Source: Trueperaceae bacterium
GTDB taxonomy: Bacteria; Deinococcota; Deinococci; Deinococcales; Trueperaceae
Length of the DNA stretch: 64,000 nucleotides
Direction of reading: 5' to 3'
Assembly (NCBI GenBank): GCA_011389865.1
Contig: JAABTL010000002.1
Span: 62,001 to 126,000, forward strand
The position numbers were made by a program, and so were the translations under genes. The notes below the pieces were generated by a model. It did no database searches. It had not been told where the DNA came from and saw only the letters and a program-made list of their open reading frames with translations. Of this stretch, positions 1 to 64,000 are shown one piece after another; positions within the stretch are counted from its first letter, which is position 1, and every line of letters starts with the position of its first letter.

Positions 1-2
1 TG

Positions 3-401
3 CTCCCCGACGACGAGGGCTTCAGGATCTTCGAGATCGCCCCGCTCAGCATCTACCCGGGTTCGCAGATGTACTTCCGGGTGTCGGTGCGGCGCAGCGG
101 CTACCTGACGATCAGCGCGCTGGACCCCGAGGGTCGCGTGTCGGTCCTGGTCCGCGACTACGCGATCGAGGCCGGCGGCAGCCCCGTCCGCGTGCCTCCG
201 GTCGGCACCTCGGAGCCCGTCCAGGGCCGCACGCCCGAGGGCGAATGGCGGCTCCGCGCCTCGTGGTCGCCACGGCCGATCGGCGCCCGCTACGACGGCC
301 TGCGGGGCCTGGACGCGTGGACGGACGCGATCCGCGACGACCTGGCCCGGTTCGACGACGCCAGCGTGTTCGAGGACGTGTACGAAGTGAAGCGTCGCTG
401 A
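3..401 (+). CDS. DUF4384-like protein, C-terminal part (5' end cut by window edge)
   Basis: The frame is already open at base 3 and closes with TGA at 399-401, leaving 132 C-terminal residues; the ATG at 69 is internal, not a start. The visible part has the strand-rich pattern of a DUF4384 domain (YLTISALDPEGRVSVLV, then GEWRLRASWSPRPIG), followed by a charged helical tail ending EDVYEVKRR. Such domains are usually found in exported or envelope-associated proteins, and single copies are common in Deinococcota. Any signal peptide lies outside the window. No catalytic residues are evident and the role is unknown. Family assignment is by resemblance only. Confidence 0.6.
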   Translation, partial: LPDDEGFRIFEIAPLSIYPGSQMYFRVSVRRSGYLTISALDPEGRVSVLVRDYAIEAGGSPVRVPPVGTSEPVQGRTPEGEWRLRASWSPRPIGARYDGLRGLDAWTDAIRDDLARFDDASVFEDVYEVKRR

Positions 402-430
402 CGCGGCGTCTGCCCGCCACGTCCCTGGGG

Positions 431-442
431 TACAATCGCCTC
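431..442 (+). promoter_or_regulatory. -10 box (TACAAT) upstream of yebC
   Basis: TACAAT at 431-436 matches the TANNNT -10 consensus. An ATG at 443 follows after 6 bases, which is the leaderless spacing seen at several other genes here. That ATG opens only a 29-codon frame (stop 530-532) that runs 14 bases into yebC, so the site most simply gives yebC a leader of about 75 bases. No clear -35 is visible. Confidence 0.5.
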
Positions 443-518
443 ATGAGTACGCCCCCTTGGTGGTGCCGATCGCGCGGCGTTCGGCCCGACCCGGGGGGCG
501 TGATGGAAGGCAGGCAAC

Positions 519-1256
519 GTGGCGGGCCATAACAAGTGGTCGCAGATCAAACGCAAGAAGGCTGCGAACGACAACCAGCGTGGCAAGGCGATCAGCAAGC
601 ACATCCGCGCCATCCAGAGCGCGGTGCGCGAGGGGGGTGGCGGGGACCCCGGCGCGAACCTGCCGCTGAAGAACGCGCTTGCCGCCGCCAAGAGCGACAA
701 CGTCCCGGTCGACAACATCGATCGCGCGATCGAGCGGGCGCTCGGCGGCGCCGAGGGTGGCGCCGCCTTCGAGACGGTCATGTACGAGGGCTACGGCCCC
801 GGTGGGGTCGCCGTCCTGGTCGAGGCCCTGACCGACAACCGCAACCGCACGGTCGGCGAGGTGCGCCACGTGTTCTCCAAGCGCGGCGGGAACCTCTCCG
901 GCAGCGTGGCCTGGCAGTTCGAGACGAAGGGCCTCATCGTCGTCGAGCGTGACGACGAGGACGTCGCGGAGGCCGCCATCGAGGCCGGCGCGGAGGACAT
1001 CGAGGTCGAGGAGGGCGCCACCACCATCTACACGGCGCCGACGGCCCTGTACGACGTCGTCGACGCCATGCAGAGCGCCGGCTTCGAGCCACAGGTGAGC
1101 CAGCTCACCAAGGTCCCCCAGACGACCACCGCGTTGGCCGCGGACGCCGCCGCCCGCGTGGTGAGCTTCCTCGAGGCGCTCGAGGAGCTCGACGACGTCC
1201 AGAACGTGTACAGCACCGCCGACCTCTCGGCCTTCGCCGAGTCGGTCGCCGGCTGA
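519..1256 (+). CDS. yebC: YebC/PmpR (TACO1) family protein
   Basis: A 245-residue protein starting MAGHNKWSQIKRKKAAND, the hallmark N-terminus of the YebC family, and matching the usual length of 240-250. Family members bind the ribosome or DNA; recent work on the family points to easing translation of proline-rich stretches, while older work describes PmpR-type transcriptional control. The start is the GTG at 519, fixed by the conserved N-terminus, with a purine-rich GGAAGG about 10 bases upstream. The acidic middle and C-terminal lobes are all present. The next gene begins 10 bases downstream, so the two are probably co-transcribed. Confidence in family is very high; cellular role is from family knowledge. 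Confidence 0.95.
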   Translation: MAGHNKWSQIKRKKAANDNQRGKAISKHIRAIQSAVREGGGGDPGANLPLKNALAAAKSDNVPVDNIDRAIERALGGAEGGAAFETVMYEGYGPGGVAVLVEALTDNRNRTVGEVRHVFSKRGGNLSGSVAWQFETKGLIVVERDDEDVAEAAIEAGAEDIEVEEGATTIYTAPTALYDVVDAMQSAGFEPQVSQLTKVPQTTTALAADAAARVVSFLEALEELDDVQNVYSTADLSAFAESVAG

Positions 1257-1266
1257 GGAGGGACCG

Positions 1267-1983
1267 ATGAGCTTCCCGACCGTCTCGTGGGACGCCGTAC
1301 CCCGGATCACCGGCAGCCAGATGCAGCAGCTGATCATGCTCGCGACCGGCAAGTACGGTCTGGACAGCCGCCTGCTGGTGGAACACACGGCGCGCAACGT
1401 CGTGGCGTTGGTCGACGCCCATGCCCCCGAGGGCACCATCCTGGTGGTGGCGGGCCGCGGCAACAACGGCTCCGGCGGGCTCGCCGCCGCGCGGCTGCTG
1501 GCGGCGCGCGGCAGGCGCGTCTGGGTCGTGCCCACCCACGAGGCAGAGAACTACTCCGGGACGCCCAAGGAGCAGCTCGAGCACCTGCGGCACTACGAGA
1601 CGGTCAAGGTGCGCACCAGCCTCCCCAAGATGAAGTTCTCGGTGGTGATCGACAGCGCCATCGGTACCAACCTCGAGGGGCCGCCGCGCGGCCGCACCCT
1701 CGACGTCATCACGGTCGTCAACCAGCTCGTGGCCCAGGGCAGTTGCGTCATCTCGCTCGACGTCCCGACGGGGCTGAAGGCCGATGACGGCACGCTGCCG
1801 GGCGACGTCGTGAACGCGACCATGACCCTCGCGATCGGTCTCGCCAAGCGTGGCGCCGCCCCGGGGGAGCACGTCGGCCGCCTGTTCGTCGGCGATCTGG
1901 CGCTCCCCGACGGCCTCTACGAGGGCATGGGACTCGACGCACCCCGGATGCCGAACTTCGTCACGGAGGTCGTGGCGGGCTGA
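1267..1983 (+). CDS. nnrE: Stand-alone YjeF_N domain protein, NAD(P)H-hydrate epimerase-like
   Basis: 238 residues forming a single YjeF_N (NnrE) domain. The family epimerises damaged NAD(P)HX for repair by a dehydratase, which in E. coli is fused (NnrD) but is absent here. Visible motifs: AGRGNNGSGGLAAARLL in the nucleotide loop, VVIDSAIGTNLEGPPRG, and SLDVPTGLKADDG before the final strand. The loop normally reads NNGGDG; here it is NNGSGG, so a conserved acidic residue is replaced and activity is not certain. Start ATG 1267 is preceded by GGAGGG. It lies 10 bases after yebC and 31 bases before the next gene, on the same strand. Confidence 0.8.
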   Translation: MSFPTVSWDAVPRITGSQMQQLIMLATGKYGLDSRLLVEHTARNVVALVDAHAPEGTILVVAGRGNNGSGGLAAARLLAARGRRVWVVPTHEAENYSGTPKEQLEHLRHYETVKVRTSLPKMKFSVVIDSAIGTNLEGPPRGRTLDVITVVNQLVAQGSCVISLDVPTGLKADDGTLPGDVVNATMTLAIGLAKRGAAPGEHVGRLFVGDLALPDGLYEGMGLDAPRMPNFVTEVVAG

Positions 1984-2014
1984 AGGCCCAACGATCGGCC
2001 GCGAGGAGGCCGCG

Positions 2015-2896
2015 ATGCCGCGCACTGACCGGAGCGGGACCGCGAACGCGAACGCCACGGTGGCATCGCGCCTCGACGAGGTCGGGCTGCTCCTCGAGGA
2101 GCAGCGGGCGAACCCGTTCCGCGTCAACGCGTACCGCCGTGCCGCGGCGACGATCCGTGAGCTGGAGCGCCCGCTCGCGGCGATCCTGGACGAAGGGGGC
2201 CTGGAGGGCCTCGAGAAGCTCCCCACGATCGGCGAGCGGTTGGCCCGCAGCATCCGCACGCTGGTGACGACGGGCCGACTGCCGCTGCTCGAGCATCTCC
2301 GCGGCGACGCCGACCCGGAGGTGGCGTTGATGACCGTGCCGGGCATCGGCCCCAAGCTGGCCGACCGGCTGGTCCACGAGCTGGGGATCGGCTCGCTGGA
2401 GGACCTGGAGGCGGCAGCGCACGACGGGCGGCTCGAAGGGATCGACGGTCTCGGTCCGAAGCGGATCGCGGGCATCCGCGACGTGCTCCGGGCCCGTTTG
2501 GGGCGGGTCCGCCCTCTCCCGGTCGACACCGGCGACGAGCCCTCCGTGGCGGAGATCCTCGACGTCGACCGCGAGTACCGCGAGGCGGCCGCCCGTGGGC
2601 GACTCCCCACGATCGCTCCCCGACGGTTCAACCCGACCGGCGAGGCGTGGCTTCCCATCCTCCACACCCGGCGCGGCGACCACGAGTTCACGGCGATGTT
2701 CTCGAACACCGCTCGGGCGCATCGCCTGGGGCGCACCGACGACTGGGTCGTCATCTACCACGATGGCCGGGGTGGAGAGCGGCAGGCCACGGTGGTCACG
2801 GCCGGGCGCGGCGCCCTGCAGGGGCGCCGCGTGGTGCGGGGCCGCGAGGAGGCGTGCGCGGCGACCTACGGGATCGGGGCCGAGCGAACGCGGTAG
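2015..2896 (+). CDS. Helix-hairpin-helix DNA-binding protein, polymerase-X N-terminal-like
   Basis: 293 residues. The first part (about 1-75) resembles the 8-kDa N-terminal domain of family X polymerases (ASRLDEVGLLLEEQRANPFR, then KLPTIGERLARSI). It is followed by helix-hairpin-helix motifs (VPGIGPKLADRLV and IDGLGPKRIAGI) that bind DNA backbone. There is no polymerase palm or PHP domain. The C-terminal 110 residues (from PRRFNPTGEAWLPILH) are a conserved but uncharacterised module. Start ATG 2015 is chosen because GAGGAGG lies 8-10 bases upstream; the frame is open further upstream without a better site. A role in DNA repair or DNA binding is inferred from the domains only. Confidence 0.8.
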   Translation: MPRTDRSGTANANATVASRLDEVGLLLEEQRANPFRVNAYRRAAATIRELERPLAAILDEGGLEGLEKLPTIGERLARSIRTLVTTGRLPLLEHLRGDADPEVALMTVPGIGPKLADRLVHELGIGSLEDLEAAAHDGRLEGIDGLGPKRIAGIRDVLRARLGRVRPLPVDTGDEPSVAEILDVDREYREAAARGRLPTIAPRRFNPTGEAWLPILHTRRGDHEFTAMFSNTARAHRLGRTDDWVVIYHDGRGGERQATVVTAGRGALQGRRVVRGREEACAATYGIGAERTR

Positions 2897-2941
2897 GCGG
2901 GCGCGCGGCACGGACCGCGTCGGCGTGGCCCGCACGAAGCG

Positions 2942-2966
2942 GGGAGGCCCCGTTGCGGGGCCTCCC
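2942..2966. terminator. Perfect hairpin between convergent HhH gene and tRNA-Val
   Basis: An 11-bp perfect stem (2942-2952 with 2956-2966) closes a 3-base loop (TTG). It lies downstream of both the plus-strand HhH gene and the minus-strand tRNA-Val, so it can serve both. There is no strong T run. Confidence 0.75.
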
Positions 2967-2990
2967 TCTGGCCGTCCAAGACGGCGGTTC

Positions 2991-3065
2991 TGGTAGGCGC
3001 GGCCAGGATTGAACTGGCGACCTCTACAGTGTCAATGTAGCGCTCTCCCACTGAGCTACGCGCCT
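2991..3065 (-). tRNA. tRNA-Val (anticodon GAC)
   Basis: Reading the minus strand gives a full cloverleaf: acceptor AGGCGCG pairs with CGCGCCT, D arm GCTC/GAGC, anticodon stem CTACA/TGTAG around loop TTGACAC, T arm GCCAG-TTCAATC-CTGGC. CCA is encoded at 2991-2993. It lies downstream of tRNA-Cys, 48 bases away, probably in one transcript. Confidence 0.95.
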
Positions 3066-3113
3066 GCGCGGTGTTTCGTTGACGCCGTCCGGGTGGGTCC
3101 GGAGCGGAGGTGG

Positions 3114-3188
<75 letters not shown>

Positions 3189-3198
3189 AAGCCCACAG

Positions 3199-3227
3199 AA
3201 GGTACCACGCGCCCCAGGGGCTGTCAA
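3199..3227 (-). promoter_or_regulatory. Sigma-70-type promoter for tRNA-Cys/tRNA-Val
   Basis: On the minus strand TTGACA (3222-3227) and TACCTT (3199-3204) are separated by exactly 17 bases, with TGG giving an extended -10. The predicted start, about 3192, lies a few bases upstream of the tRNA-Cys 5' end. Confidence 0.85.
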
Positions 3228-3280
3228 CGCGTGGGGCACGGGGCCCGTGCCCATCGTCGGGGGCGTCTGGCGGACCGCGG

Positions 3281-3292
3281 TAAGGTGCCCGC
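3281..3292 (+). promoter_or_regulatory. -10 box (TAAGGT) for leaderless dnaE
   Basis: TAAGGT at 3281-3286 lies 6 bases before the dnaE ATG, so transcription should begin at or near the start codon. No Shine-Dalgarno sequence is present in the gap, which supports leaderless translation. Confidence 0.6.
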
Positions 3293-6200
3293 ATGACCGA
3301 TGGCACGCCTCAGCGTTTCGCCCACCTGCACCAGCACACCGCCTACAGCCTGCTCGACGGCGCGGCCCGCATCAAGGACCTGGTCGAGTGGGTCAAGCAG
3401 GTCAGCCCGTCCGACGCGGCGCTGGCGATGACCGACCACGGCAACATGCACGGGGCGGTCGAGTTCAGCAAGGCGGCAGCCGCGGCCGGCGTCAAGCCGA
3501 TCATCGGCTTCGAGGCGTACATGACGCCCGGTTCGCGCTTCGACAAACGGCGCCTCGAGGGGCGCCTCGACGGCGGTTACTACCACTTGACGCTGCTCGC
3601 CAAGGACATGCAGGGCTACCGGAACCTGTGCAAGCTCTCGAGCCGCGCCTTCCTCGAGGGCTTCTACATGAAGCCACGCATCGACTTCGAGCTCCTCGAG
3701 GAGCACCACGAGGGCGTGATCGCGCTGTCGGGATGCCTCGGGGCGCAGCTCCCGCGCACGATCCTCGACGTCGGACCGGAGGCCGGCGAGGAGGTGCTGC
3801 GGCGCTTCCTCGGCGTCTTCGGCGACGACTTCTTCGTCGAGCTGCAGGACCACGGCCTAGAGGAGCAGCGGCGGCTGAACCCCGTGCTCAAGGAACTGGC
3901 GCAGCGGCACGGCGTGGCGATGGTCGCCACCAACGACGGGCACTACGTCCGCAAGGCGGATGCCCGGGCCCACGAGGCGCTCCTCGCGATCCAGACGAAG
4001 ACGGTGCTGTCGGATCCGGACCGCTTCCGCTTCCCCTGCGACGAGTTCTACGTGAAGACGCCGGACGAGATGGCGGCGGTGATCCCCGAATCCGAGTACC
4101 CGAGCGCGCTGGCCAACACGATGGCCGTCGCCGACCGCTGCACCCTCGAGCTGCCGATCGGCAGCAGGCGGGTGTACCAGATGCCCGAGCTGCCGCTGCC
4201 GGCGGGCCGAACGCTGGCGGAGCAGCTGCGGATCCAGACCTACGCGGGCCTCGGCCGGCGCTACCCGGACCGCGTGACGGAGGGTCTCTGGCGCGCCTAC
4301 CTCGCCCACGCCGACGGGGCCAAGGCCGGCGACGCCCCACTCGAGGACGTCTGGCTGAGCCTGGCGCGGCACGCCGAGCGCGGTCGCAGGACCAAGCGCG
4401 GGAACGAGCCGTACGACCGCTACGAGGCGCCGCACCTCGAGGCGTTCGCGGCCTCGTGGCCGGATGCCACGGCGATCGAGCTGCTGCGGCGGGCGGAGTT
4501 CGAGCTCGGCGTGATCGTCGCGATGGGCTTCCCGGACTACTTCCTCATCGTCGCCGACTTCATCGGCTGGGCGAAGGATCAGGGCATCGCGGTCGGGCCC
4601 GGTCGCGGCTCGGGCGCCGGCTCGATCGTCGCGTACGCGCTGCGCATCACCAACATCGATCCCATCGCGTACGGCCTCCTCTTCGAGCGTTTCTTGAACC
4701 CCGACCGCGTCTCGCTGCCCGACTTCGACATCGACTTCTCCGACGCGCGGCGCGGCGAGGTCATCGACTACGTGCGCCGCACCTACGGCGACGACAAGGT
4801 CGCGCACATCGCCACCTTCGGGACGATGGCCTCGCGGGCCGCGATCAAGGACGCCGCGCGCGTGATGGAGGCGCCGTTCGCGGACGCCGACAAGGTCTCG
4901 AAGCTGATCCCGCTGGTGTTCGGCCGTTCGGTGCCCATCCGGACCGCGCTCGAGGAGATCCCGGAGCTGCGTGAGCTGTATGCCGCCGGCGCCCAGCCGT
5001 ACGTCGACGTCGCGATGTCGCTCGAGGGGCTGACGCGCCACGCCTCGGTGCACGCGGCCGGCGTGATCATCGCCCGCGACCCGATCACCGAGCTCGCCCC
5101 GCTGTTCCGCAGCGGCGACGGCCCGGTCGTTTGCCAGTACGACATGGGCTCGGTCGAGGACCTGGGCTTCATCAAGATGGACTTCCTGGGGCTGCGCACG
5201 CTGTCGCTCATCGAGGCGGCCGTGCGCATCGTGCGCGACACCTATGGCGTCGAGCTGGACCCGGACGCCTTCCCCGCCGACGACGAGCTCACCTACGAGC
5301 TGCTGGCGCGCGGCGACGCCGCCGGCGTGTTCCAGTTCGAGTCGCCGGGGATGGTCGACACGCTGCGCAAGCTGAAGCCCCGGCGCATCCAGGACCTCAT
5401 CGCCGTCTCCGCCCTGTACCGGCCCGGGCCGATGGAGAACATCCCGACCTACATCCGGCGGCACCACGGCCAGGAGGAGGTCAGCTTCGTCGACTTCCCG
5501 GTCGCCGCGCCGATCCTGGGGCCCATCCTGGAGGAGACCTACGGCATTCCCGTCTACCAGGAACAGATCATGCAGATCGCGCAGGCGGTGGCGGGCTACA
5601 CCCTGGGCGAGGCGGACCTCCTGCGACGCGCGATGGGCAAGAAGAAGGTCGCGGAGATGGAGCAGCAGCGGGCGATCTTCGAGCGCGGCGCGGGAGAGCG
5701 CGGCATCCCGCGACCCGAGGCGAACCACATCTTCGACCTGCTGGAGAAGTTCGCGAACTACGGCTTCAACAAGTCGCACAGCGCCGCCTACGGCGTGCTG
5801 TCGTACCAGACGGCCTACCTCAAGGCCCACTTCCCCGTCGCGTTCGCCGCCGCCCTGCTGACGGTCGAGCGCGGCGACAGCGACAAGGTGGCGCAGTACG
5901 TCGCCGACGCTCGCCACCTCGGCGTCGAGGTGCTGCCGCCCGACATCAACACCTCGGGCGGCGACTTCACCCCCGACGGCGGCGTCGTTCGCTTCGGGCT
6001 GTACGGCGTCAAGAACGTCGGCGACGCGGCCGTCGATCACCTGGTGCGCGAACGCCAGCAGGGCGGGCGCTTCCGCGACCTGTTCGACTTCTGCCGCCGG
6101 GTGGATACCCAGCTCGTGAACAAGCGCGCGTTGGAGTCGCTCGTGAAGGCGGGCGCGTTCGATGCCCTCGGCGACCGGGCCTCCCTCCTCGAGCACCTCG

Positions 6201-7057
6201 AGCCGGCGCTGCGCTGGGGCGCGGCCCAGCGCGAGCAGGCGAGCCTCGGACAGCTCGGCCTCTTCGGCGTCGACGAGGTGCGGCCGCCGGCGCTCGCTGC
6301 CGCGGAGCCGCTCAGCGCTCTCGACCTCCTGCGCATGGAGAAGGAGGCGCTGGGGCTCTACCTGTCGAGCCATCCCATGCTGCAGTACCCGGGCCTCACC
6401 GAGTCGGCCAGCTGCAGCGTCGCCGAGCTCGACGACTGGTGGCGCGAACGGGCCGCCGACGGCGGCCGGCCCCGGGTCGCCCTGGCCGGTCTGCTACAGA
6501 ACGTGGTCAAGCGACCGACGCGCAAGGGCGGCATGATGGCCCGCTTCGAGATCGCCGACGTGAGCGGTGCCCGCGAGGTCGTCGCCTTCGGACGCACGTA
6601 CGACGACATCGCGGCGGCGCTCACCGAGGACGCGCCGGCCGTGGTGGTGTGCGAGGTCAGCCAGGACGGGGACGCGCTCCGCCTGGTGGCCGAGCGGCTC
6701 GTGCGCTGGGACCGACGCGAGCAGCTGCCCGAGCTGGCGATCCTCACCTTCGACCTCGACGAGCTGGGCTCGCACCAGCTGCTGGAGCTGCGCTCGTGCC
6801 TCGACGACCGCTCCGGACGGGTGCCCGTCGAGCTCAGGCTGCGCACGGGCTCGGGGACGATCCACTTCGCCGCGGAGGGGCTCCGGGTCGATCCCGAGGG
6901 CCTGCCGGCCGTGGTGGAGGCCTGCCCGTGGCTCACGGCCACGGTGGCCCTCGACGCGCGTCCGTGGCTCGAGGAGCGCGGCCGCCAGGGCTACGGCGGG
7001 CGCGGCAGGCCGTCGGCCGCCCGCTCGCCGGCTCCGGCGAGCGACGTCCCGTTCTGA
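3293..7057 (+). CDS. dnaE: DNA polymerase III subunit alpha
   Basis: A 1254-residue replicative polymerase of the DnaE type, slightly longer than the usual 1160-1200. Domain order: PHP domain (FAHLHQHTAYSLLDGA, MTDHGNMHGA, TNDGHYV, about residues 8-280); palm with GRGSGAGSIVAYALRITNID and the catalytic LPDFDIDF near 475-482; thumb and fingers; tandem HhH region with FNKSHSAAYGVLSYQTAYLK; OB fold (RVALAGLLQNVVKRPTRKGG, about 1060-1150); C-terminal tau-binding tail. The PHP metal ligands look intact, unlike E. coli DnaE, so an in-built 3'-5' exonuclease is possible. No intein is seen. The start ATG sits 6 bases after a -10 box. It faces pilT tail to tail across 25 bases. Confidence 0.98.
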   Translation: MTDGTPQRFAHLHQHTAYSLLDGAARIKDLVEWVKQVSPSDAALAMTDHGNMHGAVEFSKAAAAAGVKPIIGFEAYMTPGSRFDKRRLEGRLDGGYYHLTLLAKDMQGYRNLCKLSSRAFLEGFYMKPRIDFELLEEHHEGVIALSGCLGAQLPRTILDVGPEAGEEVLRRFLGVFGDDFFVELQDHGLEEQRRLNPVLKELAQRHGVAMVATNDGHYVRKADARAHEALLAIQTKTVLSDPDRFRFPCDEFYVKTPDEMAAVIPESEYPSALANTMAVADRCTLELPIGSRRVYQMPELPLPAGRTLAEQLRIQTYAGLGRRYPDRVTEGLWRAYLAHADGAKAGDAPLEDVWLSLARHAERGRRTKRGNEPYDRYEAPHLEAFAASWPDATAIELLRRAEFELGVIVAMGFPDYFLIVADFIGWAKDQGIAVGPGRGSGAGSIVAYALRITNIDPIAYGLLFERFLNPDRVSLPDFDIDFSDARRGEVIDYVRRTYGDDKVAHIATFGTMASRAAIKDAARVMEAPFADADKVSKLIPLVFGRSVPIRTALEEIPELRELYAAGAQPYVDVAMSLEGLTRHASVHAAGVIIARDPITELAPLFRSGDGPVVCQYDMGSVEDLGFIKMDFLGLRTLSLIEAAVRIVRDTYGVELDPDAFPADDELTYELLARGDAAGVFQFESPGMVDTLRKLKPRRIQDLIAVSALYRPGPMENIPTYIRRHHGQEEVSFVDFPVAAPILGPILEETYGIPVYQEQIMQIAQAVAGYTLGEADLLRRAMGKKKVAEMEQQRAIFERGAGERGIPRPEANHIFDLLEKFANYGFNKSHSAAYGVLSYQTAYLKAHFPVAFAAALLTVERGDSDKVAQYVADARHLGVEVLPPDINTSGGDFTPDGGVVRFGLYGVKNVGDAAVDHLVRERQQGGRFRDLFDFCRRVDTQLVNKRALESLVKAGAFDALGDRASLLEHLEPALRWGAAQREQASLGQLGLFGVDEVRPPALAAAEPLSALDLLRMEKEALGLYLSSHPMLQYPGLTESASCSVAELDDWWRERAADGGRPRVALAGLLQNVVKRPTRKGGMMARFEIADVSGAREVVAFGRTYDDIAAALTEDAPAVVVCEVSQDGDALRLVAERLVRWDRREQLPELAILTFDLDELGSHQLLELRSCLDDRSGRVPVELRLRTGSGTIHFAAEGLRVDPEGLPAVVEACPWLTATVALDARPWLEERGRQGYGGRGRPSAARSPAPASDVPF

Positions 7058-7082
7058 CGACCGCGTGCCATGGCCGGTGGCC

Positions 7083-8186
7083 TCATCCCCACTGGGTCGC
7101 CGTCTGACGTCCCCGTTCCAGGTCGACCTGCGTGGCCGACATCTTGAACTGCTGAGAAGACGTCGCGGCGTGCATCGCCGTCTCGTAGCTGATGATGTCC
7201 TGGCCGTACAGCTCGGCCAGGTGGTCGTCGAAGAGCTGCATGCCGTCGAAGCGCGAGTCGCGGATGGCGTCGTAGATCTCGCCGGTCCGCTGCTCGTCCT
7301 TGATCAGGTCGCGGATGCGCAACGTGCCGCGCAGGATCTCCATCGCCGCCACCCGGCCCTTGCCGCCCACGCGCGGCAGCAGCCGCTGCGACACGATGCC
7401 GACGAGGGCCTCCGCGAACAGGATCCTGGCGACGTCGCGCTCGTGCGGTGGGAACAGCTCCATCATGCGGTTGATCGTGCGAACCGAGTCCTGCGTGTGC
7501 AGCGTCGCGAACACCAGGTGGCCCGTCTGGGCGGCCGACAGCGCCGCGGCCGCGGTCGCGTGGTCGCGGATCTCGCCGATCATGATGATGTCCGGGTCCT
7601 GCCGCATCGCGGAGACCAGCGCGTCGGCGAAGGTGGTCGCGTCCATGCCGATCTCGCGCTGGACGATCGCCGAGCGCTTGGAGCGATGCAGGTACTCGAT
7701 CGGGTCCTCGATGGTGACGATCATCTTGCCGTGGACGGCGTTGATCTCGTCGATGATGCGGGCCAGCGTGGTCGACTTGCCTGAGCCCGTCGGACCCGTG
7801 ACGAGCACGATGCCCTTCTCCTGGTCGCGGAAGTGGTTGATCGTCTCCTCCGGGAGGTTGACGATCGCGAGCATCGATTCGTCCGAGCCGATGATGCGCA
7901 GGACGGCGCTCACGCTGCCACGCTGGCGGAAGAGGTTGACGCGGAAACGGCCGAGGCCGGAGACGGAGTACGCCAGGTCGACCTGATGCCGGTCCGCGAA
8001 CACCGTCCGCTGGCGCTCGTCGCACATCGCGGCCACGAGCTTCTCGGTGAAGGCGGGCGTGATCCGCGTGTCGGCGACGGGGATGAGCTTGCCGTGCAGG
8101 CGCGCGAGCGGCGGCAGCCCGACGTGCAGGTGGAGGTCGGAGGCGCCGCGGTCGACCAGCGTCTTGAGGAGATCGTGGAAGTTCAC
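7083..8186 (-). CDS. pilT: Type IV pilus retraction ATPase PilT
   Basis: 367 residues, the normal PilT length. The PAS-like N-domain is followed by the RecA-like core with Walker A GPTGSGKST (131-139), Asp box IVTIEDPIEYLH, Walker B with DPDIIMIGEIRD, and the His box GHLVFATLHTQD. PilT hydrolyses ATP as a hexamer at the pilus base to depolymerise the pilin fibre for twitching and DNA uptake. The start is GTG, supported by a TATCGT -10 exactly 6 bases upstream. No other pilus gene is adjacent, but mglBA later in the window and dprA (transformation) fit a pilus-bearing, possibly competent organism. The last 30 residues are family-variable. Confidence 0.96.
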   Translation of the reverse strand: MNFHDLLKTLVDRGASDLHLHVGLPPLARLHGKLIPVADTRITPAFTEKLVAAMCDERQRTVFADRHQVDLAYSVSGLGRFRVNLFRQRGSVSAVLRIIGSDESMLAIVNLPEETINHFRDQEKGIVLVTGPTGSGKSTTLARIIDEINAVHGKMIVTIEDPIEYLHRSKRSAIVQREIGMDATTFADALVSAMRQDPDIIMIGEIRDHATAAAALSAAQTGHLVFATLHTQDSVRTINRMMELFPPHERDVARILFAEALVGIVSQRLLPRVGGKGRVAAMEILRGTLRIRDLIKDEQRTGEIYDAIRDSRFDGMQLFDDHLAELYGQDIISYETAMHAATSSQQFKMSATQVDLERGRQTATQWG

Positions 8187-8198
8187 CCGGACACGATA
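8187..8198 (-). promoter_or_regulatory. -10 box (TATCGT) for leaderless pilT
   Basis: On the minus strand TATCGT (8193-8198) is followed by 6 bases and the GTG start of pilT. No Shine-Dalgarno sequence fits in the gap. Confidence 0.6.
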
Positions 8199-8229
8199 AC
8201 GGCCGACGCCTCGCGGCGCAGCGAACGCT

Positions 8230-8242
8230 TACACTGCGCGGC
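8230..8242 (+). promoter_or_regulatory. -10 box (TACACT) for the cyclophilin pair
   Basis: TACACT at 8230-8235 is followed after 7 bases by an ATG at 8243. That ATG opens a 13-codon frame ([13 protein letters not shown]) whose TGA overlaps the GTG start of the first cyclophilin as GTGA, a possible translationally coupled leader peptide. Confidence 0.5.
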
Positions 8243-8280
8243 ATGGAACTCCCCCCGGATCCCACCCTCGGAGGCCGGTC

Positions 8281-9390
<1,110 letters not shown>

Positions 9391-9424
9391 CGCCATCCCC
9401 ATCTCCCCCATCCCAGGAGGCCCC

Positions 9425-9994
9425 ATGAACGCACGACTCGACGGATACGAGCAGGTCCCCCACTTCGGCGCCGAGCGCGTCACGCAGTTCGACCGCGCCG
9501 GCGAGGCGCTGGAGAGCGGCCACGATTACCTCGCGCTGATCGACACCGACCGCGGCGAGATGCTCGTCGACCTGGAGCAGGACCGCACCCCGGTGACGGT
9601 CAACAACTTCGTCTTCCTCGCGCTGCACCGCTACTTCGACGGCATCGTCTTCCACCGCGTGCTCGAGGACTTCATGGCCCAGACCGGCGACCCGACCGGC
9701 ACGGGCCGCGGCGGTCCCGGCTACCGCTTCGCCGACGAGTTCCATCCTGATCTGCACCACGACGCGCCCGGCGTGCTGTCGATGGCGAACGCCGGCCCCG
9801 GCACCAACGGCTCGCAGTTCTTCATCACCTTCGGGGCCACGCCCTGGCTCGACGGCAAGCACGCGGTGTTCGGCCGCGTCGTCGACGGCGTCGAGGTCCT
9901 CGACGCCCTCACCCGCGTCGACCCGCAGCGCCCCGGCGGCGCGAAGCCGGACGCGATGCGACAGGTCACCATCTGGCGGCGCCCGGTCGGCTGA
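9425..9994 (+). CDS. Cytoplasmic cyclophilin-type peptidyl-prolyl isomerase
   Basis: 189 residues without signal or membrane segment: a complete single-domain cyclophilin. Active-site blocks are [38 protein letters not shown] and TPWLDGKHAVFGRV. It is very close in sequence to the catalytic domain of the upstream gene, which points to a tandem duplication followed by loss or gain of the membrane anchor. Start ATG 9425 follows AGGAGG by 6 bases, and the 34-base gap suggests co-transcription. Together the pair would serve proline isomerisation on both sides of the cytoplasmic membrane. Confidence 0.93.
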   Translation: MNARLDGYEQVPHFGAERVTQFDRAGEALESGHDYLALIDTDRGEMLVDLEQDRTPVTVNNFVFLALHRYFDGIVFHRVLEDFMAQTGDPTGTGRGGPGYRFADEFHPDLHHDAPGVLSMANAGPGTNGSQFFITFGATPWLDGKHAVFGRVVDGVEVLDALTRVDPQRPGGAKPDAMRQVTIWRRPVG

Positions 9995-10012
9995 CGTCGC
10001 ACACCCACGATG

Positions 10013-10043
10013 CGGGGGCGATCGCCATCTGCGGTCGCCCCCG
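10013..10043. terminator. Hairpin between cyclophilin and thrS, tail to tail
   Basis: A 9-bp perfect stem (10013-10021 with 10035-10043) encloses a 13-base loop between the 3' ends of two convergent genes. It probably acts in both directions. Confidence 0.65.
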
Positions 10044-10050
10044 TCGTCGC

Positions 10051-12036
10051 TCAGCCCCCGAGGGGCGGCATCGAGAGGGTCCGCAGCCTGGCGTGTTCCA
10101 CCAGGTGGGCCTCGAAGACCGCCACGGGCACCCCGCGCCGCTCGGGCTCCTGGCGGCTGCGGAAGGCGACCTCCTCGGCCTCGATCTCCTTGTCGCCCAG
10201 GATGACCGTGTAGGGCACCTTGTAGAGCTCGGCGTCGCGGATCTTCGCCTGCATGCGCTCGTTGCTGGCGTCGACCTCGGACCGCAGGCCGGCGGCCCTG
10301 AAGCGCGCCTGCAGCCCGCGGGCGGGCTCCACGTGGCGATCGGCGATCGGCACGATCCGCACCTGCTCGGGTGCGAGCCACAGCGGGAAGTCGCCGGCGA
10401 AGTGCTCGATGAGGAAGCCGATGAGGCGCTCGTGCGTCGACAGCGGCGCGCGGTGCAGGCACAGCGGCGTGCGCCGCTGGTTGTGCTCGTCGATGTAGTT
10501 CAGGTCGAAGCGCGCGGGCACGGCGAAGTCGACCTGATTGGTCGCCAGCGTGAACTCGCGGCCGATCGCGCTCCTGATCTGCACGTCGATCTTGGGCCCG
10601 TAGAAGGCGGCCTCGTCGTCGACCTCGACGAAGTTGATGCCGCCGTGCTGGAGGGCGCGGCGGGTCATCTCCTCGGTGCGCAGCCACAGCTCGGGCTCGT
10701 CGACGTACTTCTTGCCGAGGCCGTCGGGCGCGTGCTTCGAGAAGCGCATGACGTAGTCCTCGATGCCGAACAGCTCGAAGTAGCGCAGGTACAGGTCGAC
10801 CACCGCGAGGAACTCGGCCTCGAACTGCTCCTCGGTGCAGTAGATGTGAGCGTCGTTCATGTTCATGCTGCGGACCCGCATCAGGCCCATCAGGGCGCCC
10901 GAGTCCTCGTAGCGGTAGCACGTCCCGTACTCCGAGAGCCGCAGCGGGAGATCGCGGTAGGAGCGCGGCCGCGCCGCGAAGATCTTGTGGTGGAACGGGC
11001 AGTTCATCGGCTTCATGTAGTAGCGCACGTGCTCGAGCTCCATCGGCGGGTACATCGAGTCGGCGTAGTACGGCAGGTGCCCGCTCTTGAGGAAGAGCTG
11101 CTCCTTCGACACGTGCGGCGTGCGCACCTGCTGGTAGCCGGCGGCCTCCTCCATCTCCTTCGCCAGGCGCTCGATCTGCTCGACGAGGACCGCCCCGCGC
11201 GGCAGCCACAGCGGCAGGCCCGGACCGACGTCCTCGTCGAGGACGTACAGGTCGAGTTCGGCGCCGAGCTTGCGGTGGTCGCGCCGGCGCGCCTCTTCGA
11301 GCTGCCACAGGTGGTGCTCGAGCTCCTCGGCGGTGGCGAACGCGACGCCGTAGACGCGCTGCATCATCGGACGCGTCTCGTCGCCACGCCAGTAGGCGCC
11401 CGCGACGCTCATCAGCTTGAAGTGGGGCGTCACGTCGCCGGTGGAGGGCACGTGCGGTCCACGGCACAGGTCGGTGAAGCCGTCGCCGCCGCCCTGCTCG
11501 TAGAAGCTGATCGTGACCCCCTCGGGGAGGTCCTCGATCAGCTCGACCTTGTACGGGTCGCCCTGAGCGCGCCAGTGCGCCAGCGCCTCGTCGCGGGGGA
11601 CCTCGTACCTGCGCAGCGGGAGCCGCGCCTCGATGATCGCGCGCATGCGCGCTTCGAGGTCCTCGAGGTCCTCCGGCGTGAGCGTGCGCGGCAGGTCGAA
11701 GTCGTAGTAGAAGCCATGCTCGATGACCGGGCCGATGCCCATCCGCACGCTGTCGGGCGCGTGCCCCTCGGCGACCAACGCCTCGCGCACGGCCTGCGCG
11801 AGCACGTGCGCCAGCGTGTGGCGCTGCAGCGTCAGCACGTCGTCGGCGTCGCGCTTGGTCACGATCGCCAGGCGGACCCCCTCGGGAAGCGGCGTGAGCA
11901 GGTCGGCGAGCGCTCCGTCGACGCGCGCGCCGACCGCCGCCCGGGCGAGGCCCGGACCGATCGCCGCGGCGGCGTCGGCGGCCGTCGCGCCGTGCGCGAG
12001 GTCCAAGCGTTGACCGTCGGGCAGGAAGACGTGCAT
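10051..12036 (-). CDS. thrS: Threonyl-tRNA synthetase
   Basis: 661 residues, close to the family norm. A TGS domain (1-61, MHVFLPDGQRLDLAHGATAA) is followed by the N2 editing domain, which keeps both metal-site motifs (HTLAH at 73-77 and CRGPH) that remove mischarged serine. The class II core has MNCPFHHKIF with the zinc Cys, motif 2 EYGTCYRYEDSGALMGLMRV, LHRAPLSTHERLIGF with a zinc His, and the C-terminal anticodon domain (VRIVPIADRH to the end). The ATG at 12036 is preferred over upstream in-frame ATGs because it starts the TGS domain and GAGGAG precedes it by 7 bases. Transcription is divergent from the next gene. Confidence 0.97.
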   Translation of the reverse strand: MHVFLPDGQRLDLAHGATAADAAAAIGPGLARAAVGARVDGALADLLTPLPEGVRLAIVTKRDADDVLTLQRHTLAHVLAQAVREALVAEGHAPDSVRMGIGPVIEHGFYYDFDLPRTLTPEDLEDLEARMRAIIEARLPLRRYEVPRDEALAHWRAQGDPYKVELIEDLPEGVTISFYEQGGGDGFTDLCRGPHVPSTGDVTPHFKLMSVAGAYWRGDETRPMMQRVYGVAFATAEELEHHLWQLEEARRRDHRKLGAELDLYVLDEDVGPGLPLWLPRGAVLVEQIERLAKEMEEAAGYQQVRTPHVSKEQLFLKSGHLPYYADSMYPPMELEHVRYYMKPMNCPFHHKIFAARPRSYRDLPLRLSEYGTCYRYEDSGALMGLMRVRSMNMNDAHIYCTEEQFEAEFLAVVDLYLRYFELFGIEDYVMRFSKHAPDGLGKKYVDEPELWLRTEEMTRRALQHGGINFVEVDDEAAFYGPKIDVQIRSAIGREFTLATNQVDFAVPARFDLNYIDEHNQRRTPLCLHRAPLSTHERLIGFLIEHFAGDFPLWLAPEQVRIVPIADRHVEPARGLQARFRAAGLRSEVDASNERMQAKIRDAELYKVPYTVILGDKEIEAEEVAFRSRQEPERRGVPVAVFEAHLVEHARLRTLSMPPLGG

Positions 12037-12115
12037 GGGGAACTCCTCGATGCGGCGCGAGGCGCCGGCGTGGGGCGGGCGACGTGCGTGCCGGACGCGC
12101 CCGCGAGCGCCGGTC

Positions 12116-12121
12116 ATGCTA
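12116..12121 (-). promoter_or_regulatory. Extended -10 (TGC-TAGCAT) for thrS
   Basis: On the minus strand TAGCAT is preceded by TGC. It would give thrS a leader of roughly 70 bases. No T-box-like specifier structure was recognised in that leader. Confidence 0.4.
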
Positions 12122-12129
12122 GCACGTGA

Positions 12130-12142
12130 CATACTGACCGCC
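12130..12142 (+). promoter_or_regulatory. -10 box (CATACT) for the AroE-like gene
   Basis: CATACT at 12130-12135 lies 7 bases before ATG 12143, back to back with the thrS promoter. There is no Shine-Dalgarno sequence in the gap, which suggests a leaderless start. Confidence 0.45.
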
Positions 12143-12925
12143 ATGCACCTCGTGGCGGTCGTCGGCGACGACCAGGACCTCGCCCACCGCTTGCGCGGCT
12201 TCCAGGACGCCGGGCAACGCTTCCTCCTCCACCCCATCGCACCCCGGCCGTTGCCGGCGCTGACCGACGCCCTGCGCACCCTCGACTTCGCCGGCGCCGT
12301 CGTGCTCGACGCCCGCAGCCAACGCGCTGCGGGCGCAGCCGCCGAGCGCGGCTCGCTCGACGTCCGCGAGCTGCAGGCCGCGGACGCCCTGGTGATCACC
12401 CCCGCCGGCGTCGTGACCGATCTCCACCTCGGCCGCGCCATCGGGGCGGCGCTGCGGCAGCGCCTGTGGGACCCGCGTGGGGCGCGCGCGGTCGTCCAGG
12501 GGGCCGACCTCGCCGCTCGGGCCGCGGCGCGTGAGCTCGCCAGCCTGGGCGTGGCGCACCTGTGCGTGATCGCCCCCGACCGGCCGGAGGCTGAGCGCGT
12601 CACCGGTCTGCTGGCGGCCGCGACGTCGACGGCGGCCGTGGCCGAGGCGGAGCCCGCGGCGCAAGCGATGCTGGAGCGGGCCGACCTCGTCGTTCGCTCG
12701 AGCGAGGCCGCGACGCTGCCCGCTCACGTGCTCGGTCCCCACCTGGCGCTCGTCGACCTGGTGCCGGGGGCACTGTCGGCCTGGCGGCGGCGCGGCCTCG
12801 AGGTCGGCGCGTTGACGATCGGCGCCCTCGACGTCGAGGCCCACCGGCTGCAGCTGGCCCTGACCTCGATCCTCGGTCCCGGTGTCGCGCTCGAACCGCT
12901 GATGGCCCTCGTGCACGACGCTTGA
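12143..12925 (+). CDS. Divergent shikimate-dehydrogenase-like Rossmann protein
   Basis: 260 residues, Ala-rich. The layout recalls AroE: an N-terminal substrate-like domain, then a Rossmann half beginning ARAVVQGADLAARAAARELA, where a true enzyme has VLGAGGAARA; the C-terminal helix (LQLALTSILGPGVALEPL) also fits. The expected substrate Lys/Asp pair (NVTxPxK) is not evident and the glycine loop is degraded, so this may be a non-catalytic or repurposed relative. Start ATG 12143 is supported by the -10 box 7 bases upstream. It precedes the envelope cluster by 32 bases and may share its transcript. Family call is tentative. Confidence 0.5.
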   Translation: MHLVAVVGDDQDLAHRLRGFQDAGQRFLLHPIAPRPLPALTDALRTLDFAGAVVLDARSQRAAGAAAERGSLDVRELQAADALVITPAGVVTDLHLGRAIGAALRQRLWDPRGARAVVQGADLAARAAARELASLGVAHLCVIAPDRPEAERVTGLLAAATSTAAVAEAEPAAQAMLERADLVVRSSEAATLPAHVLGPHLALVDLVPGALSAWRRRGLEVGALTIGALDVEAHRLQLALTSILGPGVALEPLMALVHDA

Positions 12926-12957
12926 CTCATCCCTCTCAAGCCGCGGGGGGTCAGGCT

Positions 12958-14631
12958 GTGCGTGTGTTCCGTCGCGTCTCACCACGCACCCTCCGCGTGC
13001 TCCCGCTCGTTCTCGCCGCCGTCCTCTACGGTTCGGCCTGGTCGCACGGTCACGTCGGGTCCGCCGACCCAGCCGGGTCGGGTGGCACGGGCGCGGAGAT
13101 CGCGCTGTGGGACGCCAGGATCGAGGTCACCGAGGGCGCCGTGACCGTCACGTTCGGCGCGACGACGCTGGTGTACGTGGACGGTCTCGGCTGGCTCGCC
13201 GACTTCGTCGCGCCGCCGCCGCGCGTCGTCGACGGCGTCGCGTGGGTGGTTCCCGAGGTCGCTGCGGCCCTCGGTCTCGTGCCCGAGCAGAGCGGCACCC
13301 CGCCGCCGCCCGAGGAGGCCCCACCGTCGGTCGACGGTGGGCGGGCCCGGCTCGTCGGCGTGCGCATCTCGGGCGAGGTGGACATGCGCGTGGTGCTCGA
13401 CCTCGAGGGCATCGACGTCGACGCGCTGCGAGGCGTCGGGACCGTGGGGCGCGTCGAACCCGGCGGCGCTCTCCGGCTCGAGCTGCCGCGGGTCACGCTC
13501 CCCGCTGCGCTTCCCGCGACCGCCGGCATCATCGACCTCGCCTGGCACGACGGTGGCCCCGGGCCCTCGCTGGCGCTGACCGGCGCCGGTTTCGCTTACG
13601 ACGTGTTCGCGTTGGCCGAACCGACACGCCTCGTCATCGACGTGCGTCCCGACCGCGGCGGGGTGCCCGCCACGGGTGAACGCGTCGAGGCCCTCGCCCC
13701 GGGCGTGGTCTACCGGACGTTCCGGGCCCAGGGCAGCGGTGGCCCGAGCCGCGTCCACGTGCTGGAGGTGGCCCCGGGCGCGGGCCAGTGGCGCGTGGTC
13801 GGTGCGCCCGGCGAGGCCCAACCGACACTCCGTTGGGCCGACGGCGGCTTCGTCGCGATCAACGGCGGCTACTTCGAGCCGGCGACGCGCTCCGCGATCG
13901 GGCTGCTCGTGGTCGACGGCGTGTGGCTCTCGCCGCCGTCGCGCGGGAGGGCCGTCATCGGCTTCGGTCCCGACGGCGTGGTCATCGATCGTGCCCAGGT
14001 GAGGACGGGCCTGTGGTTCGACGATCGGCTGGCGCTGTCGCTCGATCACGAGCTCGCGGAACGGGTCTCGGTGCATGCGATCTCCGGCGCGTGGGCGGGA
14101 TCAGGGCGCATGGGAACGCTGACGGTCGACGCCGACGGTCGGGTCACCGGCAACCGCGTGGGTCCGGTGCGCGTCCCCGACGACGGCCGCGTGATCGTCT
14201 ACCCGCCCGAGCTGCGCAGCGCCGCCCTCGCCGAGCCGGGCACCCGGGTCCGGACGGCGCTCCGGTTGCAGCCGGCGGCGCTGGAACGGGTCTCCCACGC
14301 CGTCGAGGCCGGTCCGCTGCTGGTGCAGGGCGGGCGCGACGCCTTCGCGCCCGAGCTCGAGGCGTTCGCCCGCGGCGTGCGCATCCTCGACGACGTCACG
14401 CAGCAGGCCGCGATCGGCGTCACCGCGGATGGCACCGTGCTGCTGGTGGCGGCGGAGGCCATGATCGCCGCCGACCTCGTCCCGCTGATGCTCGATCTCG
14501 GCGCCATCGACGCGATGCGCCTCGATTCCGGCGGCAGCACGACGCTGGTCGCCGACGGTCGGGTGCTGAACCGGCTCACCGAGCGCGCCGTGGCCAACGC
14601 CATCGTCTGGCTGCCCGAGGCGCCGCGGTGA
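12958..14631 (+). CDS. Secreted AMIN-like plus NAGPA (phosphodiester glycosidase) protein
   Basis: 557 residues. N-terminal signal peptide (RTLRVLPLVLAAVLYGSAWS), then a copper-amine-oxidase-N-like stretch (about 45-110), an AMIN-like beta domain (about 130-250, VRISGEVDMRVVLDLEG to TRLVIDVRP), and a NAGPA/DUF2233 catalytic domain (about 265-557) with FVAINGGYFEP, AGPLLVQGG and the signature MRLDSGGSTTLV. Bacterial NAGPA domains cleave or trim GlcNAc-1-phosphodiester-linked surface glycans; AMIN domains bind cell-wall material. A periplasmic or cell-wall role is therefore likely. GTG 12958 is chosen (GGGGGTCAGG upstream); a TTG at 12922 is possible but overlaps the previous stop. It is followed by a 4-base GTGA overlap. 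Confidence 0.82.
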   Translation: MRVFRRVSPRTLRVLPLVLAAVLYGSAWSHGHVGSADPAGSGGTGAEIALWDARIEVTEGAVTVTFGATTLVYVDGLGWLADFVAPPPRVVDGVAWVVPEVAAALGLVPEQSGTPPPPEEAPPSVDGGRARLVGVRISGEVDMRVVLDLEGIDVDALRGVGTVGRVEPGGALRLELPRVTLPAALPATAGIIDLAWHDGGPGPSLALTGAGFAYDVFALAEPTRLVIDVRPDRGGVPATGERVEALAPGVVYRTFRAQGSGGPSRVHVLEVAPGAGQWRVVGAPGEAQPTLRWADGGFVAINGGYFEPATRSAIGLLVVDGVWLSPPSRGRAVIGFGPDGVVIDRAQVRTGLWFDDRLALSLDHELAERVSVHAISGAWAGSGRMGTLTVDADGRVTGNRVGPVRVPDDGRVIVYPPELRSAALAEPGTRVRTALRLQPAALERVSHAVEAGPLLVQGGRDAFAPELEAFARGVRILDDVTQQAAIGVTADGTVLLVAAEAMIAADLVPLMLDLGAIDAMRLDSGGSTTLVADGRVLNRLTERAVANAIVWLPEAPR

Positions 14632-16028
14632 ACGGGCGCGCCTGGCTGGTCGTGGTGCTGGTGGCGTCGTTGCACGTCGTTCACGGCCAGAACGCCGGAC
14701 GCCTGGCGGAGGTCGAGGTCGGCTTCCGCGGCGCGCCGGTGGCCGACGCGTGGAACCCACTGCGCGTCACCGTGCGCGACGTCGGCAGCGGGCGCCTCAC
14801 GCTCGTCGCCGATCAGGGCAACCTGCGCGACGGCGAGATCCCCTGGACGATGGTCGTGCCGGTCAGCGGTGGTGCCGGCGTGCGGGTGCTGGAGGTCGAC
14901 GTCTTCCTGCCGGCGTGGCGGTCGCTGGTGTGGTCGCTCGAGGCGGGTGGCAGCATCGTCGCCAGCGGGGCGCTGCCCCGGGAGGCGGCCGACCGGCGCC
15001 GGCTGGACCTGGTGGTGAGCGCCGGGCCCGGGGTGGTCGCCGAGCGCCTCGCGGGCCGCGTCGTCGACGTCCCGGCGGCGCTGCTGCCGGCGCGCGCGGC
15101 CGCCTACGACGGGGTCCGCTCGTTGTGGATCGACGGTAGCGGCGGGATGCCGGCGACGGCGGCGATCACGGCCGCCGCCGCGGCAGGCGCCGTGGTGGTG
15201 CTGTCCGACGAGGCGCTGCGCGACCCGGTCGTCGTCGAGCTCGTCGGCGAAGGGGCGGCGTGGGTCCCGATCGCGGCCGGCGGGTGGTGGCTCGGTGCGC
15301 CGCCCGACGGCGCCCAGCTCGAGTCGGCCCGCGTCGACCTCGGCGCCTACCTGGCCGCGTTCGCCGCGGCCGGCGGGGTGGTGGCCCCGCGCACCGTCTC
15401 CGTCGCCGCCGTGATGGTCACCGCGTCCGCCTACGTCCTGCTGGTCATGCTCGCATGGCGCGTCGGCGGCGCCCCCGGCCTGCTGACGTGGTCGGTGCTG
15501 GTGCTCGGCGCCTCGCTGCTCGCTTGGGGCGCGCCGCGCCCCTCGTCGCCGACGCTGATCGAGAGCCGGGCGCTGCACGTGGGCGTCGGCGACCTCGCGT
15601 GGCGCACCGAGGTCCACGACCTGCTGACGCTGCCGGCGGGCGTGGTCGAGGTGGCCCGGGTCGCGCGGCCGGCGACGACGACGGCCGGCGAGCAGCGGCT
15701 CGGCACGCCGCCGGGCACCACGCTGACGCTGCCGCGTTGGCGCGGGGCGTCCCTCGTCGAGTCGCCGCGCGCCGCGCCAGCGCTGCTCGCGCTCGGCGCG
15801 GACGGCCAGCCGGTCGCCGTGGGTGGTCGGGTCCTGAGCGACGTGCGGGTCGTCGGCGGCCCGGCCTGGCGCGAGGTGGCACCCGGCCGGGAGCTGGGAC
15901 CGGCGAGCGAGGCGGCGGCGCTGGGCGGCGACGCGGCCGCCTTCGAGGCGTTGCTGCCCCCCGGTAGCGCGTGGGCGAGGGACGGTGCCGACTGGCACGT
16001 CGCCCTGGCGCCGGAGGTTCGCTGGTGA
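14628..16028 (+). CDS. Exported membrane protein of unknown function
   Basis: 466 residues, start GTG overlapping the previous stop (GTGA). Signal peptide WLVVVLVASLHVVHG, then a beta-rich domain (about 25-110: VEVGFRGAPVADAWNPLRV), an alpha/beta domain (about 120-240, with IDGSGGMPATAAITAAAA) that recalls a degenerate glutamine-amidotransferase-like fold, two membrane segments around 265-305, and a C-terminal beta domain (about 310-466). This architecture resembles accessory proteins found beside MoxR/DUF58 modules, but no MoxR or DUF58 gene is present in the window. Function unknown; neighbours suggest envelope biogenesis. Confidence 0.7.
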   Translation: MNGRAWLVVVLVASLHVVHGQNAGRLAEVEVGFRGAPVADAWNPLRVTVRDVGSGRLTLVADQGNLRDGEIPWTMVVPVSGGAGVRVLEVDVFLPAWRSLVWSLEAGGSIVASGALPREAADRRRLDLVVSAGPGVVAERLAGRVVDVPAALLPARAAAYDGVRSLWIDGSGGMPATAAITAAAAAGAVVVLSDEALRDPVVVELVGEGAAWVPIAAGGWWLGAPPDGAQLESARVDLGAYLAAFAAAGGVVAPRTVSVAAVMVTASAYVLLVMLAWRVGGAPGLLTWSVLVLGASLLAWGAPRPSSPTLIESRALHVGVGDLAWRTEVHDLLTLPAGVVEVARVARPATTTAGEQRLGTPPGTTLTLPRWRGASLVESPRAAPALLALGADGQPVAVGGRVLSDVRVVGGPAWREVAPGRELGPASEAAALGGDAAAFEALLPPGSAWARDGADWHVALAPEVRW

Positions 16029-16654
16029 CGATGCGGCTTCCGAACGTCCTCGAGGAGGGCCTGGAGCGCCTGCGCTCCGGCGATCTCCCCCAGTTCGGGC
16101 TGCTGGTGCTCGCGCTGCTGGCGGCGACCCTGGTGGTGACCTGGCCCGCCCGCCCGGGGCTCCCGAACGAGTCGTGGTACACGGTCTCGCAGACCCGGTC
16201 GGTGCTGGTCGCACTGCTCGCGCTCGGCTACGGGATGGGGCTGCCGCTGGCCTCGCCGCTCCAGGCGGCGGGCACCGTGGTGGCGGTGTCGCTGCTCACG
16301 ATCACGATGCTGCCGCTGGAGTTGGTCGCTCATGCGGGCAGCGCGCCCGCGACGCCCGCGTGGTGGGCCTGGCTGGCGACGCCGGTCGCGACCGCGGGGT
16401 ACCTCGCGCTGGGCGGCCTGTTGGGCATCGTCGTCCGGCGGCTGCGCCTCACCGCGCTGGCGCCCCTGCTGGCGCCCGCCGTCCTCGTCGGCGCCGTCGC
16501 GATCGACGTCCGGCTCGGCGTGACGCTGTTGAACCCGCTGACCGCGGCCCTCCAGGTCGCGCCCGGTCATCTCGCCTTCCACGGCGCGGCAGCGTTCCTC
16601 GGGGCCGCGGCGCTCGCCTGGGCGGCGCGGCGCCGCGGGGAGGGCGACGCATGA
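16025..16654 (+). CDS. Multi-pass membrane protein, unknown
   Basis: 209 residues with about five predicted membrane helices (FGLLVLALLAATLVVTW; SVLVALLALGYGMGLPLA; AAGTVVAVSLLTITMLPLEL; a segment around YLALGGLLGIVV; LAPLLAPAVLVGAVAI) and a final hydrophobic stretch near the C-terminus. The start is GTG 16025 in a GTGA overlap; ATG 16031 is an alternative two codons later. No family is recognised. The tight overlaps on both sides imply that it is made together with, and may form a complex with, its neighbours. Confidence 0.7.
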   Translation: MTMRLPNVLEEGLERLRSGDLPQFGLLVLALLAATLVVTWPARPGLPNESWYTVSQTRSVLVALLALGYGMGLPLASPLQAAGTVVAVSLLTITMLPLELVAHAGSAPATPAWWAWLATPVATAGYLALGGLLGIVVRRLRLTALAPLLAPAVLVGAVAIDVRLGVTLLNPLTAALQVAPGHLAFHGAAAFLGAAALAWAARRRGEGDA

Positions 16655-17967
16655 CGCGCCCGGTGCACCTCGACGTCCTGCGCCGCTGGCGCCTCGAGGG
16701 GATGGGGCTGCGCGCGGGCATCGGCGCTCTCCTCGCCTCGCTGATCGCCTTCGCGCTGGGCGCTCCGAACGCATGGCATCTGGGCGCGATCGTGCTCGGC
16801 GCCGCGGCCGCGGCCGCGTGGCCGCTGCGGAGTGACGAGCGCCGCGCCCTGGGGTGGGTCGGCGAGCGCGTCGGCTTGGCGTACGAGACGGCGTGGGAGC
16901 TGTCGCGCGCCCAGCCGGCGGCCGACGAGCGCGCCACCGCGCTGCGATCGTCGGTCGAGGTGCAGGGCCGGCTGTCGGTGCGCGACCTGCGACCGCCGCC
17001 GGCCGCCGCGTGGTGGCTCCCGCTGGCGACGGTCGCCTTCGGCCTGTGGCTGTGGGCGGCCTGGGCTGGGGTCGGCGGCGCGGCGCTGCCGACGGGACCG
17101 ACGCCCGGGCAGCCCCCCACGACGACGAGCTCCCCGGCGCCCGCCGACGACGCACGTGTGGACGACGCGACGCTCGACGAACCGCCCGCGCCCGACGTGC
17201 CCGACGACGCGACCCCGGCCCGCAGCGACGACGGCTCCGGCGAGGCCACGAGCGCCGGGAGCGGGTCCCCGACCGAGGGCGGCGCCCCGGCGGAGCGCGA
17301 CGTGCTGGACCGCTTCCTGGATCGCTTGCGCGAGCGGCCGCCGGAGGAGGAGGCCGCCCGGGCGCGCCAGGCGGCCGCCGCCGGGGCGGAAGACGAGGAC
17401 GAGGGAGAGGACGAGCCGGCCACGCCGGGCGGCGACGCGATGCGCAGCGGCGAGGAGCCCGAGGAGGGCGACCCGGAGAGCGACCGCCGGGCCGGCGGCG
17501 AGGGCGACGAGGAGCGGGCCGGCGAGACCGAAGAGGGTGAGGGCGATGGGGCGACGGACGACGAGAGCGACGGTGAGCCTGGTGACGGGGGCAGCCCCGA
17601 GGGCGAGGGGCCGGAGGCGCCGGGCGACCCGGGGAGCGGGCAGGACGAGCAGGCCGGCGGCGCCGGCGAACAGGTCGGGGTCGACGAGGGCGGCGAAGAC
17701 GGGGACGCAGGCATCGGGGTGAGCGCACCCGGTGACGCGGGTCCCGCGGCCGATCCGGCGGCCGGCGACCCCGAACCGCTGCCGTCCCTGCTCGGACCGG
17801 GCGAGGAGCTGCCGATCGGCGGCGTGCAGCTGCCCGGCGTCGGGCCCGACGGGGACTTCCCGTCGGGGCCGGCCGGTACGGCCTTCAGGCGCGGGGTCGA
17901 GGAGGCGCTCAACGAGGGCGACCTCCCCGTCGCCTACCAGGAGGTCATCCGCAACTACTTCCGCTAG
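16651..17967 (+). CDS. Membrane protein with long acidic disordered linker, unknown
   Basis: 438 residues. Two N-terminal membrane helices (about 22-60), a cytosolic stretch to 110, a third helix (about 120-142), then some 230 residues of Asp/Glu/Gly/Pro/Ala low complexity. The last 60 residues are ordered and end AYQEVIRNYFR. A C-terminal YR..V..YF motif after a long linker is a feature of proteins accompanying MoxR-type ATPase clusters and may be a docking tag; that is inference. The start ATG overlaps the previous stop (ATGA). It is the last gene of the run and faces yigZ tail to tail. Confidence 0.7.
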   Translation: MTRPVHLDVLRRWRLEGMGLRAGIGALLASLIAFALGAPNAWHLGAIVLGAAAAAAWPLRSDERRALGWVGERVGLAYETAWELSRAQPAADERATALRSSVEVQGRLSVRDLRPPPAAAWWLPLATVAFGLWLWAAWAGVGGAALPTGPTPGQPPTTTSSPAPADDARVDDATLDEPPAPDVPDDATPARSDDGSGEATSAGSGSPTEGGAPAERDVLDRFLDRLRERPPEEEAARARQAAAAGAEDEDEGEDEPATPGGDAMRSGEEPEEGDPESDRRAGGEGDEERAGETEEGEGDGATDDESDGEPGDGGSPEGEGPEAPGDPGSGQDEQAGGAGEQVGVDEGGEDGDAGIGVSAPGDAGPAADPAAGDPEPLPSLLGPGEELPIGGVQLPGVGPDGDFPSGPAGTAFRRGVEEALNEGDLPVAYQEVIRNYFR

Positions 17968-17983
17968 GCGCCCGCGTTCCCGC

Positions 17984-18592
17984 TCACCTGGGGTCTTCGC
18001 CGGGCCAGTCCCAGCTGCCGCGCCCGCGGGTGACGGTCGTGACGTGTGCCGCGATCCGCTCGGCCGCCGAGGCGAGGACCGTACCCCGCACGACCACGCC
18101 GCCGGCGTCGAACGCGGGCGGCTCGTGCTCGACGTCCGCGTCCGCCAGCGCCCGCAGCACGCTGTCGACCTCGGCGAACGGCGCCCGCAGCGTGAAGCCG
18201 CGGCGATCGGGGACGTCGAGGACCGGCGCAGCGTCGAGCGCGCGCGCCAGCGAACCGCCGTACGCCCGCGCCAGGCCGCCCGCGCCGAGCTTGACCCCGC
18301 CGAAGACGCGGGCGACGCCGGCGATCACGCGGTCGAGGTCGCGCTTGAGGAGCACCTCGAGCATCGGTCGCCCGGCCGTGCCGCCCGGCTCGCCGTCGTC
18401 GGACCAGCGCTGAACGGCGCCCCAGCGCCACGCCCACGCGACGTGCCCCGCGTCGGGCTCGGCCGCTCGCAGGCGCGCGATCCACGCGTCCGCCTCGTCG
18501 ACGTCCTCGAGGGGCGCCACGACCGCGTGGAAGCGCGACCCCTTGACGACCTCGAGGTGCTCGCTGGGGCCGGCGATCGTGCGGTGTGCCAT
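17984..18592 (-). CDS. yigZ: YigZ/IMPACT family protein
   Basis: 202 residues. The signature RWSDDGEPGGTAGRPML (about 66-82) and the GGVKLGAGGLARAYGG segment identify the IMPACT (UPF0029) N-domain, followed by the ferredoxin-like C-domain DUF1949. In bacteria the role is not settled; the eukaryotic homologue binds Gcn1 and affects translation control. Start ATG 18592 is supported by a TAGCCT -10 six bases upstream, the leaderless arrangement. It stands alone on the minus strand, divergent from cysS. Confidence 0.9.
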   Translation of the reverse strand: MAHRTIAGPSEHLEVVKGSRFHAVVAPLEDVDEADAWIARLRAAEPDAGHVAWAWRWGAVQRWSDDGEPGGTAGRPMLEVLLKRDLDRVIAGVARVFGGVKLGAGGLARAYGGSLARALDAAPVLDVPDRRGFTLRAPFAEVDSVLRALADADVEHEPPAFDAGGVVVRGTVLASAAERIAAHVTTVTRGRGSWDWPGEDPR

Positions 18593-18604
18593 GCCGTCAG
18601 GCTA
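18593..18604 (-). promoter_or_regulatory. -10 box (TAGCCT) for leaderless yigZ
   Basis: TAGCCT on the minus strand (18599-18604) is followed by 6 bases and the yigZ ATG. No ribosome binding site is present. Confidence 0.6.
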
Positions 18605-18644
18605 ACCGTCGCCGGCGCCCGCGGGGACGCCACCGGGCACGTGC

Positions 18645-18722
18645 TACCTTGCGAAGGCCCCGGGCGTCTGCGCGTCGCGCCCTGCGCGGGACGCAGAGCC
18701 CAGGCCCACGACGAGGTGGAAG
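18645..18722 (+). promoter_or_regulatory. cysS promoter and leader hairpin
   Basis: Extended -10 TGC-TACCTT (TACCTT at 18645-18650) predicts a start near 18657 and a leader of about 65 bases. Within the leader 18662-18672 can pair with 18692-18701 (GGGC and TCTGCG with CGCAGA and GCCC, one bulged G). A purine-rich GAGGTGGAAG precedes the ATG. The hairpin is not a recognisable T-box. Confidence 0.4.
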
Positions 18723-20138
18723 ATGCCGCTTGTGCTGTACGACACGCTGAGCCGTCGGAAGGTCCCGTTCGATCCGGTCGTCCCCGGCCGCGCCGGGGTC
18801 TACTTCTGTGGACCGACCGTGTACTCGGAGCCGCACCTCGGCCACGCGCGCGGGCCCGTGGTCTTCGACGTCCTGCGCCGCTGGCTCGAGCACGAAGGGC
18901 TTGCGGTCCGTCTGGTGATGAACGTCACCGACGTCGGCCACCTCACCGACGACGCGGACGACGGCGAGGACAAGCTCGAGAAGCGCGCCGCGCTCGAGCG
19001 CCTCGAGCCGATGGAGATCGCCGAGAAGTACTTCTGGGCCTACTTCGACGCCATGGCCCGGCTCGGGGTCCGGCGGCCATCCGTGGTGCCGCGGGCGACC
19101 GGCCACATCGTCGAGCAGATCGAGCTGACCAAGGAGCTGCTGGCGCGTGGCCTGGCGTACGAGGCCGGCGGCAGCGTCTACTTCGACGTCTCCGCGTGGG
19201 GCGACTACGGGCAGCTCTCCGGGCGCGACCCGGGCGAGCAGGTCGAGGGTACGCGCGTGGAGGTGCGCGGCGACAAGCGCGACCCGCGCGACTTCGCGCT
19301 GTGGAAGGCGGCGGAGGGCGGTCACCTCATGCGCTGGCCCAGCCCCTGGGGCGAGGGCTTCCCAGGCTGGCACCTCGAGTGCTCGGTCATGAGCACCAAG
19401 TACCTGGGCGACGAGTTCGACATCCACGGCGGCGGGCTCGACCTGGTGTTCCCGCACCACGAGTGCGAGCTGGCGCAGGCGCGGGCGGCCGGCAAGCCCT
19501 TCGCGCGCATCTGGCTGCACTGGAACATGCTGACGTTGAACGGCGAGAAGATGTCCAAGTCCAAGGGTCACGTGGTGGAGCTGGCGCCGCTCTTCGAGGC
19601 GCACGAGCCGCTGGCCGTGCGCTTCCACCTGCTGCGTTCCCACTACCGCAGCGTCAGCGACTTCGCGGACGACGCGCTGACCGCCTCGGCGCACGGCCTG
19701 CAGCGACTCCGTCAGGGCTACGCGGCGTGGCGGGCGGCGCCTCCTGCGGCGGCGAACCCCGCTGCCTGGCGCGAGGCGCGCGACCAGTTCACCGCGGCGA
19801 TGGACGACGACCTGCATACCCCGGAGGCCATCGCCGTGCTCTTCGACGTCGCCCGCGAGGCCAACCGGGCGCTCGAACGCGGCGAACACGGCGCCGTCCA
19901 CGCGGCCGCCGACCTGTTCGACGAGCTGCTCGACGGCGTCCTCGGGGTGCCGATGGGTTCGCTGGCCGACGACGGCTCGCTCATGGCCGGCGTCACCGAA
20001 CTGCTGCTCGAGCAGCGCCAGGCGGCCCGCAAACGCCGCGACTTCGGCAGCGCCGACGCGATCCGCGACCGCCTCGCCGAGCTCGGACTCACCGTGGAGG
20101 ACACCCCGGACGGGCCTCGCTGGCGGCGGTCGGGCTGA
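18723..20138 (+). CDS. cysS: Cysteinyl-tRNA synthetase
   Basis: 471 residues, typical length. HIGH motif as HLGHARG near residue 39, zinc-binding Cys in YFCGPTVY, further ligands in LECSVMS and HHECELAQ, and KMSKS as GEKMSKSKG around 275-283. The C-terminal helical anticodon-binding domain ends with [15 protein letters not shown], usual for the family. It charges tRNA-Cys; a tRNA-Cys gene also lies in this window. Start ATG 18723 has GAGGTGGAAG just upstream. It is followed by dprA on the same strand after about 130 bases. Confidence 0.98.
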
Positions 20139-20178
20139 ACCGGACGGCAGCCTAGGCCCTCTTGGCCGGGGCCCGGTT
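20138..20178 (+). terminator. Possible nested hairpin after cysS
   Basis: Outer arms AACCGG/CCGGTT and inner arms GGCCC/GGGCC can form a branched or stacked hairpin right after the cysS stop. There is no T run, and the element would also lie just ahead of dprA. Weak evidence. Confidence 0.3.
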
Positions 20179-20269
20179 GGATGCGTCGATCACCCTCGCT
20201 TGGCGGCATCCTCACCGGGTGGAGGGAGCACGCGCCGCCGACGCCACTTCCGCCGGGGAGGCGCTCGCC

Positions 20270-21364
20270 ATGCTGGCCCTGGCACGCGCACCGGGCGTCG
20301 GGCCGCTGCGGGCCGGCGCGCTGCTGCACGCCTTCGGCTCCGCGGTGGAAGCCGTCGACAACGGTGTTCGCGGCGGTTGGCCGGGCCTGACGAGGTGGCC
20401 ACTGCCGCGCGCACGGGCGGCGGGCCGCGCCGTGGACCTCGCGGCCGCCGAGCGCGAGCTATGGCGCGGCCGGCGCGTCGGGGCCAGGTTGGTGACGCTC
20501 GCCGACCCCGACTACCCCGCCCCCTGGCGCCCCGAGGACGGCTGGCCACTGGCCCTGTGGGTCCGCGGTGCGTGGCCGGCGGCGGTGACCGGCCACGCAC
20601 CGCTGGCGGTCGCGATCGTGGGCCCGCGGCGCGCCTCGCCCGAGGCCCAGCGCTTCGCGCGGGAGCTGGCGTTCGCCGCCTGCCGGGCGGGCGCGTGGGT
20701 GGTCTCGGGCCTGGCCTACGGTGTGGACGCCGCCGCCCACCAGGGCGCGATCGATGCCGCACGCGGTGGCGCGGCCGCCTCGACGCTGGCGGTCCTGGCG
20801 GGCGGCGTCGACCGCGTGCATCCCGCCGCCCACCGCGACCTCGCCCGCGCGCTGCTCGACGCGGGCGGCGGCATCGTCGCCGCGGCGCCGGTCGGCGCCG
20901 TCCCGGCGACCGGGGCCTTCCCCGTGCGCAACCGCTGGATCGCCGGGCTTTCGTCGGTCGTCGCGGTGGTCGAGGCCGGCCCGCGCTCCGGCGCCCTGCA
21001 CACCGCCACCGCCGCGCTAGAGCTGGGCCGTGAGGTACGGACGACGCCGGCTCGCCCGTGGGACGGCCACGCAGCGGGCTCGCTGGCGCTCCTGCGCGAC
21101 GGCGCCGCGCCGCTGCTCGAGCCGGAGGACGCCTGGCTCGGGCTGCCGGCCGGCGTCCGGCCCGCTCCGCCGCTGCCGGGCGGTCCGCCACGACCGGCGC
21201 CACCGTCTCCGTGGGACAGGCTCCTGGGCGCCGCCCCGCTCGACGTCGATGGCGCGATCACCGCGACCGGTTGGGGCGTGGGCGCCGTGGTCGCCGCGCT
21301 CGAGGGCGGCGTGGTCGACGGGTGGGCGACCCGCCTTGCGGACGGCCGCTACCGGCGGGCGTGA
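20270..21364 (+). CDS. dprA: DNA processing protein DprA
   Basis: 364 residues from ATG 20270, chosen because GGGGAGG lies about 8 bases upstream and the helical N-domain begins there (LARAPGVGPLRAGALLHAFG). The frame is open upstream to GTG 20219 and TTG 20162. The Rossmann core has VAIVGPRRASPEAQRFAREL, VVSGLAYGVDAAAHQGAI and AVLAGGVDRVHP; FPVRNRWIAGLSSVVAVVEA follows. A winged-helix-like C-domain ends RLADGRYRRA. DprA binds incoming single-stranded DNA and loads RecA during natural transformation. No other competence gene is adjacent, though pilT is in the window. Confidence 0.92.
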   Translation: MLALARAPGVGPLRAGALLHAFGSAVEAVDNGVRGGWPGLTRWPLPRARAAGRAVDLAAAERELWRGRRVGARLVTLADPDYPAPWRPEDGWPLALWVRGAWPAAVTGHAPLAVAIVGPRRASPEAQRFARELAFAACRAGAWVVSGLAYGVDAAAHQGAIDAARGGAAASTLAVLAGGVDRVHPAAHRDLARALLDAGGGIVAAAPVGAVPATGAFPVRNRWIAGLSSVVAVVEAGPRSGALHTATAALELGREVRTTPARPWDGHAAGSLALLRDGAAPLLEPEDAWLGLPAGVRPAPPLPGGPPRPAPPSPWDRLLGAAPLDVDGAITATGWGVGAVVAALEGGVVDGWATRLADGRYRRA

Positions 21365-21535
21365 GTCTCGGCGCCGCACGCTCCCATGCGTCGGCCGCGG
21401 TAGACACTCCGAGGCCGCGCCGGGTAGGCTGGAGGCGCATCCGACCCGCGTGCGACGGGGTTCTCGGGTACGACACCGGTCGTTTCCCGCGGGCCCCACG
21501 AGCGACGGCAGATGGTGCAGGGATGGAAGGAGACG

Positions 21536-22726
21536 ATGACCTTGAGGAAGATGATGATCGCTCTGCTGACGGTGGCTTCGTTCGGGCTGGCGTTCGGCCA
21601 GGGCCTGACCGTGTGGACCACCTTCGGCGACCAGACGCTCGAGTGGCTCGAGGGCGAGGCCGCCTCGTTCACCAGCGCCTTCGGCGTACCCGTGAGCGTC
21701 GTGAAGCTCGACCTCAACGAGCTGCCCGCCACCGTGCTCAGGGCCGCCCCGCAGGGCGAGGCCGCCGACCTGTTCATCGGCGTGCCGCACGATCAGATCG
21801 GCAACATGGCCGACGGCGGCGTGCTGGCGGACATGTCGGTCTACGCCACCCCCGGCTACCTCGCCGACCTCGGCGAGCAGGCGCGTCTGGCCTACACCTT
21901 CGCCGGCAAGCTCTTCGGACTGCCGATGTTCGTCGAGGGCCCTGCGCTGATCGTCAACACCGACCTGGTGCCGGAACTCCCCGCCACCTACGAAGAGATG
22001 ATCGAGCTGGCGCAAGAGCTCACGACGGCCGACACCTTCGGCTTCATGTTCGACGCGCCCAACTTCTACTTCGCTTACCTGTACTTCCGCACCTTCGGCG
22101 GCTACGTGTTCGGCCGCGACGCGAGCGGCAGCCTCGTCCCGACCGACGTCGGCCTGGCCAGCGAGGGCGCCGTCCGCGGCGTTCAGGCGCTCAAGGACCT
22201 GCGCTTCGAGTACGACCTCATCCCCGCGGGCGTGAACACCGAGGTGGCCAACGGCATCTTCGTCGACGGCTCGCTCGCGATGATCTACAACGGCCCCTGG
22301 GCGATCAGCCAGTACCGCGACGCCGGCGTGAACGTCGTCGTGGGACCCGTGCCACCGATGGCGGACGGCACCGAGTTCGGTGGCTTCATGGGCGTGCAGG
22401 GCGTGCTGATGAACCAGTTCAGCGACAACAAGGTCGACGCGGCGAACTTCGCCAAGTGGATCACCCGCGCCGACGCCCAGATCTCCATGGCGCAGCTCTC
22501 GGGCCGCATCCCCGTGTCCGAGGTGGCGGTCGCCGCCGTCGGCGACGACCCGATCATCCAGGGCTTCGGTCTGGCGTTGGCGAACGCGGAGCCGATGCCG
22601 AACATCCCCGAGATGGGCCAGGTCTGGGGACCGGCCGGCAGCGCGCTGTCCGTGATCCTCGAGACGGAGGACTCGGACGTCGAGGCCGCCCTCGAGCGCG
22701 CGGTCGCCGAGATCCTCGGGAACTGA
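21536..22726 (+). CDS. malE: Maltose/maltodextrin-type ABC substrate-binding protein
   Basis: 396 residues. Signal peptide MTLRKMMIALLTVASFGLAF with likely cleavage near residue 21, followed by the MalE fold: LTVWTTFGDQTLEWLEGEA, GEAADLFIGVPHDQIGNMA, LYFRTFGGYVF, NGIFVDGSLAMIYNGPWAIS. No lipobox Cys is seen, so it is probably periplasmic. It binds a sugar and delivers it to MalFG; the ligand could be maltose or another glycoside. ATG 21536 has GGAAGGAG 6-10 bases upstream. It is the first gene of a malEFG-glpKD run and is separated from malF by a hairpin, which would allow higher expression of the binding protein. No local regulator gene is seen. Confidence 0.9.
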   Translation: MTLRKMMIALLTVASFGLAFGQGLTVWTTFGDQTLEWLEGEAASFTSAFGVPVSVVKLDLNELPATVLRAAPQGEAADLFIGVPHDQIGNMADGGVLADMSVYATPGYLADLGEQARLAYTFAGKLFGLPMFVEGPALIVNTDLVPELPATYEEMIELAQELTTADTFGFMFDAPNFYFAYLYFRTFGGYVFGRDASGSLVPTDVGLASEGAVRGVQALKDLRFEYDLIPAGVNTEVANGIFVDGSLAMIYNGPWAISQYRDAGVNVVVGPVPPMADGTEFGGFMGVQGVLMNQFSDNKVDAANFAKWITRADAQISMAQLSGRIPVSEVAVAAVGDDPIIQGFGLALANAEPMPNIPEMGQVWGPAGSALSVILETEDSDVEAALERAVAEILGN

Positions 22727-22750
22727 GCGAGGGCTCGACCCGAATCTAGG

Positions 22751-22787
22751 GCGTGCGGCCAGGGGACTCCGTCTCCTGGCCGCACGT
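22751..22787 (+). terminator. Hairpin between malE and malF (attenuator-like)
   Basis: A perfect 11-bp stem (22753-22763 with 22775-22785), extended by one further pair, encloses an 11-base loop and is followed only by GTTC. It should partly stop transcription or protect the malE message, the usual way of making binding protein in excess. Confidence 0.7.
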
Positions 22788-22836
22788 TCACCGACCCCGT
22801 GCCATCGGGTCCCACGCGAAGCAGGAGGTACCGGCC

Positions 22837-24438
22837 ATCGACCTCTCGGATCCTCGTGTCGCCCTACCGCGCGCCCGTACCACCGCGGGCGGTCTCGTCA
22901 AGTCGCTGCTGCTGATCGGCGCCGCGCTCACCGTCGCCCTGATCGCGGGCTTCGGCGGCGTCGTGGTCCTCCGCCTCGCCATCCCGGATCTACCCGCCTG
23001 GTCGGGGCTCCTGATCGGTCTGTTGGCCCTCGTATTTGTGTTGTGGGGCATCTCCCGGCGCTTCGCCTGGATCATGCCCTGGTATTACGTCCTGCCCGCC
23101 ATCGTCTTCCTGCTCACCTTCACGTTCTTCCCCGTCCTGCTCACGATCTGGCTGGCGTTCACGGACTACGCCGGCGCGCGCAACGGCCAGCTCAGCGTGG
23201 CGACGACCACGCCGATCGTGGCGGTCGACGGGAATCGCATCACGGTCAGCGACCCCGCCGGCCTCAACTGCGAGGTCCTGCGCAACGGCTGCGTCGACGT
23301 CCGCGCCGAGGTGTACAGCTTCGACCTGCTGGCCGTGACCGCGGTCGACTACGCGGACGGCGTGCTGACGCTCGCCGAACCGCTGCCGCGGGGGCGCGAG
23401 GCGCGCCAGGTGGAGATGTTCCTGCCCGACCTCGGCTTCGAGTTCTCGACGGAGATCGAGAGCGTCGACGGCGCCCTGGTCCGGCTCGTGAGCGCGCCGC
23501 CCTTCGCGCCCGACCTCGAGCGCATCGGCATCCAGATGGCCGACGAGGTCGACCGCCGCATCGTCACGCTCGACGGCGCGGTGCTGACGCTCGACGCGTC
23601 GCTGCCGGCCGACTTCGAGGCGACCGCGATCGCGCGCTACAACGAGTACGGCTTCATCGGCCTGAGCAACTTCGTCAGCATCCTTTCGCGCGCCCAGCGC
23701 TCGCTCATCCCCGTCTTCGCCTGGAACGTCAGCTTCGCGGTCCTGACCATCCTGATCAACACCGCCTTCGGCGTGCTGCTGGCCGTCCTCCTCAACAACC
23801 CCGACCTGCGCTTCCGCAACCTCTACCGCACGCTGCTGATCGTGCCTTGGGCGCTGCCGAACATCATCACGATCCAGGTGTGGAGAGGCTTCCTCAACGA
23901 GAACTTCGGCGTCATCAACCGCGTCCTCATGCTCTTCGACATCACGCCGGACCCCATCAACTGGCTGGGGGTGGCGATGGCCGCCAAGGGCGCCGTCCTG
24001 CTCGTCAACCTGTGGCTCGGCCTGCCGTTCATGATGACCGCGGTGCTGGGTGCGCTGTCCGCCATCCCACGGGAGCTCTACGAGGCCGCCAAGATCGACG
24101 GCGCCAGCGCCTGGCAGGGCTTCTGGGGCGTCACCGCGCCGCTGCTGCGCACCGCGCTCGTCCCGATCACGCTCACGGGCTTCGCCTTCAACTTCAACAA
24201 CTTCAACCTGATCTTCCTGCTCACCGACGGCGGACCGCCGGTCGACTGGGGGACGGCCACGGCCCGCGGCACGGACATCCTGATCAGCTGGGCCTACAAC
24301 GAGGCCTTCCGCTCGCAGGGCGGCTACGCCTACGGCCTCGGTTCCGCGATCTCGATCCTCATCTTCGTCATCACGGTGGCCGTCAGCCTCGTCAACTTCC
24401 GCGTCACGGGCGCGCTCAAGGAGGAGAGCAACACATGA
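22837..24438 (+). CDS. malF: Maltose-type ABC transporter permease MalF (possible ATC start)
   Basis: 533 residues if translation begins at ATC 22837, the codon exactly 8 bases after AGGAGG (22823-22828). No ATG, GTG or TTG in frame lies near; the only upstream in-frame GTG (22753) is the first base of the hairpin stem. The protein has two N-terminal helices, a helix at WYYVLPAIVFLLTFTFFPV, a large periplasmic insertion (about 110-270, as in MalF P2), further helices, and the EAA loop ELYEAAKIDGASAWQGFWG that docks the ATPase. The C-terminus overlaps malG by 4 bases. The start codon is the uncertain point; the family is not. Confidence 0.9.
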   Translation: MDLSDPRVALPRARTTAGGLVKSLLLIGAALTVALIAGFGGVVVLRLAIPDLPAWSGLLIGLLALVFVLWGISRRFAWIMPWYYVLPAIVFLLTFTFFPVLLTIWLAFTDYAGARNGQLSVATTTPIVAVDGNRITVSDPAGLNCEVLRNGCVDVRAEVYSFDLLAVTAVDYADGVLTLAEPLPRGREARQVEMFLPDLGFEFSTEIESVDGALVRLVSAPPFAPDLERIGIQMADEVDRRIVTLDGAVLTLDASLPADFEATAIARYNEYGFIGLSNFVSILSRAQRSLIPVFAWNVSFAVLTILINTAFGVLLAVLLNNPDLRFRNLYRTLLIVPWALPNIITIQVWRGFLNENFGVINRVLMLFDITPDPINWLGVAMAAKGAVLLVNLWLGLPFMMTAVLGALSAIPRELYEAAKIDGASAWQGFWGVTAPLLRTALVPITLTGFAFNFNNFNLIFLLTDGGPPVDWGTATARGTDILISWAYNEAFRSQGGYAYGLGSAISILIFVITVAVSLVNFRVTGALKEESNT

Positions 24439-25759
24439 GGCACCCCGACCGCCGCGCCTTCGCGTGGATGGCGCTCGTCGCCCTCGGCACCCTCCTCGGC
24501 GTGTGGGCCCTGCTCGGCAACCTGCCCGAGCCGGTCGTCCGCGACCGCTTCGTCGTCGTCCCCAACGGCTGGGCGTTCGTCCTGGGCGCCTTCGCGCTGC
24601 TCATCCTCGGCACCGCGGCCAGCGCCTACACCTTCGGCCTGGCGACGCGGCCCGGCCGGGCGGGCAGGTACGCGCTCACCTCCGGCACCCACATGTTCAT
24701 CTGGGGGGTCATCCTCACGACCTTCTACCCGGTGCTCTACCTGCTGGCCGTGTCGTTCAACCGCAACGACACGCTCGCCGGCGCCCTGCCGCGCGAGGGC
24801 AACCTGTTCGTGCGCGCCGGCGTGATCCCCAACCCGACCGACATCTCGACCGTGCAGTACGAGAAGGTGCTCAGCCAGACCCACATGCTGCCCTTCCAAT
24901 GGGTCCTGATCGCCCTGCTCGTCCTCGCCGCGGTGGGCATCTTCGGGGTGAAGCTCGCCGCGCGCGTGGCCAACCTCCCCGCCTACCGCACGGACGGCTG
25001 GACCCGCGTCCTCGGCCTCGGCATCTTCGCGTTGGCCGCCGTCATCGTCGTCAGCATCACGCCGGCACAGTTCTACGGCGTCACGGAGGCCGGCGCCCGG
25101 GTGCCCGCTTCGTCGGAGCGGACGATCCTGCTGTACATCCGCAACACCCTACTCGTGTCGGGCCTCACCGGGATGTTCGCCGTCCTCATCGCCACGACGG
25201 CCGGCTACGCCTTCGCCCGCATGCGCTTCGAGGGCCGCTACGCGACGCTGCTCAGCTTCGTGTTCGTGCAGATGTTCCCCGGCTTCATGGCGCTGGTCGC
25301 GATCTTCTGGCTGATGGTCCAGCTCGACCTGCTCAACACCTTCACCGGCCTGATCCTGGCGTACTCGGGCGGCGCGATCGCCTTCTCGGCATGGATCTTC
25401 AAGGGCTACCTCGAGTCGGTCAGCCCCGCGCTCGAGGAGTCGGCGATGGTCGACGGCGCCACCCGCTGGGGCGCCTTCTGGCGCATCATCCTGCCGGTAT
25501 CCACACCGATGCTGCTGTTCATCTTCCTGCTGCAGTTCATCGGCACCTACAGTGAGTTCATCCTGGCGAACACGCTGCTGCAGGGCCAGGAGAACTGGAC
25601 GGTCGGCATGGGACTGCGCAACTTCACGACCGGTCGCTTCGACACCCAGTGGGGCGCCCTGACCGCCAGCGCGGTGCTCGGCTCGATCCCCATCCTGTTG
25701 ATCTTCTACGCCTTCCAGGACGCGCTCACCAGCCAGCAGACGGCGGGCGGGGTGAAGGG

Positions 25760-25763
<4 letters not shown>
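24435..25763 (+). CDS. malG: Maltose-type ABC transporter permease MalG, enlarged
   Basis: 442 residues, well above the roughly 280-300 of E. coli MalG. It carries two extra N-terminal helices (about 10-28 and 38-62) and, after the first core helix ([21 protein letters not shown]), an insertion with two more hydrophobic segments before the conserved core. The core has [15 protein letters not shown] and the EAA loop [17 protein letters not shown]. The ATG overlaps the malF stop (ATGA), and its own stop overlaps the glpK start. It forms the second half of the membrane channel. The ATPase (MalK/MsmX type) must come from elsewhere. Confidence 0.9.
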
Positions 25764-27258
<1,495 letters not shown>

Positions 27259-27262
<4 letters not shown>

Positions 27263-28875
27263 ACACGGTACCCCCGACCCGGGCCGCGCACTGGGCGGCG
27301 CTGACCGCCCGTGAGGCGCCCTTCGACCTGTTGGTCGTCGGTGGGGGCGCGACCGGCGCCGGCGCCGCGCTCGACGCGGCGGCCCGCGGCCTGTCGGTCG
27401 CGCTCGTCGAGCGCGACGACCTGTCGGCCGCCACCAGCAGCCGCAGCACGAAGCTGATCCACGGCGGCGTGCGCTACCTGGAGAAGGCGGTCAAGGAGTT
27501 CGACCGCAGCCAGTTCCACCTGGTGCGCGATGCCCTGCGCGAGCGGGCGGTGCTGATCCACAACGCGCCGCACCTGTGCCACCCGCTTCCGCTGGTGACG
27601 CCGCTGTACGAGTGGTGGCAGGTCCCCTACTACCTGACGGGGCTGAAGATCTACGACGCCCTCGCAGGCCGCGCCAACCTCGCGCCCTCGCGCTTCGTCG
27701 ACGCCAAGGAGGCCCTGCAACGCTTCCCGATGCTGCGCGAGGAGGGCCTGCGCGGCGGCGTCGTGTACCACGACGGGCAGTTCGACGACGCGCGCATGAA
27801 CGTGGCGATCGCGCTCTCGGCCGCCGAGCGCGGTGCGGTCGTCGCGACCCACGCGGAGCTCGTCGCCTTGCACCACGAGGCCGGCCGCGTGCGCGGCGCC
27901 ACCGTGCGCGACGTGGCGTCCGGCGAGGAGGCGACGGTCACCGCGCGGGCGATCCTCAACGCCACCGGCCCCTTCGTGGACGAGATCCGGCGCCTCGAAG
28001 ACCCCGCGGCCGAGCCGATGCTCGACGCGAGTTCCGGCGTCCACATCGTCCTCGACGCGCGCTTCGCGCCCCCGGGGACCGGCCTGCTCATCCCCCAGAC
28101 CGAGGACGGCCGCGTGCTCTTCCTGCTGCCGTGGCAGGGGGCGACCCTGGTCGGCACCACCGACCAGCCGGCCGCCATCGAGCGGCACCCGCGGGCCACC
28201 GAGGACGAGATCGAGTACATCCTGCGCCACGTGCGCCAGTACTTCTCCCTGCCGGTCGAGCGCGACGACGTCCTCGCCGCCTGGTCGGGCCTGCGGCCGC
28301 TGGTCTCCGACCCGCAGGCGGCGGACACGGCACGCCTGTCGCGCGATCACGTGGTCCACGTCGCCGACTCCGGCCTGGTGACGATCGCCGGCGGCAAGTG
28401 GACGACCTACCGACGCATGGCGGCGGACGCCGTCGATGCGGCCCTCGCGCTCGCCGGCATCGACGCCGCCCCGTCGGCGACCGAGGACCTGCGGCTGGCG
28501 GGGGCCGAGCGCCTGCTCCCCACGGGCGCCGGCGAACTGCAGGAGCGGGGCTTCCCCGTCGACGTCGCGCGCCATCTGCACCTCGCGTACGGCGATCGCG
28601 CCGACGCGGTCGCCGAGATCGCCGGCGACGGTGACGCCCCGCGGCTCGCGCCCGGCCACCCGTACCTCGAGGCCGAGGTGCGCCACGCGGCGCGCGCCGA
28701 GTTCGCGGCGACCGCCGTCGACGTGCTGGCGAGGCGCACGCGCCTGGCGATGCTCGACGCGACGGCCGCCCGAGCGGCGGCTCCCCGCGTCAGCCAGATC
28801 CTGGCCGAGGAGCTCGGCTGGGACGCGGCCCGGGCGGAGGCCGAGGCCGAGGCGGCGGTGGGCTGGATATCCTAG
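27259..28875 (+). CDS. glpD: Aerobic glycerol-3-phosphate dehydrogenase
   Basis: 538 residues. FAD-binding [21 protein letters not shown] near the N-terminus, [54 protein letters not shown]-type glycine region with [13 protein letters not shown], and the C-terminal helical domain. It oxidises glycerol-3-phosphate to dihydroxyacetone phosphate at the membrane and passes electrons to quinone. GTG 27259 overlaps the glpK stop (GTGA). Its own stop codon overlaps a TATCCT box placed for the tRNA-Leu just downstream. It closes the malEFG-glpKD run. Confidence 0.97.
28868..28873 (+). promoter_or_regulatory. -10 box (TATCCT) for tRNA-Leu, overlapping the glpD stop
   Basis: TATCCT spans the last codons of glpD and lies 9 bases before the tRNA-Leu 5' end, a natural -10 to start distance. 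No -35 is evident, so the tRNA may also depend on read-through from glpD. Confidence 0.4.
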
Positions 28876-28882
28876 GGTGCCG

Positions 28883-28968
28883 GCCGGGATGGCGGAACGG
28901 TAGACGCACGAGACTTAAAATCTCCTGCCCCCAGGGGCGTGCGGGTTCGAATCCCGCTCCCGGCACCA
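28883..28968 (+). tRNA. tRNA-Leu (anticodon TAA)
   Basis: Acceptor GCCGGGA pairs with TCCCGGC; anticodon loop CTTAAAA in stem CGAGA/TCTC(C)T; long variable arm with GCCCC/GGGGC typical of class II tRNAs; T arm GCGGG-TTCGAAT-CCCGC; CCA encoded at 28966-28968. Length is 86 bases. Confidence 0.95.
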
Positions 28969-28988
28969 GCATGGTCGACGAACGGAAT

Positions 28989-29013
28989 GCGCCCCGGTTG
29001 GCGACCGGGGCGC
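28989..29013. terminator. Perfect hairpin between tRNA-Leu and tRNA-Met
   Basis: A 10-bp perfect stem (28989-28998 with 29004-29013) with a 5-base loop sits between two convergent tRNA genes and should end both transcripts. Confidence 0.8.
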
Positions 29014-29019
29014 ACCACG

Positions 29020-29096
29020 TGGTAGCGATGGACGGGCTCGAACCGTCGACCTCACGATTATGAGTCGTGCGCTCTAACCAGCTGAGCTACATCGCC
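29020..29096 (-). tRNA. tRNA-Met (anticodon CAT), elongator type
   Basis: Minus-strand cloverleaf: acceptor GGCGATG with CATCGCT (first pair G-T), anticodon stem CACGA/TCGTG around CTCATAA, T arm GACGG-TTCGAGC-CCGTC, CCA encoded. The anticodon stem lacks the three G-C pairs of initiator tRNA. A CAT anticodon could also belong to tRNA-Ile2 (lysidine-modified), which cannot be excluded from sequence alone. A TAGTAT -10 lies about 35 bases upstream on the minus strand. Confidence 0.85.
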
Positions 29097-29241
29097 GCGG
29101 CGCGGCGGGCGGCCGCCGCGCGGGTCCGAACATACTACCCCCGGCACGTGATGGGCAAGCGGTGCGCCGACGCCGGGCGTGGCCGGTGGCGCCGGGGGAC
29201 GCCGATCCGCAACCGTACCGGGCCGGCGTCAGGACGGGTGC

Positions 29242-29247
29242 TAGCCT
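29242..29247 (+). promoter_or_regulatory. Extended -10 (TGC-TAGCCT) for the DUF883-like gene
   Basis: TAGCCT preceded by TGC predicts a start near 29254 and a 100-base leader before ATG 29354. The rest of the 257-base gap from tRNA-Met holds no gene that I can see. Confidence 0.4.
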
Positions 29248-29353
29248 TGACGCCTGAGCGGCTCGCCGCGTTGCAGGCCCAGCATCCGACACTCTCGAAT
29301 CCCCGCCCTCGCTTGCCTCCGCCGGCGCCACCGCCAGAACCGGAGGTCCGGCC

Positions 29354-29692
29354 ATGGCCGTCACCGAACTCGACAAGCAGATGAAGGCACTGAAGAAGGA
29401 CCTGGATAGGCTCCAGGCCGACTTCGGCAGGCTCACGAACGACGGCGGCAAGGCCGCCAGGCAGGCGTCCAGTACGGCCCACGAAGCCAGCGCGAGCGCG
29501 CTCGCCAAGCTCGAGGAGGAGGCGACGCGGCTCGTGGACGGCCTGAAGGGGGCGGGCCAGAGCGTCGTGGAAGGTGGCGAGGACGTCGTCGCCGGCGTCC
29601 ACGAGAAGATGCAGGAGCGCCCGCTGATCGTCGCCGCCGCCGCGTTGGGCGTCGGCCTGGTCGTCGGGATGGTCATCGCCCGGAAGCGCTAG
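29354..29692 (+). CDS. YqjD/ElaB-like (DUF883-type) membrane-anchored protein
   Basis: 112 residues. A charged amphipathic helix or coiled coil (about 4-95, with ELDKQMKALKKDLDRLQAD and later EDVVAGVHEKMQERP) leads into one C-terminal membrane helix (LIVAAAALGVGLVVGMVIA) ending in basic residues. This is the DUF883 layout; in E. coli such tail-anchored proteins bind ribosomes at the membrane under stress. Start ATG 29354 has CGGAGG about 10 bases upstream. The next gene begins 4 bases after the stop and encodes another small membrane protein, so the pair is likely an operon. Confidence 0.75.
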   Translation: MAVTELDKQMKALKKDLDRLQADFGRLTNDGGKAARQASSTAHEASASALAKLEEEATRLVDGLKGAGQSVVEGGEDVVAGVHEKMQERPLIVAAAALGVGLVVGMVIARKR

Positions 29693-29696
29693 CCCC

Positions 29697-29993
29697 GTGG
29701 TGCAGCGCGTCGTCGCCCTGCTGATCGCCGTCGTCGAGCTGCTCGAGGCGGAGGCCGACCGGCTCACGACCGGCATCCGCCGGCTACTCGTGACCGGTGC
29801 GCTCGTCGCGATCGGGGCGACCCTGGTGGCGGCCGGGCTCGTCGGGGGCGGCGGCTTCCTGCTGTGGTCCCTGTACCTGACCCTGCTCGCGCGCATGCCC
29901 GACGCCCTGGCGGCCCTGATCGTCGGGCTCGGCGTGTGGCTGCTGCTAGGGGTTGCGACGTGGCTGGCCGTTCTGCGCCTGCGTCGACGGTGA
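29697..29993 (+). CDS. Small two-helix membrane protein, phage-holin/Holin-X-like
   Basis: 98 residues: an amphipathic N-terminal helix (VVALLIAVVELLEAEADRLT) then two long membrane helices (about 32-60 and 68-93) and a basic tail RLRRR. This matches the small phage-holin-superfamily (Holin-X) membrane proteins that often follow DUF883 genes in bacteria. Despite the name there is no sign of a lytic function or prophage here. Start GTG 29697 lies 4 bases after the upstream stop. Role unknown; probably membrane-stress related with its partner. Confidence 0.65.
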   Translation: MVQRVVALLIAVVELLEAEADRLTTGIRRLLVTGALVAIGATLVAAGLVGGGGFLLWSLYLTLLARMPDALAALIVGLGVWLLLGVATWLAVLRLRRR

Positions 29994-30023
29994 ACGAGCG
30001 CGCGGCGCCCCTGCGGCCGAGCG

Positions 30024-30827
30024 CTACAGCGCCGGGTCGGCCCGGTACGGCGCCCACTCGGGCTCGTGGGCGTAAGCGAAGCGGTAGTACTCCCCGCCCT
30101 CGAGGGCGCCCGCCGCCGCCTCGTCGACGACGACCTTGCAGTTCGGATGGAGCTGCAACGCGGTGGCGCTGATGCGCGCCGTGATCGGCCCCTCGGTCGC
30201 GCGCGCCAGGATGGCCGCCTTGGCGGCGCCCGTGGCGACGAGCAGCACCTCGCGGGCCTCCAGGATCGTCCCGACGCCCATCGTCAGTGCGCGCGAGGGC
30301 ACGGCCCCCGCGTCGCCGCCGAACATCTCCGCGTTCTGCGCCCGCGTCGTCGGCGTCAGCGCCTTCTCGCGCGTCCGCGACATCAGCGCGGACAGCGGCT
30401 CGTTGAAGCCGATGTGGCCGGTCTCCCCCAGCCCGAGCAGCTGCAGGTCGATCCCGCCGGCCTCGGCGATCGCCCGCTCGTACGCCTGCGCCTCGGCCGC
30501 GAGGTCGGGTGCGACGCCGTTGGGCAGGCGGGTGCGCTCGGGAGGGAGGCCGACCCGGTCGAAGAGGCGCTCGCGCATGTAGTGGTGGTAGGAGCGGGGG
30601 TCGTCGGGCGAGAGCCCCACGTACTCGTCGAGGTTGAAGGTGCGCAGGCGACCGAGGTCGATCCGGCCGGCGTCGTGCTGGGTGACGAGTTCGTCGTAGA
30701 TGGCTTCCATGGTCCGGCCGGTGGCGCAGCCGAGGACGAGGTCCGGCTTCGCGCTCACGCGGTCGGCGACGATGCGCGCCACGAGGCGCGCCACGTGCGC
30801 CGCGGACGGGCGGATGAGGATCTCCAC
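30024..30827 (-). CDS. nagB: Glucosamine-6-phosphate deaminase
   Basis: 267 residues, the family norm. LGCATGRTMEAIYDEL (phosphate-binding loop near the N-terminus), TFNLDEYVGLSPDDPRSYHHYM with the catalytic Asp, and LLGLGETGHIGFNEPLS with the ring-opening His and nearby Glu. It converts glucosamine-6-phosphate to fructose-6-phosphate and ammonia, directing amino sugars to glycolysis. The start is GTG 30827, supported by TGG-TAGACC six bases upstream. It stands alone on the minus strand, divergent from mglB. No nagA or transporter is adjacent. Confidence 0.96.
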   Translation of the reverse strand: MEILIRPSAAHVARLVARIVADRVSAKPDLVLGCATGRTMEAIYDELVTQHDAGRIDLGRLRTFNLDEYVGLSPDDPRSYHHYMRERLFDRVGLPPERTRLPNGVAPDLAAEAQAYERAIAEAGGIDLQLLGLGETGHIGFNEPLSALMSRTREKALTPTTRAQNAEMFGGDAGAVPSRALTMGVGTILEAREVLLVATGAAKAAILARATEGPITARISATALQLHPNCKVVVDEAAAGALEGGEYYRFAYAHEPEWAPYRADPAL

Positions 30828-30839
30828 GGTGATGGTCTA
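30828..30839 (-). promoter_or_regulatory. -10-like box (TGG-TAGACC) for nagB
   Basis: TAGACC on the minus strand (30834-30839) preceded by TGG lies 6 bases before the GTG start. The last base deviates from TANNNT, but the position matches the leaderless set. Confidence 0.4.
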
Positions 30840-30912
30840 CCACGGCGCGCGAGCGCACGTCGGCACGCCGCCCAGTGGGGGGAGCTTCACGCCGGCGTCC
30901 CCGGGCGAGCGT

Positions 30913-30923
30913 TAGCATGACGC
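30913..30923 (+). promoter_or_regulatory. -10 box (TAGCAT) for leaderless mglB
   Basis: TAGCAT at 30913-30918 is followed by 5 bases and the mglB ATG, with no ribosome binding site between. Confidence 0.55.
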
Positions 30924-31427
30924 ATGTTGGAGCCTTCGCTCGATCTCTACGGTGAGGCGGCCGAGCGGGTCGAGGGCTTGCTGGTCGACCTGCTCACGCA
31001 GAGCCGCGCGCGGTACGCGCTGCTGATCGACCGCCAGGGCTTCGTCATCCTGCACTGCCGCGCCGCCTGGGCGCCGAAACCGCCCTCGCTCGATTCGCTG
31101 GCGACCCTGATCGCGTCGAACCACTCGGCGAACGAGGCGATCGCCCAGCTCTTCGGCGAGGCGAGTTTCCGCGAGACGGTGCAGCAGAGCGACGGGGTCG
31201 GCACCTACGTGGAGTCCGTCGGCGACAAGGCACTGCTGGTGACGGTGTTCGACGCCTCCGCGCCGCTCGGCAAGGTCAAGCTCTTCACCAAGCGCGCGCT
31301 GGAACGCATCCAGGCCGTGCTGGACGAGACCCGCGAGGCGGCCCCGATGGCCGACATCGGCGGGAGCTTCAGCGTCCACGCCGGCGCGCTGCTGGACGAA
31401 CTGTTCGGGGACGGGAAGACGCCATGA
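30924..31427 (+). CDS. mglB: MglB, Roadblock/LC7 GTPase-activating partner of MglA
   Basis: 167 residues with a Roadblock/LC7 fold: a long first helix ([20 protein letters not shown]), strands [12 protein letters not shown], the [15 protein letters not shown] helix, and [17 protein letters not shown] before the last helix. MglB is the GTPase-activating protein for the polarity switch MglA and marks the lagging pole in gliding or twitching bacteria; Thermus and Deinococcus relatives carry the same pair. The ATG lies 5 bases after a -10 box, and the stop overlaps the mglA ATG (ATGA), giving coupled translation. Confidence 0.93.
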
Positions 31428-32014
31428 GCACCATCAACTTCGCCGCCCGCGAGATCAACTTCAAGCTCGTCTACTACGGGCCGGGGCTCTCGGGCAAGAC
31501 GACGAACCTGAAGCAGATTCATGCCCACGTCCCCGTGGAGTCGAAGGGCGAGATGGTCTCGCTGCAGACGGAGGACGAGCGCACGCTCTTCTTCGACTTC
31601 CTGCCCCTCGATCTAGGCAAGGTCAACGGCTTCAAGACGCGCTTCCACCTCTACACCGTGCCCGGTCAGGTGTTCTACAACGCCAGCCGGCGGCTCATCC
31701 TGCGCGGTGTGGACGGCGTCGTGTTCGTGGCTGACTCGGCCCCGAACCGCCTGCGCGCCAACGCGGAGTCGCTGCGCAACCTGCGGGAGAACCTCGCGGA
31801 ACACGGCCTGTCGCTGGGCGACCTGCCCTACGTGATCCAGGTGAACAAGCGTGACCTGCCCGACGCCCTGCCGGTCGACATGATCCGCGCCGTGCTCGAC
31901 CCGGACGGCGGCGCGCCGCTGTTCGAGGCGGTCGCCCAGCAGCACGTCGGCGTGATCGAGCCGCTCAAGGCCGTATCCAAGCTGGTGCTGGAGAAGCTGG
32001 CCCAACGCGCCTGA
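31424..32014 (+). CDS. mglA: MglA, Ras-like polarity GTPase
   Basis: 196 residues, typical for MglA. P-loop [12 protein letters not shown] (18-29), switch region with [20 protein letters not shown], the MglA-type [20 protein letters not shown] in place of the Ras DxxG, and [10 protein letters not shown] for guanine recognition. It binds GTP at the leading pole and directs type IV pilus activity; PilT elsewhere in the window could be one of the machines controlled. It is translationally coupled to mglB. Downstream lies an array of palindromic repeats and then gcvT. Confidence 0.96.
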
Positions 32015-32037
32015 TCGCGCGGATCGTCAGCGAACGC

Positions 32038-32107
32038 GCTCGCTCGCGAGCCTGCTCGTGCGCGAGCGGACCTGCTCGTGCGCGAGCTAACCCGCTCGCT
32101 CGCGAGC
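32038..32107. repeat. Four palindromic GCTCG-N4-CGAGC units in tandem
   Basis: The 14-base palindrome GCTCG-N4-CGAGC occurs at 32038, 32054, 32074 and 32094 (spacings 16, 20, 20). The second and third units sit in nearly identical 20-base repeats (32051-32070 and 32071-32090); a broken fifth copy begins at 32114. Each unit can fold by itself and any unit can pair with any other. The array fills the gap between mglA and the gcvT promoter. It may be a terminator, a processing site or a binding array; the sequence alone does not decide. Confidence 0.85.
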
Positions 32108-32144
32108 GGGCCTGCTCGGGGCGTACGTCGCCCGCAGGGCGCGG

Positions 32145-32156
32145 TAGCCTGGGCGC
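32145..32156 (+). promoter_or_regulatory. -10 box (TAGCCT) for leaderless gcvT
   Basis: TAGCCT at 32145-32150 is followed by 6 bases and the gcvT ATG. No Shine-Dalgarno sequence is present. No glycine riboswitch was recognised, and a leaderless start leaves no room for one. Confidence 0.6.
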
Positions 32157-33233
32157 ATGAAGCAGACCCCGCTGCACGACGAGCACGTCGCCCTGAACGG
32201 GCGCATGGTCGACTTCGCCGGTTGGCACCTGCCGATCCAGTACCCGACCGGAATCCCGCAGGAACACCTCGCCGTGCGCCAGGACGCGGGCGTCTTCGAC
32301 GTCAGCCACATGGGGCAGCTCCGTATCCTGGGCCCCGACGCGACGCCGTTCCTCTCGTGGGCCACGCTCAACGATCCGGCTAAGCTGCGCCCGGGCCGGG
32401 GGCAGTACAGCATGCTGCAGAACGACCGTGGCGGCCTGATCGACGACCTCTACGTCTACCGCGACGTCGATGAGAGCTTCCTGGTGGTCGCCAACGCCGC
32501 CAACGTCGACGCGGTCCTCGGCCACCTGCAGGCGCTCGCGACGGCGCCCACGCCGGGCCCGTTCCGGGTCGTCGTCCGTGACGAGTCGGACGCGTGGGCC
32601 CTGCTCGCGGTTCAGGGTCCGAGCGCGGCCGCGAAGCTCGACCGTCTGGCGGACGCCGACCTGACGGCCGTCCGCAAGAACCGGCTGGTCGACACGACGC
32701 TTTCGGGGATGCCGGTGCGCCTCGCGCGCACGGGGTACACCGGCGAGGACGGCTTCGAGGTCTTCTGCCGGCCGGTCGACGCCGCCGCCGTGTGGCGGCT
32801 GCTGCTCGAGGCCGGCGTCGCGCCGTGCGGACTGGGGGCGCGCGACACGCTGCGCCTCGAGGCCGGCTTCCCCCTCTTCGGACACGAGCTCGACGACCGC
32901 AGCAACCCGCTGTGCACGCCCTTCGCCTGGGTGGTCAAGGACAAGCCGGCCTTCGGACTGGAGGCGCTGCGCGCCGGCGCGTGCCCGCGCCGCCTGGTCG
33001 GCCTCGTGCTCGAGGGGCGCGGCATCGCGCGCGACGGCTACCGCGTCCTGGACGAGGCGGGCGGCGAGATCGGCCGCGTGACGTCGGGCACGGTCTCGCC
33101 GTTGACGCGCACGAGCATCGCGCTGGCCTGGGTCGACGCGGCGCACGCCGACGAGGGCGCCCGCATCGCCGTGGAGATCCGCGGGCAGCCCGTGGTCGCG
33201 ACCGTCACGCCGCCCCCCTTCTACCGTCCGTGA
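32157..33233 (+). CDS. gcvT: Glycine cleavage system T protein (aminomethyltransferase)
   Basis: 358 residues. N-terminal MVDFAGWHLPIQYPTGIPQEH and FDVSHMGQL, ARTGYTGEDGFEVF in the folate-binding centre, and LRLEAGFPLFGHELDD near the core; VTSGTVSPLTRTSIALAWV closes the OB-like C-domain. It transfers the aminomethyl carbon from the H-protein lipoyl arm to tetrahydrofolate and releases ammonia. It is the first gene of gcvT-H-PA-PB; gcvH follows after 34 bases with its own -10-like box. The start is fixed by the leaderless promoter. Confidence 0.97.
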   Translation: MKQTPLHDEHVALNGRMVDFAGWHLPIQYPTGIPQEHLAVRQDAGVFDVSHMGQLRILGPDATPFLSWATLNDPAKLRPGRGQYSMLQNDRGGLIDDLYVYRDVDESFLVVANAANVDAVLGHLQALATAPTPGPFRVVVRDESDAWALLAVQGPSAAAKLDRLADADLTAVRKNRLVDTTLSGMPVRLARTGYTGEDGFEVFCRPVDAAAVWRLLLEAGVAPCGLGARDTLRLEAGFPLFGHELDDRSNPLCTPFAWVVKDKPAFGLEALRAGACPRRLVGLVLEGRGIARDGYRVLDEAGGEIGRVTSGTVSPLTRTSIALAWVDAAHADEGARIAVEIRGQPVVATVTPPPFYRP

Positions 33234-33240
33234 GTCCCTG

Positions 33241-33246
33241 TACGCT
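33241..33246 (+). promoter_or_regulatory. Possible internal -10 (TGTACGCT) before gcvH
   Basis: TACGCT at 33241-33246 lies 21 bases upstream of the gcvH ATG, with GAGGAG between as the ribosome binding site. It could add extra gcvH transcript inside the operon. Confidence 0.3.
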
Positions 33247-33267
33247 GAGTAGTCGAGGAGAACCCAC

Positions 33268-33654
33268 ATGAAGATCCCGCAAGAGCTTCGCTTCGCCGCC
33301 TCCCACGAATGGGCCACCGAGCCGGCCGACGGCATCGTCACCGTCGGCATCAGCGACTTCGCGCAGGACCAGCTCGGCGACGTCGTGTTCGTCGAGCTGC
33401 CCGACGTCGGGCGCACGCTGGCCGCCGGCGAGGCCGCGGCGGTCGTCGAGTCGGTGAAGACGGCGTCCGACATCTACGCGCCGCTCGCGGGCGAGGTCGT
33501 CGAGGTCAACGGCGCGCTCCTCGACGCGCCGGAGGCGATCAACACCGATGCCTACGGCGAGGGCTGGCTGTTCCGGCTGCGGGTGACCGACCCCGAGGCC
33601 TGGGGCGGGATGCTCGACGCCGACGCCTACGCAGCGGTGGCCGAGGAAGGCTGA
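33268..33654 (+). CDS. gcvH: Glycine cleavage system H protein
   Basis: 128 residues. Lipoyl attachment at Lys64 in [23 protein letters not shown] near the N-terminus and [15 protein letters not shown] near the C-terminus complete the family pattern. It carries the aminomethyl intermediate on its lipoyl arm between the P, T and L proteins. The ribosome site GAGGAG is 10 bases before the ATG. It is followed 2 bases after the stop by gcvPA. Confidence 0.98.
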
Positions 33655-33656
33655 GC

Positions 33657-35006
33657 GTGCCCTACGTCCCGCACACCGACGACGACGTCCGGCGGGCGCT
33701 GGCGGCGATCGGCGTCGACGACGTCGACGACCTGTTCGCGGACGTGCCGGCGGAGATCCTCGACCCCCAACTCGACCTCGCGGCGCCGATGGACGAGGTG
33801 GCGCTGCTCGCGCACCTCGATGCCCTGGCCGCCCTCGACCAGCAGGCGGTCCCGACGTTCCTCGGCGGCGGCGTTCGGCGCCACTTCATCCCCTCCGTCA
33901 CGCCGCGGCTGGCGATGCAAGGCGAGTTCGTCACGGCCTACACGCCCTACCAGGCCGAGGTCGCGCAGGGCGTCCTGCAATCGACGTTCGAGTTCCAGAC
34001 GATGATGTCGGAGCTCACCGGGCTGCCGATCGCCAACGCCTCGATGTACGACGGCGCCTCGGCGGTCGCCGAGGCCGCCCTCCTCGCGGTCAGGCAGACG
34101 CACCGCGAGACCGTCATGGTGTCGCGGGCGGTCCACCCCGAGACCCGCGAGGTGCTCCAGACCTACCTGTGGCCGCTCGACATCGACATCGAGGTCGTCG
34201 ACCTGGAGCCGTCGCTCACCACCCCGGTGCCCGCGGTCGGCGACCACGTCGCGGCCCTGATCGTCCAGGACCCGAACCACCTCGGTTACCTCGAGGACAT
34301 GCCGGCGATGGCGGCCGCCGCGCACGCGGGGGGCGCGCTGCTGATCGCCGTGGTCGACCCGCTGGCGCTGGCCGTGCTGCGCGAGCCCGGTAGCTACGGG
34401 GCGGACGTCGCCGTCGGCGACGGGCAGGTGCTCGGCGTGCCGATGCAGTTCGGTGGCCCCGCGTTCGGCTTCATGGTCGTCACCGACGCCCTGCTGCGGC
34501 AGCTGCCCGGGCGGATCGTGGGTCAGACGAGCGACGTCGACGGGCGCCGCGCCTTCGTGTTGACGCTGCAGGCACGCGAACAGCACATCCGGCGCTCCAA
34601 GGCGAAGTCCAACATCTGCTCGAACCACCAGCTGGCGGCCCTCCTCGCCACGGTCAACATGGCGGCGCTCGGCCCGTCCGGCCTGCGTGAGATGGCCGAG
34701 GGGACCGTTCGGCGTGCGCATCAGCTCGCCGCCGCCCTGCGCGGCGCCGGCGCCGACGTCGCCCCCAACGAGCGCTTCTTCGCGGAGTTCGTCCTGCGCA
34801 CGCGGGCCGAGGGCGCGACGGTGCGCCGCCGGCTGGCGAAGCGCGGCGTCCGGGCCGGCGTCCCCCTGCCCGCCGAGTACGGCATCGGCAACGGCGTCAC
34901 GCTGGCGGCGACCGAGCTGACGACCGACGCCGACGTCGAGGCGCTGCTCGCCGCCCTGCACGACGTCGGCGAGCTGGGTGTCGTCGGCACGGAGGTGGTC
35001 GCATGA
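33657..35006 (+). CDS. gcvPA: Glycine decarboxylase subunit 1
   Basis: 449 residues, the normal size of the first half of the split P protein. GGGVRRHFIPSVTPRLAMQG, FVTAYTPYQAEVAQGVLQ, FEFQTMMSELTGLPIANAS and MYDGASAVAEA are characteristic; the PLP lysine is not expected here because it lies in the second subunit. Together with GcvPB it decarboxylates glycine and loads the remainder on GcvH. GTG 33657 is preferred because GAGGAAGG precedes it and the N-terminus PYVPHTDDDVRRAL fits the family. It overlaps gcvPB by 4 bases (ATGA). Confidence 0.97.
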   Translation: MPYVPHTDDDVRRALAAIGVDDVDDLFADVPAEILDPQLDLAAPMDEVALLAHLDALAALDQQAVPTFLGGGVRRHFIPSVTPRLAMQGEFVTAYTPYQAEVAQGVLQSTFEFQTMMSELTGLPIANASMYDGASAVAEAALLAVRQTHRETVMVSRAVHPETREVLQTYLWPLDIDIEVVDLEPSLTTPVPAVGDHVAALIVQDPNHLGYLEDMPAMAAAAHAGGALLIAVVDPLALAVLREPGSYGADVAVGDGQVLGVPMQFGGPAFGFMVVTDALLRQLPGRIVGQTSDVDGRRAFVLTLQAREQHIRRSKAKSNICSNHQLAALLATVNMAALGPSGLREMAEGTVRRAHQLAAALRGAGADVAPNERFFAEFVLRTRAEGATVRRRLAKRGVRAGVPLPAEYGIGNGVTLAATELTTDADVEALLAALHDVGELGVVGTEVVA

Positions 35007-36445
35007 GCGACTTCCCGCTCGTGTTCGAACGCAGCGCGCCCGGCCGCCGGGCCGCCCGTCCGCCCGTGACCGAGGGTCCGGGCATGGCCGAGCTCCTGGG
35101 TGAGGACGCGCTGCGCGCCGACCCGCCGCGCCTCCCCGAGGTCTCCGAGCTCGACCTCGTGCGCCACTACACCCAGCTCGCGCACCGCCAGTTCTCGATC
35201 GACGGCAACTTCTACCCGCTCGGCAGCTGCACGATGAAGTACAACCCCAAGCTGCACGAGGACGCGGCCGACCGCTTCCTCGACCTCCACCCCTACCAGG
35301 ACCCCGACCATGCGCAGGGCGTTCTGGCGCTGCTGCACGGCCTGCAGGGCGACCTCGCGACGATCACCGGGATGGACGCGATCAGCCTGCAGCCGGCGGC
35401 CGGCGCCCACGGGGAGCTGACCGGGATCCTCATGATCCGCGCGTACCACGAGGCCAACGGCGAGGGCGAGCAGCGGCGGGTCGTCATCTGCCCCGACGGC
35501 GCCCACGGCACCAACCCCGCCACCGCGTCGATGGCCGGCTACGACGTCGTCGAGGTCCCCACGGGGCCCGACGGCGAGGTGGACATCGACGCCTTCGAAG
35601 CGGCGCTCGGTCCGGACACCGCCGCCGTCATGCTGACGAACCCCAACACCCTCGGCATCTTCGAGCGGCGCATCCTGCGCATGGCCGAGGCCGCCCACGC
35701 GGTCGGCGCCCAGCTGTACTACGACGGCGCGAACCTCAACGCGGTGGTCGGACGGGCACGCCCTGGCGACATGGGCTTCGACGTCGTGCATCTCAACCTG
35801 CACAAGACCTTCACCACGCCGCACGGCGGCGGCGGCCCCGGGACCGGCCCCGTGGGCGTCAAGGCGCACCTGGCGCCCTACCTGCCCGTGCCGCTGGTCA
35901 AGCGTGAGGGCGATCGCTTCGTCCTCGACGCGGAGCGGCCGAGGTCGATCGGCCGCATGCGCAGCTTCTATGGCAACGTCGGCAACCTCGTCCGCGCCTA
36001 CGCGTACATCCGCACCCTCGGCGCCGAGGGCCTGCGGCGCGTGAGTAGCATGGCCGTCCTCAACGCCAACTACCTGCGCATGAAGATGAAGGAGGCGGGG
36101 TTCACGATCGCCTTCGACCGCATCAACATGCACGAGTTCGTCGCGCAACCGCCGGCCGGCCTGCGCACGCTCGACATCGCCAAGGCGCTGCTCGACCACG
36201 GCGTCCATCCGATGACGGTCTACTTCCCGCTGATCGTCAAGGAGGCGATGATGGTCGAGCCGACGGAGACCGAGTCGCTCGAGACGCTCGACGCCTACGC
36301 GGCCATCCTCGCCGAGGTTCTCCAGCGCGCCCAGGACGACCCGGAGTACTTGGCGGGCGCACCCCGGCACACCCCGGTGCGCCGTCTCGACGAGACGACC
36401 GCCGCCCGCAAGCCGGTGCTGCGCCACGGGTTCGCACCCGGCTGA
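35003..36445 (+). CDS. gcvPB: Glycine decarboxylase subunit 2 (PLP-binding)
   Basis: 480 residues. SIDGNFYPLGSCTMKYNPK, LQPAAGAHGELTGILMIRAY, CPDGAHGTNPATASMAGY and NLHKTFTTPHGGGGPGTGPV; the PLP Schiff-base lysine is Lys268 in the last motif. It holds the active site of the split P protein. The start ATG overlaps the gcvPA stop. It ends the glycine cleavage operon and is followed by a strong bidirectional hairpin. The L protein (dihydrolipoyl dehydrogenase) is not in this window. Confidence 0.98.
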   Translation: MSDFPLVFERSAPGRRAARPPVTEGPGMAELLGEDALRADPPRLPEVSELDLVRHYTQLAHRQFSIDGNFYPLGSCTMKYNPKLHEDAADRFLDLHPYQDPDHAQGVLALLHGLQGDLATITGMDAISLQPAAGAHGELTGILMIRAYHEANGEGEQRRVVICPDGAHGTNPATASMAGYDVVEVPTGPDGEVDIDAFEAALGPDTAAVMLTNPNTLGIFERRILRMAEAAHAVGAQLYYDGANLNAVVGRARPGDMGFDVVHLNLHKTFTTPHGGGGPGTGPVGVKAHLAPYLPVPLVKREGDRFVLDAERPRSIGRMRSFYGNVGNLVRAYAYIRTLGAEGLRRVSSMAVLNANYLRMKMKEAGFTIAFDRINMHEFVAQPPAGLRTLDIAKALLDHGVHPMTVYFPLIVKEAMMVEPTETESLETLDAYAAILAEVLQRAQDDPEYLAGAPRHTPVRRLDETTAARKPVLRHGFAPG

Positions 36446-36466
36446 GCGCGCCCGCGGCATGTCCCA

Positions 36467-36508
36467 CGCGAGCGGCCCGCACCGGATCACCGGTGCGGGC
36501 CGCTCGCG
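36467..36508. terminator. Long perfect hairpin between gcvPB and the Fe-S carrier gene
   Basis: A 19-bp perfect stem (36467-36485 with 36490-36508) with a 4-base loop separates two convergent genes. It is the most stable hairpin noticed in the window and should end transcription from both sides. Confidence 0.85.
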
Positions 36509-36525
36509 TCGATCGCGTGCCTGGC

Positions 36526-36951
36526 CTAACCGCAGCCGCCGCTGCCCTCGCCGTCGGGCGCCGCCCGGCCGTCGGTCCGGAAGCTGCTGCCGCAACCGCA
36601 GGCGCTGGTCGCGTTCGGGTTCGTCACGTGGAAGCCGCCGCCCATCATGTTCTCGACGTAGTCGATCTCACTGCCGCGCAAGAGCGGCCAACTGCGGGCG
36701 TCGACGACCACGCGGGCGCCCCCGTCGGCGAACTCGCGGTCACCGTCGAGCCGTTGCTCGTCGATCGACATGCCGTAGCTGTAGCCGGAGCAGCCGCCGG
36801 ACTTGATGAACACGCGGATCGCCGCTGCGGCGGGCTGATCGGCCAGCAGGGCCGACGCCTTGGCCGCGCCGGCGACCGAGAACGTGACGCGCTCGAGCGG
36901 ATCGGATGGCGGTCGCGCGTCGGGGCTCGACGCGTGGTTGGTCTGTGGCAC
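36526..36951 (-). CDS. A-type iron-sulfur carrier protein (ErpA/IscA-like)
   Basis: 141 residues. The three-cysteine signature is complete: [13 protein letters not shown] and, near the C-terminus, [12 protein letters not shown]. The fold between ([20 protein letters not shown]) is the HesB domain. Such proteins carry nascent Fe-S clusters to apoenzymes such as isoprenoid enzymes or lipoyl synthase; a lipoyl link would fit the neighbouring glycine cleavage genes, but this is inference. The start is GTG 36951, with GGAGGT 4 bases upstream. A 20-residue non-conserved leader precedes the domain, and a short Gly-rich tail ends GGCG. ErpA and IscA cannot be told apart here. Confidence 0.9.
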
Positions 36952-36988
36952 GGGCACCTCCGGACGTCCTTGACGGTTCGCTAGGGTT

Positions 36989-36997
36989 GGTATAGCA
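36989..36997 (-). promoter_or_regulatory. Extended -10 (TGC-TATACC) for the Fe-S carrier gene
   Basis: TATACC on the minus strand (36989-36994), preceded by TGC, would start transcription near 36982, giving a 30-base leader that includes the ribosome site GGAGGT. Confidence 0.45.
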
Positions 36998-37061
36998 CGC
37001 GCCCGGCACCGCGTCGCCCACGCGCGCGACGGGGACGTTCGCGGCGCCCGACCCAAAGAGG

Positions 37062-37083
37062 GCGGCCCCCGACGGGGGGCCGC
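37062..37083 (-). terminator. Terminator after tRNA-Trp
   Basis: A 9-bp stem (37062-37070 with 37075-37083) with a 4-base loop lies directly downstream of tRNA-Trp on the minus strand and is followed in that direction by CTCTTTGGG. Confidence 0.7.
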
Positions 37084-37094
37084 ACGCGATCGGC

Positions 37095-37170
<76 letters not shown>

Positions 37171-37190
37171 CCGCTCCGACCGCGGCGAGG

Positions 37191-37219
37191 ATGCTACCAC
37201 GCCCGCACGCGCGTGCCAA
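37191..37219 (-). promoter_or_regulatory. Sigma-70-type promoter for tRNA-Trp
   Basis: Minus strand: TTGGCA (37214-37219), 17-base spacer, TAGCAT (37191-37196) with TGG before it. The predicted start lies about 14 bases upstream of the tRNA. Confidence 0.7.
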
Positions 37220-37314
37220 GGCGCCCATGAGGCGCGCCGCGCGCCGCCTCGGCGGCGGGGGCCCGCCGTCCTCCGTTGGTGGCCAGGCGCCCGGAGACCC
37301 GCGTCCGGCCGTGG

Positions 37315-37326
37315 TAGCCTTCTCGC
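37315..37326 (+). promoter_or_regulatory. -10 box (TGG-TAGCCT) for leaderless nfeD
   Basis: TAGCCT at 37315-37320 with an upstream TGG lies 6 bases before the GTG start; no ribosome binding site is present. Confidence 0.6.
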
Positions 37327-38736
37327 GTGAGAGCCGCTGCCCGCGCCTGGCTTCGAACCGCACCCGCACTGCGCTGGGGCCTCATCGCCCTGCTCCTGGC
37401 CGCTGGCGTGCTGGGCACGCTACAGCCGCGCGCCGCCGCCCAGGCGAGCGACGCCGTGTGGCTCGTCCCCATCGATACCGAGATCACCGCCGCCACCGCC
37501 CAGTTCGTTCGTGCGCGCGTCGATCGTGCGAACCGCGAGCAGCCCCTCGCGCTGCTGTTCTACATCGACACGCCGGGCGGCTCGGTGCCGGCCATGCAGC
37601 GCATCGTCGAGGACGTCCTCAACCGAGCCCAGGTGCCGACGATGGCGGTCGTGCGCAACGCCTTCTCCGCCGGCGCACTGATCGCGATGGCGGCGGAGCA
37701 GGTCGCCATGCTCCCGGGTTCGGCCATCGGCGCCGCGACGCCGATCGTCGCCACCCCCGTGGGGATCGCGCCGGTCGAGGAGAAGTTCAGCTCGGCCATC
37801 CGCGGCGAGTTCCGCGCCGTCGCGGAGGCCCGTGGTCGCGACCCGCGCATCGCGGAGGGCATGGTCGACGCCCGCATCGAGGTGCCCGGCATCGCGAGCA
37901 GCGAGGAGTTGGTGACCCTGACCGGCTCTCAGGCCGTCCAGTACGGGATCGCCGACCTCGAGGCGCGCACGCTGCAGGAGGCGCTGGAGAGCTTCGGCTA
38001 CGCCGGGGCCCGCCTGGAGCGGCTGGAACCGAACATCACCGAGCGGGTGGGCACCTGGCTGGCCAACCCGATCATCGTCGCCGTCCTGTTGGTGCTCGGC
38101 ATCGGCGGCCTGCTGCTGGAGTTCTTCAGCCCGGGGTTCGGTATCCCCGGCGCCATCGGGCTGCTGGCCCTCGCCTTGCTCGCGCTCACGGCCGTGGTCG
38201 CGACGCCGGCGGGCCCGTTCGACCTGGCACTGATCCTCGTGGGGGTGGTGCTTCTCGCGGTGGAGGCCCTGGTCATCCCTGGCTTCGGGGTCGCCGGCGT
38301 GCTGGGCATCGGCGTGCTGGCCTACGCCATCTTCCGCGTCTTCCAGGAGAGCTGGTTGACCGTGCTCGGCACCAGCACCGTGCTGGCCGGCCTCATGCTC
38401 GCCGGCCTCCTCTGGTTCCTGCCGTACTCCCGCATCGCCAGCCGCCTGCGGCTCGCGACGCGCATCGGGCGCTCGCCCGAGGAAGCCGTCGTGACCCCCG
38501 GTCGCGCCGGCGAGCGCATCGACCTCGCGGGCGCCATCGGCACGGCGCTCACCGACCTCCGCCCGTCGGGGCTCGCGCGCTTCGGCGACGAGCGCGTCGA
38601 CGTGGTGACGCTGGGCGACTTCATCGCTGCCGGGAGCCCGGTCCGCGTCGTGCGGGTCGAGGGCAACCGCGTGACCGTCCGCACCCACCGCCAACCCACC
38701 GAGGCGCCCGCGGACGCGGCCGCCAGCGCGAACTGA
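37327..38736 (+). CDS. nfeD: NfeD-type membrane-bound ClpP-class serine protease
   Basis: 469 residues, the long NfeD form. Signal segment (about 17-38), a protease domain with FYIDTPGGSVPAMQRIV, catalytic Ser114 in NAFSAGALIAMAA and the likely general-base Lys153 in VEEKFSSAI, then four to five membrane helices (about 245-375) and a C-terminal OB domain (AGAIGTALTDLRPSGLARF onward). The family sits with flotillin-like proteins in membrane microdomains and cleaves stomatin-type partners in archaea. The start GTG is set by a -10 box 6 bases upstream. floA follows after 12 bases. Confidence 0.95.
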   Translation: MRAAARAWLRTAPALRWGLIALLLAAGVLGTLQPRAAAQASDAVWLVPIDTEITAATAQFVRARVDRANREQPLALLFYIDTPGGSVPAMQRIVEDVLNRAQVPTMAVVRNAFSAGALIAMAAEQVAMLPGSAIGAATPIVATPVGIAPVEEKFSSAIRGEFRAVAEARGRDPRIAEGMVDARIEVPGIASSEELVTLTGSQAVQYGIADLEARTLQEALESFGYAGARLERLEPNITERVGTWLANPIIVAVLLVLGIGGLLLEFFSPGFGIPGAIGLLALALLALTAVVATPAGPFDLALILVGVVLLAVEALVIPGFGVAGVLGIGVLAYAIFRVFQESWLTVLGTSTVLAGLMLAGLLWFLPYSRIASRLRLATRIGRSPEEAVVTPGRAGERIDLAGAIGTALTDLRPSGLARFGDERVDVVTLGDFIAAGSPVRVVRVEGNRVTVRTHRQPTEAPADAAASAN

Positions 38737-38748
38737 AGGAGCTCAACC

Positions 38749-39726
38749 ATGGACATCGGAATCCTCGTCCTCGCCGGCGCGATCATCCTCTTCTTCCTCA
38801 TCCTGTTCACGGTGATCCCCGTCGGCCTGTGGGTCTCCGCGGTCGCCGCCGGCGTCAAGGTCAGCCTCCTCAGCCTCGTCGCCATGCGGCTCCGGCGCGT
38901 GCCGCCGCACCGCATCATCCTGCCGCTGATCAAGGCCGACAAGGCCGGCATCGACGTGGGCCAGGACCAACTCGAGGCGCACTTCCTGGCCGGCGGCAAC
39001 GTCGACCGCGTGGTCGACGCCCTCATCGCCGCCGACAAGGCGCGCATCGCCCTCCCCTTCGACCGCGCGGCGGCCATCGACCTCGCCGGCCGCGACGTGC
39101 TCGACGCGGTGAAGGTGTCGGTCAACCCGCGCGTCATCCAGACGCCGAACGTCTCGGCGGTCGCCAAGGACGGCATCGAGTTGATCAGCACGGCCCGCGT
39201 CACGGTCCGCGCGAACCTCGAGCGGCTCGTCGGCGGCGCCGGCGAGGAGACGATCATCGCGCGCGTCGGCGAGGGCATCGTGTCGTCGATCGGCTCGACG
39301 GACACCCACAAGAAGGTGCTCGAGAACCCCGACGTCATCTCGAAGACGGTGCTCTCGAAGGGCCTCGACGCCGGCACGGCGTTCGAGATCCTGTCGATCG
39401 ACATCGCCGACGTCAACGTCGGGCGCAACATCGGCGCCGAGCTGCAGACCGACCAGGCCGAGGCCGACAAGCGCGTCGCGCAGGCGAAGGCCGAGGAGCG
39501 GCGGGCCATGGCGGTCGCGGCGGAGCAGGAGAACCGCGCCCACGTCGAGGCGATGCGCGCCAAGGTCGTCGAGGCGGAGGCCCAGGTGCCGCTGGCGATC
39601 GCGGAGGCCTTCAAGGCCGGCAACCTCGGCGTGATGGATTACTACAACCTTCGCAACATCGAGTCGGACACCGACATGCGCGCGAACATCGCCCGCTCGA
39701 CCGAGGGCGACGAGCGGCAGAAGTGA
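38749..39726 (+). CDS. floA: Flotillin-like protein FloA
   Basis: 325 residues, the FloA/YqfA length. An N-terminal hairpin membrane segment (about 4-45, [20 protein letters not shown]) is followed by the SPFH/band-7 domain ([39 protein letters not shown]) and an Ala/Glu-rich helical flotillin repeat ([20 protein letters not shown]) for oligomerisation. It scaffolds membrane domains in bacteria. It lies between nfeD and a small repeat protein; NfeD-FloA pairing is the common genomic arrangement and implies a joint function. The ATG has AAGGAG upstream. Confidence 0.96.
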
Positions 39727-39733
39727 GGGAAGC

Positions 39734-40542
39734 TTGAGCTTCGGCGACCTGCTGGTCCTGCTGCTGTTCGTGGTCTTCGTGATCCTCCCGTCGATCACGA
39801 GGTCGCAGCAACAGCGGCGCGGCGGCGCTCCCGGCACGCCCGGCAGACCGCCGGCGCGTCCGCGGACCGGGGCCCCGTCCGGGGCACCCGAAGGGGCCCC
39901 GGCGGCCGGCGGCGCACCGCCCTCGGCCCGGCGCTCGGCCGAGCCCACCGCCCGGGGGGGCGACACGGCGACCTTCCCGCCGATCGACGACGACGACCTC
40001 GCCCGCCGCCTCGCCGAGGCCCGCGCACGCGTGCAGCGAGCGATGCAGCAGCGCGGCGCCCCGGCCACGCCCGTCGCGCCTGCGGACGACCCACGGGCTC
40101 GCGCCGGAGCGCCACTCGTCAGCGGCGCGCCGAAGACGATCGGCGGCACCCCGGTCGGCGCCGGCTTCGACCCGCGGACCCGCGCACGAGGCCAGCTGGT
40201 CAGCGGCGGCGCGCGCACCCTGAGCGGCGCGCCGGTCGGTTCGGGGCACGATCCCCGCGGCCGCGCGCGGGCGCCCCTGTTCGGCGGTGAGCGCGGCGCG
40301 ACCTTGGCCGAACGCGCCCAGAGAGCGGCCGAGGCGGCCGGCGGCGTGCCGCCCCGCGACCTGCGTGCGAACGCCCCGCAGCTTGAGGTCGAGCGGCTCA
40401 CCGGCGGCGTGGAGCGGCGCGCCGGCCGTCACGGCAGGTGGCGCTTCGACGCCGACGCCGTGCTCTCCGGCATCGTGTGGCATCAGGTGCTCGGCGCGCC
40501 GCGCGCGCGCCGCCGTGTCGGAGGCGGCCCATTCCCGGAACG

Positions 40543-40546
<4 letters not shown>
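39734..40546 (+). CDS. Membrane-anchored protein with 27-residue tandem repeats
   Basis: 270 residues, not recognised. One N-terminal membrane helix (LLVLLLFVVFVILPSI), then an Ala/Pro/Arg/Gly-rich disordered region. A 27-residue repeat is visible from residue 119: DPRARAGAPLVSG..., DPRTRARGQLVSGG..., DPRGRARAPLFGG (119-145, 146-172, then a partial copy). The last 60 residues look ordered (LRANAPQLEVERLTGGVERR, then DADAVLSGIVWHQVLGAPRA). Start TTG 39734 lies 7 bases after the floA stop with GAGGGAAG upstream; the stop overlaps phoH (GTGA). The location suggests a link to the FloA domain. Confidence 0.65.
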
Positions 40547-41464
<918 letters not shown>

Positions 41465-41481
<17 letters not shown>

Positions 41482-43426
41482 GCGCCGGCGCAAGCGGCCG
41501 CCGTGGCGGCTGGCCGGGATCGGCTTCGTCGTGACCCTGGCCCTCGTGCTGTTCTCGGTCTACGACGCGCCCACGCGTCGGACGCTGGTCGTCGGCGAGC
41601 CGAGCCCCCAGACGTTCGTCGCCCCGGTGGAGCTGCAGGTGATCGATCGGCTCGCGACCGAGGCGCGCCGGCAGGCCGCCCGGCTCCAGGTACCCGAGCT
41701 CACGAGCCCGGACCCCGAGCTGCGCGCCGTCGTCCTGGATGCACTCGACGCGATCGAACTGCCGGAGGCGGTCGTCGCCCTGGTAAAGGCGCGTTACGCC
41801 GAGCCCAGCGGCGTCCGGGGGGACGAGATCGAGGACCTGATCGAACGCGCGGCGGCAGTGGCCGGACCCGAGGAGAGCGAGGCCGTCGTCGCCGCGTTGC
41901 GCGAGCGCCTGATCGCCACCGCCGTGCCCGACCTCGCGCTGACCGAGGCCGCCCGCGCCGCGACCGCCAGCGCCGTGCCGATCGTGTGGCGTTCGTTGGC
42001 GGCGGGGCAGATCGTCCTTCGCGAGGGTGAGACCGTCACCACCGATGCGCTGACGACCCTCGAGGCGGCCGGCCTCTACAACCCCGGCAGCGAGGCGCGT
42101 GGCCGGTCGGCTCTCATCGCCCTCGGGGCGTTGCTGCTCGCCCTCATCGCGTCGGCGCCGCTGCCCTTCGTCGCGGCGCGGCTGTCGCCCAAGTACCGTC
42201 CGGAGCAGATCGCCGCCCTCGTCGCCTTGACGCTGGCGGTCGTCCTCCTGCAGCGCTTCGCGCTCGAGCTCTCGCCCAGCTTCGTCCTGGTGATGCTCGT
42301 GCCGCTGCTCGTCGCCGTCCTCGTGTCGCACGAGGTGGCCCTGTTGTGGGCGGGTTGGATGGCGGTGGTCACCGCCGTCCTCGTCCCGTCGACGCCGATG
42401 GTCACGCTCCTGGCGACGCTCGTCGGCGCGGTGGTGGCCGTCCGCAGCGTGCGCGACGTTCAGGCGCGGCCGGCGGTCGTCGCGGCCGGCGCCATGGGCG
42501 GCGTCGCCGGCGGTGTCGCCCTGGTCGCCTGGGTCTTGGTCGGCGGGGGTCTGTCCCCCTGGGCCACCGCCGTCGCCTTCGCGGCCTTCGTGGCGGGCGG
42601 TGTCCTCGCGGGCGTGTTGGCCCTGGGCCTGCTGCCGCTCTTCGAGGTCGGCGCCGGCTTCCTGACGGGGTTCCGGCTGCTCGAGCTCTCGTCACCGAGC
42701 CACCCGCTGCTGCAGCGTCTCCTCGTCGAGGCACCCGGCAGCTACCAGCACTCGCTGATCATCTCCAACCTCGTGGAGCCCGCGGTCGCCGCCGTGGGCG
42801 GCGACGCGTTGCTCGCGCGGGTGGGCGCGCTGTACCACGACGTCGGCAAGATGCGCCGCCCGCAGTTCTTCGTCGAGAACCAGTTCGGGGGCGACAATCC
42901 GCACGACCGCATCAGTCCCCACCTGTCCTTCCTGATCATCACGAGCCACGTGCGCGATGGCCTGGAGCTGCTCCGGTCGTACCGCATGCCGCGCGAACTC
43001 GAGCCCTTCGTCCTGGAGCACCACGGCACGACGGTCCTGGCCTACTTCTACAAGCGCGCCCTGGAGGACACCTCGTCCGTCAGCGAGCTCAACTTCCGCT
43101 ACCCGGGGCCGCGGCCGCGGAGCAAGGAGACCGCGGTGCTGATGCTCGCCGATGCGGTCGAGTCCGCCGCCCGGACGCTCGGCGACCCGACGCAGGGCAG
43201 CATCCGCGCGCTGATCGACCGGCTGTTCGAGCAGCGGCTGCAGGACGACCAGCTCTCCCAGAGCCAGCTCAACCTGCATGACATGGAGGTCATCGCTGCC
43301 ACCTTCGAGCGGATGCTCACCGCCATCCTCCACCGGCGCATCTCCTACCCCGACGCCGATGAGATCCGAGGTCTGAAACGTGCTGATCACCGTTCTGGAC
43401 GAGACAGGCGGCTTCCGGCGGCGTGA
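41465..43426 (+). CDS. pgpH: 7TM-HD family c-di-AMP phosphodiesterase
   Basis: 653 residues. An N-terminal membrane helix (about 15-32), a 7TMR-HDED extracellular domain (about 35-210), seven membrane helices (about 215-420) and a cytosolic HD domain with APGSYQHSLIISNL, ALYHDVGKM (His-Asp pair near 457), ISPHLSFLIITSHVRDG and LEHHGTTVLAYFY. The family (PgpH/YqfF) hydrolyses c-di-AMP to pApA. Start ATG 41465 lies inside the end of phoH. The 3' end overlaps ybeY by 47 bases, an unusually long same-strand overlap. No c-di-AMP cyclase gene is in the window. Confidence 0.95.
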
Positions 43427-43877
43427 CCGGCTCGTGCGGGCGTTGCTGCGCGTGGCGGCCGTCGTGCCCGTGTCGCCCCCGCATGGCGGGGCTGAGCCCG
43501 AGATGACCGTCGTCTTGGTCGACGACGCGGTGATCGCCGCGCGCAACCGCGCGGACCGCGGCGTCGAAGGCCCGACGGACGTGCTGGCGTACCCGCTGCA
43601 CGAGCCCGACGACGCCGGCTTCCCGCGCGTCCCCCACCTGGGCGACGTCTTGATCAGCCTCGACACCGCTAGGCGACAGGCCCGCGCGCGCGGCAGGCCC
43701 GCCTGGCACGAGGTCGCCGTGCTCGCCAGCCACGGCCTGCTGCACCTGGTCGGCTTCGACCACCGCAACGCCGCCGAGTGGGCGCCGTTCGAGGCCGTAC
43801 AGGCCCTCGCCGAGGCCGAGGCCGTGGCCGTCGACCGCTCGCGGTCGGCGTACCGCAGCCTGAGGGCGCCGTCGTGA
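43380..43877 (+). CDS. ybeY: Endoribonuclease YbeY
   Basis: 165 residues with the zinc motif HGLLHLVGFDH at 118-128 and the preceding TDVLAYPL and HLGDVLISLDTAR segments. YbeY takes part in 16S rRNA 3'-end maturation and ribosome quality control. GTG 43380 is the likely start because the beta strand LITVLDETG is the family N-terminus; this places it 47 bases inside pgpH. The stop overlaps dgkA (GTGA). Confidence 0.93.
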   Translation: MLITVLDETGGFRRRDRLVRALLRVAAVVPVSPPHGGAEPEMTVVLVDDAVIAARNRADRGVEGPTDVLAYPLHEPDDAGFPRVPHLGDVLISLDTARRQARARGRPAWHEVAVLASHGLLHLVGFDHRNAAEWAPFEAVQALAEAEAVAVDRSRSAYRSLRAPS

Positions 43878-44248
43878 GCGGGCTGCGGGGCTTCGTGGCG
43901 TCCGTCGCCGCGGCCTCCGCCGGGGTACGGCTCGCCTGGCGCGGCCAGCCGCACTTCCGCTTCGAGGCGCTGGTCGGCGTCGGCGCGGTCGCCCTCGCCC
44001 TGTGGCTGGAGACCGGGCTGCTGGCCGTGCTCGTGGCCAGCGTGGTCGTGTTGGTCGCCGAGATGGTCAACACCGCGGTGGAGGCCACCGTCGACCTGGC
44101 CTCGCCCGAGCGACGCCCGCTGGCGGCCGCCGCCAAGGACGCCGCCGCTGGCGCGGTGCTGATCGCCGCCGGGTTCGCCGTACTGATCGGCCTCGTCGCC
44201 CTGGGTCCGGCGCTGTGGGCACGCGTCACGGGAGCCGCGCTCCCGTGA
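43874..44248 (+). CDS. dgkA: Diacylglycerol/undecaprenol kinase
   Basis: 124 residues with three membrane helices and the family signature EMVNTAVEATVDLAS, plus the upstream FRFEALVGVGAVALAL and downstream AKDAAAGAVLIAAGFAVL. In Gram-positive-type relatives this enzyme phosphorylates undecaprenol, recycling the lipid carrier for cell-wall and glycan synthesis. The GTG start overlaps the ybeY stop, and its stop overlaps cdd (GTGA both times), so the three are tightly coupled. Confidence 0.93.
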   Translation: MSGLRGFVASVAAASAGVRLAWRGQPHFRFEALVGVGAVALALWLETGLLAVLVASVVVLVAEMVNTAVEATVDLASPERRPLAAAAKDAAAGAVLIAAGFAVLIGLVALGPALWARVTGAALP

Positions 44249-44664
44249 GCGCGAGCGTGCTCGAGGCCACCCCCATGGCCGCGGTCCCCGCGGACCTGCT
44301 CGCGGCCGCGCGCGCCGCGTGGGCGCACGCCTACGCGCCCTACTCCGGCTTCTCCGTCGGCGCCGCCCTGCGCGACGGCGAGGGCCGTGTCCACGCCGGC
44401 GCCAACGTCGAGAACGCGTCCTACGGTCTGGGTCGCTGCGCCGAGCAGTCCGCCGTCCAGGCGATGGCGACCGCCGGCGGTCGCCGCCTGCTGGAGATCG
44501 TGGTCGTGACGGCGGCCGACCCGCCCGCCAGCCCCTGCGGCGCCTGCCGGCAGGTCCTGAGTGAGTTCGGTCCCGACGCGACGGTCTACCTGGTCAACGA
44601 CCGTGGGGCATGGCGAACGAGCGTCGCCAAGCTGCTGCCCGACGGCTTCCGCCTGCGCGGTTGA
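44245..44664 (+). CDS. cdd: Cytidine deaminase
   Basis: 139 residues, the tetrameric-type length. AYAPYSGFSVGAAL, HAGANVENASYGLGRCAEQSA (zinc Cys65 and catalytic Glu67) and SPCGACRQVLSEF (zinc Cys98 and Cys101). It deaminates cytidine and deoxycytidine to uridine and deoxyuridine for salvage. The start GTG overlaps the dgkA stop. It is the last gene of the nfeD-to-cdd run; a weak 6-bp hairpin (about 44681-44699) follows before the next promoter. Confidence 0.96.
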   Translation: MSASVLEATPMAAVPADLLAAARAAWAHAYAPYSGFSVGAALRDGEGRVHAGANVENASYGLGRCAEQSAVQAMATAGGRRLLEIVVVTAADPPASPCGACRQVLSEFGPDATVYLVNDRGAWRTSVAKLLPDGFRLRG

Positions 44665-44711
44665 GCCTCCCGGACGGGGGGAGAAGGCCCGGGCTTCTCA
44701 CGCGGTCGCGG

Positions 44712-44723
44712 TAGACTCCCCCG
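44712..44723 (+). promoter_or_regulatory. -10 box (TAGACT) for leaderless TPR gene
   Basis: TAGACT at 44712-44717 is followed by 6 bases and ATG 44724, with no ribosome binding site. It likely starts the TPR-his-yvcK run. Confidence 0.6.
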
Positions 44724-46889
44724 ATGCAACCCCACCTTCGACGCACCCTCGCCTCTACGCTCGCCGGGCTCCTGCTGACGCTCGCCGGCGCCGCCAGCGC
44801 ACAAGCCACCGCGCAACGGATCGTCCTCCTCCCCTTCGACACCGAGGCTTCGATCGACGCCTTCGCGTTGGCGTTCCCCAGCGCCCTGCAGCGGGCGGTG
44901 AACGAGATCGACGGCGTCTACGTGCCGGGCGTGGGCGACGCCGCGGTCGTCGCGCAGCGCGTCGCCGACGCCGGCGGCGACGTCCTGTCCGAGGTCCGTC
45001 GCGTCTTCGACGCCGACGCCGTCGTGCTCGGCCGCATCCGCGGCAGCGATGCGCTGACGATCGAGCTGGTCGTCGCCACGCAGGCCGGCGACGACCGCAA
45101 CGCCACGGTGAGCGGGCGCCTCGGCGACCTGGCCGCGCTGTGGCGCGCCGCCGCCGACGGCCTCCTCGATCTCCTCGACATCTCCCCCAGCCTGGGCGAC
45201 CTGGCGGACCTGCGGCGGGTCCTGGCGGACGTGCCGTCGCTGCCGAGTCTCGGGCCGGTCGGCAGCTCCAGCGCCCGCGTCCCGGGCGTCCGTCTCGATC
45301 AACTCGAGGCGGCCGCGGCCCTCGACCCCGACTCCGCCTGGGTGGTCGGCGAGCTCGCCCGCGTCGCGGCGATCGCCGGCGATGGCGAGCGCGCGCTGCG
45401 CGAGGCGGAGCGCGCCGTCGAGCTCGGGGGCCACGCCGAGGCGTACGCCCTGCTCGGCATGGTGCGCCTGGCTCGCAACGACCCCGCGGCCGGCGAGGCG
45501 TTCGAGGCGGCGTTGAGCGCGAACCCCGCCCACGGCGTGGCGCTGGCCGGCCTGGCGCGCTCCGGGGTCGGGCCCGAGCGGGCGGCAGAACTGCTCGAGG
45601 CGGCGATCGCCGCGGCACCGCGCCAGGTCGACGCCCACTTGGCGCTCGCGGAACTGCAGACCTCGCCCGCCCGCGTCATCCAGGTGCTGCGGCGGGCGAG
45701 CGCGTGGCTGCCGGACTCCGCGTCGGTGCAGCTGGCGCTCGTCGACGCGGCGCTGGACGCCGGCGACGCGCGCGGGGCGATCGAGCTGCTGCGTTCGGCG
45801 GTGAGCGACCCGGTCGGGCGCCGGCCGGCGATCTACCTCTTGGCCGCGCGCCTGCCGACCCAACTGGCTCGCGAGGCCCTCGCCTTCGCCCGCGAGGGCC
45901 GCGACGTCTTCCCCGACGACCCCGACCTGCGCCGCCTGGAGATCGACCTGCTGCGGGCCACCGGCGACGCCGCCGGCGCCACCGCCGCGCTCGCTGCCTG
46001 GGTCGAGACGGGCTCGGCGCCGCTGCGCGAGGTGGCCGCGTTCGCCGAAGCGCTCGCCTCGCAGGGCCGCTTCGACGAGGCCCAGGAGTGGCTGGCGACC
46101 GTTGCCGATGCCGACGACGACGCGGACCTGCGCAGCGCCCGGATCGAACTGGCCGCCGGGCGCGCCAGGGCCGCGCTGACGACGCTGGAGCCGCGCGTGG
46201 CCGCCGGCGACGCCGACGCGCTTCGCCGGACCCTCTACGCGATCGCCCTCGGCCGGATCGGACGCACCGACGAGGGGACCGCCATGCTCGAGGACGTGGT
46301 GCGAAGCGCGGGCGAACCCGACGCGGACGCCCGCACGCGGGAGGCCGGCGCGCTCGCCGAGCGCGCGCTGGCGGTGCTCGCCGACCAGCGCCAGGTCTCG
46401 GGCGCGGACGCGGTTGCCCTGTCGCCCGATGCCTCGACCGCCTTCGAGCAGGGCCTCTTCGCCCTCGAGAACGGCGACATGGTGACGGCGCGCGACGCGT
46501 TCGTCCGCGCCCGCGGCTTCGACGACGCGGGGTTGCTGGCCTTCTACGAGGGTTACGCCCGCCAGGTGCTGGGCGACCCCCGTGGCGCCATCGACGCGTA
46601 CGAGGCTGCGCGCGACGAGCTCGGTGACAACGACGTGTTGCTCAACAACCTCGGCTACGCACAACTCCAGGTCGGGCGCCTCGACCTCGCGCTCGACACG
46701 CTCCGCCTGGCGCTCGAGGCGAACCCCGACAACGCTCGCGCACACCTCAACCTCGGCCTGGCCTTCTACGGTCTCTCGCGCTTCGGCGACGCGGCCGACG
46801 CCTTCGACGACGCGCTCGCGCTCGACCCGTCCCTGGCCGGCGTCGCGGGGTCCGTGATCGACGACGCCCGACGTCGGGCCGGTCGCTGA
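44724..46889 (+). CDS. Secreted tetratricopeptide-repeat protein
   Basis: 721 residues. Signal peptide (TLAGLLLTLAGAASAQ), a small alpha/beta region (about 30-150, QRIVLLPFDTEASIDAFALA, like the N-domain seen in TolB- or FlgO-type proteins), then degenerate TPR helices through the middle and clear TPRs at the C-terminus (NDVLLNNLGYAQLQVGRLDL, NPDNARAHLNLGLAFYGLSR). It probably acts as a periplasmic or outer-surface scaffold. No enzymatic motif is seen. The start is set by a -10 box 6 bases upstream. hisC begins 13 bases after the stop, so the his genes may be read from this promoter. Confidence 0.85.
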   Translation: MQPHLRRTLASTLAGLLLTLAGAASAQATAQRIVLLPFDTEASIDAFALAFPSALQRAVNEIDGVYVPGVGDAAVVAQRVADAGGDVLSEVRRVFDADAVVLGRIRGSDALTIELVVATQAGDDRNATVSGRLGDLAALWRAAADGLLDLLDISPSLGDLADLRRVLADVPSLPSLGPVGSSSARVPGVRLDQLEAAAALDPDSAWVVGELARVAAIAGDGERALREAERAVELGGHAEAYALLGMVRLARNDPAAGEAFEAALSANPAHGVALAGLARSGVGPERAAELLEAAIAAAPRQVDAHLALAELQTSPARVIQVLRRASAWLPDSASVQLALVDAALDAGDARGAIELLRSAVSDPVGRRPAIYLLAARLPTQLAREALAFAREGRDVFPDDPDLRRLEIDLLRATGDAAGATAALAAWVETGSAPLREVAAFAEALASQGRFDEAQEWLATVADADDDADLRSARIELAAGRARAALTTLEPRVAAGDADALRRTLYAIALGRIGRTDEGTAMLEDVVRSAGEPDADARTREAGALAERALAVLADQRQVSGADAVALSPDASTAFEQGLFALENGDMVTARDAFVRARGFDDAGLLAFYEGYARQVLGDPRGAIDAYEAARDELGDNDVLLNNLGYAQLQVGRLDLALDTLRLALEANPDNARAHLNLGLAFYGLSRFGDAADAFDDALALDPSLAGVAGSVIDDARRRAGR

Positions 46890-46902
46890 GGGGGACGCCG
46901 GC

Positions 46903-47979
46903 ATGGATGCGATGAACGTGAGGCCGGAAGTCCGGGACGTGCCCGCGTACCGCTTCGAGGCGCGACCCGCGCTCGTCAAGCTCGACCAGAACGAGAGCCC
47001 CGACGATCTCCCGGCGCCGCTGCGCGAGGCCGCGCTGGCACGGATGGCGGCGGCCGAGTGGCACCGTTACCCGGCCCTCCACCCGGACGGTCTCGCAGCT
47101 CGGCTGGCCGCGCGCCACGACTGGCCGGCGGACGGCGTCGCCGTCGCCGGCGGCTCGAACGTCCTCATCCAGGCGCTGGTGGTCCTCTCGGGCCTCGGTC
47201 GCCGCGCCGTGGCCCTGAGCCCCTCGTTCCCGCTGTACGCGCAGCAGGCGCGGCTTCTGGGCTCCGAGCTGACCGAGGTTCCGCTCGGCGCCGACCACGC
47301 GTTCCCGACGGAGGCGGTGGTCGCCGCGGTCGCCAGCGGCGCGGGCGTCGCCTTCCTGCCCGCGCCGCTCGCCCCGACCGGCAACCCCGTCGACTCGCGT
47401 GACCTGTTGCGTGTCGCCGAGGCGGCGGGGCCGGGTTGGACGATCGTGATCGACGAGGCGTACGCGGAGTTCGCCGGTTCCGACCACACCGACCTCGCGC
47501 GTGACTTCCCGCGCGTGGTGCTGCTGCGCACCCTCTCGAAGGCCTTCGGCCTGGCCGGCGCCCGCCTCGGCTACGCGATCGCGAATCCGGCGCTGGCCGT
47601 GGAGCTGCGCAAGGTGCTGCTCCCGTTCTCGGTCTCGGCGCTGCAGCTCGCGGTCGGCGAGGCGGTGCTCGACGCGCCGGCATGGATCGACGAGCGCGTG
47701 CGGTCGACGGTGGCGGAGCGCGAGCGCCTGGCCGCCGCGCTGCGCGAGCGCGGCGTGCGCTTCGTCCCGAGCGTGACGAACTTCCTGCTGCTGAGCGTGG
47801 CCGACGCCGCCGAGACGCACCGCGGGCTGCTGGAACGTGGCGTACTCGTGCGCCGCCAGGACCACCTTCCGGCTCTGGCCGGCGCGCTCCGCGTGACCGT
47901 CGGCCGGCGCGAGGAGAACGACACCTTCCTGCGGGCGTGGGACGCGCTGACGCGGGTGAACGGGGAGCCGCATGCCTGA
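46903..47979 (+). CDS. hisC: Histidinol-phosphate aminotransferase
   Basis: 358 residues. Class II aminotransferase pattern: LVKLDQNESPDDLPAPLREA, WHRYPALHPDGLAARLA, AGGSNVLIQALVV, VIDEAYAEFAG, and the PLP lysine (Lys213) in RTLSKAFGLAGARLGYAIAN, ending with LRVTVGRREENDTFLRAW. It converts imidazole-acetol phosphate and glutamate to histidinol phosphate. Start ATG 46903 has GAGGGGG upstream. The end overlaps hisB by 8 bases. It forms a partial histidine operon hisC-hisB-hisH; hisA, hisF and others are not in the window. Confidence 0.95.
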   Translation: MDAMNVRPEVRDVPAYRFEARPALVKLDQNESPDDLPAPLREAALARMAAAEWHRYPALHPDGLAARLAARHDWPADGVAVAGGSNVLIQALVVLSGLGRRAVALSPSFPLYAQQARLLGSELTEVPLGADHAFPTEAVVAAVASGAGVAFLPAPLAPTGNPVDSRDLLRVAEAAGPGWTIVIDEAYAEFAGSDHTDLARDFPRVVLLRTLSKAFGLAGARLGYAIANPALAVELRKVLLPFSVSALQLAVGEAVLDAPAWIDERVRSTVAERERLAAALRERGVRFVPSVTNFLLLSVADAAETHRGLLERGVLVRRQDHLPALAGALRVTVGRREENDTFLRAWDALTRVNGEPHA

Positions 47980-48556
47980 ACGTCGATCCGAGATCCACCG
48001 CGTGACGCGCGAGACCGACGTGCGCGTGACCCTCGACCTGGACGGCGGCGGGCGCGGCGCCCCGGCGACCGGCCACGGGTTCCTCGACCATCTCCTCGAG
48101 CAGCTGGTCCGCCACGGGCGGCTCGGCCTGGAGATCGCCGCTGAGGGCGACCTGCACATCGACGTCCACCATCTCGCCGAGGACGTGGGCATCACCCTGG
48201 GCCAGGCCTTCCGCGGTGCGTTGGGTGACGCGCTGGGGATCGAGCGGTACGCCGACGCCTGCGTCCCGCTGGACGAGACGCTGGCCCACGTGGTCGTCGA
48301 CCTCTCCGGCCGCCCCTTCCTGGCGTTCGACCCCGCGGCGGTCGCCGGCGACGTCGGCGGCTTCACGGCCTACCACCTGCGCGAGTTCCTGCGCGGTTTC
48401 GCCAACCACGCCCGCGCCACCATCCACGTTCGCTGGCTCGCGACCGGCGACCCCCACCACGGTTGCGAGGCCGTGATGAAGGCCTTCGCCAGGGCGCTGC
48501 ACGCTGCGACCCGCATCACCGGCGACACGCTGCCGTCGACCAAAGGGACGCTGTGA
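47972..48556 (+). CDS. hisB: Imidazoleglycerol-phosphate dehydratase
   Basis: 194 residues, the monofunctional form (no phosphatase domain). Metal-binding motifs: HGFLDHLLEQLVRHG, DVHHLAEDVGITLGQA, DETLAHVVVDLSGRP, HLREFLRGFANHARATIHV and HHGCEAVMKAFARAL. It dehydrates imidazoleglycerol phosphate to imidazole-acetol phosphate in histidine synthesis, as a 24-mer with manganese. The ATG lies inside the end of hisC, giving coupled translation; hisH follows 4 bases after the stop. Confidence 0.97.
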   Translation: MPERRSEIHRVTRETDVRVTLDLDGGGRGAPATGHGFLDHLLEQLVRHGRLGLEIAAEGDLHIDVHHLAEDVGITLGQAFRGALGDALGIERYADACVPLDETLAHVVVDLSGRPFLAFDPAAVAGDVGGFTAYHLREFLRGFANHARATIHVRWLATGDPHHGCEAVMKAFARALHAATRITGDTLPSTKGTL

Positions 48557-48560
48557 GGCG

Positions 48561-49223
48561 ATGCGCGTCGCCCTGATCGATTACGGCGCCGGCAACCTGC
48601 ACAGCGTGGCGAAGGCCCTGGCCGCCGCCGGCGTCCCCGCCTTCCGGACCCGCGACCCCGCCGCTGCGGGCGAGGCCGACGCCTTGGTGCTGCCTGGGCA
48701 GGGGCACTTCGGCCAGGTGATGGCCGCGTTCGAGGCCAGCGGCTTCGAGGGCGTCGTGCGGCGCCACCTGGCCGAGCGCAGGCCCTTCCTCGGCATCTGC
48801 GTCGGGCTGCAGCTGCTGATGGAGGGTTCCGACGAGGCGCCGGGGATCGCGGGGCTCGGCATCCTGCGCGGTCGCGTGGTCCGCTTCCCGGCCGCGGACG
48901 TCAGCGTGCCGCACATGGGCTGGAACGCGCTGCGGCCATGGGGCGACTCGCCCCTGCTGGCGGGCGTCGCGGACGGCGATCATGCCTACTTCGCGCACTC
49001 GTACCTGGTGGCCTTCGACGAGGCGGACCCGACGATCTCCGGCGTGCGCGGCGGTGCCTGGACCGATCACGGACCGACGCGCTTCCTCAGCGCCCTCTCG
49101 AGCGGCGCGGTCCACGCGACCCAGTTCCACCCCGAGAAGAGCCAACGGGTCGGACTGCGGCTGTTGGCGAACTTCGCCGCCATCGTGCGCCGTGATGCGG
49201 GCGGCGAGGCGACGGCGACGTGA
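48561..49223 (+). CDS. hisH: Imidazole glycerol phosphate synthase, glutaminase subunit
   Basis: 220 residues. Class I glutamine amidotransferase: IDYGAGNLHSVAKAL at the N-terminus, nucleophile Cys80 in FLGICVGLQLLMEGS, and His190/Glu192 in ATQFHPEKSQRVGLRLLANF. It supplies ammonia to HisF, which must be encoded elsewhere. It lies 4 bases after hisB, and its stop overlaps the next GTG (GTGA). Residues after 208 are a short family-variable tail. Confidence 0.97.
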   Translation: MRVALIDYGAGNLHSVAKALAAAGVPAFRTRDPAAAGEADALVLPGQGHFGQVMAAFEASGFEGVVRRHLAERRPFLGICVGLQLLMEGSDEAPGIAGLGILRGRVVRFPAADVSVPHMGWNALRPWGDSPLLAGVADGDHAYFAHSYLVAFDEADPTISGVRGGAWTDHGPTRFLSALSSGAVHATQFHPEKSQRVGLRLLANFAAIVRRDAGGEATAT

Positions 49224-49915
49224 CCCGCGGGTGGACGGCGCTCGCGTTGGCGTGCTGGCTAGGCTGGGGCGGCGTGGCCTCGGCACAGGCCGCCTGGACC
49301 GTCCAGACGGTGGCGCTGCGGGACCTCCGCGAGGCGAACGCCGAGGTGGCCCGGCTGAGCGATCTGGGGCTCGCCGCGTACACCGAGTTCGCCATGCTCG
49401 ACGGTCTGCAGTACGTGCGCGTCCGGGTCGGCTGCTTCGACCGCGAGAACGCCGAGCGGTGGGCGGCCCTGATGCGGGTGGGCGTCACCTCGGAGGCGAT
49501 CGCGCTGCCGCTGGACACGCTGCCGCCCGGGAACGTTCCCTGCGTTGCGGTCGACGTCGGCTTCCGCAAGCCCGCGGCGTGGTCGCTGATCTCGCAGCCG
49601 GACGAGCAGCCGACCTTCCTCGTCGAGGTCGCTGGCCACGTCGCCTACCTCCGCTACGACGGCCTGGGATGGCGCCTGTGGCAGGCCGTCGCACCGCCAC
49701 CGGAACCCCTCTCGCCGGTGACCGCCAGCTCGCCGGGCGCAGCCGACCCCGGCACCGGGGTCGTCCAGCCGGCCACCCTCGCGGGCCAGGACATCGTTCG
49801 CCATGCCCTGTGGGGCGCGCTCTGCCCCGGCGAACTGGTGGCGGCGATGGGCGACGTCGGCATCGTGGATCAGGGCGATGCGATCGTCGCCTGTGAGCCC
49901 GTGACGGCGCCGTGA
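49220..49915 (+). CDS. Secreted SPOR-like domain protein
   Basis: 231 residues. Signal peptide (LALACWLGWGGVASAQAA) then about 75 residues with a SPOR-like pattern (WTVQTVALRDLREANAEVAR, LQYVRVRVGCFDRENAERW). SPOR domains bind denuded glycan strands of peptidoglycan at division sites. The remaining part has two paired Cys candidates (VPCVAV and GALCPGEL...IVACEP) and no known domain. The GTG start overlaps hisH and the stop overlaps yvcK, so expression is coupled to both. A cell-wall role is inferred from the fold and neighbours. Confidence 0.65.
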   Translation: MTRGWTALALACWLGWGGVASAQAAWTVQTVALRDLREANAEVARLSDLGLAAYTEFAMLDGLQYVRVRVGCFDRENAERWAALMRVGVTSEAIALPLDTLPPGNVPCVAVDVGFRKPAAWSLISQPDEQPTFLVEVAGHVAYLRYDGLGWRLWQAVAPPPEPLSPVTASSPGAADPGTGVVQPATLAGQDIVRHALWGALCPGELVAAMGDVGIVDQGDAIVACEPVTAP

Positions 49916-51249
49916 AGCGCGTCCCGCCCATGCCCTCGGGAGCGCGTGCCAGGGGCGCCTGGCACGCCTGGCGCTACTGGCTCGTCCCGGGCATGGGCGT
50001 CAAGCGGCACGTCACGTGGGCCGTCCTCGGCGCGGCCGTCGCCATCGTCGGCACGATCGGCTTCACGCTGTGGCTGCTCGGCGACCAACGCGACGCGCTG
50101 GCCGCCCCGATCGAGGACCTGCTCGTCGGCGAGCCCTGGGTGCGCGCCGGCGGGTGGGTGACGGGCGCCTTGATCGCGATTGGGGTCGCCTTCACCGTGG
50201 TCGCGATCGGCCGCCTCAACCGCTCGCTGCTCTCGAACTGGCTCGACCGACCGCAGGAGGCGGCGCAGCTCCTCCACCGCCGCCTGATGCTCGCCCGCGG
50301 GCCCAGGATCGTGGCGATCGGTGGGGGCACCGGCCTGAGTCTCCTCCTTCGCGGTCTGCGCGAACACACGTCGAACCTGACGGCCGTCGTGGCCGTCAGC
50401 GACGATGGGGGCTCGTCGGGCAGGCTCCGGACCGCCTTCGGGATGCCCGCCCCGGGCGACCTGAGCGACTGCCTCGCCGCACTCTCGGTGGACGAGGCCT
50501 CGCTCGGGCGCCTGCTGGAGTACCGCTTCACCCGTGGCAAGGAGCTCCGGGGCCACACCTTCGGCAACCTCCTGATCACGACCCTCAGCGAGGTGGAGGG
50601 TGACTTCGGCGACGCCCTGCGGGTGATGCAGCGTCTGCTCGACCTCAACGGGGCGGTCTGGCCGGCGACCGCGCAGGCGGTGACGCTGCGGGTCGAGAAG
50701 GCCGATGGCAGCGTGGTCGAGGGTGAGAGCGTCCTGGCGGCGCACCCGGGCCCCGCGTTCCGCGTCACGTTGAGCCCGAGCGCGCCCGAGGCCCTGCCCG
50801 AGGTGGTCGCGGCGCTGGCGAACGCCGACATGGTCGTCCTGGGACCGGGGAGCCTGTTCACCAGCACCCTGCCGCCGATCATGGTGCCCGCGGTGGCCGC
50901 CGCGCTCCGCGATTCGCCCGCCACGCTCGTCCAGGTGCTCAACATCATGACGGAGGCCAGCGAGACCGACGGGTTCGACGCGTGGGACCACGTCGAGGCC
51001 ATCGAGCGCCACGTCGGCCGGCGCCCCGAACTCGTGATCGGCAACGCGACGCCGCTCGACGCCGAACGCGTCGTCGCGTACCGGGCCGAGGGTGCCGAGG
51101 TCGTGGTGGTCGATCCGGACCGCTTCCGGGGGGCGGGCGTCGAGCTCGTCGCCTGGCCGCTGCTCGGGCCTGCCCCGCACGCCCAGCACGACGCGCCGGC
51201 CCTGGCACGGGGCCTGGTCACCTGGTGGGCGGAACGGGGGCGCAGGTGA
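49912..51249 (+). CDS. yvcK: Membrane-anchored YvcK/GlmR family protein
   Basis: 445 residues, about 110 longer than Bacillus YvcK because of an N-terminal part with two membrane helices (about 35-56 and 80-105). The CofD-like core begins at about residue 130: RIVAIGGGTGLSLLLRGL, VAVSDDGGSSGRLRTAFGMP, GPGSLFTSTLPPIMVP, LNIMTEASETDGFDA. YvcK (GlmR) binds UDP-GlcNAc and steers carbon to amino-sugar and cell-wall synthesis in gluconeogenic growth. Anchoring would hold it near peptidoglycan precursor synthesis. The start GTG overlaps the upstream stop, and its own stop overlaps the next gene. Confidence 0.92.
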   Translation: MKRVPPMPSGARARGAWHAWRYWLVPGMGVKRHVTWAVLGAAVAIVGTIGFTLWLLGDQRDALAAPIEDLLVGEPWVRAGGWVTGALIAIGVAFTVVAIGRLNRSLLSNWLDRPQEAAQLLHRRLMLARGPRIVAIGGGTGLSLLLRGLREHTSNLTAVVAVSDDGGSSGRLRTAFGMPAPGDLSDCLAALSVDEASLGRLLEYRFTRGKELRGHTFGNLLITTLSEVEGDFGDALRVMQRLLDLNGAVWPATAQAVTLRVEKADGSVVEGESVLAAHPGPAFRVTLSPSAPEALPEVVAALANADMVVLGPGSLFTSTLPPIMVPAVAAALRDSPATLVQVLNIMTEASETDGFDAWDHVEAIERHVGRRPELVIGNATPLDAERVVAYRAEGAEVVVVDPDRFRGAGVELVAWPLLGPAPHAQHDAPALARGLVTWWAERGRR

Positions 51250-52388
51250 CGCGGCCGGCGTCCAGCCACGGGTCGCGCGCGCGGAGGGCCTGGGTCACGC
51301 TATCGGCGTGCGTGCTGCTCGGCCTCGCCTCGGCCCAGGTGACCGACGAGCCGCCCGAGCTCGGGGCGCCGCCCGGCCTGCTGGCGCCGACGTCCCCCGC
51401 TTACGCCGACGTCGCCTGGTACGACCTGGTGGCGATCCGCTGGGTGGAGCCCGACGCCGGCAGGCTGTGGCTGGAGGTCGAGTTGGCCGCCGTCGACCCC
51501 GCCGGGACGGGTCCGCTCGGCCTCCGCCAGCCGATCGTCGAGGTGTACGTCGACGTCGGGGGCGGCGGCGCGGCGACGCTGCTCCCCGGTTCCGGCCTGC
51601 GGATGCCCGAAGGGGACGGCTGGCGCCACGCGGTGCGGATCACCGGCGACGGCGTCTGGTGGTGGGAAGCCGCGGTCGATGGTCGCGGACTCCTGCCACC
51701 GCAGCCGCTGCCCGCGGTTCTCGACGGTCGCGTGGTCCGCATCGCATGGCCGACGGATCGGCCCGACGACGCCCGGGTCTACGCCGTCAGCGGCGTCTAC
51801 GACCCCTTCTCCCCCGACGGCTGGCGCCCGCTGGCGACTGCGCCCTCGCCGTGGGCGTTCGCGAGCGAGGCGGGCGGGCCGCCGGTGATCGACGTCCTAC
51901 CGGGCGGCGTCGACGTCTGGGAGCGCGTGCACGACGGCGGCGCGCTCGTGCGGGACGTGTCCGCGGCCGGGGCTGGCCGAGGACCCACGCACTGGTACTG
52001 GTGGGCGCTGATGGCCGCCGGCCTCGGGCTCGCCTCGGTCGGCCTGTGGTGGCGGAGCCGACCGTCGTCCGAGGCGGAGCCGTCGGCCACCGAGGACGAA
52101 CGGCCGCCGCCCGACGCGCCGCCAGGCGACGGCGATGACGCCCTGATCACGGACGCCGACCTGAGCGCGTCCGACGACGGCGACCACGAGCCGACGATGC
52201 CGGTCGCGCCGGAGGCCCCCGACGCCGCGGACGATCGGCCGGAAGATCAGCCGGCGGCGACGCCGCCCGCGATCGGCTGGGACGCGGGCGACGACGGGGC
52301 GGCCGAGGACGCCGGCGACGCCGAGGCCAGCTCGACACGCGAGACGGACGCCCCTAGCGACGACAACCGCTCCGCGAAGCGCTCGTAA
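51246..52388 (+). CDS. Secreted glucodextranase-C-like protein with acidic tail
   Basis: 380 residues. Signal peptide (WVTLSACVLLGLASAQ), a beta-rich domain (about 45-220: DVAWYDLVAIRWVEPDAGRL, VEVYVDVGGGGAATLLPGSG, GWRHAVRITGDGVWWW) resembling the C-terminal binding module of glucodextranase, one membrane helix (about 248-265, WYWWALMAAGLGLASVGLWW), and an acidic disordered tail. No catalytic domain is present. The tail's last 142 bases overlap the 3' end of murA on the other strand. GTG start in a GTGA overlap with yvcK. Carbohydrate or cell-surface binding is inferred. Confidence 0.7.
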   Translation: MTRPASSHGSRARRAWVTLSACVLLGLASAQVTDEPPELGAPPGLLAPTSPAYADVAWYDLVAIRWVEPDAGRLWLEVELAAVDPAGTGPLGLRQPIVEVYVDVGGGGAATLLPGSGLRMPEGDGWRHAVRITGDGVWWWEAAVDGRGLLPPQPLPAVLDGRVVRIAWPTDRPDDARVYAVSGVYDPFSPDGWRPLATAPSPWAFASEAGGPPVIDVLPGGVDVWERVHDGGALVRDVSAAGAGRGPTHWYWWALMAAGLGLASVGLWWRSRPSSEAEPSATEDERPPPDAPPGDGDDALITDADLSASDDGDHEPTMPVAPEAPDAADDRPEDQPAATPPAIGWDAGDDGAAEDAGDAEASSTRETDAPSDDNRSAKRS

Positions 52389-53587
52389 CCGCGATCGATC
52401 GACTCGACCCCGAGGACGCGGGTGGTTCCCTCCGCCGCCAGGCCCGCCACGGCCAACGCCCCGCCGGCGCGCAGGTCGGCGGCGTGGACCTCGGCCCCCA
52501 CGAGTGGCCCGCCGCGAACGACCAGCGTCCGCTCGGCGAGCTCCATGCGCGCGCCCATGCGCTGCAGCTCGGCGACGTGCGTGAAGCGGTCCGGGTAGAC
52601 GCGGTCGCGGACGACGGAGACGCCGGGAACCGTCGCCAGGAACGCGCCGAAGGGCGCCTGCAGGTCGGTGGGGATGCCGGGGTACTCGACCGCGGAGACG
52701 TCCACGGCGCCCAGCTCGCCGGTCGCGTCGACGCGCCAGGCATCGCGGGCCACGTCGACGATCCGGACGCCGGCCTCGGTCAGCTTCTCGCGCACGGCGA
52801 CGAGGTGGTCGGGTCGGATGCCCCGCAGGGTGACGTCGCCCCGGGTGGCCGCGGCGGCCAGCATGAAGGTGCCGGCCTCGATCCGGTCGGGGATCGGGCG
52901 GAAGCGCGTGCCGCTCAGGCGGTCGACCCCGTGAACCCGGATGAACGGGGTCCCGGCCCCCTCGATGCGCGCACCCATGCGGTTGAGCAGTTCGGCGAGG
53001 TCCGCGATCTCCGGCTCGAGCGCGGCGTTCTCGATCTCGGCCACGCCGTCGCCCAGGGCCGTCGCCAGGAGGACGTTCTGGGTGCCGCCGACGGTGGGCG
53101 CCTCGAACACGACGCGCCCGCTCAGGGGCCCGCGGCGCCGGGCGACGAAGTCGCCGTTGTCGTCGGAGACCTCGACACCGAGCGCCGCGAAGGCCTTGAT
53201 GTGGCGGTCGACGGGCCGCGGTCCGAAGGCGCAGCCGCCGGGCATCGAGATGCGCGCCTCACCGGCGCGCGCGAGCAGGGCGCCCATGACGACGAAGCTC
53301 GCCCGCATCTTGCTGACCAGCCGGTACGGCGCGCTGGTGTCGCGGACGTCCTCCGCGTGGAGGTGAACGTCCGGTCCGTCCCAGGCGATCCGCACGCCGG
53401 TGTGTTCGAGGATCTCGAGGCCTACGAGCACGTCGGAGAGTTTCGGTACCCCCTCGATGACGACCGGCTCGTCGCTGAGCAGGCTGGCGAGGATCAGATA
53501 GAGCGCGGAGTTCTTGGCCGCATGGACCTGGACGTCGCCGGCCAGGGGCCCGTCGCCCACGATCTCCAACGCGCTGCGCATCGTCAT
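52247..53587 (-). CDS. murA: UDP-N-acetylglucosamine 1-carboxyvinyltransferase
   Basis: 446 residues against about 420 usual; the extra length is an Ala/Ser/Pro tail after GASVSRVELAS. Active-site pieces are present: AAKNSALY (Lys25), Cys119 in SMPGGCAFGPRPVDRH, GGTQNVLLA and EYPGIPTDLQAP. It adds enolpyruvate to UDP-GlcNAc, the first committed step of peptidoglycan synthesis; Cys119 implies fosfomycin sensitivity. The ATG at 53587 has GGAGG upstream. A consensus promoter lies about 60 bases upstream. The 3' end overlaps the convergent gene by 142 bases. Confidence 0.97.
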   Translation of the reverse strand: MTMRSALEIVGDGPLAGDVQVHAAKNSALYLILASLLSDEPVVIEGVPKLSDVLVGLEILEHTGVRIAWDGPDVHLHAEDVRDTSAPYRLVSKMRASFVVMGALLARAGEARISMPGGCAFGPRPVDRHIKAFAALGVEVSDDNGDFVARRRGPLSGRVVFEAPTVGGTQNVLLATALGDGVAEIENAALEPEIADLAELLNRMGARIEGAGTPFIRVHGVDRLSGTRFRPIPDRIEAGTFMLAAAATRGDVTLRGIRPDHLVAVREKLTEAGVRIVDVARDAWRVDATGELGAVDVSAVEYPGIPTDLQAPFGAFLATVPGVSVVRDRVYPDRFTHVAELQRMGARMELAERTLVVRGGPLVGAEVHAADLRAGGALAVAGLAAEGTTRVLGVESIDRGYERFAERLSSLGASVSRVELASASPASSAAPSSPASQPIAGGVAAG

Positions 53588-53650
53588 GGGTGCGCCTCCT
53601 CCCGGCGCCGTGGCCCCGTCGGGACACTCCTGGGCACCATGTGTAACTTG

Positions 53651-53679
53651 AGTGTATCCCGCATCATCAGTTAGGTCAA
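53651..53679 (-). promoter_or_regulatory. Sigma-70-type promoter for murA
   Basis: Minus strand: TTGACC (53674-53679), 17-base spacer, TACACT (53651-53656). The start near 53644 gives a leader of about 57 bases, which carries an 18-codon frame from ATG 53640 ending in an ATGA overlap with murA. Confidence 0.85.
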
Positions 53680-53705
53680 CCGGATACGCCTGCTACCGAC
53701 GATGC

Positions 53706-53711
53706 TATGAT
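53706..53711 (+). promoter_or_regulatory. -10 box (TATGAT) for the RHH-kinase pair
   Basis: TATGAT lies back to back with the murA promoter. The predicted start, about 53717, precedes the GTG at 53761 by roughly 45 bases; an ATG at 53716 is also at near-leaderless distance. Confidence 0.45.
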
Positions 53712-53760
53712 GCGCATGGAACCCGGTCCCCGGCGGACCGCGAACGACCTGGAGGTCGAC

Positions 53761-53970
53761 GTGCCGAAGCGGGAGAAGAGCAAGCGTCTGCAGGTGGTGA
53801 TCAGCGAGGAACAGGACTCGCTGCTGACCAAGACCGCCTACCACCTCTCGAACCCCGAGCGCCTGGTGTCCAAGTCCGAGGTCGTGCGGCTGGGCATCGC
53901 GATGCTCAACCGTGCGGTGGAGGACGGCCAGCTCGACCCGGAGTTGCTCCAGGCCCTCGACGACCACTGA
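53761..53970 (+). CDS. Small ribbon-helix-helix-like protein
   Basis: 69 residues from GTG 53761, which has GGAGG 6 bases upstream; in-frame ATGs at 53707, 53710 and 53716 would add 15-18 unconserved residues. A basic N-terminus and strand KREKSKRLQVVISEEQDSLL followed by two helices (KTAYHLSNPERLVSKSEVVR; LGIAMLNRAVEDGQ) fit a CopG/Arc-type DNA-binding fold. The kinase gene starts 3 bases after its stop, so it may regulate or be regulated by the kinase. Fold assignment by eye; no target known. Confidence 0.65.
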   Translation: MPKREKSKRLQVVISEEQDSLLTKTAYHLSNPERLVSKSEVVRLGIAMLNRAVEDGQLDPELLQALDDH

Positions 53971-53973
53971 CCC

Positions 53974-55830
53974 GTGTTCCGCCCGGGTGACGTCATCGAC
54001 GGCCGCTACGACGTGCTCGGCCCCCTCGGGCAGGGCGGCATGGGTCACGTGTTCCGTGCGCAGGATCGCCGCCTGGAGCGCATCGTCGCCCTCAAGGTGC
54101 TCCGCCCCCACCTGACCGAGACCGACGCCGACCGCTTCCGACGCGAGATCCGCGCCCTGAGCCGGCTCAACCACCCCGCGATCGTGTCGATCTACGACCT
54201 GGGCGAGGGCGAGCACGTCTACTTCGCCATGGAACTGGTCGAGGGTGGTCCCTTCACCGAGCTCGGTCCCGTCACCGACGACGTCGAGCCCTTCCAGGCC
54301 CTGCTCGACGGGGCGGTCCTGGTCGCGGAGGCGCTCGCCTACGTGCACCGGCTCGGGATGGTGCACCGCGACCTCACGCCGCGCAACATCCTCCTCGGCG
54401 AGGGCGGGCGCCCGAAGGTCATGGACTTCGGCCTGGTGCAGCTCACCGAGACCTCGCGGCAGCTGACGCGCACGGGGTCCACCCTGGGGACCCCGCAGTA
54501 CATGGCGCCCGAGCAGGCGACCGGCGACGCCACCGGCGCGGCGACCGACCTCTACGCCTTCGGCGCCGTCCTCTACCGGACCGTGACCGGCGAGGCGCCC
54601 TTCGACGCCGAGAACGATCAGGCGATCATGTACCAGCACGTCTACCACACCCCGAGGCCCGCCTCGGAGGTACATCCGGGGGTGCCCAGCGGCCTCTCCG
54701 CCCTGCTCGAGCGCATGCTGGCCAAGCGCCCCGAGGACCGCCCTGCCTCCGCGGCAGCGGTGGCCGACGCGCTGCGAGCGCTGCGAGAGGACGGACTGGC
54801 CCGCGCGACCCACCGCCCACACGGCGGCGCCGGGCGCCGGGGGAGCTACCCGACGGCCGTGGCCAACCCGGGACGGCTGACGCCGAGGTGGCAGGTCCGC
54901 CTGACCGAGGGCCCGCAGTGGCCCGCCGGCCTGGCGGCGGCCGACGGCTTCCTGCTCGTCGGCCAGCGGAGCGACGCGCTCGCCGTCATCCGGCCGGCGG
55001 ACGGCGAGATCCAGGCGACCCTGGAGCTCGACGACGAGGTGACGTCCCCCCCGCTCGTGCACGGCGACCGGGTCTGGGTCACCACGCGGGACGGGTCGCT
55101 CGCGGCGATCGCGTGGCCTAGCGGGGCGCGCGCGTGGACGGCCCGCGACGTCGAGGCCGTCGGGCTCACCGCGCTCGCCCAGGACGTCCTGGTCGCCCGG
55201 CGCGACGGCTCGCTGGAGCGCTGGGGGCCGTCGCCCGGCGCCGTCCGCTGGCGGGCCGAGCTGACGGCGCCAGCGACGACGCCGCCGACGGTCCTGGGCA
55301 CGCTCGCGTTCGTCGGCAGCGAGGACGGCTGGCTGCACGCGCTCGATCTCGCGGACGGGCGAGGGCGGTTCAAGGTCGACGTCGGCGCGATGGTCGCCCC
55401 CACCGTGGCGGTCGACCGCCTGCTGCTGGTGCCCACGCGCGCCGGCGAGCTCCACGCGTTCGACGTCCTGCGCCATGAGGTGGTCTGGACCTACGACCTC
55501 GAGGGCGAGTGCTGGGGCGCACCCGCGGTCGCCGGACGCCACGTGTTCGTCGCGTCCTGGGGCGACCAGCTGCATGCGCTGGCGCTGCGCTCGGGCGACG
55601 ACGTCTGGTCGCGCCCGCTCGCGCATCCGGTGACCGCGTCGCCCGTGCTCGCGGGCGGCACCCTGTACGTCGTCACCGAGGGCGGCGAGCTGCTGGCCTT
55701 CGAGGCGCGCAGCGGGCGCGAGCTCGGGCGCCATCGCGTGGCGCCCTCGGCGGTTCAGGCCAGCGCGCTGCCGTTCGGCGACGCCGTGATCGTCGCCGCC
55801 CTCGACGGCACCGTCACCTGCCTGGGCTGA
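53974..55830 (+). CDS. Ser/Thr protein kinase with PQQ-type beta-propeller (RqkA-like)
   Basis: 618 residues. Kinase domain 1-280: glycine loop GPLGQGGMGHVF, Lys41 in VALKVL, catalytic loop HRDLTPRN (131-138), DFG at 151-153, APEQATGD, and DRPASAAAVADALRAL. The usual catalytic-loop Lys is Thr, but Asp133, Asn138 and Asp151 are kept, so activity is plausible. Residues 300-618 form PQQ-type propeller blades (RVWVTTRDGSLAAIAW, AFVGSEDGWLHALDLADGRG, VFVASWGDQLHALALRSGDD). No membrane helix is seen, so it should be cytoplasmic. The layout is that of Deinococcus RqkA, a quinone- and DNA-damage-responsive kinase. GTG start 3 bases after the RHH stop. It overlaps gltB tail to tail by 17 bases. Confidence 0.9.
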   Translation: MFRPGDVIDGRYDVLGPLGQGGMGHVFRAQDRRLERIVALKVLRPHLTETDADRFRREIRALSRLNHPAIVSIYDLGEGEHVYFAMELVEGGPFTELGPVTDDVEPFQALLDGAVLVAEALAYVHRLGMVHRDLTPRNILLGEGGRPKVMDFGLVQLTETSRQLTRTGSTLGTPQYMAPEQATGDATGAATDLYAFGAVLYRTVTGEAPFDAENDQAIMYQHVYHTPRPASEVHPGVPSGLSALLERMLAKRPEDRPASAAAVADALRALREDGLARATHRPHGGAGRRGSYPTAVANPGRLTPRWQVRLTEGPQWPAGLAAADGFLLVGQRSDALAVIRPADGEIQATLELDDEVTSPPLVHGDRVWVTTRDGSLAAIAWPSGARAWTARDVEAVGLTALAQDVLVARRDGSLERWGPSPGAVRWRAELTAPATTPPTVLGTLAFVGSEDGWLHALDLADGRGRFKVDVGAMVAPTVAVDRLLLVPTRAGELHAFDVLRHEVVWTYDLEGECWGAPAVAGRHVFVASWGDQLHALALRSGDDVWSRPLAHPVTASPVLAGGTLYVVTEGGELLAFEARSGRELGRHRVAPSAVQASALPFGDAVIVAALDGTVTCLG

Positions 55831-58800
55831 GCCGCGGGGCCACCGCCCCGGGCTGCCCCGTGGCCCCACGCAGCGCCGCGTCGGCCTGCAGCAGCGCCGC
55901 CTGGCGCACGTCCACCGGCACCGCCGGGTCCGGCTCCGGACCCACCCGCACGAACCCAGCCCGCGCCGGCCCGCCGGCGGCCAGCAGCTCGGCCGCGTGG
56001 CGCGAGCCCGTGACGGCGACGTGGCGCCGCAGCAGCCGCTCGACCCAATCGGCGTCGTCCGCGTCGAGGTCGCCGACGACCACGCTCCCCCGGTTGACGC
56101 GCCGCGCCACCGCGCCCTCGGGGTCGAGCAAGAACGCGACGCCGCCGGACATGCCAGCGCCGAAGTTGCGCCCGACCCGCCCGATGACGACGATCACGCC
56201 CCCGGTCATGTACTCCGCGCCATGGTCGCCACAGCCCTCGACCACGGCGACCGCCCCCGAGTTGCGCACGGCGAAGCGTTCGCCGGCCTGACCGGCGGCG
56301 AACAGCGCGCCGCCGGTCGCCCCGTACAGCGCCGTGTTCCCGAGGATGACGCCACGCTCGCTGGGGAGCCGGTCGCCGGCCGGCGGCCGCAGCACCAGCT
56401 CGCCGCCACTCATGCCCTTGCCGACGTAGTCCTGTGCCTCGCCGACGAGCGTCAGCTCCATCCCGGCAACGGTGAAGGCGCCGAAGCTCTGGCCGGCCGC
56501 CCCGCGCAGCCGCAAGCGGATCGACCCCGAAGGGAGTCCCGCGTCGCCGAAGCGGCGGGCGATCTCGCCCGCGATGCGCGCCCCGAGCGAGCGGTCGCGG
56601 TTCGAGACCGCGTAGCCGCGAGACACCGCCGCGGCTCGCGCCAGCGCCGGCGCGACGTCGCGCAGCAGCTGCTCATCGAGCGGCTCGTCGCCAGGCCGAT
56701 CGTTGCGCACGCGGATGTCGCTCGCCCGCAGCACGGGTTCGGTGCCGGCGGCGGCCCCCGGTGACCGACGGAGCAGCTCGCCCAGGTCGAGCCGCGCCAC
56801 CTTCGGGGTCGCGACCTCGCGGGCGCGCAGCAGGTCGACCCGGCCGACGATCTCGTCGAGCGACCGGGCGCCGAGGTCCGCCAGCAGCATGCGGACCTGC
56901 TGGGCGACGTACAGCATGAAGCGCACGACGTGCTCGGGTTCGCCCGGGTACTTCGCGCGCAGGTCCGGCCGCTGGGTCGCGACGCCCACCGGGCAGGTGT
57001 TGAGATGGCACTGCCGGATCATGGCGCAGCCCGCCGCCACCAGGGCCGCCGTGCCGAAGCCGTAGGCGTCCGCCCCCAACAGCGCGGCGATGACGACGTC
57101 CCTGCCGGTCTTCAGCCCACCGTCGACCCGGAGCGTGACACGACCGCGCAGGCCGTTGGCCATCAGCACCTGCTGCGTCTCCGCCAGGCCGAGCTCCCAT
57201 GGCAGACCCACGTGCTTGATCGACGCGAGTGGCGACGCGCCCGTGCCACCGTCGTTGCCGGAGATCTGGACGCTGTCGGCGTAGCCCTTCGCCACCCCCG
57301 CCGCGATCGTACCGACGCCGGTCGTCGACACCAGCTTGACGCCGACGCGGGCCCGGGGGTTGACGCGCTTGAGGTCGTAGATCAGCTGCGAGAGGTCCTC
57401 GATCGAGTAGATGTCGTGGTGCGGCGGCGGGGAGATCAGCGTGACGCCCGGGACGCTGCGGCGGATGCGGGCGATCTCCTCGTCGACCTTGTGCCCCGGG
57501 ATCTGGCCGCCCTCGCCCGGCTTGGAGCCCTGCGCCATCTTGATCTCGATCTCGCTGGCTGACGCCAGGTAGCCGGCCGTCACACCGAAGCGGCCGGAGG
57601 CGACCTGCTTGATCGAGCTGTTCGCGAGGTCGCCGGCACGGGGGTGCCAGCCGCCGTGCCCCAGCTCGGGCATGTCCCGCCCGTACGGCGCGTAGCGCAC
57701 CTCGTCCTCACCCCCCTCGCCCGAGTTGCTCTTGGCCCCCAGTCGGTTCATGGCCACCGCGAGGGTCTCGTGCACCTCGCGCGACACGGCGCCGTGACTC
57801 ATCGCCTGCGTCGAGAAGCGCCGGACGATGGCCTCGACGGGCTCGACCTCGTCCAGGGGCACGGCCTGGCCCAGCGCGACCGGCTCGAGCAGGTCACGCA
57901 ACGTCGTGGGCGGGCGCCCGTCGACCTGCCGCGCGTACTCGGCGTAGGCGTCGGCGTCGGCGGTGCGGACGGCCTTGTGCAGCGACTTGAAGACCAACGG
58001 ATGCAGCGCGTGGTACTCGCCGGCCTTGCGGAAGCGGTAGATGCCGCGGTCGCGCAGGACCGGATCCTCGCCGAAGGCCTCGGCGTGGCAGCGCAGCGCA
58101 TCCGTGGCGAACGCCTCGAGACGGGCGCCCCCGACGCGCCACGGGGTCCCGCTGAAGTAGCGATCGACGACGTCGCCGGCGACCCCGATCATCTCGAAGA
58201 TCTGCGCCCCGCGGTAGCTCGAGACCGCCGAGATGCCCATCTTCGACATCGTCTTGAGCAGTCCCTTCTCGACGGCGATCAAGTAGCGGTCGGCGGCCAC
58301 CGCGCCGCCGTCCGCCGACGCGAGCTCGCGCGCCGTCGCCAGCGCCAGGTAGGGGTGCACCAGGGCGGCGCCGAAGCCGATGAGGCAGGCCACGTGGTGG
58401 TCCTCGCGCGCCTCGCCCGTGTCCGCGACGAGCGCGGTCCGCGTGCGCCGGCCCACGCGCAACAGGCGCTGGTGGACCGCCGAGACGGCGAGCAGCATCG
58501 GGATGGGGGCGTGCTCCTCGTCGGCGCCCCGGTCGGACACCACCAGGATCCCGTGCCCCTCCTCGACGGCGGTCACGGCGTCGTCACACAGCGCCTCGAG
58601 CGCCCTCTCCATCCCCTCGGGCCCGTCCTCCACCCGCCACCTCGCCGACAACACCGCCGGCCGGAACGACGCCTGCCCGAGCAGCCAGGCGTACTGGGCC
58701 TCGTCGATCACGGGGCCGTCGAAGCGGAGCACCGCCGACGACGTCGGCGCCTCGTCGAGCAACGGTCCGCGGGGTCCGAGGACGGTGTGCAGCGACATCA

Positions 58801-60421
58801 CGCTGCGCTCGCGCAGCGGGTCGATCGGCGGGTTGGTCACCTGGGCGAAGCGCTGCTTCACGTAGCGGTACAGCGGTTGCGGCTGCGCCGAGAGGACGGC
58901 CAGCGGGGTGTCGTCGCCCATCGAGCCGACCGGGACGTCGGCTCCGGTCGCCATGGGGCCGATGATGCGGTCGACGTCCTCGCTGCCGTAGCCGAAGAGC
59001 TTCTGCGCGCGGACGAGCGCCTCCCCGCGCCACGGTCGGCCCTCCGCCGCGGCCGGCGGGGGCGAGCCCCCGACGGCCGCGCGTTCGCGCGCGACCACCA
59101 GGTGCCCGTCGACCCACGCGCGGTAGGGCGCCTGGCGCGCGAGCCGACGCTTGACGTCGGCGTTGCGCAGCAGCTCGCCGCGCTCCACGTCGACCGCCAG
59201 GACGGAGCCCGGCCCGAGCCGGCCGCGCTCGACCACCATGCGGTCGGCGAGCGGCACCATGCCGGCCTCGGAGCCGACGACCACCAGGCCGTCGTCGGTG
59301 ATGAGGTAGCGCTGGGGGCGCAGCCCGTTGCGATCGAGCGAGGCGATCGCGAAGCGCCCGTCGGAGACGGCGAGTGCGGCCGGCCCGTCCCAGGGCTCCA
59401 TCAGGGTGGCGTGGTACTCGTAGAAGCCCCGCAGGTCGGCGTCCATCGCATCGTCGTGTTCGAACGCCTCCGGCACGAGCATGGCCAGCGCGTGCAGCGG
59501 GTCGCGGCCGGCGAGCGTGAGCAGTTCGAACGCGTTGTCGAGCGCGGCCGAGTCCGAGCCGCCGGGCTCGATGACCGGCAGCAGGTCGCCGATCGCGTCG
59601 CCGAACGCCCGGCTCTCCAGCACGGGCTCCCGCGAGCGCATGAAGTTGACGTTCCCCTGGAGGGTGTTGATCTCGCCGTTGTGTCCCAGGAAGCGGAACG
59701 GCTGTGCCAGCGACCAGCGCGGCATCGTGTTCGTCGAGTAGCGCTCGTGGAAGATGGCGATCGCCGTCGCGTAATCCGGATCCGCCAGGTCGCGGTAGAA
59801 CGTCGCGAGGGCGTCGCCGACCATCAGCCCCTTGTAGACGATCGTGCGGCTCGAGAACGACGGCACGTAGGCGCGACCGAGCCCGCTGGCCCGCAGGCGG
59901 CGTTCGATGCGCTTGCGGGTCAGGTAGAGAAGGCGCTCGTAGCCCAGGTCGTCGAGCCCCGCCGGCCGGTTGACGAGGACCTGGCGCATGATCGGTCGCC
60001 TGGCCCGCGCCTCCTCGCCGAGGGCGCCGTCGTCGATCGGCGGATCGCGCCACGCGAGCTCGGTGAGCGCGCTGGCCGCGATCTCGTCGTCGATCACCCC
60101 GTAGATCTCGTCGACGGGCGCGTCGTTGGCGACGAAGAAGGAGCCGACCCCGAGGTCGCGATCCTCGCCGAAGGAGACGCCCTGGGCCGCGAGCTCGCGC
60201 CGGAAGAGCGCGTGCGGGATCTGCGTGAGGATGCCGGCACCGTCGCCGGTGCGTCCGTCGGCCGACACGGCCCCCCGGTGGGCGAGGTTGCGCAGGGCCG
60301 CGAGGGCGTGGTCGAGCACCCCTCTGCGCGGACCGCCCTCGAGGGCGGCGATGAACCCGACGCCGCAGGCGTCCCGCTCAGCGGGCCAGGCCGATCGACG
60401 GATGTCGGAGAACTCTGGCAT
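55814..60421 (-). CDS. gltB: Glutamate synthase, large subunit
   Basis: 1535 residues. The glutaminase domain begins with nucleophile Cys19 in ERDACGVGFIAALEGG, so an 18-residue propeptide must be removed. Then the central domain, the FMN-binding synthase domain (SKPGEGGQIPGHKVDEEIAR, SISGNDGGTGASP-like VQISGNDGGTGASPLASI), the 3Fe-4S cysteines in CAMIRQCHLNTCPVGVAT, and the GXGXG beta-helix C-domain (DYVGKGMSGGELVLRPP). It makes two glutamates from glutamine and 2-oxoglutarate. ATG 60421 has AAAGGA upstream. No gltD is adjacent, so the electron donor (GltD or ferredoxin) is not known from this window. Confidence 0.97.
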   Translation of the reverse strand: MPEFSDIRRSAWPAERDACGVGFIAALEGGPRRGVLDHALAALRNLAHRGAVSADGRTGDGAGILTQIPHALFRRELAAQGVSFGEDRDLGVGSFFVANDAPVDEIYGVIDDEIAASALTELAWRDPPIDDGALGEEARARRPIMRQVLVNRPAGLDDLGYERLLYLTRKRIERRLRASGLGRAYVPSFSSRTIVYKGLMVGDALATFYRDLADPDYATAIAIFHERYSTNTMPRWSLAQPFRFLGHNGEINTLQGNVNFMRSREPVLESRAFGDAIGDLLPVIEPGGSDSAALDNAFELLTLAGRDPLHALAMLVPEAFEHDDAMDADLRGFYEYHATLMEPWDGPAALAVSDGRFAIASLDRNGLRPQRYLITDDGLVVVGSEAGMVPLADRMVVERGRLGPGSVLAVDVERGELLRNADVKRRLARQAPYRAWVDGHLVVARERAAVGGSPPPAAAEGRPWRGEALVRAQKLFGYGSEDVDRIIGPMATGADVPVGSMGDDTPLAVLSAQPQPLYRYVKQRFAQVTNPPIDPLRERSVMSLHTVLGPRGPLLDEAPTSSAVLRFDGPVIDEAQYAWLLGQASFRPAVLSARWRVEDGPEGMERALEALCDDAVTAVEEGHGILVVSDRGADEEHAPIPMLLAVSAVHQRLLRVGRRTRTALVADTGEAREDHHVACLIGFGAALVHPYLALATARELASADGGAVAADRYLIAVEKGLLKTMSKMGISAVSSYRGAQIFEMIGVAGDVVDRYFSGTPWRVGGARLEAFATDALRCHAEAFGEDPVLRDRGIYRFRKAGEYHALHPLVFKSLHKAVRTADADAYAEYARQVDGRPPTTLRDLLEPVALGQAVPLDEVEPVEAIVRRFSTQAMSHGAVSREVHETLAVAMNRLGAKSNSGEGGEDEVRYAPYGRDMPELGHGGWHPRAGDLANSSIKQVASGRFGVTAGYLASASEIEIKMAQGSKPGEGGQIPGHKVDEEIARIRRSVPGVTLISPPPHHDIYSIEDLSQLIYDLKRVNPRARVGVKLVSTTGVGTIAAGVAKGYADSVQISGNDGGTGASPLASIKHVGLPWELGLAETQQVLMANGLRGRVTLRVDGGLKTGRDVVIAALLGADAYGFGTAALVAAGCAMIRQCHLNTCPVGVATQRPDLRAKYPGEPEHVVRFMLYVAQQVRMLLADLGARSLDEIVGRVDLLRAREVATPKVARLDLGELLRRSPGAAAGTEPVLRASDIRVRNDRPGDEPLDEQLLRDVAPALARAAAVSRGYAVSNRDRSLGARIAGEIARRFGDAGLPSGSIRLRLRGAAGQSFGAFTVAGMELTLVGEAQDYVGKGMSGGELVLRPPAGDRLPSERGVILGNTALYGATGGALFAAGQAGERFAVRNSGAVAVVEGCGDHGAEYMTGGVIVVIGRVGRNFGAGMSGGVAFLLDPEGAVARRVNRGSVVVGDLDADDADWVERLLRRHVAVTGSRHAAELLAAGGPARAGFVRVGPEPDPAVPVDVRQAALLQADAALRGATGQPGAVAPRLSPGR

Positions 60422-60446
60422 GCGGTCCTTTCGCGGGCGGGACCGC
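60422..60446 (-). promoter_or_regulatory. Hairpin covering the gltB ribosome binding site
   Basis: GCGGTCC and GGACCGC (60440-60446 with 60422-60428) form a perfect 7-bp stem directly before the gltB ATG. The ribosome site AAAGGA lies partly in the stem, so translation may depend on opening the hairpin. Confidence 0.45.
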
Positions 60447-60551
60447 ACGTTCGGTCCCCCACGGCAGCGTGGTGGGATGGCTCGGGATGCGGGCACACCC
60501 GCGACGGTAACCTCATGCGCCGGGAAGCGGGAGGCCCCGGCCGTGGCGCGA

Positions 60552-60581
60552 AGTGTAGCAACCGCCGCGCGGGGGTGTCAA
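60552..60581 (-). promoter_or_regulatory. Sigma-70-type promoter for gltB
   Basis: Minus strand: perfect TTGACA (60576-60581), 18-base spacer, TACACT (60552-60557) with TGC before it. It is one of the two best-matched promoters in the window; the predicted start is near 60545. Confidence 0.85.
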
Positions 60582-60747
60582 CGCGTGGAGTCGACCGTAG
60601 TTCCCTCCAGGACGCAACCGCACCGTGAATGGTCGCACCGGGCGTACGTTCCTGAAGCGCCGGCCGGCCCACGACGAGGATCCGAAGGCGAGGAAGCATG
60701 CATCGATTTCGAACGCGATGCAGCCGGCCGGCGGTCTCGTCGCGGGC

Positions 60748-62391
60748 CTACGCGCCCGCCAGCACGCCCCCCGCCGGAGACGCCGACACCCCGTCGGCCA
60801 GCAGCTTCGACTCGATGGCATCGAGCAGCGCCTCGTACGACGCGTCGATGATGTTGCTGTGCGCGCCGACCGTCCCCCACGAGGTGCGCCCGTCGGTCGT
60901 CTCGACGTGCACCCGCACGACGCTCGCCGTGCCGGTCGACGGCCCATGCAGCACGCGCACCTTGTAGTCGACCAGGCGCAGCTCGGAGAGCGTCGGGTAG
61001 AAGGGCAGCAGGGCCTTGCGCAGCGCCCGATCGAGGGCGTTGACCGGACCGTCCCCGCCGGCCGCCGTGTGCGCGGCTTCCCCGCCGACGGAGAGGCGAA
61101 CGGACGCCTCGCAGCGCGGCGCCTCGTCGCCGACTCGCTTGTCGATGAACACCGAGTAACCGTGGAGATCGAAGAACGGCCGGTGCTGGCCACCCATGCG
61201 CCGCGCCAGCAGCCGGAACGACGCCTCGGCGCCCTCGAACGCGTAGCCGAGGTGCTCGAGCTCCTTCATGCGGGCGACGAGCTCCCCGGTCGCGTCGCCG
61301 CCAACCGTCTCGCTGCCGGCGCCCATGCCGACGGCGACGACGTTGGCGCGGCCGGAGAGGTCGGAGAGGAGCACCCGCCGCTGGTTGCCGACCGCCTCGG
61401 GGGCGACGTGCTCGTAGGTGTCGGGCCGCCGGTTGACCGCCGAGACGTGGATGCCACCCTTGTGGGCGAAGGCGGCGTCGCCGACGTACGCTCGCCGGAC
61501 GTTCGGTTCCAGGTTCGCGCGATCGTCGACGTAGCGCGACAACGCGAGCAGGTCGCCGAGCGGCTGCGGCTGGTCCGCCCCGAGCTTGAGGACGAGGTTC
61601 GCCAGCACGGTGACGAGGTCGACGTTCCCGCAGCGCTCGCCGTAGCCGTTGACCGTTCCCTGCACCTGCCGGGCCCCCGCCTGCACGCTCGCCAGCGCGT
61701 TGGCGACGGCGAGGCCCGCATCGTCGTGCGGGTGGATCCCCAGCCGCACGCCGCTGCCGGCCGCGGTGGCCAGCGCGCGGGCCGCCGCGCGCGTCCCCTC
61801 CGCAACGACGTCGGGGAGCGATCCGCCGTTCGTGTCGCACAGGACCACGGTGGTCGCGCCCTCGGCGACGGCGGCCTCCAGCGTCGCCAGCGCGTACGCC
61901 GGATCGGCGCGCCAGCCGTCGAAGTAGTGCTCGGCGTCGTAGACGACCTCGCGACCCGCTGCACGAACGAAGGCCACCGAGTCGGCGATCATCGCGAGGT
62001 TCTCGTCGAGGCTGGCGCCGAGCGCCTCGCGCACGTGGAGGGGCCACGACTTGCCGAACAGGGTGACGATGGGCGTGGCGGCGGCCAGCAGCGCCGCGAG
62101 GTTGGCGTCGTCCTCCGGCGCGACGCCCTTCCGCCGCGTCGACCCGAAGGCCGTCAGCCGCGCGCGCGCGAGCGGCACGTCACGCATGCGCGCGAAGAAG
62201 TCGACGTCCTTCGGGTTCGAGCCGGGCCAGCCGCCCTCGATGAGGTCCATCCCGAAGGCGTCGAGGCGCAACGCGACCGCGACCTTGTCGTCGCTGGTGA
62301 AGCTCACACCCTCGCCCTGCGTCCCGTCCCGCAGGGTGGTGTCGTAGATCTCCACCCTTTCGCCCGCGACGCCGCCCTCGGCCGTGGTCAC
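60748..62391 (-). CDS. cimA: (R)-citramalate synthase
   Basis: 547 residues. The N-terminus EIYDTTLRDGTQGEGVSFTS is the CimA-type variant of the DTTLRDGEQ motif; LIEGGWPGSNPKDVDFF, GIHPHDDAGLAVANALA, GTVNGYGERCGNVDLV and AFAHKGGIHVSAV follow, and a LeuA-type regulatory dimer domain forms the C-terminus. It condenses pyruvate and acetyl-CoA to citramalate, giving 2-oxobutyrate for isoleucine without threonine. GTG 62391 overlaps the leuA stop (GTGA), so the two are coupled. Distinguished from LeuA by the N-terminal motif and GGWPGSN; a homocitrate synthase is less likely. Confidence 0.92.
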   Translation of the reverse strand: MTTAEGGVAGERVEIYDTTLRDGTQGEGVSFTSDDKVAVALRLDAFGMDLIEGGWPGSNPKDVDFFARMRDVPLARARLTAFGSTRRKGVAPEDDANLAALLAAATPIVTLFGKSWPLHVREALGASLDENLAMIADSVAFVRAAGREVVYDAEHYFDGWRADPAYALATLEAAVAEGATTVVLCDTNGGSLPDVVAEGTRAAARALATAAGSGVRLGIHPHDDAGLAVANALASVQAGARQVQGTVNGYGERCGNVDLVTVLANLVLKLGADQPQPLGDLLALSRYVDDRANLEPNVRRAYVGDAAFAHKGGIHVSAVNRRPDTYEHVAPEAVGNQRRVLLSDLSGRANVVAVGMGAGSETVGGDATGELVARMKELEHLGYAFEGAEASFRLLARRMGGQHRPFFDLHGYSVFIDKRVGDEAPRCEASVRLSVGGEAAHTAAGGDGPVNALDRALRKALLPFYPTLSELRLVDYKVRVLHGPSTGTASVVRVHVETTDGRTSWGTVGAHSNIIDASYEALLDAIESKLLADGVSASPAGGVLAGA

Positions 62392-63926
62392 GGCGTGGCG
62401 ACGGGCTTCCGCTCGCGGCCCACGCCGGCCGCGAGCTTGTTGAGGACGTCGACGTAGGCGCGGGCCGAGGCCTCGACCACGTCCGTCGACAGCCCGCGGC
62501 CGTGCACGGTGCGGCCGTCGCTGACCATGCGCACCGTCACCTCGCCTAGCGCGTCCTTGCCGCTGCCGACGCTGCGGATCTCGTAGCTCTCCAGCACCAG
62601 CGGCACCTGCGCGATGCGCTCGAGGGCGTGGTAGACGGCGTCGACGGGCCCGTCGCCGGTCGCGGCCTCCTCCATCGTGCCCGCGTCGCTGACGAGCCTG
62701 ACGGTAGCGACCGGCGTCATGCGGGTGCCGGACTGGAACTGGACGGCCTCCAGCACGTAGGTCTCGGCGACCCGGGCGGTCTCGCTGTCGACGAGCGCGC
62801 GGATGTCGTCGCTGGTGACGTTCCGCTTGCGGTCGCACAGGTCCTTGAACTGCCGGAAGAGGGCGTTGACGGTCTCGTCGTCCAGGTCCTCGTAACCGAG
62901 TTCGCCGAGCGTCTTGCGGAACGCCCGCCGGCCGGAGTGCTTGCCCATCACCAGCACGCCGGCGTCGCGCCCGACCGTCTCCGCCGACATGATCTCGTAG
63001 GTCTCGAGCGCCTTGATCACGCCGTCCTGATGGATGCCGGACTCGTGCGCGAAGGCATTGTCGCCGATGACGGCCTTGTTCGGCGAGACCGACACGCCGG
63101 TGAACATGCTGACCATGCGCGACGCGCGGTAGAGCTCGCGGGTGTCGATCCGCGTCTGGTGACCCCAGAAGTCCTTGCGCGTCTCGAGCGCCATGACGAC
63201 CTCCTCGAGCGACGCGTTGCCGGCGCGCTCTCCGATGCCGTTCAGGGTGCACTCGATCTGCGTGGCGCCGGCACCGACGGCCGCGAGCGAGTTGGCGACC
63301 GCCAGGCCGAGGTCGTCGTGGCAGTGCGTGGAGAAGTGCAGACCCTCGGCGCTCGGCAGGGCGTCGATCAGCGCTCGGAGCAGGCCGCCGTACTCGTCCG
63401 GCATGCCGTAGCCCACGGTGTCGGGCACGTTGAGCGTGGTCGCGCCGGCCTCGATGGCGGCCCCGTAGAGACGGACGAGGAAGTCGAACTCGCTGCGGGT
63501 GCAGTCCTGCGCGGAGAACTGCACGTCGTCGGTGAACTCGCGCGCGTAGCGCACGCTGTCGATCGTGGCGGCGACGACCTCGTCCTCGGTCTTGCGCAGC
63601 ATGTGCTCGAGGTGGATCTTCGAGCCCGAGGTGAAGACGTGGATGCGCCCCGCCTCGGCGGGCTCGATCGCCTGCCCGGCCCGTTCGATGTCGGGCTTGG
63701 CCGTGCGCGCGAGCGCGCACACGATCGGGCCACGCACCTCACGGGAGATGCGCTGGACCGCCTCGAAGTCGCCGGCGCTGGTGATCGGGAAGCCGGCCTC
63801 GATGACGTCGACGTTCAGCCGCGCAAGCTGCCGGGCGATCTCGATCTTCTGCGCCGTGTTGAGGGCGACGCCGGGCGTCTGCTCGCCGTCGCGCAGGGTC
63901 GTGTCGAAGATGCGGATGTGGGCCAT
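62388..63926 (-). CDS. leuA: 2-isopropylmalate synthase
   Basis: 512 residues. RIFDTTLRDGEQTPGVALN, IEAGFPITSAGDFEAVQRI, FSTHCHDDLGLAVANSLAAV, ECTLNGIGERAGNASLEEVV and HESGIHQDGVIKALETYEIM carry the metal and substrate ligands; the C-terminal LeuA dimer domain, site of leucine feedback, starts near residue 390 (VAETYVLEAVQFQSG). It condenses 2-oxoisovalerate with acetyl-CoA in leucine synthesis. ATG 63926 has GGAGG 8 bases upstream. The promoter is not seen in the 74 bases left before the window ends. cimA follows with a 4-base overlap. Confidence 0.97.
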   Translation of the reverse strand: MAHIRIFDTTLRDGEQTPGVALNTAQKIEIARQLARLNVDVIEAGFPITSAGDFEAVQRISREVRGPIVCALARTAKPDIERAGQAIEPAEAGRIHVFTSGSKIHLEHMLRKTEDEVVAATIDSVRYAREFTDDVQFSAQDCTRSEFDFLVRLYGAAIEAGATTLNVPDTVGYGMPDEYGGLLRALIDALPSAEGLHFSTHCHDDLGLAVANSLAAVGAGATQIECTLNGIGERAGNASLEEVVMALETRKDFWGHQTRIDTRELYRASRMVSMFTGVSVSPNKAVIGDNAFAHESGIHQDGVIKALETYEIMSAETVGRDAGVLVMGKHSGRRAFRKTLGELGYEDLDDETVNALFRQFKDLCDRKRNVTSDDIRALVDSETARVAETYVLEAVQFQSGTRMTPVATVRLVSDAGTMEEAATGDGPVDAVYHALERIAQVPLVLESYEIRSVGSGKDALGEVTVRMVSDGRTVHGRGLSTDVVEASARAYVDVLNKLAAGVGRERKPVATP

Positions 63927-64000
63927 GCGAGGTGCCTCCGGGGAGGGCCGGTCGTGACCGGCGCGGGGTCGGGTGGTCGAAAGCGTCTGCCGGGCCGACG

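Follow-up and report, generated by a model that had tools for sequence, protein, structure and literature searches.

The window analysed here is a 64,000 bp stretch (G000:C22:62001-126000) of the 3.05 Mb, 97% complete genome of a Trueperaceae bacterium. It includes an operon of four genes, designated g1 to g4, that is preceded by a further gene, g0. The features are as follows.

12143..12925, + strand: g0, a 260 aa shikimate-dehydrogenase-like NAD(P)-fold protein (profile search, synteny)
12958..14631, + strand: g1, a secreted NAGPA-domain (phosphodiester glycosidase family) protein (PF09992, PDB, motif)
14628..16028, + strand: g2, a protein with a signal peptide, a beta domain, a mixed alpha/beta domain, a predicted transmembrane (TM) hairpin and a C-terminal beta domain (AlphaFold2, hydropathy)
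16025..16654, + strand: g3, a six-TM protein with an amphipathic N-terminal helix and an ABC-2-permease-like predicted fold (AlphaFold2, Foldseek)
16651..17967, + strand: g4, a protein with three TM stretches, a long disordered acidic region and a conserved C-terminal tail
17779..17964, + strand: the C-terminal tail of g4, 62 aa, ending LPVAYQEVIRNYFR and common to MoxR-linked proteins (alignments, hhalign)

The GC content at the third codon position is 0.91-0.95 in each of the four frames g1 to g4, which are therefore coding. The ORF of g1 opens at TTG 12922, and the start at GTG 12958 yields a signal peptide. Adjacent genes are joined by 4-base stop/start overlaps, GTGA at 14628-14631 (g1-g2), GTGA at 16025-16028 (g2-g3) and ATGA at 16651-16654 (g3-g4), as described in the first-pass annotation; an alternative g3 start, ATG 16031, would leave g2 and g3 without an overlap. 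Genes for two peptidyl-prolyl-isomerase-like proteins lie next to each other at 8281-9390 and 9425-9994; the product of the first has a long acidic region at its N-terminus.

The g0 profile (17 relatives) matched 5-ketofructose reductase and AroE entries in the PDB with E-values of 9e-11 to 1e-3, and no Pfam family was matched. The usual catalytic lysine region of shikimate dehydrogenase seems to be missing. The gene precedes g1 family-wide and possibly encodes an enzyme that has been repurposed or has lost its activity and that the whole family has retained upstream of the operon. The g1 product matched PF09992 with an E-value of 6.5e-25 (88.7 bits against a cut-off of 25) and Synechocystis Slr0280 (PDB 5h3k) with an E-value of 8.6e-11, and its D-x-G-G/S-S motif is kept in relatives. 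Of the earlier label 'AMIN-like/NAGPA', the NAGPA part thus stands, while the AMIN match falls below the cut-off (E-value 0.072). The likeness to Slr0280 and other members of the NAGPA family is that of the domain carried by g1, whereas linkage of NAGPA with g2-g4 is so far confined to this phylum.

No Pfam, NCBIfam or PHROG model matched g2, g3 or g4, for which only scattered weak matches were obtained, none of them usable, and PADLOC returned no anti-phage defence match for any of g1-g4. Likewise, the g2 and g3 profiles had no match among PDB sequences. The AlphaFold2 model of g2 (pLDDT 88.8) consists of a signal helix, a beta domain, a mixed alpha/beta domain, a long hydrophobic helical region and a C-terminal beta domain. 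The hydrophobic region is drawn as one continuous helix in the model. However, two hydrophobic stretches are seen in the hydropathy profile at about aa 257-302 with a conserved positive charge between them, and a TM hairpin is therefore favoured for this segment. A Foldseek search with g2 gave generic Ig-like domain matches only (TMq at most 0.17), from which no function was drawn, and the 'amidotransferase-like' part previously ascribed to g2 was confirmed by no family model. Assignment of g2 to GldG/ABC_transp_aux (PF09822) was rejected, as none of 21 members matched that Pfam family. An LbR_Ice_bind match in one member probably reflects the C-terminal repeats of the Truepera radiovictrix protein (L046:8806-10464). 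The C-terminus of this protein has an expanded repeat, SSRRPSGRDRSVSG.., that the other species lack. The AlphaFold2 model of g3 (pLDDT 94) includes six TM helices and an amphipathic start. Its top PDB folds in Foldseek were those of the ABC-2-type proteins NosY and Wzm, with probabilities of 0.94-0.98 and TMq of 0.45-0.56 but weak E-values (0.2-0.7). An ABC-2-permease-like fold is hence suggestive only, and no Pfam or NCBIfam family supported g3 as an ABC-2 permease.

The g4 product has TM-like stretches at aa 18-36, 41-59 and 123-141, and the TM part is followed by 297 residues, including 77 D/E and 17 K/R, and then by a strongly conserved end. All g4 homologues share a positive N-terminus, three TM-like stretches (two of which pass the threshold in the Thermaceae, family f4), a loop motif of the type G-L-x-Y-x-T/S-A-L-E, a long disordered stretch and the conserved tail. 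The tail, of the form ..YQEIIRNYFR, recurs together with the 3-TM layout in nearly all sampled Deinococcota and was detected with a tail profile in 98 of 111 Deinococcota genomes. In a broader scan with the tail pattern, which is narrow and may have missed homologues in other phyla, 128 stretches were matched and 23 were confirmed, all in Deinococcota. By the positive-inside rule, the tail is predicted to be periplasmic. A relationship to DUF4175-type membrane proteins was rejected, as g4 matched no such model in Pfam or NCBIfam.

Gene calling on the neighbourhoods of relatives showed that the order g0-g1-g2-g3-g4 is kept across the Trueperaceae (f1), including T. radiovictrix (G017), usually flanked by thrS on the opposite strand on one side and by a UPF0029 gene and cysS on the other. 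Even relatives with only about 25-30% identity keep the order, and most relatives also have the 4-base g2-g3 overlap; the module therefore goes beyond chance. On the question raised by the first-pass annotation of whether the four genes stay together in other genomes, the neighbourhood comparison thus favours the module. Of 41 relatives, 24 had a match to g2, and 22 of the 24 belong to the same family. When 111 Deinococcota genomes were searched with the g2 profile, 35 same-family genomes and all four genomes of a second Deinococcales family (f5) were matched, and no match was obtained elsewhere in the phylum at an E-value of 1e-3. In many relatives, a signal-peptide lipoprotein-like protein of ~200 aa that is absent from the window is encoded between g4 and the UPF0029 gene (e.g. 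L032:6151-6753, L033:5833-6417 and L042:6486-7103; no Pfam match in the one tested).

The association of NAGPA with the other genes is looser. NAGPA is the immediate upstream neighbour of g4 in 25 Trueperaceae genomes and in 12 Thermaceae genomes, the latter from four genera and without g2 and g3. NAGPA genes of families f3 and f4 are often unlinked to g4. In the four f5 genomes, g2-g3-g4 occur alone in different surroundings, and one Trueperaceae genome (G007) includes g0-g2-g3-g4 but has no NAGPA gene anywhere. Hence, g2-g3-g4 is the core of the form found in the Trueperaceae and f5, and NAGPA is a separable partner. This bears on the suggestion that the operon builds or trims a phosphodiester-linked surface glycan, which is left unsupported because the trio persists without NAGPA. 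In its more specific form, g2-g4 would serve as the envelope anchor or regulator of NAGPA, which would cleave a sugar-1-phosphodiester of a surface polymer. Such a complex is possible though unlikely: g1 is a true NAGPA family member with the D-x-G-G/S-S motif, the gene stays directly upstream of g4 even in Thermaceae that lack g2 and g3, and every component has a predicted secreted or membrane location. However, besides the genomes in which the trio has no adjoining NAGPA and those in which NAGPA is unlinked to g4, the operon includes no glycosyltransferase or polymer gene.

A different set of partners is suggested by the relatives of g4. In the sister genome of Meiothermus silvanus (G052), genes for MoxR, DUF58, two BatA-VWA proteins, NAGPA and g4 follow one another in that order on the + strand with gaps of 134, 76, 10, 39 and 9 bp. 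In M. silvanus (G051), whose proteins were assigned with Pfam, the arrangement is identical except for a small inverted gene ahead of g4. The link of NAGPA-g4 to MoxR within one operon is thus seen in two genomes of one genus. In addition, five Trueperaceae genomes include six MoxR-DUF58-giant-VWA loci (L199, L200, L249, L250, L251 and L253), and at each of these the gene directly upstream of MoxR encodes a protein with the g4-like 3-TM layout and a tail ending ..RYF... Among the 1059 distinct proteins encoded in the regions read, 47 had the tail pattern, namely g4 homologues, the six MoxR-upstream proteins and four unrelated proteins. A profile-profile comparison (hhalign) aligned the tail of g4 with that of the six proteins at a probability of 93% and an E-value of 2.9e-7, covering 28 residues only, and a 6-sequence profile was required, as the probability against a single MoxR-upstream protein was only 5%. 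At two other MoxR-DUF58 loci, the upstream protein ends in a degenerate tail (L128) or has no tail (L252). Accordingly, g4 is one of a family of 3-TM proteins that share a C-terminal tail and are elsewhere encoded beside MoxR-DUF58-VWA genes. The likeness to MoxR/DUF58 accessory proteins noted at first reading is borne out by the cluster in M. silvanus and its sister genome and by the six MoxR-upstream tail proteins.

The Trueperaceae MoxR-DUF58-giant-VWA loci appear to be an unannotated mox-like maturation cluster. The mox/mxa modules that serve PQQ alcohol dehydrogenases include the ATPase MxaR, MxaS, MxaA and the VWA proteins MxaC/MxaL (PMC3615186). Two of the six Trueperaceae loci, L249 and L200, were tested for PQQ dehydrogenase genes and lie near them, with the tail protein encoded immediately upstream of MoxR in both, whereas no PQQ enzyme is encoded in or next to the window operon. 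PF01061 ABC-2 permeases were found in L249, L200 and L251 (three loci tested), and an ABC ATPase gene is present in most loci. A second alternative is an ABC-2-type unit for export or mechanotransmission, made up of g2-g3 and comparable to GldF-GldG or NosDFY, with its ABC ATPase encoded elsewhere and g4 as a regulator. This would accord with the NosY and Wzm folds retrieved for g3 and with the true ABC-2 permeases at these three loci, but g3 itself matched neither the Pfam ABC-2 family nor any PDB sequence, the structural E-values are weak, and no genome seen has an ATPase gene in the operon. We consider it unlikely.

No MoxR, DUF58 or VWA gene is present in the window operon, or beside g2-g4 in the Trueperaceae and f5 genomes seen. 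The earlier statement that no ATPase or VWA protein is encoded holds for the operon but is incomplete, as these genes are present elsewhere in the genome. One strong MoxR-type AAA_3 match and one DUF58 gene lie side by side on contig C7, a lone BatA-VWA gene on C44 and a GATase1-like/VWA gene on C11, and g4 is the only tail protein. The genome thus has a full set of Bat/mox-type parts, scattered over four sites. In the DUF58 protein, the opening part of a metal-ion adhesion site is conserved as DVSPS, with the DxSxS motif intact. A Ser/Thr kinase gene (L109:5220-6158) directly follows the MoxR-DUF58 pair on C7 and is followed by sugar-type ABC permeases. Trueperaceae MoxR-DUF58 pairs often lie beside a kinase and simple-sugar-type ABC permeases, and these may be the real partners of the pair. 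MoxR was found in all 41 genomes searched, and the tail was absent from all four genomes of family f2, in which DUF58 matches are at most weak. Presence and absence was set aside as a test of linkage to MoxR, as the absence in f2 is one evolutionary event and hence weak evidence.

The explanation that best fits these data, with a probability of about 55%, is that a dispersed MoxR-DUF58(-VWA) maturation system has its membrane and periplasmic accessory half encoded in this operon and its ATPase half elsewhere in the genome. Given that the defining ATPase is missing from the operon, it is best filed as an operon that works with MoxR-DUF58 and not as a MoxR module in its own right. NorQD acts on a membrane enzyme: its MoxR ring drives an adaptor of the VWA type, and the MIDAS site of the adaptor binds acidic residues of the target (PMC9976466, PMC13036017). 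The VWA domain of a Borrelia BatA-type protein faces the periplasm (PMC5700661). By analogy, a cytosolic MoxR ring with DUF58 as the adaptor would act on cytosolic loops of g3 and g4. The motion would pass through the six-helix g3 and the helices of g4 to the periplasmic parts, i.e. the beta domains of g2 and the acidic tether and tail of g4, as the predicted topology would place most of g2 and the acidic tail of g4 in the periplasm. The latter prediction would make direct contact of the tail with cytosolic MoxR impossible. The periplasmic parts, possibly with a BatA-VWA protein, would then hold an envelope client and remodel it or bring about its maturation, after the manner of NorQD or the Mxa maturation factors; the client may be the NAGPA enzyme itself. 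We infer the physical contact with MoxR, the direction of force, the mechanism and the client.

In a stronger version, which is improbable, MoxR-DUF58 would replace an ABC ATPase in a trans-envelope machine and drive the permease-fold g3, moving the periplasmic g2 domains and the tethered g4 tail, which would engage an envelope client. That the four genes merely share an operon and have unrelated housekeeping functions is very improbable: the parts are separable, with g1 missing in G007 and g2-g3 absent from f3 and f4 at profile sensitivity, but g2-g3-g4 occur together in two families with different surroundings and NAGPA-g4 likewise in two families.

A dispersed MoxR-DUF58 system of this kind would be closest to the MoxR-DUF58-BatA/VWA (Bat/aerotolerance-type) clusters, as M. 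silvanus and its sister genome end such a cluster with NAGPA and g4 homologues, and the MoxR-DUF58 pair and the lone BatA-VWA gene are also present in the genome of the window. In contrast to these clusters, the accessory genes of the Trueperaceae lie apart from the ATPase, and g2 and g3 are added to them. NorQ-NorD, RavA-ViaA and CbbQ-CbbO provide the mechanistic template of a MoxR ring and a VWA adaptor with a MIDAS acting on a client, but include no multi-protein periplasmic membrane partner comparable to g2-g4.

MoxR-DUF58 pairs are common in bacteria, yet for the most part it is obscure which clients they serve and how they reach the envelope. Annotation by gene neighbourhood overlooks MoxR systems with scattered parts. 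A phylum-wide partner with a short conserved tail, present in the cultured species T. radiovictrix and M. silvanus, is a specific experimental handle.
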